Assembly (NCBI GenBank): GCA_020532085.1
Contig: JAJBAV010000025.1
Location: forward strand, 1-41,547
Length of the DNA: 41,547 bases
Reading direction: 5' to 3'
Source: Candidatus Cloacimonadota bacterium
GTDB taxonomy: Bacteria > Cloacimonadota > Cloacimonadia > Cloacimonadales > Cloacimonadaceae
The notes beneath the pieces are model-generated. The model was not told where the DNA came from. It worked only from the letters and a program-made list of their open reading frames with translations, and did not search any database. Below, in pieces: positions 1-41,547 of the stretch (position 1 is its first letter; each line of letters begins with the position of its first letter). Both the position numbers and the translations under genes were made by a program.

Positions 1-264
1 CTAACCATATCCACCAGAGTGAGTTAATTACCTCCAGGTTTCAGCATGAAGATCGGAGGGATATTGGCGTAGGGGCTGTTTGGCTAAACAACAAAATTGA
101 GTGTCCACTATTTCAGGACTTGACAGGTTCCCAGAAAAATATCAGCGGAGAAGAAAAGAAATTCTGACTCCAACAAATAACTTGACTAAATATTGGCCTT
201 CGCCGAAGTGAGCTTAATAACTTCCGTTCAGATACCAGACTTCAAGTATGACAAGGAGCCGACC
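1..264. other. Upstream region of the PPC-repeat protein gene
   Basis: Non-coding stretch, visibly more AT-rich than the following gene. It holds a TTGACA hexamer at 120-125 on the plus strand, 139 bases before the start codon, and a related TTGACT at 182-187. A ribosome binding site AAGGAG lies at 253-258. I see no convincing gene here; the reading frame continuing upstream of 265 has no family content. Confidence 0.5.
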
Positions 265-3200
265 ATGCGCGACCTACTGTTAATTGTACTTTTGTGTCTG
301 TCCCTGCTTTCCCTGTTCGCGGAAAGCGGAACCACCCCCAGCAAAGTTTCATCCCCCCGGATCGAGCCGGCGGAGCCTCTGCCCGCTCCGGTTCCCGTGA
401 TCATCGACCGCAACGAGCCCAAGGAAGGCATTCCGGTGGTGATACCGGAACCAACAATCTACCGTCCGGTTCTGATCGACCGCAATGGGCCGAAAGTCGC
501 TGACACTTATACAGCGCCGTTTACGGTGCCTCCGGAACTGATCCCCACCATCAAGGACCGCAACGAGCCGAAGGATAAGATCGCCAAATCCGGCGGCCAG
601 TCTCCACTCTACGATCCTGACTCATATGAGCCGGACAATTCCTCCACCCAATACACCGCCATCAATGTCTACTCGGATATATCAACGCAAGAACATACCA
701 TTCACACCGACAGTGACCAAGACTGGTTCCGCTTTCAGGGAGTCGCGGGACGGATCTACACCTTCATGTCGACAGGCACCATAGACGTAAGGATATATCT
801 CTACGCAGATGACGGAGTCACTCTGCTGGGAGAGGATGACGATGACGGGGGCTACCCCAATTTTTATCTGCAATTCGCCCCCGCCACCACGGCGTATTAC
901 AAGCTGAAGGTGGATGCCTTGTACATGAATCAGGGCATCTACACCTTTCATTATATCTTCGGTGCTGTGCCTGACAGCTATGAGCCGGACGATACGTCCT
1001 CCGAAACCACCACGATCGATGTTTACCCGGTGCTGTCCAGCCAGAACCATACGCTGCACAGCAATGCAGATCAAGACTGGTTCGAGTTTTATGCCTATAC
1101 CGGCCGGATCTACACCTTTGAATCCACCGGCACCACCGACACCCGGATCTATCTCTATCAGTGGGATGGGACCACCCAACTTGGCTATGATGACGACGGT
1201 GGCATAGGAGCCAATTTTCTCCTCCAGTTTTCACCCCCCGCGACAGATTATTACAAGATCAAGATCGTGCCTTATCCCGGTTCGGGAGGCGTGTATGTGT
1301 TCAACTACAGCTACGGCGCCAACGCCGACAGCTATGAGCCGGATGACTCCACCACGGATTATACCGACACAAATGTCTACTACTATCATCAAGTGCAGAA
1401 CCACACTCTGCACAATACCACGGACCAAGATTGGCACCGTTTCTACGCCTATGCCGGAAACATCTACAAGTTCAGTTCCAGCGGCAACACTGATGTCCGG
1501 GTTTACCTCTATAACGATGCCGCTACTACAATCCTGGCCGTGGATGATGACGGCGCCGGTTACCCAAACTTTTACCTCTCCTACGCCATTACCACAACCG
1601 GCTATTACAAACTGAAAGTTGATGGCTACGGTGGCACTGTGGGAGCCTATGATTTTCATTACTGGTGGGAACTGCCTCCGGACGCTTTCGAGCCGGACAA
1701 TTCCGCCGGCGATCCCACCCCTCTCACCCCCGCCTATGCCTACCAGTACCAGGCGCACAACCTGCACAATACCACAGACCAGGACTGGTACTACTTCGTG
1801 GGCGTCCCCGGCTGCGTTTACACCTTCTACTCCACCGGAGGGATCGATAACCAGATCTACCTCTATCAGGAAGACGGGATCACTTTGATAGATTGGGATG
1901 ATGACGACGGGGATGGAAACAATTTCAACCTGCAGTTCGCGCCCACAACCTACGAAATCTACATCCTGAAAGTGGTGGGTTATAACGGCGCTGTGGGGCC
2001 ATACACCTTCTACTTCAACCACGCTGCCCCCCTGGACGCTTACGAGCCGGACAACTCCTCCAGCCAGTACAGCAGCATCTCTTTCTCCTCCACCGCCCAG
2101 TTTCAGTCTCACACCCTGCACACAGATACCGATCAGGACTGGTTCCGCTTTTACGCCATCAGCGGCGCGGGAAAGTACTATCAAATTTCGTCCCTGGGCT
2201 ACACCAACACCCAGGTCTACCTCTATCAGGATAACGGCACAACATTGGTGGCTTGGGATGAAGACGACGGCACCGACAGCAATTTCTATATGCAGTTCGC
2301 GCCTGTCTCCACCGGCTGGTACAAACTGAAGATCACCGGCCATACCGGAAGTGTGGGCGCTTATCAATTCCGCTTCATCATGGAAGGGCTCTATGACGAT
2401 TATGAACCTGACGACTCGGCCACCCAGCCCACCGTCCTGAATCCCACTCTTTCCGACCAATTCCAGTATCACGCCTTCAACAACAGCACCGACGAGGACT
2501 GGTATATCTTTGAGGGCAAAGCGGGCAAGACCTACACTTTCTACTCCACCGGATCGGTGGATGCCCAGGCCTGGCTTTACGACAGCGATGGCCCTTCATT
2601 CATCTTGTACGATGATGACGGAGCGGGCTATCCTAACTTCCAGCTGGTCTACACTCCAACCGTCACAACCTACTACCTGATCCAGGTCACCGCCCTGGGC
2701 GGAGAGGTGGGGAGTTACCAATTCCATTACCAGTACAGTGTTGCCGCGGATGCCTATGAGCCGGACGAATCGGTGGCCGATCCCACCGCCCTGACCGTAT
2801 TGGCGGACCTGCAGACTCAGGCGCACTCCCTCCACACCACCACCGACCAGGACTGGTACCGCTTCCAGGGCCTGGCGGGACGGACCTACCACTTCTATTC
2901 CACCAGCGGGACAGACACTCAGATCTACCTCTACGCCGATAACGGGACCACCCAGCTGGCCTGGAACGATGACAGCGGGACCTTCCCCAATTTCCACCTG
3001 GTGTTTGCCCCGACAGCGACCGCGTATTACACCCTGAAAGTGGTTGGCTGCCTGGGCGATGTGGGAGCCTATGGCTTCAACTACTACTACAGCATCGGCC
3101 TCACCGTGCCGCAGAATGTGGCCATCAACCGCTCCGGCACCAATTTCACCCTCAACTGGACCGCGGTGCCTGGAGCGGTGTACTATCTGATCGAGTACTC

Positions 3201-3321
3201 TGTCAATCCCTACACCGGATACGCTCCCATAGCCGGCACAAGCAATACCTCTGTGACCGTGTCGTCAAACGAGCCCTACATATTCTTCCGGGTCAGAGCA
3301 TCGGATACCCCAACGCCCTGA
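265..3321 (+). CDS. Secreted protein with seven PPC-like repeats and a C-terminal FN3-like domain
   Basis: 1018 residues, exported and probably surface-exposed; biochemical role unknown. ATG 265 is chosen because AAGGAG lies six bases upstream and the protein then opens with a signal peptide (residues 1-20, MRD then a leucine-rich core ending FAES). Residues 48-53, 72-77 and 98-103 are three near-identical DRNEPK/DRNGPK motifs in a proline-rich linker. Seven repeats begin at about residues 119, 237, 355, 473, 591, 711 and 829, each opening D-x-[YF]-E-P-D-[DNE] and containing H-x-[LIF]-[HN], [DE]-D-W, YLY-like and acidic DDDxG motifs. This matches bacterial pre-peptidase C-terminal (PPC) domains, usually found beside secreted enzymes. 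No catalytic domain is present, so a binding or adhesin role is inferred. Residues 946 to the end look like FN3. The acidic loops could bind calcium. Confidence 0.85.
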   Translation: MRDLLLIVLLCLSLLSLFAESGTTPSKVSSPRIEPAEPLPAPVPVIIDRNEPKEGIPVVIPEPTIYRPVLIDRNGPKVADTYTAPFTVPPELIPTIKDRNEPKDKIAKSGGQSPLYDPDSYEPDNSSTQYTAINVYSDISTQEHTIHTDSDQDWFRFQGVAGRIYTFMSTGTIDVRIYLYADDGVTLLGEDDDDGGYPNFYLQFAPATTAYYKLKVDALYMNQGIYTFHYIFGAVPDSYEPDDTSSETTTIDVYPVLSSQNHTLHSNADQDWFEFYAYTGRIYTFESTGTTDTRIYLYQWDGTTQLGYDDDGGIGANFLLQFSPPATDYYKIKIVPYPGSGGVYVFNYSYGANADSYEPDDSTTDYTDTNVYYYHQVQNHTLHNTTDQDWHRFYAYAGNIYKFSSSGNTDVRVYLYNDAATTILAVDDDGAGYPNFYLSYAITTTGYYKLKVDGYGGTVGAYDFHYWWELPPDAFEPDNSAGDPTPLTPAYAYQYQAHNLHNTTDQDWYYFVGVPGCVYTFYSTGGIDNQIYLYQEDGITLIDWDDDDGDGNNFNLQFAPTTYEIYILKVVGYNGAVGPYTFYFNHAAPLDAYEPDNSSSQYSSISFSSTAQFQSHTLHTDTDQDWFRFYAISGAGKYYQISSLGYTNTQVYLYQDNGTTLVAWDEDDGTDSNFYMQFAPVSTGWYKLKITGHTGSVGAYQFRFIMEGLYDDYEPDDSATQPTVLNPTLSDQFQYHAFNNSTDEDWYIFEGKAGKTYTFYSTGSVDAQAWLYDSDGPSFILYDDDGAGYPNFQLVYTPTVTTYYLIQVTALGGEVGSYQFHYQYSVAADAYEPDESVADPTALTVLADLQTQAHSLHTTTDQDWYRFQGLAGRTYHFYSTSGTDTQIYLYADNGTTQLAWNDDSGTFPNFHLVFAPTATAYYTLKVVGCLGDVGAYGFNYYYSIGLTVPQNVAINRSGTNFTLNWTAVPGAVYYLIEYSVNPYTGYAPIAGTSNTSVTVSSNEPYIFFRVRASDTPTP

Positions 3322-3338
3322 TCCTGGCTTCTTCACTT

Positions 3339-3364
3339 GGGGGTGGGTGATCCCCGCCCCCTTT
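3339..3364 (+). terminator. Rho-independent terminator candidate after the PPC-repeat gene
   Basis: A nine-pair GC stem (3339-3347 with 3353-3361, one G-T wobble) closes a five-base loop and is followed by TTTC. It begins 17 bases after the stop codon. The T-run is short, so efficiency is uncertain. Confidence 0.55.
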
Positions 3365-3370
3365 CATAGG

Positions 3371-3523
3371 TGTAGCATAAGCTTCAGCTTGTTGGGTGCC
3401 CGGAATTCATTCCGAGGCACAATGAACAGGTTTCAGGAAACCACATAAAGGACTCGAAAAAAGAAGGTAATGGTGGGCCTCGAGATAACTCCCGGCCCCC
3501 AACAAGCTGAAGCTAATGTTACA
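3371..3523. repeat. 153-bp structured inverted-repeat element
   Basis: The outer arms 3371-3400 and 3494-3523 are inverted copies matching at 27 of 30 positions, with a perfect 17-base core (AGCTTCAGCTTGTTGGG on the left arm). Between them are small hairpins: CGGAAT..ATTCCG at 3401-3414 and GGTTT..AAACC at about 3430-3443. The element fills the gap between two convergent genes. It may be a bidirectional terminator, a non-autonomous mobile element of the MITE or REP kind, or a folded RNA. No terminal duplication or transposase was seen. Confidence 0.7.
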
Positions 3524-3537
3524 TTCTTTTGGGCCTG

Positions 3538-3759
3538 CTATTCTCCTGCGATGATGAACACCTCCTCCACGCTTTTACTAAAGACGCGGGCGATCTTCAC
3601 CGCCAAAAGCAGTGAGGGAAGGTATTTGCCGGCTTCAAGGGCGATGATGGTCTGGCGGGTGACGCCCACTTTTTGGGCCAGCTCTTCCTGAGTCATTTCG
3701 CCGCTCTCGAAACGCAGCCGGCGGATCTCGTTCGTGAAACCTGGATCATGCCTAAACAT
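3538..3759 (-). CDS. Small XRE-family helix-turn-helix regulator
   Basis: 73 residues, nearly all one Cro/CI-type helix-turn-helix domain: residues about 11-66 carry [16 protein letters not shown], then an [18 protein letters not shown]-like segment and a VEEVF end. It resembles the short YgzD-type regulators that are commonly encoded next to small membrane proteins. Likely a DNA-binding autoregulator acting as a dimer; the target is unknown. ATG 3759 has GGAG just upstream inside the preceding gene, whose end overlaps this start by eight bases, so the two are probably translationally coupled. No sensor domain is present, so any signal would have to come through the membrane partner or another protein. 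Confidence 0.88.
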
Positions 3760-4165
3760 TGATCACTCCGCGTTTGTAGAGCACGAGGATGGAGGCGGTC
3801 CAGAAGAGATAGAGCGAGATCCAGCTGTAATAGGCCAGGTTCAGCACCTGCTGCAGAGGGACCGCGAGCGTGTTTCGGTGCAGGAGATAGAGCACCACCG
3901 CGTAAACGAAAACCACGGTCAGGACACCATGGATGGCGATCATGGCGGACTGGTAGCGGATGGTTTTGTCCATCTCATCGAGGGCCTTGAAGCGGAAATT
4001 CAGGAAGATGCGGATCGCCCAGAGCGAGACGTTGAAAAGGGCGAGCAACACCAGGGTGAACTCGAGGTTGAAAGCCCCCAAAGCGGGGAGGGGAATGGCT
4101 TTGAGAACGATGAAGACGATGCTGCTGAGCAGGGTGAACAGCGCTTCCTTTTGCTGGATTAGCAT
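3752..4165 (-). CDS. Four-helix membrane protein paired with the XRE regulator
   Basis: 137 residues with about four hydrophobic spans (roughly residues 9-27, 33-53, 74-95 and 107-130) and an acidic DEMDK segment between spans two and three, as seen in small membrane proteins of the DUF2178 kind encoded next to XRE regulators. The function is not known. ATG 4165 is supported by AGGAG seven bases upstream. It is the first gene of a two-gene unit and its stop codon lies inside the start of the regulator gene. By analogy with such pairs it may modulate the regulator, but nothing in the sequence proves this. Confidence 0.75.
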
Positions 4166-4239
4166 GATGATACTCCTGAAACAATACTGAGTCCGGCCTT
4201 TGCGGCCATGAGAATGGCGATGTCAACCGGACAGGACAC

Positions 4240-4268
4240 AATGAATGTCAGGCCTTACATATTGTCAA
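4240..4268 (-). promoter_or_regulatory. Candidate promoter for the membrane protein/XRE unit
   Basis: TTGACA on the minus strand (4263-4268) with TTCATT 17 bases on; a second minus-strand TTGACA is at 4221-4226. The -35 match is perfect but neither -10 is canonical. Confidence 0.3.
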
Positions 4269-4316
4269 GTATTATTTACATTGTTTCAATCTTGAGGCTC
4301 GTCAAAAAACCAGGCA

Positions 4317-4559
4317 GGTAAGCCCGCAGGGCGACAAAAGATCATCACAAACACATTCTGTCGCCTACAAGGGGCTCAGAGGATTTCTTGATCCGCTGAC
4401 GAGGGGTTCCGTTCGCTGCGCTCACTGCACGCCCTCGCTATCGTTCTGTCGCCTCTGCGAGGCTGCATTGGCGATCGGTAAAGCGTTTCGAGGGGTTTTG
4501 AAACGTCTGAAGCCGTTTCTTCACACCCCCGCCATAGTCTGTCGCCCTCTGGGCTTACC
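4317..4559. repeat. 243-bp inverted-repeat element containing several hairpins
   Basis: The ends 4317-4336 and 4540-4559 are inverted copies matching at 18 of 20 positions (GGTAAGCCCGCAGGGCGACA on the left). Inside, TGTCGCC recurs at 4359 and 4447 as well as in the right arm, and can pair with GGCGACA of the left arm. Additional small stems are CGAGGG/CCCTCG (4400-4405 with 4432-4437), GCCTC/GAGGC (4451-4463) and CGTTTC/GAAACG (4484-4505). No open frame of interest crosses it. It sits directly after the stop of the metallophosphatase gene. Nature unknown: MITE-like element or structured RNA. Confidence 0.65.
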
Positions 4560-4584
4560 AGTGATGTTCAACAAGCGTAGCGCC

Positions 4585-6090
4585 TCAGTCCCAGCCCTCG
4601 GCTTCGCGCAAACCGTACTGTTTGTCCACCTGGCGGATGATGGCGTCGAGGATGGGCTCGCCGGTGTCGTAGACGTCGAAAGGCTTGAAACCCAGATACT
4701 TGTCCCACTGTCCGGCCACGTAATCGTGGGAGACCACGCGGTACACCATATCCGGGATGAGCTGTTCGCCGTTCACCGTATAGCGGTTTTGCCAGGGTAG
4801 GTCTTCGTCGGAGGGCAGGCTTTTGATCACCCGCGTATCGAAGCCCAGGCCGGCCACTTCGCAGATGTCGTGCGGTTGTTCCACGGCGTGCCGGGCGTTG
4901 AGCTCATCCAGGTAGATGAGGTCGCGGCCCCAGCAGGAAAAGACGGTGACGGTGTTGTTGAAGGGCGCCAGTTCGTGCAGGTCACGCAGGGTGACAGCCC
5001 CGGCGGGGATGGTTTTACGCAGGCCGCCGTTGTTGATGATGGCCAGGTCGGGTTTGTAGATGTCCATATACTCGGCTTTCAGGGCGTTCGCGACCCAGCG
5101 CGAGAGGGCCGTGGACCGGTATTTGTCCGGCACCCATTCCTCGGGGAGGTAGCCGATGATCCTCTGCATCTGCACTTCCACCAGAGCGATCTTTTGCTTC
5201 ACGTACTCCGCCAGGGGGCTGATGAACACCCGGGAGCGCGTTTCCAGCGGGACCAGCTGGTTTGAAAGCGAGACCACGCGGTCGTTTTCGACCTCCAGGT
5301 CCGCCTGGCCCAGCCAGTTCAGGTGCGAGCCGCTGTAGAGCAGGTATTTGTCGTTGATGCGGAAGGGCTCTTCGGCGCGGATGTGGTCGTGCCCGCCGAT
5401 GATGAGGTCCACCCGGTCGTCGAGGCTCATGGCCAAAAGGCTGTCGGCCTCAAAACCCTGATGGGTGAGTACCACGATGAGGTCGCTCTTGAGGTCCACC
5501 TCGTCCAGATACATGTTGATGGCGTCGGCTGGGGGCAAAATGCGCACGCTGCTCACGTTCTGGGCCTTCACCTTTTCCGGCAGCAGTTCGAGGGTGATGC
5601 CCAGGACCCCGATCCGCAGTCCGTCCTTTTCGATGATGACAAAAGGCCGGCCTCCAACTGGTTGGCGGGTGCTTTTGTCCAGCAGGTTGGTGCACACGAA
5701 GGGATAGTTGGCCCGCGTGGCCAGGTCGCGGGTGTTGGAATAGGAAAAGTCGAATTCGTGGTTGCCGAAGACGCTGGCGTCGAGCTGGAGCCGGTTAAAG
5801 ACCTCGATCACCGCGCCGCCGTGGACGTTGTCATCCACCAGCGAGGCGAAGATGGAGCCGGTCTGCTGGTCGCCGCTGTCCAGATAGACAGAGCGGGGAT
5901 GGGCGGACCTGGCCGCGGTGAGGATCTCTTCCAAAACAAGGTAGCCGCCACGATTGAGGCCGGCAGTTTCATCCCATTTGGCTTCATAAACTCCGTGGCT
6001 GTCTCCGGTGTAAAAGATGCTCAGAGGCAGCGCGCCCAAACTGGTGGCCGCGGCCAAAGCCAGCAGCAGTAAGTAGTTTAAATGTTTCAT
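4585..6090 (-). CDS. Secreted 5'-nucleotidase/UshA-type metallophosphatase
   Basis: 501 residues from ATG 6090, chosen over an upstream in-frame start because AAAGGAA precedes it and the protein then begins with a signal peptide (MKHLNYLLLLALAAATSLGA). The N-terminal half is a calcineurin-like phosphoesterase with its metal motifs in order: YTGDSHG, LDSGDQQTGS, GNHEFD, LTHQG and GGHDH. The C-terminal half is the 5'-nucleotidase substrate-binding domain, with NNGGLR and a following LRDLHELAPFNNT segment. The family hydrolyses nucleotides or related phosphoesters in the periplasm or at the surface, using two metal ions. The exact substrate cannot be told. It is monocistronic, and the region downstream is a hairpin-rich repeat element. 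The first motif has S before H where many relatives have N-D-x-H. Confidence 0.9.
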   Translation of the reverse strand: MKHLNYLLLLALAAATSLGALPLSIFYTGDSHGVYEAKWDETAGLNRGGYLVLEEILTAARSAHPRSVYLDSGDQQTGSIFASLVDDNVHGGAVIEVFNRLQLDASVFGNHEFDFSYSNTRDLATRANYPFVCTNLLDKSTRQPVGGRPFVIIEKDGLRIGVLGITLELLPEKVKAQNVSSVRILPPADAINMYLDEVDLKSDLIVVLTHQGFEADSLLAMSLDDRVDLIIGGHDHIRAEEPFRINDKYLLYSGSHLNWLGQADLEVENDRVVSLSNQLVPLETRSRVFISPLAEYVKQKIALVEVQMQRIIGYLPEEWVPDKYRSTALSRWVANALKAEYMDIYKPDLAIINNGGLRKTIPAGAVTLRDLHELAPFNNTVTVFSCWGRDLIYLDELNARHAVEQPHDICEVAGLGFDTRVIKSLPSDEDLPWQNRYTVNGEQLIPDMVYRVVSHDYVAGQWDKYLGFKPFDVYDTGEPILDAIIRQVDKQYGLREAEGWD

Positions 6091-6547
6091 CCCGTGTTCC
6101 TTTGCAAAATCCCCTTGGCAGCGTGTGCGGAAAAACGCGCGCAGGTGTTTCTCTATATTACCCACCCAAGCCGGATATCCCTCAGCCTGATTGTGTCAAG
6201 CGGAAAATCCGCGAAAAAGCCAAAACCGGCCGTATGGTCCGCGCTTGTACTAAACTGGGTCAAGCCGCTGCCGGTTTTTTGCCTCAAGGAAATCCAGCCA
6301 CTCCCGGTCCGCGTTTGTATCTTTGATCATGGCAGGTTCCTTATGGTGACAAGATAGGCCCCGGGCGGCGCTCGCGCAAGTCGGCAGAAAACGGCACAGA
6401 ATCATCGCTGAACCCCAAACCCCTTTGCCTTGAGCGCGGATGGCTGTTTTCGAAGACCGGATGGGAGATGCTGCCGTGGGAGAAACATTGACCGGAATTG
6501 GTCTGGATTTTGCATAAACGAGATGCAACAACCGTGGGAGGTTGCGG
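6091..6547. other. Divergent intergenic region between metallophosphatase and radical SAM genes
   Basis: Carries a minus-strand TTGACA at 6194-6199, 103 bases before the metallophosphatase start, and one tiny open frame with a ribosome binding site (6250-6330, listed separately). The 6331-6540 part holds nothing I recognise. The plus-strand GGGAGG at 6536-6541 is the ribosome binding site of the next gene. Confidence 0.5.
6250..6330 (-). CDS. Possible 26-residue small protein
   Basis: ATG 6330 is preceded by AAGGAA at a suitable distance and opens a 26-codon frame rich in charged residues (begins MIKDTNADREW and ends in RLDPV), closed by TAG. There is no hydrophobic span and no recognisable family. 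It lies ahead of the metallophosphatase gene on the same strand. It could be a real small protein, a leader peptide or chance. The ribosome binding site and the high charge are the only support. Confidence 0.25.
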   Translation of the reverse strand: MIKDTNADREWLDFLEAKNRQRLDPV

Positions 6548-7492
6548 ATGACAACATTTTTCCGGACCGACTCTGATGGGGCCCTGATCTACCCCGTGTT
6601 TCTGGGCATGCGGGGCTGTCCCGGCAGATGTGTGTATTGCGACCAGGACAAGCTTTCCGGCAGCGAAGGTTTCGATCCCGAGCGGGCGGTGGCGGAGGTG
6701 CGGGAATTTGTGGAGCGCCATCCGGACCGCGCCAAGCAAGTGGCTATCTACGGAGGCACTTTCACCGCTCTGGAACAAGATCTGAGGGAGGAACTGCTGC
6801 GTTCGCTGGGGGCGGTTTGTGACGGATCCACCAGTTTCCGGATCTCCACCCATCCCCTTTACGTAAGCAATGAGATCCTGGCCCACTGCAAACATTGGAA
6901 CATCCGCACCATCGAACTGGGGGTGCAGGATTTCAACGCTGCCGTGCTGGCCGCTTCCTGCCGGGGCTACAGCGGCAAGGATGCCCTGGAAGCCGCTTAC
7001 CGGGTGAAAGAGCAGGGATTTGAGCTGGGGGTGCAACTGATGCCCGGCCTGCCCGGATGGACGCAAGCCAGCCTGGCAGAGAACAGGAAAGTTCTGGAGG
7101 AGCTGAAGCCCGACCTGCTGCGCCTCTATCCCCTCATCGTGATCCGCGGCACCGCGTTGGAAAAACTTTTCAACTCCGGCGATTACCTGCCCCTCAGCTT
7201 GGAAGAGGCTGTGGCGCAGTGCGCGGATTATTATCCCGTGGCCGGGCGGGCTGGCACCCGCATCATCAAAGTGGGGATACCCTCGAACCTCGATCCGGCC
7301 GAGATTGCCGGCGGGCCCTGGCATCCAGCCTTTGGCGAACTGGTGAAGGCCGAACTGGTGGCCCGGAAAGTGCTGGCCATCGATCCGCAGGAAGATGCCG
7401 TCACGGTGAGCCGCGAGGAGATCCGCCTGCTGAAAGCGCACGGCGGGGCGGCCCTGGCCAAAGTTCAGGACTGGTTCGAACTGCACTCCTGA
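6548..7492 (+). CDS. Elp3-like radical SAM protein without acetyltransferase domain
   Basis: 314 residues. The start is ATG 6548 because GGGAGG lies six bases upstream; an in-frame TTG at 6542 abuts that site and is less likely. Residues 21-34 carry the 4Fe-4S cluster motif C24-x3-C28-x2-C31 within MRGCPGRCVYCDQ. The GGTFTAL segment that follows and IELGVQDFN fit the AdoMet radical core of COG1243. Members such as those near rnc and smc in clostridia share the opening GCPxxCxxC. True Elp3 has a C-terminal GNAT domain for tRNA wobble-uridine modification; this protein is too short to have one. A role in RNA or small-molecule modification is plausible but the substrate is unknown. Transcription ends at a strong terminator 114 bases after the stop. 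Confidence 0.82.
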   Translation: MTTFFRTDSDGALIYPVFLGMRGCPGRCVYCDQDKLSGSEGFDPERAVAEVREFVERHPDRAKQVAIYGGTFTALEQDLREELLRSLGAVCDGSTSFRISTHPLYVSNEILAHCKHWNIRTIELGVQDFNAAVLAASCRGYSGKDALEAAYRVKEQGFELGVQLMPGLPGWTQASLAENRKVLEELKPDLLRLYPLIVIRGTALEKLFNSGDYLPLSLEEAVAQCADYYPVAGRAGTRIIKVGIPSNLDPAEIAGGPWHPAFGELVKAELVARKVLAIDPQEDAVTVSREEIRLLKAHGGAALAKVQDWFELHS

Positions 7493-7605
7493 CCGGGCTT
7501 GCGGACTCTGCCGCGGATCGAACGCGAAAGATTGTGCTTGCAAAAAACCGGAAAGCGGTTAAGGTATTTACAGCCTACAGACCCTACATAGAATGCCCTC
7601 CAATG

Positions 7606-7642
7606 CGTGGGAACACCGCCCGGTGCTTCCCACGTTTTTTTT
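7606..7642 (+). terminator. Strong Rho-independent terminator
   Basis: CGTGGGAA (7606-7613) pairs with TTCCCACG (7627-7634), and CACCG/CGGTG pair inside. The stem is followed by eight T residues at 7635-7642. It closes the radical SAM transcript. Confidence 0.9.
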
Positions 7643-7753
7643 CTCCCGGCAGCCTGTTTGTCAACGGCGGTGAGAGGATTTGCGTTTACCCGTCGGCTTT
7701 GCCGGATCAAGCTGGGATTGCTGGGCAAGCGGTTTTGCCGGGCAAATTTTTCA

Positions 7754-7782
7754 TTGACATCCTGCCCGGCCCGGCCAATCTT
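7754..7782 (+). promoter_or_regulatory. Candidate promoter for the FetAB-like operon
   Basis: TTGACA at 7754-7759 and AATCTT 17 bases later at 7777-7782, downstream of a strong terminator and 51 bases from the start codon of the first operon gene. The -10 is a poor match. Confidence 0.35.
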
Positions 7783-7810
7783 GGTGGCACTTGAAGACAG
7801 GGAGAAAAAA

Positions 7811-8479
7811 GTGGAAGAACTGCTGAGGCTTGACATAAAAAGCCTGTTTTACGGAGACAAGACCATCCTGCGTGACCTTGAGCTGAGCGTTTCCAAGGGC
7901 GAAAGGATCCTGATCGTGGGTGCCACCGGAGCGGGGAAAAGCTCGCTGCTGAAGACGCTCAACCTGATGAACCAAAGTTACGAGGGCCGCATCCTTTTGC
8001 AGGGAGAGGACCTGCGCGGATATGAGCCAGAGGTTTTGCGCAGCCGGATCTGCCTGGTGATGCAGGAACCTTTTCTGGAGCCGGGAACGGTGCAGGAAGC
8101 CCTGGACGCTCCACTGCACTACCACGCATTGCGCCACCGCGATCTGACCGGCCGGGACCAGCGGGTGAAAAACCTCTTCAAGAGCTTCCAACTGGGCTCA
8201 GAACTGATGGACCAGAGCAGCGAAAAGCTTTCCGGCGGGGAAAAACAGCGGGTGGCCCTGATCCGCGCTTTGCAGTTGAATCCCGAGGTGCTGCTGCTGG
8301 ATGAGATAAGCTCCGCCCTGGACCAGAAAACCTCCGCCATCATTTCTGACTGCGTTTTCAGCACCTATCCCGGAACGGTGATAGCGATCTCCCACGATCC
8401 GCTCTGGCAAGACCGCTGGCAGCGGATCTGGAGTCTGGAAGGCGGAACCCTCAAAGACAGGGTCCGAGGGAGGCAATAA
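7811..8479 (+). CDS. ABC transporter ATP-binding protein, FetA-like
   Basis: 222 residues from GTG 7811, selected because GGGAG lies six bases upstream and the ATPase domain begins at once (MEELLRLDI). Walker A is GATGAGKSS (about residues 37-45), the signature is LSGGE (140-144) and Walker B is LLLDE (161-165), followed by an SHD switch histidine. It is an energy-coupling subunit on the cytoplasmic face. The partner is the adjacent FetB/UPF0014-type permease, with the stop and start sharing one base (TAATG). In E. coli the FetA/FetB pair is linked to iron export and peroxide resistance; plant relatives are linked to aluminium tolerance. Substrate here is inferred only from the permease family. 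Confidence 0.88.
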   Translation: MEELLRLDIKSLFYGDKTILRDLELSVSKGERILIVGATGAGKSSLLKTLNLMNQSYEGRILLQGEDLRGYEPEVLRSRICLVMQEPFLEPGTVQEALDAPLHYHALRHRDLTGRDQRVKNLFKSFQLGSELMDQSSEKLSGGEKQRVALIRALQLNPEVLLLDEISSALDQKTSAIISDCVFSTYPGTVIAISHDPLWQDRWQRIWSLEGGTLKDRVRGRQ

Positions 8480-9246
8480 TGGATATCAGTTATCTGGGAC
8501 TCGGCCTGTCGGCGCTGCTACTGGTTTTTCCCCTGCTCATCTTCTGGCATCTGAAGCTGGACCTCAGCAAACAGCTGTTCACCTCCTTCGCCCGCATGAT
8601 CGTACAGCTGGCTGTGATCGGCCTGGTGCTGCAATTCATCTTTCAGCAAAAGAACCTCTGGCTCACCCTCCTGTGGATGCTGGTGATGATCACCAACGCC
8701 ATCTTCACCCTGCGGGGCCGGCTCAAATTTCAGCGCCGGTTGCTGCTGCCCGTTCTGATCATGGCTTTGGGCACAGCCAGCCTGGTGGTGATGCCCTGGG
8801 TGCTGCTGCTGGTGGTAAGGCCCCAACCCTTTTTTGATCCCACCTACGCCATCCCCATCTACGGCATGGTGCTGGGCAACAGCATGAACAGCTGCGCCCT
8901 GGCCCTTGAGCGCTTTGAAAGCGGCTTCAGCGACAATTGGCCAGCCTATTACACGCGGCTGAGCTTGGGCGCCAGCCTCTGGGAAGCGATACTGCCGGCC
9001 TTTAAAAAAGCGCTGCACGCCGCGCTGCTGCCGCAATTGCTCACCATTGCCTCGATCGGCGTGGTGAGCCTGCCCGGCATGATGTCGGGCCAGATCCTTG
9101 GCGGAGCTTCGCCCTTGGTGGCCATCAAATACCAGATGATGATCATGATCTGCATCTTCAGCGGAGTGACCCTCACGGATTATCTGGCCATCCGGATCTA
9201 TCTGAAACGCCGCTTCGACAAATACCACCTTCCCGTCGAAGGCTGA
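8479..9246 (+). CDS. ABC transporter permease, FetB/UPF0014 family
   Basis: 255 residues, close to the E. coli FetB length. It begins at ATG 8479 inside the stop codon of the ATPase gene, with GGGAGG upstream. About seven hydrophobic spans run through the protein. Conserved family segments are visible: an FARMIVQLAVIGLVLQFIF-like stretch near residues 36-55, GMVLGNSMNSCALALERF (about 131-148) and SLPGMMSGQILGGASPLVAIKYQ (about 194-216). With the preceding ATPase it should form an inner-membrane exporter, probably of iron or another metal by family analogy. No periplasmic binding protein is present, as expected for an exporter. Confidence 0.9.
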   Translation: MDISYLGLGLSALLLVFPLLIFWHLKLDLSKQLFTSFARMIVQLAVIGLVLQFIFQQKNLWLTLLWMLVMITNAIFTLRGRLKFQRRLLLPVLIMALGTASLVVMPWVLLLVVRPQPFFDPTYAIPIYGMVLGNSMNSCALALERFESGFSDNWPAYYTRLSLGASLWEAILPAFKKALHAALLPQLLTIASIGVVSLPGMMSGQILGGASPLVAIKYQMMIMICIFSGVTLTDYLAIRIYLKRRFDKYHLPVEG

Positions 9247-9264
9247 GCTTCACTGGCCTTTTTT
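9239..9264 (+). terminator. Weak terminator candidate after the FetB-like gene
   Basis: AAGGC (9239-9243) pairs with GCCTT (9256-9260) across a 12-base loop and runs into six T residues (9259-9264). The stem is only five pairs. Confidence 0.35.
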
Positions 9265-9328
9265 ACTGCCCGGAAACACCGCCAAACTGAAACCGGAAAA
9301 AGATTACGGGCATGGGCAACGAAAAACC

Positions 9329-9357
9329 TTGACAACAGAGCACGCTGCCTGAATGAG
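9329..9357 (+). promoter_or_regulatory. Candidate promoter for the lipoprotein operon
   Basis: TTGACA at 9329-9334, spacer of 17, AATGAG at 9352-9357. It lies 75 bases upstream of the chosen start codon at 9410. The position argues against the earlier in-frame ATG at 9354, which overlaps the would-be -10 hexamer. Confidence 0.3.
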
Positions 9358-9409
9358 TTTTCGCGGTGATAAATTTCCAAGTCCGCTCTGGCGGCAAGGA
9401 TCAAACAAT

Positions 9410-10951
9410 ATGAGAAGATGCCTCTATGCCATGATGGGCCTGATGCTGCTGCTCGGCGCCTGCGACATCAACCTGAAACCGCAGCTGCCGGATTGGGACG
9501 TGGACCTTACCCTGCCGCTGCTGAACGAGCGTTTTCTGGTTTCCGAGCTGGTGGACAGCGTGAACGTGGTTATCGGCGAAGACGACGTGCTAACCATCAC
9601 CGCCACAGGCGAGGCCTCCACTCCCGATTTCGGCGAAGTGAATTTCACTCCCGACATCGTTTTGGAAAACCTGCCGCTGCTTTCCGGGATCGACATCCAG
9701 ACCACGGTGCCGCTGGTTGACCCCACCGGCACGGTGTTCATTGCCTACGGCCATCTGGAGCAGGGACACCTGGATTTCAACATCAACCTGAACGACCCCG
9801 TCAATTCCAGCGTGACCTTGATCCTGCCGGACATCACCACTCCCACGGGCGGGCCCCTCACCATCAACAGCAATGACAACCCGAACTGGCAGTCCGTGAA
9901 CCTGAAAGGCTGCCAGGTGGGCGTGGAGAATTCGGGCCAGATCCTCGACCTGCTGCAGGTGCATCTCATCATCGAGTCGAATCAGCCGGACGGCACGCCG
10001 CTGGGCACCGGGGGCATCCGCATCAACACCCAACTCGGCAGCGACTATTTCCAGGGCTATCTCTACAACTATGTGCGCGCCATCGACGGCACCTACGCCT
10101 CCATCGACATCGATTACCCCGAGAATTTTGAGGAGGCGGTGATCCTGCAGGAAGCGAAAGTGAGCCTGCAACTCACCAACGAAGTGGGTTTCGGCGCCAC
10201 CTTCCACGGCCAGATCCACGCCGTGAACGCCCAGACCGGCCAGGAACGCTGGGTGGACGTTTTGGACGATGCCGGCCAGCCCTTTTTCGTTTATCCCGCG
10301 GAAACGAGCGGGCCGGTGATCACCGCGCTCAGCTTCTCCAACGGCATCAGCGAGGTGCTGCAGATCATGCCCAGCCGAGTGGAACTGGTGAACGGATATC
10401 TGCTCATCAATGGCGGCCACGACGGCACTCCCGGTTTTGTGAGGGAAACTGAGAGGATACATTGCCTGTATCAGGTTGACCTGCCCTGCCACTTTGTGCT
10501 GAACGAATACGTCTTCACCATGCCCACGCCCACCCAGATCTCCGTCTCCGCCGAAACCCAAAGCCAGATCCTGAACCGGTTGCTGGCCGCCAACCTTACC
10601 GTGGAGGCCACCAACCACATTCCGGTGGGCGCCACCGCCACCCTCTATGTGGGCAACTCCGAGCTGATCGATCCCGCCGATCCAGCCAGCTACAGCTTTG
10701 CCAAGCAGGTAACCCTGCACTCCTCGGAATATGAGGGACCGGAAGTGAACGCGGACGGAGAACAGCTGATCAACCTGGCGCTGAGTTCGGATGAGCTGGA
10801 GGTGTTCGGGCATCCCGAGGTTTACGTGCTGGCCTCGCTGAGCCTGGAGCCCAGCGTGGGTTCCGTGGTCATCCACGCCTCGCCGGCCGACTACATACAG
10901 ATCCGGGGCATGCTCACGGCGAAAGTTCATGTTTCGGAGGACCTGCTGTGA
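9410..10951 (+). CDS. Lipoprotein of unknown function, beta-rich
   Basis: 513 residues. ATG 9410 is chosen over 9353 because AAGGA precedes it and the protein then has a textbook lipoprotein signal: MRRCLYAMMGLMLLLGAC, lipobox L-G-A-C with Cys18 as the lipidation site. The mature part begins with an LPDWDVDLTLPLL motif and continues as a low-charge, beta-strand-rich protein without recognised catalytic motifs. I recall similar N-termini in lipoproteins of FCB-group bacteria, but cannot name a family. Residue 19 is Asp, which in E. coli would retain the protein in the inner membrane; the rule may not apply here. Its stop overlaps the next start by four bases, so it is translationally coupled to a predicted barrel protein, suggesting the two act together at the outer membrane. 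Confidence 0.8.
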   Translation: MRRCLYAMMGLMLLLGACDINLKPQLPDWDVDLTLPLLNERFLVSELVDSVNVVIGEDDVLTITATGEASTPDFGEVNFTPDIVLENLPLLSGIDIQTTVPLVDPTGTVFIAYGHLEQGHLDFNINLNDPVNSSVTLILPDITTPTGGPLTINSNDNPNWQSVNLKGCQVGVENSGQILDLLQVHLIIESNQPDGTPLGTGGIRINTQLGSDYFQGYLYNYVRAIDGTYASIDIDYPENFEEAVILQEAKVSLQLTNEVGFGATFHGQIHAVNAQTGQERWVDVLDDAGQPFFVYPAETSGPVITALSFSNGISEVLQIMPSRVELVNGYLLINGGHDGTPGFVRETERIHCLYQVDLPCHFVLNEYVFTMPTPTQISVSAETQSQILNRLLAANLTVEATNHIPVGATATLYVGNSELIDPADPASYSFAKQVTLHSSEYEGPEVNADGEQLINLALSSDELEVFGHPEVYVLASLSLEPSVGSVVIHASPADYIQIRGMLTAKVHVSEDLL

Positions 10952-12207
10952 AAAAGCTGATCTTCCTGGCCGCCCTGCTGGCTTGCCTCACGCTGCTTCC
11001 CGCCACCACCTTCACCTCCAAATCGCTGCTCTTTTCGGACAGCTACATGCTCCGCGCCCGCGGCTGCGACGCCAACTATTGGAACCCCGCCCTGCTTAAC
11101 AAGGAAGATGGTGACATCTGGATCCCGGTGCTGAATCTGGGCATCTTTGCCGGCAACAACTCCATCGACGTGAATCTATACAACTTCGTGACCAGCGAGG
11201 AATACCTCGACGACGCGGATAAACAGCGGATCCTGGACGCCATCGACGAACGCGTGGCCCTCAGCGTGGGCGGGCAGGTGGCGCTGTTCGGCTTCACCAT
11301 GGGTAACGTGGCCCTCAGCAGTTCCGTGCATGTGGGCGCCAAGGCCGCTTTCGACGAGAAGTATCTGGAACTGCTGCTCTACGGCAACGGCGATGGCAGC
11401 GAGGTCTTCGAGTTTTCCCGCGAGGACAACTACGCGGAAGCGCTGAGCTATCTGGACCTCACCGTGGGGGTGGGCGACATCCGGCTACCCCTGCCGGAAT
11501 CCATCCCGGACATCGACCTCGGCTTTGCCGTGAGCGCGCTGGGCGGGCTTGGCAACACCACCACCAAAAATTTCGAGGGCCGCCTCTCCGCCAATCTGGA
11601 CGGCCTCACCGTGCATCAGGACGTAACCCAACTGGCCAGCGCCGGAGGTTATGGCGCCAAGGGACTCATAGGCCTCCACAGCGAGCCGGTGACCAACCTC
11701 CACGTGGGCGTAACCTTGGACAACATCCTCGGCTTCATCAAATGGGGGCTGGTGCGCGAGGAATTCAGCTATCACTTTGCCGCAGACAGCCTTTACGCGC
11801 TGGATCTGCTGGACGGTACCGAGGGCCTCTACACCTCGTCTTACGAACAGATGAAGGCCGATCCCTTCACCACCAACATCCCCATGGAAATGCGCCTCGC
11901 CGCGATGTTCAAAACCAAACAGATATCTCTCTCAGCCGATTACATCCAGGGTTTCGGCGATTCCGCCGAGATCAGCCGCCAGGGCCGTTTCGCCCTCGGC
12001 GCTGAACTGAGGCCCATCCCCATCCTCTCTTTCTTCCTGGGTTACGGCTCGCCCAATGATTCATATCCCTGGCGCACCTCCCTCGGCATCGGACTGAACT
12101 TCAAAGTGATCGAATTCGGACTGGGGTTTCAGTCCATCGAACAGTTTTATCCCGGATTTTCCACCAAGGGGCTGGCCGTTGCCACCTATTTCAACATAAG
12201 GACCTGA
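10948..12207 (+). CDS. Predicted outer-membrane beta-barrel protein, DUF5723-like
   Basis: 419 residues from GTG 10948, with GGAGG seven bases upstream and a GTGA overlap with the lipoprotein gene. The signal peptide is about residues 1-19 (MKKLIFLAALLACLTLLPA). The rest alternates short amphipathic strands, contains RARGCDANYWNPALL near the N-terminus and ends with strand-like segments up to a terminal TYFNIRT. The N-terminal NPA-type motif is typical of FadL/PorV-like and DUF5723-like barrels, which I offer as a resemblance, not a proven match. Probably an outer-membrane protein that partners the upstream lipoprotein. No transport motif is seen. Confidence 0.75.
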   Translation: MKKLIFLAALLACLTLLPATTFTSKSLLFSDSYMLRARGCDANYWNPALLNKEDGDIWIPVLNLGIFAGNNSIDVNLYNFVTSEEYLDDADKQRILDAIDERVALSVGGQVALFGFTMGNVALSSSVHVGAKAAFDEKYLELLLYGNGDGSEVFEFSREDNYAEALSYLDLTVGVGDIRLPLPESIPDIDLGFAVSALGGLGNTTTKNFEGRLSANLDGLTVHQDVTQLASAGGYGAKGLIGLHSEPVTNLHVGVTLDNILGFIKWGLVREEFSYHFAADSLYALDLLDGTEGLYTSSYEQMKADPFTTNIPMEMRLAAMFKTKQISLSADYIQGFGDSAEISRQGRFALGAELRPIPILSFFLGYGSPNDSYPWRTSLGIGLNFKVIEFGLGFQSIEQFYPGFSTKGLAVATYFNIRT

Positions 12208-12209
12208 AC

Positions 12210-14210
12210 CTGACCTACGCTGTCATCATCCTGGTGGCCCTGCTGCTGGCGGGCTATTACTACTGGCGCACCCGCCCGGAGCTTTCCCGCGGCCGGCGCT
12301 GGCTGCTCTTCCTGCTCCGTTTCATCAGCCTGGCTGTGTTGCTGCTGTTGCTGCTCAGCCCCATTCTGTATTACCTCCGCTCCCTGAGCGAAAAACAGCA
12401 GGTTCTGGTGCTCACGGATGTCTCCGCCAGCATGGACCTCAGCGGCCCCGCCACGGGGGCCAAAAAGGACTGGCTGAGCGCTCCGGGCAAGGAACTGGCC
12501 GACAAATTCGCCGCCGCCGGCTACGAACTGCATCACTACGATTTTGCCACCGGACTGGAGCCTGATCGGGACAACACCCTGCTGGCCCCGGCTTTGGCGA
12601 AACTGGCCAAAGAGCACGATTTCAGCCGGGTGAAAGGAGTGGTACTGCTTTCGGACGGCTGGCTGCGCGACGCTTCCCTGCAGCAGGTGAAGCAGCTTGG
12701 CAGTCCCTTTTACGCCCTCGCCGACACCATGGCGCCCCAAACGGCGGATTTGAGCGTCACTCGCAGCATCACCAACCGCCAGGCCTACCGTAACGAGCCC
12801 ACCCTCATTCGCGCCGAAGTCAATTCCGCCAACTACAACGGCCCCGCCACCGTGAAGCTCTGGCAGGGCAATTCCCTGCTCGGCAGCCAAAGCGTGCAGC
12901 TGAAAAGCGGCGTCTCCGCGAACGTGGATTTCACCCACCGCTTTGCCCAAACCGGCTTCTTCCCCTTCCGGGTGGAGGTCGTGGCCGCCGGCCTGGGCGA
13001 ACGCTCCCAAAACAACAACAGCTGGCCGGGCGCCATCGAGGTCCTCAGCGACAAACAGCGCGTGGTGGTGCTCTCCGACAGCCCCGCCTGGGACAACAAG
13101 TTCACCCTGGACGCCATCGCCGCCAATCCCCGCTGGTCTGCCTCGCATTACCGGATCCAGGGCGGCCGGGCCTATGCCGGGGAAGCAGCGGCCGGAAACC
13201 TGCCCGCGCAGAATCTTGCCGCGTTGGTACTGATCAACAACGGCAGCCTCCAGCTGAGCGGAAACCTGCTCACTTACGTGACTTCCGCCCACAAACGCGG
13301 CGTGGGCATCCTCTGGCAGGGCCTGCCGCTGCCGGAACTGGCCTCGGTTTTGCCCCTGCAGAGGTCCAACATCACAGCTTCCTATCAGGGATTTCTCGCC
13401 CTCTCTCCGGCCGCGGCCAAATATCCCATGCTCAGTTTCGACGCCGCGGAACTCAGGAACGTTCCACCCCTTGATTATTACTACGTTACGGCCTCCCCGA
13501 GGGCGGAAGTGCTGGGCAGCATCGACAACGCCCAAAACTCCCCCGCCATTGCCGTAAGCACCTCAGGCGGCGCCAAAACCCTCGCCCTGGCTTTTCTCAA
13601 CCTTTGGAAATGGCAGCTCCAAAGCGCCGCCGGCGGCTACCAGAAACTGCTGGCAGACGCCATCACCTGGCTGGCCAACACCTCACCGAGCGGCTACGAG
13701 GCCATCCACAACGGCAGCTATTTCCTGGGTGAGGAGATCAACCTTCGCCTCCGCGCCCAGGACGATATCCGCGCCCTGCGCCTGGACCTCAATCCCCAGC
13801 TATTGGTCTCTGACGTTTCCGGGAAAGAGGTTTTTCGCGATTACCTTACCCAAAGCGAGGGGGAATACTCCGCCCGCTTCAGCCTGGACAAGGCAGGAGC
13901 TTACAGCTTCCAGATCACGGACAAGGTGAGTGGTGAAAAAAGCGATGGACGCTTCAACGTGGCCAATTCCTCCATCGAATCCCGCGATTTCGATTTCAAC
14001 CTCCCCCTGCTCTCCTGGCTGGCCTCGGACACCGGCGGGAAACTGCTAAGTCCCGCTTCCCTGAAAGAGTTCCAGCCTCTGCCTGCCCAAACCAAAACCC
14101 TCGACCAGCGCTCAGACATCCCCCTCTACCGCAAGTGGTGGGTGCTGGCCGCCTTCATCCTCTCCTTCTGCCTGGAACTCTTTTTCCGCCGCAGATGGGG
14201 ATTGCTCTGA
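12210..14210 (+). CDS. VWA-domain inner-membrane protein (BatA-like N-terminus)
   Basis: 666 residues if translation starts at CTG 12210; the first standard start is GTG 12234 (658 residues). CTG is preferred because AAGGA lies seven bases upstream and only then is the first membrane span complete. Two spans at the N-terminus flank a short basic loop, a third lies at the C-terminus (WWVLAAFILSFCLELFF). After the second span comes VLVLTDVSASMDLS with the D-x-S-x-S metal-binding (MIDAS) motif of von Willebrand A domains, then GVVLLSDG. The middle resembles the glutamine-amidotransferase-like and Ig-like regions of large BatA-type proteins. The domains probably face the periplasm. It follows the barrel gene with a two-base gap, so the trio is likely one operon. 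Role unknown; scaffold or sensor is possible. Confidence 0.8.
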   Translation: MTYAVIILVALLLAGYYYWRTRPELSRGRRWLLFLLRFISLAVLLLLLLSPILYYLRSLSEKQQVLVLTDVSASMDLSGPATGAKKDWLSAPGKELADKFAAAGYELHHYDFATGLEPDRDNTLLAPALAKLAKEHDFSRVKGVVLLSDGWLRDASLQQVKQLGSPFYALADTMAPQTADLSVTRSITNRQAYRNEPTLIRAEVNSANYNGPATVKLWQGNSLLGSQSVQLKSGVSANVDFTHRFAQTGFFPFRVEVVAAGLGERSQNNNSWPGAIEVLSDKQRVVVLSDSPAWDNKFTLDAIAANPRWSASHYRIQGGRAYAGEAAAGNLPAQNLAALVLINNGSLQLSGNLLTYVTSAHKRGVGILWQGLPLPELASVLPLQRSNITASYQGFLALSPAAAKYPMLSFDAAELRNVPPLDYYYVTASPRAEVLGSIDNAQNSPAIAVSTSGGAKTLALAFLNLWKWQLQSAAGGYQKLLADAITWLANTSPSGYEAIHNGSYFLGEEINLRLRAQDDIRALRLDLNPQLLVSDVSGKEVFRDYLTQSEGEYSARFSLDKAGAYSFQITDKVSGEKSDGRFNVANSSIESRDFDFNLPLLSWLASDTGGKLLSPASLKEFQPLPAQTKTLDQRSDIPLYRKWWVLAAFILSFCLELFFRRRWGLL

Positions 14211-14347
14211 CTTCGGGACTGGCGACGGATTCCATCTTTTCCCTACGCGATTTCTTCCTCCTTTTGTAACACAGAGACGGGGAGACACAGAGGCACAGAG
14301 GGGAGTGAGGTGGTTGCGGCATGCATGTCCGGCTGCCTCACGGGAGT

Positions 14348-14384
14348 CACGGACGTCCCGTCCGTGAAGCCCTGCAGGGGGCTT
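14348..14384. repeat. Pair of adjacent hairpins between convergent operons
   Basis: The first stem has eight perfect pairs with a three-base loop (CACGGACG, TCC, CGTCCGTG). The second has six pairs (AAGCCC, GGGCTT) and starts on the next base. They sit between the VWA gene and the GNAT gene, which converge. Possible bidirectional terminator. Confidence 0.5.
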
Positions 14385-14600
14385 GTTGTTCTTTTCTGAA
14401 AGGACTTTCGGGCCTTGGCTTGGGGTTCTCGCGGACGAGCGCGGCTGGTTCGTGGGGTGAATGATGTGGACGTCTGTCACTCGATGTTTTGCGGTTGGCG
14501 GGGAGGTCCGCCACCCCTGCTGACTTCTGGAGTCGACGCTCCTGCGTTGCTCGATTCCAGCCGAGGTTTAACCCTTTCTCCCTTTTCCGCTAGAAAACCC

Positions 14601-14624
14601 TGTTTATCTGTTTATCTGTTTATC
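14601..14624. repeat. 8-bp tandem repeat, three copies
   Basis: TGTTTATC occurs three times in direct succession and is followed by a partial TGT. Located just after the stop of the minus-strand GNAT gene. Confidence 0.8.
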
Positions 14625-14636
14625 TGTAAAGCCCTT

Positions 14637-15059
14637 TCATCCCCTCCTGATCATCACGACATAGCCCTCGAGGTCGCTGAAGCCGCAGGAGGAGTAGAGA
14701 TGGCGCGCGGCGGCGTTGGTGGTGTGAACTTCCAGTTTGGCCTGCCAGCCGTGGTCGCGGGCCACGGAAATGGCCTCCTCCAGCAAGGCGCGGCCGATGC
14801 CCCGGTTCTGAAACTCGGGCGCCACCGCCATGTGGTGGATGTAGAGCCTGCGAAAATCGTGGCTGAGCCAGGCGGTCCCGGCCAAAAAATCATCCATCCA
14901 GGCCAGAAGCATGGTGCCGCCGTGCTCGAGGTTGTGCTGCACGGCCTCGAAGCTGTCAGCCCGGGCGGGATTGCTGATCCCCGTCTCGTGCCAGATGGCG
15001 GTGATACGCTCGAACAGCTCGGGCTCAAGCTGGCGGCAGTGGCGGAGGGCAAGGCTCAT
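14637..15059 (-). CDS. GNAT-family N-acetyltransferase
   Basis: 140 residues. The GNAT fold is visible from residue 3 to the end, with LYIHHMAVAPEFQNRGIGRALLEEA (about 72-96) holding the acetyl-CoA-binding Q/R-x-x-G-x-G/A motif and a final segment AAARHLYSSCGFSDLEGYVVM typical of the family C-terminus. It transfers an acetyl group from acetyl-CoA to an unknown amine substrate in the cytosol. The start ATG 15059 overlaps the stop of the upstream DUF4340-like gene by four bases, so it is the last gene of the six-gene exporter operon. It may modify the exported substrate or a component, or may be an unrelated passenger. Confidence 0.88.
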   Translation of the reverse strand: MSLALRHCRQLEPELFERITAIWHETGISNPARADSFEAVQHNLEHGGTMLLAWMDDFLAGTAWLSHDFRRLYIHHMAVAPEFQNRGIGRALLEEAISVARDHGWQAKLEVHTTNAAARHLYSSCGFSDLEGYVVMIRRG

Positions 15060-16000
15060 AAGCCGGGCGGATCGCCCTCCACAGCCCTGAACAGCGCGGC
15101 GTTGCGGGTGAAGCGGAACACGGTGTCGAACAGCACCACAAAATAGCTGTCCGGATAGCGGTCGATCTTGAGCAGGTAGTTCCCGTCCTCCCAGGCGTGG
15201 AAGCTGATCTTCACCCGGGAATTGTCACTCAGCATCAGCTCTACTTCGCATTCCGGGGCGGGAACGGCAGAGGCCGGGGGCAGGGTGTCGCCGCTGAGCA
15301 TGGTGTTTGAACCCAAGTGGGAAAGGGCGTTCAGCAGTTTCCCCATCACCAGGTTACCCGGCGGAACGTCGAAATCCTCCAGTTTGTCCTTAAAGTGCCA
15401 GATGTTGCCGTCGCGGGTGAGTTCATAGCTGTTTTGCGGGTGTTTCACCCTGATGCTGAGCAGCTGGTCGGAAAACAGGCTGAGGGCGTAGGGCGAGCGC
15501 CAGGATTCCAGCTTGGGTCCGTAGAACGAGTTCACCTTGCTTCTGATCTGGAAAACCTCGTTGTCGCCGGCAAAGCAAAAATAATCGAAGGGATTGCCCA
15601 GATCGCTGAACCAGACTTCGCGCAGCAGCTTGTTTCGGGCGTCGAACGCCTTTATCCGCAGCGCCTTGTCTTTGGTGAGGCGATATTGCTGAAGGGCCTC
15701 TTTGCCCGCGGCGAGTGGCTCGGTGGAATACTGCTTCAGGATCACGTCCCGCATGAACAGCTGGAAATGGCCTTCCTCTATGCCCCAGTTCACGGGCCGG
15801 GTGATGCGCCAGCTTCCGTTCTCACGCTTGAAGGCGATGCTGGTGTCCGGGCTGGCGATCTCGATGGCGGCCACGGCCGTGCTGTCGGCACTGAATATGG
15901 CCTTGCTGCTCTCCCGGTCGCGGCGGGTGAACAGCAGCGCGGCCACCACTGCGAGCAGCAGCAAAAAGACGGCCAGCAAATAGATCTTGCTCCTTTTCAC
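15056..16000 (-). CDS. DUF4340-like membrane-anchored protein
   Basis: 314 residues. One N-terminal membrane anchor (MKRSKIYLLAVFLLLLAVVAALLF) is followed by a periplasmic region with W-R-I-T-R-P-V and EVWFSDLGNPFDYFCFAGD-like segments that fit DUF4340. Proteins of this type are usually encoded directly after a GldG-like gene in ABC-2 type systems, as here. The stop and start codons overlap by four bases on both sides (15997-16000 and 15056-15059), so translation is tightly coupled. The function of the family is not established; a periplasmic accessory to the transporter is inferred from position. Confidence 0.8.
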   Translation of the reverse strand: MKRSKIYLLAVFLLLLAVVAALLFTRRDRESSKAIFSADSTAVAAIEIASPDTSIAFKRENGSWRITRPVNWGIEEGHFQLFMRDVILKQYSTEPLAAGKEALQQYRLTKDKALRIKAFDARNKLLREVWFSDLGNPFDYFCFAGDNEVFQIRSKVNSFYGPKLESWRSPYALSLFSDQLLSIRVKHPQNSYELTRDGNIWHFKDKLEDFDVPPGNLVMGKLLNALSHLGSNTMLSGDTLPPASAVPAPECEVELMLSDNSRVKISFHAWEDGNYLLKIDRYPDSYFVVLFDTVFRFTRNAALFRAVEGDPPGL

Positions 16001-17562
16001 TGCGTCCTCCGGCTCGAACGCCTGTAAGCCTGCGCGAAGCCCACCAAGGCCAGCAACAGCAGCGGGAGCAGGATGGCGGTGAGCTTGAAGCCCAGGGTGA
16101 GGCTGGAAACGGTCCTGGCCGGATCGGCCGGCCGCAGCTGGTGCCTGTCCATGTAAACATCCGCGCCCAGGCGGTTGTAGACTGTCCGGCGGGAACGCAG
16201 TTTCACCATTTCAGCTCGTCCCAGGAGGTGGTCGATGGCGTTTTGCACCATATAGGCGCCGGCGCTGAATTCCAGGTTGAACTCGCTGTCGCCAAAGAGA
16301 ATGATGCGGCCTTTGGCGTTGGAGGGATGGAAGGTGCTGTCCGTGAGAGCTTGGGAGAAGAAGCTCTTGAGGGGTCCGCTGAACTCCGCGGCCACGGTGA
16401 GCGGTGGCATGCTCAGCCAGCCGGGTTCCTGGCTGCGGTTCATCGCCTCCTCGATGTTGAAAGTGGGCCCCATCAGCAGGTTCGACTTACCGGAGGTTTG
16501 CAGCACCGGCTTAAGCTTCAGCTTCGAGCCCGGCAGGGTGGCCAGTTCCGAGGCGATGTTCATCACGATGGGGTCGAACCCGAGGGCGTAAGGCACTTCA
16601 GGATTGGGCTTCAGCCGCGGGAAGAAGGGATAGGGCACCTGGGTTCCGAGGCCGCCGCCCTGGCCCAGCTCACATTCCTCATCCAGCACGATGTTCGGTT
16701 TGATCAGGATCCCGTAGTGCTCCAGCAGCGTGAAGATGTTGCTTTCCACCTCCGAGACGCCGGTGCCCTGATTGCCGTAGGTCACCAGGGCCCTGTCCTG
16801 CAGCATCACCACCTCTCCGCCCCGCATCAGGTACTGGTCCAGGTGGTAAAGTTGGAGGGTGGAAAGCGAATCCAGCACTCCCATGCAGAGCATCACCGGG
16901 GCTTGGGGCAGGCTGTCCAGCTGGGTGAATTCGAGGTTGTAGTTCTCCGTGAGTTCCAGGAAAAAGGTTGACACATTGTCCCGATAGTAAACATACTGAT
17001 ACTGCAAGGCTAGGGAATCCGCGAAGAAGGCCACCTTGGGCAGGGTTTCGGATTGGAGTTTGTTCACCTTTTGGAGCAGCTGGTATTCCAGCATGGTCTC
17101 CATGCCTGGGCGCAGATACAGCGAGGATGATTTGCCGCCGCCCTCAAAGCTCACCCCAAAGACGATCTCTTTGCTCACCATCTTGTCTTCTTCATAGATG
17201 GTGGCATTCAGGGGCGGGATGTTGTATTGCCGGGCCTCGTCGATCAGTTCGTCCGTGTTTTTGGCCCGCACGTACTCATATTTGAGCTTGCCGCGCGAAT
17301 TGCGCTGAAATTCCTCCAGCATGTCCTTCAGGTCGCGGTTCAGGCTGCTCAGTTCCTGGGGCAGGTCCTCCGAGGCGAAAACTTTCACAACCACTTTGTC
17401 CTGAAGGGCGCGCAGGCTGGTTTTGGTGGCCCGGCTGAGAGTATGGCCGCGGGTGCGGCTGGCGTCCAGGCGCAGGTAGAGGAAGCTGGCCAGGATCAGC
17501 ACCAGCACGGCGATGAGGATCTTGATGGCGTAGGTTCCGAAGATTTGGCTGCGGGTGTTCAT
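15997..17562 (-). CDS. GldG-like ABC transporter auxiliary protein
   Basis: 521 residues with an N-terminal membrane span (about residues 10-30), a large extracytoplasmic domain and a C-terminal span (LTAILLPLLLLALVGFAQA) followed by a basic tail. The region after the first span (LSRATKTSLRALQDKVVVKVFASEDLPQEL) matches the start of the ABC_transp_aux/GldG domain, and LYHLDQYLMRGGEVVML, NAIDHLLG and a later arginine-rich RSRRTVYNR fit the rest. In Bacteroidota, GldG works with GldA and GldF in gliding motility; in other bacteria the same set is an ABC exporter of unknown cargo. No other gliding genes are visible here. The start follows directly on the permease stop (TAA then ATG). Confidence 0.88.
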   Translation of the reverse strand: MNTRSQIFGTYAIKILIAVLVLILASFLYLRLDASRTRGHTLSRATKTSLRALQDKVVVKVFASEDLPQELSSLNRDLKDMLEEFQRNSRGKLKYEYVRAKNTDELIDEARQYNIPPLNATIYEEDKMVSKEIVFGVSFEGGGKSSSLYLRPGMETMLEYQLLQKVNKLQSETLPKVAFFADSLALQYQYVYYRDNVSTFFLELTENYNLEFTQLDSLPQAPVMLCMGVLDSLSTLQLYHLDQYLMRGGEVVMLQDRALVTYGNQGTGVSEVESNIFTLLEHYGILIKPNIVLDEECELGQGGGLGTQVPYPFFPRLKPNPEVPYALGFDPIVMNIASELATLPGSKLKLKPVLQTSGKSNLLMGPTFNIEEAMNRSQEPGWLSMPPLTVAAEFSGPLKSFFSQALTDSTFHPSNAKGRIILFGDSEFNLEFSAGAYMVQNAIDHLLGRAEMVKLRSRRTVYNRLGADVYMDRHQLRPADPARTVSSLTLGFKLTAILLPLLLLALVGFAQAYRRSSRRTQ

Positions 17563-18285
17563 TTAACGCTCCTGCATCAGATTGGCACCCTGGAGGCGGA
17601 ATTGGGCCAGCAGGATGAAGATGAAGGTCACGGCGGCGAACCAGATGAGGTCTCGGGTGTCGATCACGCCTTTGATGAAGCTGTTCAGATGGTGGTCGAA
17701 GCCGAAGAATTCCAGGGCGGCGAACAGCCTGAGGGGGATCAGGTCGCCCAGGCGTCCCAGCAGGAACAGCGCCCCGGAGATGGCCAGGGCGATGATGAAG
17801 GCCAGCACTTGGTTGTCCGTGAGGCTGCTGGCGAAGATGCCGATGGCGATGAACGCCGCTCCGGCGCAGAGCAGGCCCAGATAGCCGGTGAAGATCGCGC
17901 CACCGTCCACGCCCACGCCAAAGATGGCGATCAGAGCTGGAAAGACGAGGCTGAAGGCCAGCACGGTGGCCAGCTGCCACCAGGCGGCCAGGAATTTTCC
18001 CCAGACAATGTGTCCCAGTTTGATGGGCAGGGTGGAGATCAGTTCCAGGGTCCCGCCGCTGCGTTCCTTGGCGATGCTGCCCATGGTGATGGCCGGGATG
18101 AAAAAGAGGAAGAAGGAGTGCATCCTGGCCAGCGTGTCGCGCATATCCGCCACGCCCAGTTTGAGCGCGGTGAGGGCGAACCAGCTGCCGGCGGCAAGCA
18201 GGAAGACGCCGAAGATGATGTAGGTGCCCAGGGAACGCAAGGCCAGCGAGTATTCCTTTTTGGCGATGGTGAGGGCGGGATTCAT
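17563..18285 (-). CDS. ABC-2 family permease, GldF-like
   Basis: 240 residues with six predicted membrane spans. The family pattern is visible: an N-terminal I-A-x-K-E segment, the first span at about residues 20-40, a KERSGGTLELISTLPIK coupling-helix motif around residue 75, and further spans up to a terminal WFAAVTFIFILLAQF. It forms the membrane channel with the ATPase encoded just upstream, whose stop overlaps this start by four bases, and with the GldG-like protein encoded immediately after. Likely moves a hydrophobic or envelope-related molecule outward, as ABC-2 systems do; substrate unknown. Confidence 0.9.
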   Translation of the reverse strand: MNPALTIAKKEYSLALRSLGTYIIFGVFLLAAGSWFALTALKLGVADMRDTLARMHSFFLFFIPAITMGSIAKERSGGTLELISTLPIKLGHIVWGKFLAAWWQLATVLAFSLVFPALIAIFGVGVDGGAIFTGYLGLLCAGAAFIAIGIFASSLTDNQVLAFIIALAISGALFLLGRLGDLIPLRLFAALEFFGFDHHLNSFIKGVIDTRDLIWFAAVTFIFILLAQFRLQGANLMQER

Positions 18286-19349
18286 GGCTGCTCCTTGTCG
18301 TTGCCGTTCTCCGTCAGGTCCTGTTCGGGGCAGATCAGGTCACTGTCGATGGGATCGAGCTTCGCCACCAGCCTGCCCATCTCCTCCGGGGGAAGCTGGG
18401 GTTCCGCTGCGGTGGGGCTTTCCTCCTGGGAGGTGAGTTCGTGGAAGATCTTTTCCAGGCTCTGTTGTTCCTGGTAGATGCTCAGCAGTTGCCAACCCCG
18501 GGCGGTTACGTGGGCGGAGAGTTCCCTGCGGATGTCGGTTTCCGCCGGCGCCAGGAAATGCAGCAGGCAAATTGGTCCGTTCTGGGTCTGCGAATCCAGC
18601 TTCACCTCCGGGTTTTGCTCCAGCCAGGGGGTGAAATCTGGCTCCACCGCTTCCAGCTCCAGGATCACGCGCTGGAAACCGGAGATGTGGGCGCCCAGAT
18701 TTTCCATCCTGTCGTCCACGATCACGCGGCCTTTGTTGATGATGATCACGCGCGAACACAGGGCCTGCACTTCCTGCATGATGTGGCTGGAGAGCAGCAC
18801 GGTCTTGGCTTGCCCCAGGTCCCGGATCAATTCACGGATCTCCATGATCTGGTTCGGGTCCAGTCCGCCGGTGGGCTCGTCCAGGATCAGCACCTCGGGA
18901 TCGTGGAGGATCGCCCCCGCCAGGCCGGTCCGCTGCCGGTAACCCTTGGAAAGCGTGGCGATGCGCTGGGTCCAGACCTCGTCCAGGGCGCAGGCTTCGC
19001 GCACGAATTCCAGCCGCTGGGAAAGGACCGGTTCCTTCATCCGGCGCAGGTCGCCGAGGTAGCGCAGAAACTCACCCACGGCCATTTCCGGGTAGAGCGG
19101 ATTGTGTTCCGGCAGATAGCCGATGCGGGCGCTGGCGGCCAGGGGGTCGTCAAAAACGCTGCGGCCGTCGAGCTCGATTTTTCCGGATTGGGGCTGCAAA
19201 TAGCCCACCATCATGCGCATCGTGGTGGTCTTGCCGGCGCCGTTGGGGCCCAGAAAGCCCACGATCTCACCACTTTCCACCGCGAAGCTCACCCTGTCCA
19301 CGGCCTTGATCCGGCCGAAACTTCTGGATAGCTCTTTGATCTCTATCAT
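18282..19349 (-). CDS. ABC transporter ATP-binding protein, GldA-like
   Basis: 355 residues. Walker A is GPNGAGKT (34-41), the signature is LSKGYRQR (133-140), Walker B is LILDEP (154-159) and an SSH switch follows. The LSKGYRQRxGLAxAxLHDPEVLILDEPTxGLDPNQ stretch is characteristic of GldA and related ABC-2 ATPases. About 130 residues follow the nucleotide-binding domain; this is longer than many relatives and ends in an acidic, low-complexity tail. It powers export with the permease downstream. A short GGTAA-type ribosome binding site precedes ATG 19349 within the last codons of the adaptor gene, leaving a four-base gap between genes. Confidence 0.93.
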   Translation of the reverse strand: MIEIKELSRSFGRIKAVDRVSFAVESGEIVGFLGPNGAGKTTTMRMMVGYLQPQSGKIELDGRSVFDDPLAASARIGYLPEHNPLYPEMAVGEFLRYLGDLRRMKEPVLSQRLEFVREACALDEVWTQRIATLSKGYRQRTGLAGAILHDPEVLILDEPTGGLDPNQIMEIRELIRDLGQAKTVLLSSHIMQEVQALCSRVIIINKGRVIVDDRMENLGAHISGFQRVILELEAVEPDFTPWLEQNPEVKLDSQTQNGPICLLHFLAPAETDIRRELSAHVTARGWQLLSIYQEQQSLEKIFHELTSQEESPTAAEPQLPPEEMGRLVAKLDPIDSDLICPEQDLTENGNDKEQP

Positions 19350-19353
19350 CTGC

Positions 19354-20514
19354 TTACCTCATCATCATTTGCATGGAGTTTTGCTGCCCGGCGGGCTCCG
19401 TGAGCAGGATTTCGTCGCCTTCCTTCAGCCCGGAGATCAGCTCCACGTTCTGGAGGTCGTTCGCGCCCAGGGTTACCGGCGTGGGCAGGGGCTGCCTCTG
19501 CGCGGCGGGTTTTTGGGTTTTGGCGTTTTTGTCCTCCTTGGGCAGCAGGTAAACGATATCCTGGTTCTTGTCGTCGGTGAACACGGCCCGGATGGGGATC
19601 ACCAAAACGTTCTGGCGCGATTCGCCGATGATCTTCACCGCCGCGGTCAAGCCGGGCCGCGCGGTTTCCCCGTTGGCGTTGATGCTGATCTCCACAGGGA
19701 AGACCTTGGCATTGTTTTCCTTGATGGCGGCGGGGGAGATCTTCACGATCGAGCCGGCAAAATCCTCGTAAGGCATCGCGTCCAGCTTGATCTTCGCCTC
19801 CTGCCCCAAGTGGAATTTGCCGATGTCCACCTCGTTGATGTTGCTCTTCACCACCATGTGAGAGAGGTCCGCGATCTTCATCACCACCGTCCCCTCGCCA
19901 AAGCTGGTGAGGCTGGACTGCACCATCTCGCCCTCGTTCACCGTGCGCTCGATCACCGTGCCGGAGGCCGGGGCGATCACGTGGACCACCTTGCCGGGCA
20001 CGTCCATGTCCTGGATCGCCTCATACTGGCTCTGCGCCTGGCGATACTCGATCTCCGCCGTGCTCAGCTCGTCCCGTGCCGCGTCGTAGCTCTCCCGCGA
20101 AATGTAGCCCTTGTCCAGTAAAACCTGCTTGTCCGCCAGGCCGTCCCGCGCGTTCTTCAGGCGCAGTTCCGCCCGGCTGAGCTGGGCCTTCGTGCTGAAC
20201 AGCGTGTTCGCCTGATTGTAGTCCGGCTCTATGTCCGCGATCACAGCCCCGCTCTTCACGTAATCGTTCTCATCCGCGTAGAGCTTCACGATCCGCCCAG
20301 AAACCTTGGATTTGATCGACACCACGGTTTTGGGCTGCAGTTCGCCCGTGATTTCCACCTGGGATACGATCTCGCCCCGGGCCACCTTGTGGCTGGGGGC
20401 CTTGCCCAGATCCGCGGCCTTGCTCATGGCCGCCTTGCCGCACTGACGCAGCCCCAGAAAGAGCAGCAGCAATGCCGCCACAACGATGATGACGATCTTC
20501 CATTTTTTGCGCAT
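19354..20514 (-). CDS. HlyD/MacA-type periplasmic adaptor of an efflux system
   Basis: 386 residues from ATG 20514, chosen because GACGGA precedes it and the membrane anchor (MRKKWKIVIIVVAALLLLFLGL) then sits at the N-terminus; two in-frame ATGs upstream (20544, 20559) lack ribosome binding sites. The biotinyl-lipoyl-like half (VSIKSKVSGRIVKLYADEND), a coiled-coil hairpin (about residues 100-170) and the second lipoyl half (APASGTVIERTVNEGEMV) are followed by beta-barrel and membrane-proximal domains. Such adaptors bridge an inner-membrane transporter and an outer-membrane channel. It is the first gene of the operon with the Gld-type ABC genes. No MacB-type permease or TolC-type channel is nearby. 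Confidence 0.9.
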   Translation of the reverse strand: MRKKWKIVIIVVAALLLLFLGLRQCGKAAMSKAADLGKAPSHKVARGEIVSQVEITGELQPKTVVSIKSKVSGRIVKLYADENDYVKSGAVIADIEPDYNQANTLFSTKAQLSRAELRLKNARDGLADKQVLLDKGYISRESYDAARDELSTAEIEYRQAQSQYEAIQDMDVPGKVVHVIAPASGTVIERTVNEGEMVQSSLTSFGEGTVVMKIADLSHMVVKSNINEVDIGKFHLGQEAKIKLDAMPYEDFAGSIVKISPAAIKENNAKVFPVEISINANGETARPGLTAAVKIIGESRQNVLVIPIRAVFTDDKNQDIVYLLPKEDKNAKTQKPAAQRQPLPTPVTLGANDLQNVELISGLKEGDEILLTEPAGQQNSMQMMMR

Positions 20515-20575
20515 CGGTGTTTTTCCGTCAATAGATTTAAACATGTTCGAACATCTCATTTGGCGCCTGCCTTCG

Positions 20576-20581
20576 TGTCAA
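20576..20581 (-). promoter_or_regulatory. Candidate -35 element of the exporter operon
   Basis: Perfect minus-strand TTGACA, 61 bases before the adaptor start codon. TGAGAT lies 17 bases on, a weak -10. Confidence 0.3.
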
Positions 20582-20687
20582 TGAAAAAGCTTGCGGCCCT
20601 GGCCGGAAACCCCGGAATCAGAGCCGGTTATATCATTCCGGTTACGGTGATTCCCCTTGCTTAGGCCTTTCCGGTCAGCCTCCTGCC

Positions 20688-20736
20688 CGCCTCCCGCACA
20701 CTTCCCGCTGTTCAGGCGGGAAGTGTGCGGGAGGCG
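20688..20736. repeat. Perfect 21-bp hairpin
   Basis: The arms 20688-20708 and 20716-20736 are perfect inverted copies (left arm opens CGCCTCCCGCACACTTCCCG) with a seven-base loop TGTTCAG. There is no T-run on either side, so it is not a standard terminator. A partial GGGAAGTG copy follows at about 20740. It lies upstream of the adaptor gene. Confidence 0.85.
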
Positions 20737-20823
20737 AATGGGAAGTGAATGGGAGAGGGCTCAGAGCGAGGCCTGCCGGTTCCGCCAAGTTTTTCTTTAT
20801 GGTCTGCAGCAAGGCCTCCGTAT

Positions 20824-22583
20824 ATAGTGGGTAACAAAAACCCCAAGTCGAAGTTGGTAGATGAACTTTGATAAATGGATGAGTTTATGGGCAGCATATT
20901 CCTCTGTTTTGAAATATAAACTCCCTTGCTGGGGCGAGTCTAAGAAACGGCCGTTTGCTTGACATCTATATTCAGCAACATGCATGCTTATGCAGAGCTA
21001 TTTGGTAAAAGATTGTGTCGGGACTTCGAGCACAACCGACCAGCCTCAATAAATCATTCAACGCAATGCAATATGACAATAAACAGACACGTGTAGTGCC
21101 CATGATGATTTTAACTCAATGAAAATAGGCATGTACATATTGGAAATGGTAAAGTTGGGTTAACGGCAGCCGAAGTCCCGCTTGCGCTGTACCAGCTCGG
21201 GCTAACAGCCTCAGTGAAGTATGGGTCAAAATCCTCCTGCCACCACTCTACTCAGTGAGCAGGTATCTGGCTATCACACCTCCCTCCCGCTGCGGGAACA
21301 GGGAGTGAGCGAGAGATATGCGTAGGGACGGCGGGCCAGCTACCAGCATTGAAAGTGGAACTTGGCATTGCCAATCCTCAAACTGACTGCGGGATGGCTA
21401 GGCAGATTTCCGCCAGGCGCGGTGCTTCTTATTTATACAACGGTAAGTCGCGATAACGGTTTTTGATCTCTCTTTGCGAGTATGAAGAGCCCGTGGTGCC
21501 GATGTAGAAAGTGGCCGAGCTGACCTTTTCCAAGGGCATACTCCCGGAAACGTTATAAACCGCAGCCAAAATCCCCCTGCGGATGTCGATGACATAGACA
21601 TTAGCGATCTGTTGGATGGCTGGTCCCCCGGCTGGAGTGTAGTACCCTACCTTTTTATCTGTGTGTGTGATGTAGACCATCGAAGGGATATTGTGAGTGT
21701 AGTCGGCAATCTCGGCTAAGGTCAGGCCGTCAAAGATTGCGACGCACTGCTCAAAATCCGGCCCGATCTGGTGGAATTCCTCTTCCAGCCGGTAATCGAC
21801 TTTGTAGCGCCGGCCTTGATCCACGGTTTTCTTGGCCAGCTCCAGGAGCCGCTTGTGGGTTTCCACAAAGATGGGGTGTTTATCTTCCAGAAGGTATTTG
21901 GCCACAGCCAGTTCGTAGTACCGCGTTTGCGTAGCCGGCGGCTGGAAAACAGAGATTTCATTGCTACGGTCATAGGCTAGGCAATGCTCCCACAGGAGTT
22001 GATCGACCTCGGTAACATAGCGCTGCGTAAGAGCTTCACGAAAGGGCCCACCTATGAGCACGCCGGCTCCGGCGGAGATAAGGCAGGAGAGCAGCCAGAG
22101 CAGCAGAAAGCCCTTGGTGGAATCCAAGTATTCTTTAAATTTGCGTCTGTGACTCAGGTAGGCGATCAGGCTAGCGACGAGGGCGATGATTGACCCTGCA
22201 ATTAGAGAGGGTATCATGAACACGGATTTAAAGCCCTCCAACTCCTCGATCGAATGCTGCAGTTCGGGGAGCATTAACGAACTGACCAGAAACGCGCAGA
22301 AGCCGGCCATAAAGGATAAGCAGAAGATCATTAAACTGACCAAGAGACCCAGCGGGGTAGAATCGCATTTCGGGCACTTATCCGTATTCGGCGGCAGAGG
22401 GGAATGACATCTAGGACAGCTACGGGACGCTTGGTCCATATTTCTTTCTCATTCCAGGGTGTGTTCTGATACTTGAAGTTAAGCGCTTTGCCTGGCAAGT
22501 TGAGTCCCAAATGTTGGCGTAAAATCCAACTCTTTGATTCACCGATTGTATGAGGGCATTTGCCATCCCTCGTTACCCACTAT
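20824..22583. repeat. 12-bp inverted repeats bounding a lower-GC segment
   Basis: ATAGTGGGTAAC at 20824-20835 recurs in inverted orientation at 22572-22583. The enclosed 1.76 kb contains the zinc-ribbon membrane protein gene and a gene-poor stretch and is lower in GC than the flanks. No transposase or target duplication was seen, so calling it a mobile segment is speculative. Confidence 0.4.
21429..22439 (-). CDS. Zinc-ribbon membrane protein of unknown function
   Basis: 336 residues, not recognised. The N-terminus is a zinc ribbon with two Cys pairs: C-P-R-C at 9-12 and C-P-K-C at 22-25. Three hydrophobic spans follow (about residues 32-56, 74-95 and 110-130), then a soluble C-terminal region of about 200 residues that is likely extracytoplasmic. 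That region is rich in aromatic residues and contains HTDKKVGYYTPAGGPAIQQ and a following AAVYNVSGSMPLEKVSSATFYIG stretch. The ribosome binding site before ATG 22439 is weak (GAGAAAG). The gene stands alone within a lower-GC stretch flanked by inverted 12-mers, which hints at recent acquisition. It could sense or bind something outside the membrane; there is no enzyme motif. Confidence 0.7.
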   Translation of the reverse strand: MDQASRSCPRCHSPLPPNTDKCPKCDSTPLGLLVSLMIFCLSFMAGFCAFLVSSLMLPELQHSIEELEGFKSVFMIPSLIAGSIIALVASLIAYLSHRRKFKEYLDSTKGFLLLWLLSCLISAGAGVLIGGPFREALTQRYVTEVDQLLWEHCLAYDRSNEISVFQPPATQTRYYELAVAKYLLEDKHPIFVETHKRLLELAKKTVDQGRRYKVDYRLEEEFHQIGPDFEQCVAIFDGLTLAEIADYTHNIPSMVYITHTDKKVGYYTPAGGPAIQQIANVYVIDIRRGILAAVYNVSGSMPLEKVSSATFYIGTTGSSYSQREIKNRYRDLPLYK

Positions 22584-22916
22584 CTATTTAAGGCCAAGCG
22601 ACCAAATCGCATTTTTTTCAGCTATCTTTTCCAAGTCAAGTTTTTTTCCTCCATACTGATGTCAGAACCCTTGTTGATATGGTTAAAGCTTTTACTGATC
22701 AACACCAGACCAGAGACACACCCTGTCTACATAACGAAGGTTTTTTGGACACATGCGGAGGGATATGTCCAGCTATGCTCTGTTTACTCGGCAGGGGGGA
22801 TTTGGCAAACCCAAAACAAAGCTTTACAGGAAACGGGGTTGGCGGAAATAGGCTCCGGAATATGGGGGCAAGCTGTGGCAGAGGTTGAAGATCGAGACCA
22901 GAAAGGAGCCGGGGAT
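22440..22916. other. Intergenic region before the MFS transporter
   Basis: AT-rich and without a convincing gene. An open frame runs in phase into the transporter from 22560, but its content is unlike any MFS N-terminus. A hairpin lies at 22747-22770 (GGACACAT with ATATGTCC, one mismatch), preceded by six T residues. Function not known. Confidence 0.45.
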
Positions 22917-24290
22917 TTGCCTGTGAGCGAGAGGACCAGCAAAGAGCGCAAGGCGCAGCAGAAAAGTTTCACTGTGGCCCGGGCTTACCGGATCTCGGTG
23001 ATCGAGGGCATTTTTGCGCAAATTTACGGCAATCTGGCCAACATCGGCAGCAACTTCATCACCAAGTTCATGGTGCTGTTGGGCGCCACACCTCTGCAAT
23101 TCAGCATCCTGAGCGCTCTGGGGCAGGTGGCGGCGGTGTTCCAGCCACTGGGCGTGGCGCTGATGCAGCGCTTGAAGCGGCGCAAGCGGGTCTGCGTGGC
23201 GGTTACGGCCGCGGGACGGTTCCTGAGTTTCTTCATCGGGGCGGCGCTGCTCTTTTCCTCGCCGCAAGCCGGGATCATTTTCGTGCTGGCCCTGCTGTTC
23301 GTGAGCGCCGGATTGCAGGCCGTGGGGAGCAACATCTGGATCGCCTGGGTTAGCGACCTCATCCCGATCGGCATCCGGGGCCGCTTTTTCGCGCGGCGCA
23401 ACCAGATCCTGGTGTTTTCAGGACTGGTGGCGGGTTACATCCTGAGCTATGGCACGGACCTGTTTGAAAAGGGCGGCGGGGCATTGCGGGGCTGCTTTGG
23501 CCGCTGGCTCGATCCGGACGTGTTTTTCAACCCGCGCAACCAGGCTTGGTGGCTGGCCGGGATCTTCGTGCTGGCCGGCATCCTGGGCTTTATCGGACTG
23601 GCTATCCTGGCGCGGCAGCCGGACCGGAAGCGTTCGCTGCAGGAGCGGATGAGCCTGAAACGCAAATTCAGCGAGCCGCTGCGGGACCGCAATTTCCGCC
23701 TGCTGCTGGTGTTTGGGGTCTGGTGGATGCTGGCGATCGGCGTGGGCAGCGCCTTCTGGGGGCCCTTCATGCTGAAAAAGCTGAACATGAGCCTCTTTCA
23801 GATGCAACTCTATGGCAGCCTGCACATGGCTTCCTCGCTGCTCTCATACTCCTTTTGGGGACGCTTCATCGACCGCTGGGGCAACAAGCGCGCGATGTTC
23901 ATCTGCGTGCTGCTGGGCGGGCTGAACCCCATGTTCTGGCTGTTCATGACACCGGCCAATTACAGCATCCTGTGGTTCGAGGGCCTGCTATCCGGTTTCA
24001 TGTGGGCCGGGAACGGCGTGGTGACCACCAATTTCGTGCTGGCCATCGCCGGCAAAGGCCGCGAACAGACTTACAGCGCGCTCTACGGGGCCGTGGGCGG
24101 CGTGGCGATGATGGCTTCCACTTTGCTCACGGGGGCTTTTTTCCCCCAGGCGCTGCGGCTGGGGGCGCGGCTGCTGGAGCCGGAGCAGGTGATCTTCGGC
24201 ATCGGCGGCGTCCTGCGCTGGCTGAGCCTGGTCCCGCTACTGGCGGTGAGGGAAAAACGCGGCCTGGGCCGGGGGCGGATAGGGGCCTGA
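22917..24290 (+). CDS. MFS transporter
   Basis: 457 residues from TTG 22917, chosen because AAGGAG lies eight bases upstream and the first membrane span follows after a short basic lead; GTG 22923 is the alternative. About twelve hydrophobic spans are present. The loop between spans has P-I-G-I-R-G-R-F-F-A-R-R-N-Q-I, a sequence seen in a subgroup of MFS proteins from anaerobic FCB bacteria, and RFIDRWGNKRAM is the cytoplasmic loop in the second half. It probably exports or imports a small molecule by ion coupling; the substrate cannot be inferred. It stands alone between the low-GC segment and the fatty-acid cluster. Confidence 0.85.
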   Translation: MPVSERTSKERKAQQKSFTVARAYRISVIEGIFAQIYGNLANIGSNFITKFMVLLGATPLQFSILSALGQVAAVFQPLGVALMQRLKRRKRVCVAVTAAGRFLSFFIGAALLFSSPQAGIIFVLALLFVSAGLQAVGSNIWIAWVSDLIPIGIRGRFFARRNQILVFSGLVAGYILSYGTDLFEKGGGALRGCFGRWLDPDVFFNPRNQAWWLAGIFVLAGILGFIGLAILARQPDRKRSLQERMSLKRKFSEPLRDRNFRLLLVFGVWWMLAIGVGSAFWGPFMLKKLNMSLFQMQLYGSLHMASSLLSYSFWGRFIDRWGNKRAMFICVLLGGLNPMFWLFMTPANYSILWFEGLLSGFMWAGNGVVTTNFVLAIAGKGREQTYSALYGAVGGVAMMASTLLTGAFFPQALRLGARLLEPEQVIFGIGGVLRWLSLVPLLAVREKRGLGRGRIGA

Positions 24291-24349
24291 TCAGCATGAG
24301 CGCGATTCAGGCCATATCTGACTGCGCGCCTTTGGTTTGGCGATTTTGA

Positions 24350-24378
24350 TTGACAAAATATCGGCGCTGGCGGAAGTT
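24350..24378 (+). promoter_or_regulatory. Candidate promoter of the fatty-acid cluster
   Basis: TTGACA at 24350-24355 and GAAGTT at 24373-24378 (spacer 17), 129 bases before rpmF. The long leader (about 100 bases) holds no FapR-like site that I recognise. An AAATT-GCAT-AATTT inverted repeat sits at about 24386-24399. Confidence 0.3.
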
Positions 24379-24484
24379 GCCCAAATTGCATAATTTTGCT
24401 TAAGCCTGTCTTTGTCCGAGACCGCCCCAGGTAGTCCGGAGGCCGGCCGAAGCGTGAATAAGACACATCCACAAAGGAGTACCG

Positions 24485-24670
24485 ATGGCAGTCCCCAAAC
24501 GAAAAACCTCGAAGACACGCAGAGATAAACGCAGAACGCACGACGCGCTCACGCCCCCGGCTGTGAGCACCTGCTCCAAATGCGGAGAGCCCGCCCGGCC
24601 GCACCACGTGTGCGACAATTGCGGAACCTACTCCGGCAGGCAGATCAAGGCCGCGGCCGAGAAGGAGTGA
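24485..24670 (+). CDS. rpmF: 50S ribosomal protein L32
   Basis: 61 residues, full length. It opens MAVPKRKTSKTRRDKRR, as is standard for L32, and carries a four-cysteine zinc site at C30, C33, C43 and C46. L32 is part of the large ribosomal subunit near the peptidyl-transferase region. The ribosome binding site AAAGGAG precedes ATG 24485. Directly followed by plsX, the classical arrangement in many bacteria, so ribosome and lipid synthesis are co-transcribed. Confidence 0.98.
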   Translation: MAVPKRKTSKTRRDKRRTHDALTPPAVSTCSKCGEPARPHHVCDNCGTYSGRQIKAAAEKE

Positions 24671-24671
24671 T

Positions 24672-25670
24672 GTGCGCGTAGCCCTGGACGCTTTTGGAAG
24701 CGACAAAGCGCCGTTTCCGGAGATAGAGGGCGCCATCCAGGCCATCAAGGAAGACATCTGCGACGAGATCATCCTGGTCGGCGATGAAGCTGTGCTCAGG
24801 CGCGAGCTGGAGAAGTATTTCTTCGCCAGGGACAGGATCAGCATCGAGCCCGCCAGCGAACGCATCACCATGCAAGACCACGCCGCGGAGGCCGTGCGCG
24901 CCAAAAAAGATTCCTCAATGGTCCGCACCGTGCAGCTGCACAGATCTGGAGCGGCGGACGCGGCAGTGAGCGCCGGCAATTCCGGAGCCTTCATGACCGC
25001 CTCACTCTTCGCCTACGGCCGCATCAGAGGTGTTTCCCGCCCGGCGATCGCGGTCACCCTGCCCACCATGAAACATCCCGAGATCCTGCTGGATATGGGC
25101 GCCAACGTTGATTGCGACGCCGAGAACCTGCTGCAGTTCGCCCAGCTGGGCAAGATCTATTTCAGCTACATCTACAATGTGGCCGAGCCTCGCATCGCCC
25201 TGCTGAACATCGGCGAGGAAAGCGCCAAGGGCAATTCGATGTCGCGTGAGGCCTGGGGATTGCTATCCCAGGCGTCGGACCTCAATTTCGTTGGCAACAT
25301 CGAAGGCAAGGACGTGCTGAAGGGCAACTGCGACGTGATCGTCTGCGACGGTTTTGTGGGCAACGTGGTGCTGAAGACGATCGAAGGCGCCGTGATGTCC
25401 GTTTTTCAGCTCTTGAAAGAGCAGCTTAACAAGGACTGGATCGCCAAATTCGGGGCCATCCTCTCCTATCCGGTTTACAGCTATCTGAAGCGCAAGCTCG
25501 ACCATACTGAGATCGGCGGGGCGCTACTGGTGGGGCTGAACGGCTGCAGCATCGTTTGCCACGGCAGCAGCAACGCCAACGCCATCAAAAACGGGATCCG
25601 TTTCGCCGCGCGCACCGCGCATTCGGGATTTGTGGGCCACACCAAGGAATATTTCGAGAGGATCAGCTGA
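24672..25670 (+). CDS. plsX: Phosphate acyltransferase PlsX
   Basis: 332 residues. GTG 24672 begins one base after the rpmF stop, with AAGGAG inside the end of rpmF. An out-of-frame ATG overlaps at 24670. The family opening RVALDAFGSDKAP (usual relatives have D-A-M-G-G-D) is followed by AGNSGAFM, an RPAIAVTLPT motif, LDMGANVDC and GFVGNVVLKTIEG. PlsX converts acyl-ACP and phosphate to acyl-phosphate, the donor for PlsY in phospholipid synthesis, as a peripheral membrane enzyme. The MGGD motif is altered to FGSD, otherwise it looks intact. Confidence 0.96.
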   Translation: MRVALDAFGSDKAPFPEIEGAIQAIKEDICDEIILVGDEAVLRRELEKYFFARDRISIEPASERITMQDHAAEAVRAKKDSSMVRTVQLHRSGAADAAVSAGNSGAFMTASLFAYGRIRGVSRPAIAVTLPTMKHPEILLDMGANVDCDAENLLQFAQLGKIYFSYIYNVAEPRIALLNIGEESAKGNSMSREAWGLLSQASDLNFVGNIEGKDVLKGNCDVIVCDGFVGNVVLKTIEGAVMSVFQLLKEQLNKDWIAKFGAILSYPVYSYLKRKLDHTEIGGALLVGLNGCSIVCHGSSNANAIKNGIRFAARTAHSGFVGHTKEYFERIS

Positions 25671-26662
25671 TGCCTTTGCACAATGCCAAATTCGCCGCCT
25701 TCGGCAGCCACGCCCCGGCAAAAATAGTAAACAACTTTGATCTGGAAAAGATCGTGGAGACCTCGGATGAATGGATCCGCACCCGCACCGGGATGTTCGA
25801 ACGCCATTACTGCAGTCCTGAGGAAGCCGCCAGCGACATCGCCATCATCGCCGCCACCAACGCCATCGAAGCCTCCCGGGTGAAATATCGGGAGATCGAT
25901 CTGATCATTGCCGGCACCGTTACAGGCGACCATCCCTTTCCCTCCACAGCCTGCGTGGTGCAGAAAAAGCTGGGGCTGAAAAACATCCCGGCCTTCGACA
26001 TCTCCGCCGGCTGCACCGGCTTCGTTTACGCCCTCGACATGGCCAAAACCTACGTTCAGAACGGCAGCGCTCAGAACGTGCTGGTGATCGGCGTGGACGT
26101 GCTGACCAAGATCACCAACTGGACCGACCGCAACACCTGCGTGCTCTTTGGTGATGGTGCCGGCGCCGCGATCGTTTCCCGGGCCAGAAAGAACGACATA
26201 TCCCAGATCATTGATTCCTTGATCTTTGCCGACGGCAGCCAGGGCGAGCTTCTGTATCAGGCCGCCGGAGGCTCCAGAATGCCGGCCAGCCATGAGACCG
26301 TGGACCAAAACCTCCACACCGTTTACATGGAGGGCAACCGCATCTACAAAAACGCCATCCGCTCAATGTTCGCCTCCACCGATGAACTGCTCAAGCGCAA
26401 CAAGCTGGAAGCCGTGGACGTCGACTGGGTGATCCCCCACCAGGCCAACCTGCGCATCATCGAGGGCCTGGCCGACAAACTCCACGTGCCGATGAGCAAG
26501 GTGATCGTGAACATTGAAAAATACGGCAACACCTCCTCGGCCACCATCCCCCTGGCCATGGACGAAGCCATCCGTGCCAAAAAGATCCGCCGCGGCGACA
26601 TCATTTTGCTCACTTCCTTCGGCGCCGGACTCACCTGGGGCAGCCTGCTGGCCAGGTATTGA
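25670..26662 (+). CDS. fabH: 3-oxoacyl-ACP synthase III
   Basis: 330 residues from ATG 25670, which shares one base with the plsX stop (TGATG). The catalytic triad is visible: C115 in ISAGCTGF, H257 in VIPHQAN and N287 in KYGNTSS. FabH condenses acetyl-CoA with malonyl-ACP to start fatty-acid elongation. ETSDEWIRTRTG near the N-terminus is a family hallmark. An open frame extending upstream into plsX is a shadow and is not used. Confidence 0.97.
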   Translation: MPLHNAKFAAFGSHAPAKIVNNFDLEKIVETSDEWIRTRTGMFERHYCSPEEAASDIAIIAATNAIEASRVKYREIDLIIAGTVTGDHPFPSTACVVQKKLGLKNIPAFDISAGCTGFVYALDMAKTYVQNGSAQNVLVIGVDVLTKITNWTDRNTCVLFGDGAGAAIVSRARKNDISQIIDSLIFADGSQGELLYQAAGGSRMPASHETVDQNLHTVYMEGNRIYKNAIRSMFASTDELLKRNKLEAVDVDWVIPHQANLRIIEGLADKLHVPMSKVIVNIEKYGNTSSATIPLAMDEAIRAKKIRRGDIILLTSFGAGLTWGSLLARY

Positions 26663-26671
26663 GGTTCACGC

Positions 26672-27601
26672 ATGAAAACAGCTTTCGTTTTTCCCGGACA
26701 GGGAGCCCAGTATGTGGGCATGGCCCAGGATTTCTGCGCCAGCGAGCCTGAGTTTGCCGCCGTGCTCTCGGCCTTTGAACGCCGCCACGACACCGACCTG
26801 GGACGGATCATGTTCGAAGGGCCGGAAGAGCTTTTAAAGGAAACCCGCCACACCCAGCCGGCCATCCTCTTCCACAGCATCTGCGCTCTGAAGGTTTTTG
26901 AGCGCCACACGAACCTCCGGCCGGATTTCGTGGCCGGTCACTCCCTGGGCGAGTTCAGCGCCCTGGTGGCCAACGGCACGCTGGACTGGCAGGACGCCTT
27001 GCACCTGGTGCGCAAACGCGGGGAATTCATGATCGAGGCCAACGCCGGCACACCCTTTGCCATGGCCGCCGTGATCGGCCTGGAAGCCCAGGCCGTGATC
27101 GAGGCCTGCGCCGAAGCCGAAGCGGAAGGCTTGGTGCGCGCCGTGAATTTCAACACCCCCACCCAGACCGTGATCTCCGGCACCGAAACCGGAGTTGCCA
27201 AAGCCCGGGAACTCCTCACCGCCAAAGGCGCCAAGAGAGTTTTACCGCTCAGCGTGGGCGGTCCCTTCCACACTTCGCTGATCGAACGGGCCAGCCTCTG
27301 GCTCGCGGAGGAAATGCAGCAGGTGGAGTTTCAAAACGCGGCCACGCCTGTGATCTCGAACGTGGACGCCGCCCCGGCCAGCCAGGGCCAGGCCAGCCGT
27401 GACAAGCTGGTGCGCCAGGTGGTTTCGCCGGTGCTCTGGGTGGACAGCGTGAAGACCATGCTGGCCGCCGGAGTGACCCGTTTCATCGAGTTCGGGCCGC
27501 AAAAAGTGCTAAGCGGCATGATCAAGAACATTGACAAAGAAGCGGTGGTTTTAAACTTTGGCCGGGTTGAGGAACTGGACGGGTTGCTCAGCGTCCTTTA
27601 A
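26672..27601 (+). CDS. fabD: Malonyl-CoA:ACP transacylase
   Basis: 309 residues. The FPGQGAQ opening, catalytic Ser91 in GHSLGEFSA and the GGPFHT histidine segment (about residues 195-200) are present. It loads malonyl groups from CoA to ACP, feeding FabH and FabF. GAGG precedes ATG 26672 by a suitable distance, and the gap to fabH is only nine bases, so it is in the same operon. Length is normal for the family. Confidence 0.97.
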   Translation: MKTAFVFPGQGAQYVGMAQDFCASEPEFAAVLSAFERRHDTDLGRIMFEGPEELLKETRHTQPAILFHSICALKVFERHTNLRPDFVAGHSLGEFSALVANGTLDWQDALHLVRKRGEFMIEANAGTPFAMAAVIGLEAQAVIEACAEAEAEGLVRAVNFNTPTQTVISGTETGVAKARELLTAKGAKRVLPLSVGGPFHTSLIERASLWLAEEMQQVEFQNAATPVISNVDAAPASQGQASRDKLVRQVVSPVLWVDSVKTMLAAGVTRFIEFGPQKVLSGMIKNIDKEAVVLNFGRVEELDGLLSVL

Positions 27602-27622
27602 CAACTATATTAAGAAGAAGAT

Positions 27623-28381
27623 ATGGATACTGCAAAATACAACCTTCAGAACAAGACGGTGGTGATCACTGGCGCCGCCCGCGGGATCGGCTTCGCGATC
27701 GCGGAGGCCTTTGCCGCCCAGGGCAGCCACGTGGTGATCATCGACCTGGCCCGAGAAAGCGTGGACAAAGCCGTGCAAAGCCTCGCTGAGAAAGGATGGT
27801 CCGCCTCCGGCGAGGTGGGCGACGTCACCCAGGGCGAGGCCATGGAAGCCATTTTTGCCTCCATCGCCGCCGCCCGCGGCGGGATCGACTGTCTGGTGAA
27901 CAACGCCGGCGTCACCCGCGACAACCTGCTGCTGCGCATGAAGCAGGAAGAGTGGGACCTGGTGCTGAAGATCAACCTCACCGGCAGTTTCGTGTGCACC
28001 CAGAAAGTATTCAAACACATGATGAAAGCGCGCGCCGGCTCCATCATCAACATCGCCAGCGTGATCGGCATCATGGGCAACGCCGGCCAGGCCAACTACG
28101 CGGCCTCCAAAGGCGGCATCATCGCCTTCACCAAAAGCTGTGCCAAAGAATTTGCCTCCCGGGGGGTGCGTGTGAACGCCATCGCCCCTGGATTCATAGA
28201 AACCGAAATGACCGCCACCCTCCCCGCTGAGGTCGTGGCGTCCTATGCCAAAGCCATTCCACTGCAGAAAATGGGCACCCCGGCCGATGTGGCCAGACTT
28301 TGCCTCTTCCTCGCCGCGGATGACAGCGGCTACCTCACCGGCCAGACCATTGCCGTGGATGGCGGTCTGACCATGCACTAA
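27623..28381 (+). CDS. fabG: 3-oxoacyl-ACP reductase
   Basis: 252 residues. The NADP-binding TGAARGIG (16-23) and the N118, S146, Y159, K163 tetrad typical of short-chain dehydrogenases are all present, with YAASK at 159-163. FabG reduces 3-oxoacyl-ACP to the 3-hydroxy form in each elongation cycle. It lies between fabD and acpP, which makes FabG the natural assignment over other short-chain dehydrogenases. ATG 27623 follows AAGAAGAAG, a modest ribosome binding site. Confidence 0.95.
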   Translation: MDTAKYNLQNKTVVITGAARGIGFAIAEAFAAQGSHVVIIDLARESVDKAVQSLAEKGWSASGEVGDVTQGEAMEAIFASIAAARGGIDCLVNNAGVTRDNLLLRMKQEEWDLVLKINLTGSFVCTQKVFKHMMKARAGSIINIASVIGIMGNAGQANYAASKGGIIAFTKSCAKEFASRGVRVNAIAPGFIETEMTATLPAEVVASYAKAIPLQKMGTPADVARLCLFLAADDSGYLTGQTIAVDGGLTMH

Positions 28382-28444
28382 CGCGTTGAACGGGAAACCA
28401 TTCAATATAGAGAACACAGCTCTTCAATAATCATAGGAGGAAAA

Positions 28445-28678
28445 ATGGATATTGAAGCCAAAGTCAAACAGATCGTGATGGACAAACTCGGCGTGGAGGA
28501 AACGCAAGTAGTTCCCGCCGCCAACTTCATCGAAGACCTGCGTGCCGATTCCCTGGACACAGTGGAACTGGTCATGGCATTTGAGGAAGAATTCTCGATC
28601 AACATCCCTGATGAAGATCAGGACAAGCTCCGCACAGTCGGACAAGCCATCGATTACCTGAAGGAAAAGCTGGCTTAA
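28445..28678 (+). CDS. acpP: Acyl carrier protein
   Basis: 77 residues. Ser36 in the DSLDTVEL motif carries the 4'-phosphopantetheine arm that holds growing acyl chains. The protein is acidic and full length. A strong AGGAGG site lies just upstream of ATG 28445, in line with the high output expected of this protein. A stable hairpin follows the stop and separates it from fabF. Confidence 0.98.
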
Positions 28679-28693
28679 TTCCCCCAAACCGCG

Positions 28694-28739
28694 AATCAAT
28701 CCTGATAGCTTATGTTATCAGGATTGATTCCACCTTTTT
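28694..28739 (+). terminator. 14-bp hairpin between acpP and fabF
   Basis: Left arm 28694-28707 and right arm 28716-28729 pair perfectly (AATCAATCCTGATA on the left) over an eight-base loop. A T5 run lies five bases later at 28735-28739. This could be a partial terminator or a processing and stabilising stem for the acpP message, lowering expression of fabF relative to acpP. Confidence 0.65.
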
Positions 28740-28810
28740 CCCAAACATAAATCTTTGCCGGCCAAAACCCGGACCCCGCTGGCAGGCAAATTCAAGATGA
28801 GGATCCAGAT

Positions 28811-30049
28811 ATGAAAAGAAGAGTGGTAATCACGGGCATGGGTGCCCTCACCCCGGTGGGGCACAACGTGGCAGAAACCTGGGACAGCCTGGTGAAGGGT
28901 GTTTCCGGAGTGGATACGATCACCAGTTTTGACACCTCCGCCCTCTCCGCCAAGATCGCCGCCCAGATCAAGAATTTTCATCCCGAAGAGCATTTTGACC
29001 CCAAGGAAGCCCGCAAGATGGACTCCTACACCCACTTCGCCCTGGTGGCGGCCCGGGAGGCGGTGAAAGACGCCGGCATAGATCCCCAAACCCAGGACGG
29101 ACGCCGCGTGGGCGTGATCACTGGAGTGGGCATAGGCGGCATCTACACCTTTGACGAAGAAACGATCAAAAACTACGTGCATGGACCCCGCCGCATCAGC
29201 CCCTTTTTCATTCCCAAAATGATCTCCAACATCGCGGCCGCCCACATCGCCATCGAGCACGGCTTCAAAGGCCCCAATTTCAGCATCACCAGCGCCTGCG
29301 CCAGCGCCAATCATGCCATCGGCACAGCTTTCCGCGCCATCCAGTATGGCGATGCCGACATCATCATCAGCGGCGGAGCCGAGGCCGGCGTTACTTTTTT
29401 GGGCATGGGCGGTTTTTGCGCGTTGCGGGCGCTTTCCACCCGCAACGATGATCCCAAAGGCGCTTCCCGGCCTTTCGATGCCGGGCGCGACGGCTTTGTG
29501 ATGAGCGAAGGCGCCGCCTTCCTCGTGCTGGAGGAACTGGAACACGCCAAAGCCCGCGGCGCCAGGATCTATGCTGAACTGGCAGGCTATGCCGCCACCG
29601 ACGACGCCTATCACATCACCGCGCCCCTGGAAGACGGTTCCGGCAGCGCGGATGCCATGCTGGGCGCCATTGCCGACGCCGGGCTGCAGCCTGCCGACAT
29701 CCAGTACGTGAACGCTCACGGCACCTCCACCCAGCTCAACGACAAGGGCGAAACCGTTGCCCTGAAAAGCTGTTTCGCGGAACACGCCTACAAGCTTAAA
29801 GTGAATTCCACCAAATCCATGGTGGGCCACATGCTGGGCGCCGCCGCCGGGATCGAGGCCATCGTCTGCGTGAAGACCATCGAGACCGGGATCCTGCATC
29901 CCACCATCAACCTCACCAATCCGGACCCGGATTGCGATCTGGATTACGTGCCCAACACCACCCAAAAACTTGAGGTCACGAACGCCCTTTCCAATTCCCT
30001 GGGCTTTGGGGGACACAACTCCTCCATCGTGATCCGCAGATACATTTGA
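28811..30049 (+). CDS. fabF: 3-oxoacyl-ACP synthase II
   Basis: 412 residues. The catalytic C163 (SACASANHA), H303 (NAHGTSTQLND) and H340 (KSMVGHMLGAA) fall at the same numbers as in E. coli FabF. It elongates acyl-ACP with malonyl-ACP. RRVVITGMGALTPVG at the start and NSLGFGGHN near the end are family hallmarks. It follows acpP after the hairpin, and is followed 60 bases later by rnc. A large minus-strand open frame across it is a shadow. Confidence 0.97.
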   Translation: MKRRVVITGMGALTPVGHNVAETWDSLVKGVSGVDTITSFDTSALSAKIAAQIKNFHPEEHFDPKEARKMDSYTHFALVAAREAVKDAGIDPQTQDGRRVGVITGVGIGGIYTFDEETIKNYVHGPRRISPFFIPKMISNIAAAHIAIEHGFKGPNFSITSACASANHAIGTAFRAIQYGDADIIISGGAEAGVTFLGMGGFCALRALSTRNDDPKGASRPFDAGRDGFVMSEGAAFLVLEELEHAKARGARIYAELAGYAATDDAYHITAPLEDGSGSADAMLGAIADAGLQPADIQYVNAHGTSTQLNDKGETVALKSCFAEHAYKLKVNSTKSMVGHMLGAAAGIEAIVCVKTIETGILHPTINLTNPDPDCDLDYVPNTTQKLEVTNALSNSLGFGGHNSSIVIRRYI

Positions 30050-30109
30050 ACCCTGCAGTCCCGGGAGGGCAGGCTGTGAGGGATGCTGTTTGAATGAACT
30101 GAGGCAAGA

Positions 30110-30877
30110 TTGAACAAGATCATACACAAGATCGTTGAATACTTCAACGGCAAGAAGATAGCGGAGCACTATCCCAAGTGGGAAAAGAGCCTGGCTCAGC
30201 TGCAAAAGAAGATCGAATACAACTTTCACGACACCACTTTGCTGCGGGCCGCCCTCACCCACAAATCCTATCTGCGCCGCAATTTTGGCGACCACAAGAC
30301 TCCCTCGCCCTTCGAAAGGATGGAGTTTTTGGGCGATTCCATCCTCGGCTTCATCGTTTCCAAAGAGCTCTTCATCCGCCATCCCGACGAGCAGGAGGGA
30401 AAACTCAGCAAACTCAAGTCCAAGATAGTCTCCGAAACCTACCTCACCCTAAAGGCCAACGCCCTGGACCTGGGCAAATACCTGCTGCTCAGCCCTGAGG
30501 AACAGCAGTCCGGCGGCGCTAAAAAACCCTCCATCCTCAGCGACACCGTGGAAGCCCTCATCTGCGCGATCTATCTGGACAGCGGCATCGCCTCCGCCAC
30601 CCGCTTCATCAAAAACCAGATCCTCACTGACTATGAGACCACGGTGAACCGCAACGAACTGGTGAACTATAAAAGCATCCTCCAGGAACACCTGCAATCA
30701 CGCAGTGAAGAGCCGCCGCGCTACGTGACCATCGCCGAGGAAGGCCCGGAACACAACAAGACCTTCATCGTGGAAGCCCGCCAGGGCAACGAACTGCTGG
30801 GCCGCGGCAAAGGCAACACCAAAAAAACCGCCCAGCAGGAAGCCGCCCGCGCCGCCTGCCAGAAACTGGGTATCTGA
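30110..30877 (+). CDS. rnc: Ribonuclease III
   Basis: 255 residues starting at TTG 30110, with GAGG five bases upstream. The RNase III domain has the signature ERMEFLGDSILG and a second acidic cluster in SDTVEALICAIYLDSG; both metal-binding motifs are intact. The C-terminal double-stranded RNA binding domain covers about residues 185-255 (NYKSILQEHLQ to the end). It cleaves structured RNA in rRNA maturation and gene control. About 30 residues precede the usual family start. The association of acpP-fabF-rnc is common in bacteria. Confidence 0.95.
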   Translation: MNKIIHKIVEYFNGKKIAEHYPKWEKSLAQLQKKIEYNFHDTTLLRAALTHKSYLRRNFGDHKTPSPFERMEFLGDSILGFIVSKELFIRHPDEQEGKLSKLKSKIVSETYLTLKANALDLGKYLLLSPEEQQSGGAKKPSILSDTVEALICAIYLDSGIASATRFIKNQILTDYETTVNRNELVNYKSILQEHLQSRSEEPPRYVTIAEEGPEHNKTFIVEARQGNELLGRGKGNTKKTAQQEAARAACQKLGI

Positions 30878-30976
30878 CCCAGCTTACCCGCTCTGCTGGC
30901 AAGGTGCGATGCTGGAGCATTGAGCGCGGCAGAATGAGCTGGATTCCGGATCTTGGGACCGGGGCAAAGAAATTGG

Positions 30977-31005
30977 TTGACAGCTACCCCCCCCCGGAAA
31001 AATGG
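30977..31005 (+). promoter_or_regulatory. Candidate promoter with C9 tract in the spacer
   Basis: TTGACA at 30977-30982 is followed by a 17-base spacer holding nine consecutive C (30987-30995), then AAATGG at 31000-31005. It lies 73 bases before the outer-membrane protein gene. The -10 is weak, so promoter assignment rests on the -35 hexamer and position. Confidence 0.35.
30987..30995. repeat. Homopolymeric C9 tract
   Basis: Nine C residues in a row upstream of a surface protein gene. I did not notice another C or G run this long in the window. Such tracts can slip during replication. Confidence 0.9.
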
Positions 31006-31055
31006 TTTTCATGATATTATTGAACAGCGAAAAGACATCTGGATGTGAGGAACGA

Positions 31056-33167
31056 ATGAAGAAAACCGCTTTGATCACCATCTTGTTTCTTCTTACGGGC
31101 TCTGTTTGGTGCCTGTCACTGCCCGATTCGTCGGAACCCGTGCTCACCGACGCCAATCTGCTTACAGGATTTGTGAGGGTGGACCCCGACGACAAAAAGC
31201 CGGAGACGCTGCCCACCCAGGCCTGGCTCTGGCAGGACGGGAGCGATTTGGTGGTGCGCTTCGCGGCCCAGATCGATTCCAGTTTCACCCAGGGTTCCAT
31301 CTCCGTGAAGGATGAAGGCACAAGTGCCGATTACCTGCGGGTGCAGCTCATCACCATTCCGGATGCTTACTACGCCTATTACTACGTCGCCTTTCCCAGG
31401 GGCAATTTGCTGGACGGGGTGCGGGACGAAAACATGAACGTGGACTATGCCTGGAACAGCCACTACAGCTATGAAAGCGGCTTCACTGCCGACATCTGGA
31501 CCGTGACCATGCGCATTCCCCTGAACGAATTGCGCTTCAAACAAGAGCAGCCCTACCGCTGGAAGATCATCCTCGGGCGTTACCATTATCAGAGCGACGA
31601 GTTCCACTCCCTGCCCTATGCCGTCACCAACATGGACAAGGAATACTTCCTGAAAGCGCAGGACATTGAATTGAGCACTCCGGTGCGGCATAAGCTGGAT
31701 ATCACCTTCAAGCCATATTTTGTGAAAAGCTACGACCTCATCGCCCAGACCTCCAGCTGGGACCCGGAGCACGTGGGGCTGGACGTCGCCTTCAACCCGG
31801 GCCAGCGCACCAGGATCAAACTCTCGCTGAACCCCGATTTTTCGGACGTTCCCATGGACAGGGCCCAAGACGATTACAACAGCAAAAACCCTCCCTATTA
31901 TGATGAGAACCGTTTCTTTTTCACCGAGGACATCGACGCCTTCGGGCTGGACTACGATGTGCTCAATACCCGCAACATCGTGCAGCCGCGCCTGGCCTTC
32001 AAAGCCACCGGCAACACCAAAGCCCTGAACTGGGGCGCGCTGGGGGCCTTTGACAAGGAGATCCGCGACGGTGTGGACCTGATCAATCCCGGCGATTATT
32101 TCCAGGCCCTGGCCATAAATCCCAACTGGCGCAGGTTTCAGATGTACAACGGTGTCGTCAGCCGGGTGAACAAAGGTTATTACAATCACGTCTACAGCGG
32201 GTCCCTGAAATGGGAATATCTGCCCCATTTCTATGTGACCTCGGTTTTGGGACTGTCGATCCGGAACAGCGAAGCTGAAGAATTGGCGGAGCCTCAGCAG
32301 GGCTACAAGATCGGTTTCGGGTTGCGGGCCGATCCGGGGGATTTCGATCTTTCGATGGGATACATGCGCAGGTCCAGGGATCTGACCCATGACGCCGGCT
32401 ATCTGTATGAAAAGGACCATGAATATGTGGGCGGAAACATCAGCTGGAGCAAAGGTTACGCGGAAAATAAGATCCGCTACGCCTCCTTCAGTGCCTGGGC
32501 TTACGGCTATCACAGCGATTTGAGTCTGGATCCCTACTACGCCTATGAATCAGGGTTTACCTCCAACCTCAACCTGGCTTCCCGCTTCAATTTCCTGGCC
32601 AACGGAACTTTAGCCCGGGTCCCGGACCTCACGAACGGCCTGCACGACGTTTACAACGGCATTCTGGGCTGCACCTGGGCCAGGCTGAGCAAGTTCAGGA
32701 TCTATGCGGGCTATATGTATGGAAACAACCTGGTGTACTTGCTCAGCGACACCTATCCCCAGCACCGGGTGAACATCAATGCCTGGGCCAACCCCCTGAA
32801 AAACCTGACCCTGAGCCTGGCGGGAAGCTGGAACCTGTACGGTTACGACAAACAGACCGATCTGGAAACAGGGGTGGTGCTGCTGGACGATGAGTATTAC
32901 ATCGCCAATGCAACCCTGGAATACACGCCCAGCCAGGTGTTCAAGCTCACCCTGGGCAGCGGGCTCAGCACCTATGAACAGGCCGGCAAGAGCGCGTCTC
33001 TGAACTACTACGGCAATCTGCGCTACGAATTCCGGCCGGAGTGGTTCGCCTTTGTGGGCATCAAATCCGCCCAAACGCAGACACAAGCTTCCACCTGGGG
33101 CGATCCGCTGGGGGAATTCCGCCAGGACCTTAACACCGCCTACGCCAAGCTGAGCGTGGCTTTCTGA
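31056..33167 (+). CDS. DUF5916-type outer-membrane protein with CBM9-like N-terminal domain
   Basis: 703 residues. ATG 31056 is chosen for the GAGG five bases upstream and the signal peptide MKKTALITILFLLTGSVWC; an ATG at 31002 is less likely. After the signal, residues about 25-200 are a beta-sandwich of the carbohydrate-binding family 9 or DOMON kind (AWLWQDGSDLVVRF). The middle has SLNPDFSDV then YYDENRFFFTEDIDAF, which match the NPDF...F-F-E-x-R-x-F-F-x-E signature of DUF5916 proteins. The rest alternates strands and ends in Phe, as outer-membrane barrels do. Location is therefore the outer membrane; role unknown, possibly surface binding or uptake. It stands alone and converges on mnmG with nine bases between the stops. 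Confidence 0.82.
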   Translation: MKKTALITILFLLTGSVWCLSLPDSSEPVLTDANLLTGFVRVDPDDKKPETLPTQAWLWQDGSDLVVRFAAQIDSSFTQGSISVKDEGTSADYLRVQLITIPDAYYAYYYVAFPRGNLLDGVRDENMNVDYAWNSHYSYESGFTADIWTVTMRIPLNELRFKQEQPYRWKIILGRYHYQSDEFHSLPYAVTNMDKEYFLKAQDIELSTPVRHKLDITFKPYFVKSYDLIAQTSSWDPEHVGLDVAFNPGQRTRIKLSLNPDFSDVPMDRAQDDYNSKNPPYYDENRFFFTEDIDAFGLDYDVLNTRNIVQPRLAFKATGNTKALNWGALGAFDKEIRDGVDLINPGDYFQALAINPNWRRFQMYNGVVSRVNKGYYNHVYSGSLKWEYLPHFYVTSVLGLSIRNSEAEELAEPQQGYKIGFGLRADPGDFDLSMGYMRRSRDLTHDAGYLYEKDHEYVGGNISWSKGYAENKIRYASFSAWAYGYHSDLSLDPYYAYESGFTSNLNLASRFNFLANGTLARVPDLTNGLHDVYNGILGCTWARLSKFRIYAGYMYGNNLVYLLSDTYPQHRVNINAWANPLKNLTLSLAGSWNLYGYDKQTDLETGVVLLDDEYYIANATLEYTPSQVFKLTLGSGLSTYEQAGKSASLNYYGNLRYEFRPEWFAFVGIKSAQTQTQASTWGDPLGEFRQDLNTAYAKLSVAF

Positions 33168-33176
33168 GGGCTCGGC

Positions 33177-35021
33177 CTATTCGCCCGGAGCGGTTGGCTG
33201 CCGTTTGCGCAGCCAGACCAACAGTGCCACCGTGTCTGAGTAGTTGACTCCAGGAATGCGGGTGGCCTGGCCCAGGCTGCGGGGCTTCACCCGCTGCAGC
33301 TTTTCGCGGGCCTCCCAGGCGATGGTTTCAATGGCATGGTAGTCGATGTCCTCGGCCAAAGCCAGGTCCTCCGAGTCCTGAAAACGCCGCATCTCCTCCT
33401 CCGCCCGCTTCAGATAGCCCTCGTATTTGATCTCCAGCTCGCAGCGGCGCAGGATCTCCGGCGTTACCTCCGGCGACGGCTGAAATCCGTATGCCGCCAG
33501 CTTTTGCCAGGACAGGTCCGGCCGCTTGAGCAGGGCGGCGAATTTCTGGGGCTCGCGCAGATCCGGATGGGTTGAGGATTTCTCCCCCCTCAAACGCTCC
33601 AACTCCCGCTCCTTGAGCTCCAGCGTCCTCTGAAAGCGCTGCCAGCGCCGGTTGGAAACCAGGCCCAGTTTGTAGCCCAGCGGCATCAGGCGCTCGTCGC
33701 AGTTGTCCTGGCGCAGCAGCAGCCGGTATTCCGCCCGGGAGGTGAACATCCGGTAGGGCTCGTTGGTGCCGCAGGTCACCAGGTCGTCGATCAGCACGCC
33801 GATGTAGGCTTCGCCTCGGCTGAGCGCGAGCGGCGGCTCGCCTTCCAAGGCCAGGCTGGCGTTGATGCCAGCCATGATGCCCTGCGCGGCGGCCTCCTCA
33901 TATCCCGAGGTGCCGTTGATCTGTCCGGCCAGCCAGAGTCCTTTCACGCGCCTGCTTTCCAGGCTGGGGATGAGTTCGGAGGGGTCGATATAGTCGTATT
34001 CGATGGCATAGGCGTAGCGCATGATCCGGGCCTGTTCCAGTCCCGGGATGCTGTGCACGATCCGCTCCTGCACCTCCGGCGGCAGCGAGGTGGAAATGCC
34101 GTTCACATATCCCTCAAAGGTGTGCAGGCCCTCGGGTTCTATGAAGATCTGGTGGCTTTCGCGCTGGGGAAATTTGACGATCTTGTCCTCGATGGAGGGG
34201 CAGTAGCGGGGCCCGATGCCCTGGATGATCCCTCCGTAAAGCGAGGATCGCTGCAGGTTTTCCTGGATGATCCGCTGCGTCTCGGAGGTGGTGCGGGTCA
34301 GGTAGCAGCTCACCTGATTGGCCAGGGCCACGTCGCGATACCAGGAAAAGCCCTCAGGTTCGGGATCCCCGGGTTGTTCCTCCAGGCTGGCATAGTCCAG
34401 GCTGCGCATGTCCACCCGGGGTGGTGTGCCGGTCTTGAAACGCGCCAGTTTGAAACCCAGCTCGTGCAAAGATTCGGAAAGCGCTTGGGCAGAAGGTTCG
34501 CCGCTGCGTCCGCCGGGCACGGCCACTTTGCCCACGTGGATGAGTCCGCGCAAAAAGGTGCCGGTGGCCAGGATGATCTGCGGAGCGTGATATTCGGTGC
34601 CGATGAGGGTCCTGATCCCCCGCGCCTGGCCATTCTCCACCAGGATCTCCGCCACGTCCGCCTCCACCAGCAGCAGGCCGTCCTGCGCCTCCGCGTGCTG
34701 GCGCATCAGCTGGGAATAGAGCTGGCGGTCGTTCTGGCAGCGCGGCGCCCAAACCGCGGGCCCTTTGCTGCGGTTGAGCATGCGGAAATGGATACCGGAA
34801 AGGTCGGCGACATATCCCATTTCGCCGCCCAAAGCGTCTATCTCCCTGGCCAGATGGCCTTTGGCGGGGCCGCCGAGGGAGGGGTTGCAGCTCATGCGGG
34901 CCAGGGATTCCAGTTTGAGCACGAAGAGAGCTGTGTTCGCGCCGCGCCGCGCGGCGGCCAGGGCTGCCTCGACCCCGGCGTGGCCTCCGCCGACCACGAT
35001 CACATCGAAGCGGGAGGGCAT
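33177..35021 (-). CDS. mnmG: tRNA uridine 5-carboxymethylaminomethyl modification enzyme MnmG
   Basis: 614 residues, close to the E. coli length of 629. The FAD-binding [31 protein letters not shown], the [11 protein letters not shown] segment and the C-terminal helical domain are present. With MnmE it installs the carboxymethylaminomethyl group on U34 of some tRNAs, supporting accurate decoding. MnmE is not in the window. It is the last gene of the minus-strand operon after engB, with a four-base gap. The ribosome binding site is poor, so translation may rely on coupling. Confidence 0.97.
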
Positions 35022-35025
35022 GGGC

Positions 35026-35637
35026 TTAGCTCAGGTGCTGGCTGAACCAGGCGTAGAGAGGCTCCAGCCCGGTGTTCTTCAGGGCCGAGACCGGGATCAG
35101 CGGAATATCTTTCAGGCCAAGCTCTTTAGACAATTGTTGCAGGGTTTTGGCCACTTTGGTCTTGGGCAGTTTGTCCGCCTTGGTGGCCACCACGCAGTGG
35201 TCGATCTTGCGCAGGCGCAGCAGTTCCAGCATCTGCATGTCCTTGGGGTCGGCCGCGTGGCGGATGTCCACCAGCACGATGATCCCGCGCAGTTGCTGGC
35301 GCTCGTCGAGATAGTGGCTGATCATCTTGCGCCATTTCTCTTGCTCCGCCTGGCTTACTTCCGCGAAGCCGTAGCCGGGCAGGTCGGTGAGCTGCAGGCG
35401 CCCTTCGCTGGCGGCGGCATCGTCTTTCCAGCGGATGAGGAAAAAGTTCAGCAGCCGCGTTTTGCCGGGATGGTTGCTGGTTTTGGCCAGCTTGCGCCGC
35501 TCCGTGAGCAGGTTGATCAGGGTGGATTTGCCCACGTTGCTGCGTCCCGCGATGGCAAATTCCGGATAGGCGCTGGCGGGATAATCCTTGGGCTCCACCG
35601 CGCTCTTGACGAAGAAGGATTCCACAAATCTAAGCAT
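35026..35637 (-). CDS. engB: Ribosome biogenesis GTP-binding protein EngB/YsxC
   Basis: 203 residues. G1 is GRSNVGKST (31-39), G3 is in [10 protein letters not shown] and G4 is TKADKL. The [12 protein letters not shown] signature and length fit YihA/YsxC. It assists late assembly of the large ribosomal subunit. The start ATG 35637 overlaps the end of queD by eight bases. An essential protein in many bacteria. Confidence 0.95.
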
Positions 35638-36001
35638 GGGAGTAGGTCACGCTTGAACGTTCGGATTCACAAACCTCCACCTCAGCCACCCGAACCGGCT
35701 CTGCGGCCAGGGACTCCATCATCCTCTCATAGATGAAACGGGCAAGGTTTTCCGAGGTGGGGTTTTGCTCGGTGAAGGCTGTCAGTTCATTCAGATAGGC
35801 ATGGTCCAGTTCGTCGGTGATCTCCCCCAGCAGGGCTTTGATGCGGCCAATATCCATGGCCATGCCGATCTTGTCGAGCTGGTCTGCTTCCAAGGCCACC
35901 CGCACGGTCCAGTTGTGTCCGTGCAGATTGCTGCACGCGCCTTCGTAGCCACAGAGGCGGTGGGCGGCGCTGAAGGAATCGGTTACGCTAAGTTTATACA
36001 T
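35630..36001 (-). CDS. queD: 6-carboxytetrahydropterin synthase QueD
   Basis: 123 residues. Zinc ligands H14, H27 and H29 and the catalytic C23 (C-S-N-L-H-G-H) are visible, followed by the LDHAYLNE and PTSENLA segments of the family. QueD makes 6-carboxytetrahydropterin from dihydroneopterin triphosphate on the way to preQ0 and queuosine. No other queuosine gene is near. It lies nine bases after corA and overlaps engB. The final Glu (V-C-E-S) is present. Eukaryotic-type PTPS is a less likely alternative because the motif has the CxxxHGH spacing of QueD. Confidence 0.9.
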   Translation of the reverse strand: MYKLSVTDSFSAAHRLCGYEGACSNLHGHNWTVRVALEADQLDKIGMAMDIGRIKALLGEITDELDHAYLNELTAFTEQNPTSENLARFIYERMMESLAAEPVRVAEVEVCESERSSVTYSHA

Positions 36002-36010
36002 ATCAGTCTC

Positions 36011-36943
36011 TTAAAAGTATTTTTTGCGAATGAAGACAAAAACCAGCAGCAGCGAGGCCAGCACGGAGATCCCGATCACCACCGCGAAAGCGTGGGGATG
36101 CTGGGCCAGGGGCAGTTTCAGGTTCATGCCGTAGATGCTGGCGATAAGGGTGGGCACGGAGAGCACGATCGTCACGGAGGTGAGGAACTTCATCACCACG
36201 TTCAGGTTGTTGGAGATGATCGAGGCGAAGGCGTCCATCATCCCGCTCAGGATGCTGCTGTGGATGTTCGCCATTTCGATGGCCTGCGTATTGTCGATGA
36301 TCACGTCCTCCACCAGGTCCTCGGATTCGGGGTCCTGATTCAGCCAGCGCGAACGCTGCAGCCGCTCCAGGATGATCTCGTTGGACCTCAGCGAAGTGGA
36401 AAAATAGACCAGGCTCTTTTCCAGCCGCAGCAGCCGGAACAGCTCCTGGTTGCGCAGGCTCTGGCTGAGTTCGTTCTCGATCTTGTTCGTGCGGCGGTTG
36501 ATCTCTTTGAGAAAGCGCAGAAAGTACAGCGAAGTGCGCAGCGCGATCTGCAGCAGGAAGCTCTGCTGGGTGATCCGGAAGGGCTTGTGTTTGCAGTCCA
36601 AAAAGACGTTGAGCACTTCGTTGTCGAAAAAGGACACCGTGATCAGCTTGTCCTGCACCGCGATCACTCCCAAAGGCGCCGTGGTGAAGGACAAACTGGC
36701 CGAGCGGTGCTTGTAATAGAGCGGCACGCGCATGATCACCAGCACGGCGTTTTCCTCATATTCCATGCGGCTGTTCTCGTCCGCGTCCTGGAGGTCTGTG
36801 ATGAAATCTTCCGGCAGCCCGAACTCGTCGATCAGGGCCTTGATCTCATCCGCCGTGGGGCTTTCCAGATGTATCCAAAAAGCCTCGCTGTGCGCCAAAG
36901 CCGGCTCAAAACGCTGCTCTCTGACCTTGAAATACTGGATCAT
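36011..36943 (-). CDS. corA: CorA-type divalent cation transporter
   Basis: 310 residues from ATG 36943, chosen because AAAAGGAGG precedes it perfectly; an ATG 39 bases earlier gives 323 residues but lacks a site. The long cytoplasmic N-terminal domain ends in coiled helices, then two C-terminal membrane spans flank the YGMN motif typical of the family, and the chain ends in a basic IRKKYF tail. It transports magnesium or cobalt. First gene of the corA-queD-engB-mnmG unit. Substrate choice between magnesium and other cations cannot be decided. Confidence 0.92.
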   Translation of the reverse strand: MIQYFKVREQRFEPALAHSEAFWIHLESPTADEIKALIDEFGLPEDFITDLQDADENSRMEYEENAVLVIMRVPLYYKHRSASLSFTTAPLGVIAVQDKLITVSFFDNEVLNVFLDCKHKPFRITQQSFLLQIALRTSLYFLRFLKEINRRTNKIENELSQSLRNQELFRLLRLEKSLVYFSTSLRSNEIILERLQRSRWLNQDPESEDLVEDVIIDNTQAIEMANIHSSILSGMMDAFASIISNNLNVVMKFLTSVTIVLSVPTLIASIYGMNLKLPLAQHPHAFAVVIGISVLASLLLVFVFIRKKYF

Positions 36944-37629
36944 GGCAACCTCCTTTTGCTTGAATTTTAACTGAAACCACAATTTTCAAACGCGGGTTTA
37001 TGGCAACAGAAATCTGATCCGCCTGGCACCATACGCAGCTCACCCAAAAACGCAATTACGTAATCAAGCCCTTGCGGAAACGGCCATCCCGTTCTGCCCC
37101 GTGGCGCGGCCTGCCAAAGCCGCGAATCCATGGCTGTGTGCAAGCCATGCCAAATCCGCTGGCTCATGATCATGCGCCACACCCAAGCCCTGGCTGGCAG
37201 GAAAGACGGATTCCTGTCCCTCGTCTTGGTCCGGATCCTCTTTCCCTGTTTCCGTGCTTATCAGTTGCCTTCTTCAGGCTTGGATCCTGCTTCTCAGTAC
37301 GCGTTGTCCGGCGAAAACTTTCCCTTGTGCCGCTGTTCTTACGGTTGTGATATTTTAGGCAAACAATTATAATACTTGACAAGAAAACTGGATGCAACCA
37401 GCATCGTATCCGTAACAACTGCTTGCTGCGCAGCACACAGCAACAATTTGTCAAACGCTTGTTCATGTCTTGGGAGCGTGTGCATGAAAGTCATTTCGCG
37501 GCACCCGGTGGATTTATTTCCACAACCGGACGGTGTGATTTGCAATTCTAAGCCCGGGAGGTCGGGGAGCGTATTGAACGGCCAATTATCCCAGACCTGT
37601 CAAATCCAAACCATCTAAGGGGAGACATC
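36944..37629. other. Divergent intergenic region with candidate promoter
   Basis: About 690 bases between corA and the large secreted protein gene. It holds a plus-strand TTGACA at 37376-37381 with no clear -10 and a CATGGC/GCCATG hairpin at about 37129-37149. Open frames of up to 98 codons exist but have no family signal. The GGGGAG at 37619-37624 is the ribosome binding site of the next gene. Confidence 0.5.
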
Positions 37630-40600
37630 ATGAAAAACCTTGTCCTGGTTGCAGTTATCCTATTGCTCGCGGCTTCCTTGGGAGCCCTTACTTGGTGGAC
37701 CGGAGCGGTTTCCACCGACTGGCACAACGCCTCCAACTGGACCGCCGGGGTACCCACGAACACCAAGCACGCCATGATCCCGGTCGTGACCAATGGCCGC
37801 TATCCCGACACCACCCCCAACATCGCTGTCTGCCAGCGGCTTTCGCTGCAGGCGGGGGCCAGTGTGACCGTTGGAACAGGAGGTCTCTGGGTTGCCGAAT
37901 ACGCCCTGATCTGGGGCCAGGTGAACCTGAGCGCCGCCTCCGATTTTAAAACAGGCCAATCCATGTCTTGGCTGGAAGGGGCGACGGTCAACGTAACCGA
38001 TGTAAACGCGCAGATCTTCTGCGGCGGCGGAATGGAATTCGCGACCGGCTCCAACGTCCAGTTCGCCATGGGCTACATTGAGTTCAGCAACACGTCAGGC
38101 ACCGACAATTATCTTAAAAACAACAGCGCCAATACCATCCTGCCCAATGTCCGTTCCCGCAATTCCTCCGGCGGGATTTTCTACATCCACGGAGACACCA
38201 CCGAGGACATCGTGATCGACGGCAATTTTTGGAACTACCAAGACTGCAGGTTGGAATGCGAGCCCGAAGTTAGCCTGATCGTGAAAGGCAACTTCAAGGA
38301 TTACAACACCGTCGCCGGCAAAGGAGTCTGGCTTACCCACGGCACTTTAGTGATGGATGGGACGATACAATCGATCGAACTGACAAGCCAGAGCATGCTC
38401 AACAACCTCACCTGCAGCGCCACCGACACCGTTAATCTGACCACAGACCTCTTCCTGCGGGGCACCCTCACCATTGCCAGTGGCGTGTTCGACCCCGGCG
38501 GCTGGGGCATCAGGATCCGCGGCGACTGGGTCAACCTGGTGGGACCGGCAGCTTTCGATGAAACGGGCACCACCGTCACCTTCGAGGCGGACTGGGACCA
38601 GTATTGCAATTACGATGAGGATTTCGACGCCCTGGTGGTGAACAAGGTGGCCGGATACTTCATCGTGGACAGCAGCATCGCCGACGTCAATTGCTTTTCC
38701 TACGAATGGATCGATGGCGGGATCAAGGTTTTGGCCGGCTCCTTCTCGGCCCTGTCCCTGGTGAACAACTACATCGCCGGAGAATGGTTCCTCCAGACCG
38801 GCGGCACCATAGAACTCAGCAATTACGGCACCGGTTTCATCGACCTGGGCGGCTCGCTGAACATCAGCGGCGGGATCTTCAACATCTACGGCGGCATTGA
38901 CAATTCCTGGTGGCCCTATCCAGCGGACGCGTCCATCACCATGAGCGGTGGCACCCTCGACTTCAAAACCCAGGGTGTGCTGATTACCAACGCAACCTAC
39001 TCCCTTACCGCGAACATCACCGGCGGCACCATCCGCGTGGCCGGAGGCTTCACCGTGAACCGCGCCGGCTTCCTTCCCGGCGGCGGTACGATCGTGCTGG
39101 CGGGCAGCGCGGATTGCCAGGTCAGCCACGTGGCCGGCTCCAGCTTCTTCTCGCTGGACATCAACAAATATCTGGAAACCGAGACGGGAAACCTGCCCCG
39201 CTTCGAAACAAACCGGGAGGGCAAGGTCCGCGAACTCACCCGTTCGCAGATAGTAACGGCAGCATCGAACCTGGATATCAACGGCAGTTTCTTTCAGCGC
39301 GCGGGTTACTTCATTGCCCCGGCCCAAATGAACGTGCGTGGCAGCTGGTACAAGTACACCGGTCACGATTCCTTCACCGAGGGCACGGGCAAAGTGGTAT
39401 TCGACGGCGCCACCAACAGCACCGTTTACGGCGAGGAGGACTTCAACGACCTCGAACTGGCCAAAACTTCCCTGGCTTGGGAATTCCGGGTGCCTCTCAA
39501 CAGCGCAGCGGACTGCGATTCCTACGATTGGACCCAGGGCACCCTGGAGGTTTCCGGCGGCTTTTTCTACGCCCATGAAATGGTGGACGACGTGATCCAG
39601 GGCGAGGTCAACCTCTCAGCAGGCAGCATCATCTTCGTTCAGGACACCGCCACCACCCTGGGCCTGAGGGGGCAGCTGAACATCAGCGGCGGTGAACTGC
39701 ACATCTGGGGCGGCGCGACCGATCTGGTGACCGCCATGCCCAGCGGCGGTGATGCCGGCCTTACCATGTCCAACGGGCTGCTCTACCGCCATGGCTGGGG
39801 CATCGGCATCTACAACAACGCCTACGCCTTCAACGCGAACATCAGCGGCGGCGTCATCCGCACCGACGGCAATTTCTACTGCGACCGCGCTGATTTCAAC
39901 CCCTCCGGCGGAGAACTCGAGCTGGCCGGCACAGCAAATTCCTATCTTACGGTAACCGGGCCCGGCCTGCAGCAACTGAGGATCAACAAAGGAAGCGACG
40001 CCTCCGTTATGCTGATGTCGGATCTGGACCTCAACGGGCTGCTGACCGTGGATTCCGGCAGTTTCGTTCTCAACTCCAACCACATCCACACCACTGGGAG
40101 CATTATCGTGCACGGCACCATGATAGTGAATGGGAATTCTTGGCTGTACCTGAACAACCTGTGCTACCTGAACGTGGAATCCGGCGGACGGTTGGAGGCC
40201 ATTAGCTATCCTGGCAGTCTGGTCGCGATCAACACCGATGCCGGCTATTTTTACTTCAACGTCCGCAGCGGAGCCACCATCGCCGCCAGTTATTGCCTCT
40301 TTGCCCAGATGTCCCAATACGGCGTATATGTGCATCCAGGGGCCAGCATCGATCCCGACCACTCCTTCGATCACTGCCGTTTCTCTTGGGGCGTTGAGGG
40401 CGGGGCTTTGCTTACGATCGACAATTCCGACCATGTGGGCATCGTCAGCCCGCAGTTTCTCACCGACGCTGGCGTCGGTGCCTCCAACGTGCGCAAAACA
40501 ATTGACGCGGGGATCGTGAACATTGTCAACTCCACCGGATACTTCAGCGGGGAGGAATATGATGACGATTTTTACGGCCGCGTACTATGGAACGCCGGCA

Positions 40601-41238
40601 ACGATCTTCCAGATTTGCAGATTGTTACTGCCGAATGGGTCCCCGCCACTCCGGACCCCTGGCTGGGCGACTCCCGCGACCTGAAGGTGACCCTTGTGAA
40701 CAACAGCCTCAATGCGCTTGAAGGTATCTTTTACCTCGATCTCTACTACGATCGCGACACCCCGCCCACCCTCACCCAGGTCGGAGATATGTACCTCAAC
40801 CTGAGCGAGATGCCGGCCGGACTGCCGGTGGAGATGATCTTCGCAGGCATAGCCAATTATAATGAAGACCTGGCCGGGGAATGGAACTCCTGGCTGCAGC
40901 TCGATTCAGATGGCTTCATCGCCGAATCCAATGAAAACAACAACGTTTACGGCCCCTTCCACATCACCTGGCAGGATCTGCCCGCTATCATCGATCTGGA
41001 CATCTCCTACGATCCGGATACCGGCCTGGCCACCCTGGATTGGGATTACCCCCTCAGCGTCACCAAGTTCAATGTCTATAGCGATACAGACCCCTTCGGC
41101 GATTTCAGCACCGCAGCCGGCTGGTCCACCACCCACAGTTATAGCTTCTCACCCGGCCCAAACCTCTTCTTTCGGGTGACCGCGGTACGCCTGCCACCTT
41201 CAAAATCCACACCGGAACTGCCCCGCACCCGCGACTGA
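37630..41238 (+). CDS. Large secreted beta-rich repeat protein with CARDB-like and FN3-like C-terminus
   Basis: 1202 residues, no enzyme motif. A signal peptide (MKNLVLVAVILLLAASLGA) is followed by TWWTGAVSTDWHNASNW, a W-x-G...W...NW motif seen at the start of secreted FCB-group proteins. The body is built from short glycine- and serine-rich strands with ISGG and SGGT turns, typical of beta-helix adhesins. Two long segments are related: around residues 341-510 and 615-780, each with a C-x-S-Y-[ED]-W segment, LNISGG, an NISGG..I-R segment and LAG near the end. Residues about 990-1110 resemble a CARDB domain (acidic, ending in ESNENNNVYGPF) and about 1115-1190 resemble FN3. A cell-surface or matrix role is inferred. 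GGGGAG lies upstream of ATG 37630. Confidence 0.83.
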   Translation: MKNLVLVAVILLLAASLGALTWWTGAVSTDWHNASNWTAGVPTNTKHAMIPVVTNGRYPDTTPNIAVCQRLSLQAGASVTVGTGGLWVAEYALIWGQVNLSAASDFKTGQSMSWLEGATVNVTDVNAQIFCGGGMEFATGSNVQFAMGYIEFSNTSGTDNYLKNNSANTILPNVRSRNSSGGIFYIHGDTTEDIVIDGNFWNYQDCRLECEPEVSLIVKGNFKDYNTVAGKGVWLTHGTLVMDGTIQSIELTSQSMLNNLTCSATDTVNLTTDLFLRGTLTIASGVFDPGGWGIRIRGDWVNLVGPAAFDETGTTVTFEADWDQYCNYDEDFDALVVNKVAGYFIVDSSIADVNCFSYEWIDGGIKVLAGSFSALSLVNNYIAGEWFLQTGGTIELSNYGTGFIDLGGSLNISGGIFNIYGGIDNSWWPYPADASITMSGGTLDFKTQGVLITNATYSLTANITGGTIRVAGGFTVNRAGFLPGGGTIVLAGSADCQVSHVAGSSFFSLDINKYLETETGNLPRFETNREGKVRELTRSQIVTAASNLDINGSFFQRAGYFIAPAQMNVRGSWYKYTGHDSFTEGTGKVVFDGATNSTVYGEEDFNDLELAKTSLAWEFRVPLNSAADCDSYDWTQGTLEVSGGFFYAHEMVDDVIQGEVNLSAGSIIFVQDTATTLGLRGQLNISGGELHIWGGATDLVTAMPSGGDAGLTMSNGLLYRHGWGIGIYNNAYAFNANISGGVIRTDGNFYCDRADFNPSGGELELAGTANSYLTVTGPGLQQLRINKGSDASVMLMSDLDLNGLLTVDSGSFVLNSNHIHTTGSIIVHGTMIVNGNSWLYLNNLCYLNVESGGRLEAISYPGSLVAINTDAGYFYFNVRSGATIAASYCLFAQMSQYGVYVHPGASIDPDHSFDHCRFSWGVEGGALLTIDNSDHVGIVSPQFLTDAGVGASNVRKTIDAGIVNIVNSTGYFSGEEYDDDFYGRVLWNAGNDLPDLQIVTAEWVPATPDPWLGDSRDLKVTLVNNSLNALEGIFYLDLYYDRDTPPTLTQVGDMYLNLSEMPAGLPVEMIFAGIANYNEDLAGEWNSWLQLDSDGFIAESNENNNVYGPFHITWQDLPAIIDLDISYDPDTGLATLDWDYPLSVTKFNVYSDTDPFGDFSTAAGWSTTHSYSFSPGPNLFFRVTAVRLPPSKSTPELPRTRD

Positions 41239-41263
41239 ACAAGCCAAAATCCTGTTCTTCACT

Positions 41264-41292
41264 GTCCCGCCTTCCCCCGGCGGGACTTTTTT
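41264..41292 (+). terminator. Rho-independent terminator after the large secreted protein
   Basis: GTCCCGCC (41264-41271) pairs with GGCGGGAC (41279-41286) over a seven-base loop and is followed by six T residues (41287-41292). It starts 25 bases after the stop codon. Confidence 0.9.
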
Positions 41293-41375
41293 GGCTCAGC
41301 TGTCGTGGTAAAACTTGATCGTTGCCTCTCCGCCATTCCATCCCAAAATTCCTTGACTTCACGTTTCGCTCCCAA

Positions 41376-41547
41376 TATCAATACGGTATCAATACGGAAT
41401 CATTACGGATGAAATCCGTATTGATTCCGTATTGATACCGTATTGATACCGTATTGATACCGTATTGATACCGTATTGATACCGTATTGATACCGTATTG
41501 ATACCGTATTGATACCGTATTGATACCGTATTGATACCGTATTGATA
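41376..41547. repeat. 11-bp tandem repeat array with an orientation switch
   Basis: Three units in one orientation (TATCAATACGG at 41376-41386 and 41387-41397, then the variant AATCATTACGG at 41398-41408), a seven-base spacer ATGAAAT (41409-41415), then twelve units in the opposite orientation: CCGTATTGATT at 41416-41426 followed by eleven perfect copies of CCGTATTGATA from 41427 to the end of the window. The array continues off the edge. Centre and flanks can form a hairpin (ACGGAT/ATCCGT across the spacer). No spacers are present, so it is not CRISPR. Confidence 0.95.

Follow-up and report, generated by a model that had tools for sequence, protein, structure and literature searches.

An 11-bp repeat array at a contig end in a Cloacimonadota genome is an overgrown copy of a dispersed, extragenic hairpin repeat

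Tandem 11-bp units are familiar from plasmid R1, whose parC site is built of 11-bp iterons bound by ParR. The dispersed palindromes of bacteria are usually short and tied to REP-associated tyrosine (Y1) transposases (RAYTs). REP elements comprise the GTAG and CGTC superfamilies and have stems of 5–13 bp (PMC3733652, Table 1). IS3-family elements which target REPs are also known, namely IS1397, ISKpn1 and ISPsy8 (PMC1525189). In the Cloacimonadota genome analysed here (G000), an array of 11-bp units at the end of a contig is one copy, with one arm overgrown by nine units, of a dispersed near-perfect palindrome.

The window, i.e., the whole stretch of 41,547 nucleotides that was analysed, is contig C25 (1–41547) of a draft genome of 2.81 Mb in 98 contigs; its features are collected in Table 1. 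The MnmG protein assigns the genome to Cloacimonadota, its best match ('Candidatus Cloacimonadota bacterium CLC_T2 Bin 9_4') being 90% identical across part of its length. The initial annotation had described eleven perfect direct copies and one variant running to the window edge, with three units in reverse orientation on the other side of a seven-base spacer, and these coordinates were confirmed (TRF score 257, period 11, 99% matches). Because a 22-mer of the array, used in reversed form as a control, had no matches genome-wide, the array is real and beyond chance. The proposal that the 11-bp units lie in helical register was upheld, and the suggested ACGGAT/ATCCGT symmetry centre is the true palindromic centre, with the tip ACGGAT-GAA-ATCCGT. 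Since this tip is asymmetric, every copy of the palindrome has an orientation. The element itself starts before the array as first annotated, at the foot GCTCCC (41368–41373). The upstream ORF (37630–41238) matched no Pfam or NCBIfam family. The second hairpin of the window belongs to the wider class of 11-bp hairpins described below, and represents a repeat family separate from that of the edge array.

Table 1. Coordinates of the repeat array, its surroundings and the associated insertion sequence ends
Feature	Position	Strand	Remark
Upstream ORF, 1202 aa	37630..41238	+	Stop codon 129 bp before element start
Left foot GCTCCC + AA	41368..41375	.	Partner foot TTGGGAGC on contig C58
Left arm, three 11-bp units	41376..41408	-	Same arm in other copies
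Reverse unit TATCAATACGG	41376 and 41387		Variant AATCATTACGG at 41398
Centre ATGAAAT	41409..41415	.	Tip of the ACGGAT-GAA-ATCCGT hairpin
First right-arm unit, variant CCGTATTGATT	41416..41426	+	
Expanded right arm, 11 perfect copies of CCGTATTGATA	41427..41547	+	Starts 41427, 41438, 41449 ... 41537 (end 41547); normal copies have 2 units here
Second hairpin, CGCCTCCCGCACACTTCCCGC...	20688..20736	.	11-bp stem periodicity; family 2, tens of genome copies
IS left end at foot	L154, L157, L158, L163, L173, L177, L186 (this genome); L258 (G008); L033 (G018)		

Exactly 127 bp at the window end (from 41421) recur at the beginning of contig C58. They comprise TTGATT and 11 units, and C58 then continues into TTGGGAGC, the expected opposite (right) foot. 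A direct join of C25 and C58 gives a right arm of 1 + 11 units (exactly 11 of them perfect), as opposed to 1 + 2 in normal copies. The rest of the array had been placed outside the window; on C58, what lies beyond the edge is not a longer array, as the contig passes from the 127-bp overlap straight into the foot. The contig break falls at the shared 127-mer, which resembles an assembler k-mer and thus points to a branch, so that arm-length variants with at least 12 units are likely to occur in the sampled population. Unit gain is seen in the window copy (+9 units) and in another copy (L153; +1 unit). Replication slippage, which had been offered as one origin of the array, stands as the likely cause of the long run in one arm: 11-bp units would be gained or lost by slippage, and an 11-unit arm at the window edge would result.

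The search of the genome for further arrays, recommended in the initial annotation, found the same palindrome approximately 60 times, scattered and nowhere clustered. Based on a 39-bp core pattern with at most 3 mismatches, 59 copies were mapped, 37 of them exact, and two more copies (C1:114437 and C1:209944) carry another linker, one typical of the related genome G010 (GATCCCGTA). Each copy is an inverted repeat of approximately 92 bp whose foot is GCYCCC/GGGRGC and whose arms hold three 11-bp units each, the unit being TCAWTACGG followed by a 2-bp linker. The consensus of the aligned copies is GCTCCCAATATCAATACGGTATCAATACGGAATCAWTACGGATnnnATCCGTAWTGATTCCGTATTGATACCGTATTGATATTGGGAGC. The foot GCYCCC is kept in most of the 59 copies, and the flank profiles indicate that strong conservation ends there. 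By gene calls made with a simple in-house hexamer method, none of the 59 copies lies inside a predicted gene. Of the 42 copies with a neighbour on either side, 15 sit in convergent gaps; among all 244 gaps between genes of these stretches, 29 are convergent. The median distance of the copies is 80 bp from gene 3' ends and 216 bp from 5' ends. Searches for the repeat in genome contig and viral contig collections, in which its own genome may be absent, gave no matches. A molybdenum/tungsten cofactor riboswitch (RF01055) adjoins a hairpin copy both in this genome, at L149:2784-2902 (-), and in G010, at L323:5597-5715 (+).

The two arms are kept complementary, with compensatory changes between them. 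The 33-pair stem was compared across 27 distinct copies taken from five genomes, and standard pairs make up 97.1% of its cells. Changes on both sides of a pair number 47, versus a shuffle mean of 17 (none of 500 shuffles reaches 47), and slid-pairing controls give 0 to 6. Most of these both-side changes fall in the linkers that join the units or at positions 2 and 4 of the unit. The feet also covary between T and C (10 both-changed copies; permutation p 0.0015), while left-right complementarity past the foot is not significant. The RNA fold of one copy has a free energy of -74.5 kcal/mol (z -13.3) and a stem of about 44 bp. No Rfam family was found at the element in the four loci scanned. The flank profile contains no consistent T-run at the foot, and T is weakly enriched about 10 nt beyond it.

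The unit pattern is present in 11 of 125 Cloacimonadota genomes, all belonging to one family. Matches per strand amount to 57 in this genome, 76 in G006, 57 in G010, 39 in G008, 40 in G012, 77 in G020 and 13 in G066, with few elsewhere; eight further genomes of the genus lack the pattern. All the genomes compared are metagenome drafts. Each element-rich genome has its own linker dialect, e.g., TA/AA here, GA/GA in G010 and TG/AC in G006. The architecture is the same in the relatives that carry the element, and the dialect is species-specific. Several intergenic sites are occupied in both this genome and G010, at rates that are biased because the G010 stretches were picked around G010's own copies. 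At L149/L323 and L165/L303, homologous flanks reach the element edge in exact same-site alignments. Core identity is 0.987 within this genome, 0.973 within G010, 0.883 between the two, and 0.878 for twelve same-site pairs, some of which share just the gap and one flank. The strongest same-site cases are L149/L323, L165/L303 and, with G008, L168. As the same-site cores (87.8%) are no closer than cores compared between genomes (88.3%), the site has no memory of a common core. Dialect follows species and not site, which is concerted evolution. The same-site pairs could reflect repeated insertion at a preferred spot. However, an unusual right foot (AGGAA) is common to L165 and L303, and an unusual left foot is common to L168 and G008; these shared non-standard feet favour descent of the site with homogenisation over repeated insertion.

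Presence and absence of the element differ at orthologous sites of relatives. In G002, which is 77–97% identical in the tested flanks, no intact copy is present at 13 orthologous sites. Its junctions are short and uninterrupted at L178, L190 and L192, and a degenerate relic is present at L174. No target-site duplication was seen by eye in the flanks or at L178, L190 and L192. The G002 sites without the element may be empty or have lost it, rather than surely representing the state before insertion. A different dispersed repeat of approximately 200 bp is found in G002 in gaps which hold the hairpin here (L359, L362, L366, L367, L369).

An insertion sequence is associated with the foot. Its left end, TGTCTCGTCCTAAAAAAGTTGACAC, occurs 7 times in this genome, in 7 of 7 cases two bases beyond a hairpin foot (Table 1), and the same end abuts hairpins, including those of other dialects, in G008, G018, G020, G006, G012, G034 and G016. 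The full element in G021 comprises an OrfA-like frame followed by an OrfB with an rve domain (PF00665; E value 1.6e-22), and this predicted OrfA/OrfB layout together with the rve domain identifies it as IS3-type. Contigs of this genome end inside the insertion sequence. Many assembly breaks in these genomes are explained by their location at such hairpins and the adjoining insertion sequences. Another element end (GTAGCGTCTCAAAGGTTGGTGT) likewise lies directly next to hairpin copies at contig starts (L152:1-155 and L187:1-130).

Hairpins with an 11-bp stem period extend beyond this palindrome. An unbiased scan for stems of at least 18 bp in sampled stretches of genomes recovered 11-bp period families with the units TTCCCATATCG in G021, CATTACGCATG, CCTGCCACGAC, CCCTCCCGTAA and CATTGCCCACC in G034, CGAAATCAAGC and TCTCTAATGAT in G019, and CTTCCCGCNNA in G002 as well as in the window hairpin at 20688–20736. 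Those with CCTTAGTATAA (G013) and ATTACGCTATC (G016) come from loci picked for other reasons. The CTTCCCGCNNA-unit family has tens of copies both here, e.g., at C1:25176 and C3:74350, and in G002. Outside the CCGTA family, 17 of 19 hairpins have 11 as their best lag with an identity of at least 0.6 (shuffles: mean 0.41, maximum 3), in a small set of sampled hairpins whose short stems allow few positions to be compared. At that level no repeat was present in controls from other phyla (375 kb; 7 hairpins), E. coli (200 kb; 2) and the order's other families (172 kb; 1). Within the family, 159 kb from six other genomes and 100-kb samples of G001 and G016 contained no 11-bp hairpins, which shows that the class is patchy. 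The sequences of these hairpins differ between and within genomes, and their stems consist nearly always of 11-base units. The papers searched contained nothing relevant on the sequence, on repeats in Cloacimonetes or on hairpins built of 11-bp repeats. We would put forward, tentatively, an architecture-defined class of hairpins, made of tandem one-turn 11-bp modules, in several genomes of one Cloacimonadota family; it may be rewritten genome by genome with arms and copies kept in step, and its copying and homogenisation would fall to a dedicated machinery that reads the hairpin one turn after another.

For the array itself, we consider it probable that it belongs to a hairpin repeat which is non-autonomous, dispersed and extragenic, and of which it is one copy. 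Copies would spread in trans via an enzyme acting on the folded strand, a Y1 (RAYT-like) transposase being one candidate. Uniformity within a genome would arise when copies convert or repeatedly replace one another, and hairpin-templated correction would uphold the symmetry of the arms. The 11-bp module most likely corresponds to one helical turn, so that a protein would touch all units along one face of the hairpin. The relevant folded form may be DNA or RNA.

A true REP/REPIN-RAYT system, in which a resident Y1 transposase copies the hairpins, seems to us rather doubtful. The genome holds 7 Y1_Tnp genes, a strong Y1 match is present in 5 of 5 element-rich genomes of the genus versus 2 of 8 without the element, and at four places (G006:C18, G010:C59, G000:C2 and G010:C54) a Y1 gene has a copy 29–330 bp downstream. 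The Y1 genes of element-bearing genomes nevertheless fall in different clades, with none common to all, and the linkage is inconsistent; with no common clade, the presence of Y1 genes was rejected as the explanation. Moreover, the hairpin has no GTAG or CGTC tag, and its stem of approximately 44 bp compares with 5–13 bp in REPs (PMC3733652). The RAYT at G000:C2 was also rejected as mobiliser: it has small palindromes of its own, CCGGATNNATCCGG, which differ from the hairpin and have 9 of their 11 occurrences in 372 kb there, so that the hairpin repeat is not its obvious partner. This RAYT-like Y1 gene (L142:2187-3420) is 98% identical in G010:C54 (L243), sits among CCGGATNNATCCGG palindromes and apparently forms part of a separate REP-RAYT pair.

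It is also unlikely that the element is a host-kept RNA hairpin, i.e., a bidirectional terminator or mRNA 3'-end stabiliser whose sequence is selected by a host RNA-binding factor. Such a role would suit the tendency of copies to lie near gene 3' ends and in convergent gaps, the very stable fold and the compensatory changes. One turn of A-form RNA takes 11 bp, and the module matches it. Against this, no consistent T-run follows the foot, many close relatives are without the element, orthologous gaps in G002 are empty, and selection alone poorly explains near-identity that includes the loop bases. The initial annotation had suggested a protein-binding array such as iterons, a partition site or a nucleoid-protein site. 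An iteron, partition or origin site is not supported, as a plasmid iteron, parC or origin site should be present as one or a few arrays, and what was found are approximately 60 dispersed copies on dozens of contigs, always intergenic and without clustering; the copies may serve as nucleoid-protein sites. Overall, we regard a chromosomal protein-binding site, with parC-like 11-bp iterons serving the nucleoid or segregation, as improbable: the helical phasing and the 11-bp iterons of R1 parC speak for it, but the copies are absent in close relatives, their dialects differ, and each is one long inverted repeat and not a set of direct iterons. A functionless low-complexity tract expanded by slippage is least credible of all and can practically be set aside. 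Slippage by 11 bp explains the 11-unit arm well, and is valid only for the extra units, whereas the tract as a whole is part of a conserved, dispersed and structure-constrained family. The outcome named at the outset as counting against a function, a unique tract without conservation, is contradicted by the approximately 60 copies and by an architecture conserved in relatives.

Because copies at the same site in two species carry species-specific cores, these small bacterial repeats allow concerted evolution to be measured directly. Furthermore, a fixed 11-bp module common to unrelated hairpins of one bacterial family suggests a protein or process which reads one turn. Compared with known systems, the repeat shares 11-bp units with the iterons of R1 parC but is dispersed over the chromosome, inverted, conserved as a hairpin and variable in sequence. 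Like MITEs, it is short, non-coding and present in many copies with terminal inverted symmetry, whereas no target-site duplication was seen, and a transposon sharing its ends, which could be the parent, was not found. With the REPINs and their RAYTs (PMC3116915), it has in common a single-hairpin inverted repeat, a non-autonomous nature, presumed movement in trans, and several types per lineage; it differs in that its arms are tandem 11-mers rather than two REPs and a spacer, and in that the resident RAYT at G000:C2 has other small palindromes. A few Y1 genes, of different clades, do have a copy downstream. As with the IS3 elements at REPs (PMC1525189), an IS3-type element is located at a palindrome, but its target here is the foot of an 11-bp-unit hairpin, always in one orientation and in several dialects. 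The closest likeness is to REPs and BIMEs (PMC3733652), which are also dispersed, extragenic and palindromic, number tens of copies, favour gene 3' ends and convergent gaps, and are targets of insertion sequences; unlike them, the hairpin has the foot GCYCCC/GGGRGC in place of a GTAG or CGTC tag, one stem of approximately 44 bp made of 11-bp modules, genome-specific dialects and concerted evolution. Because it lacks the tag and the short stem, we do not file it as a REP; it is a kind of extragenic palindromic repeat, REP-like in its behaviour.
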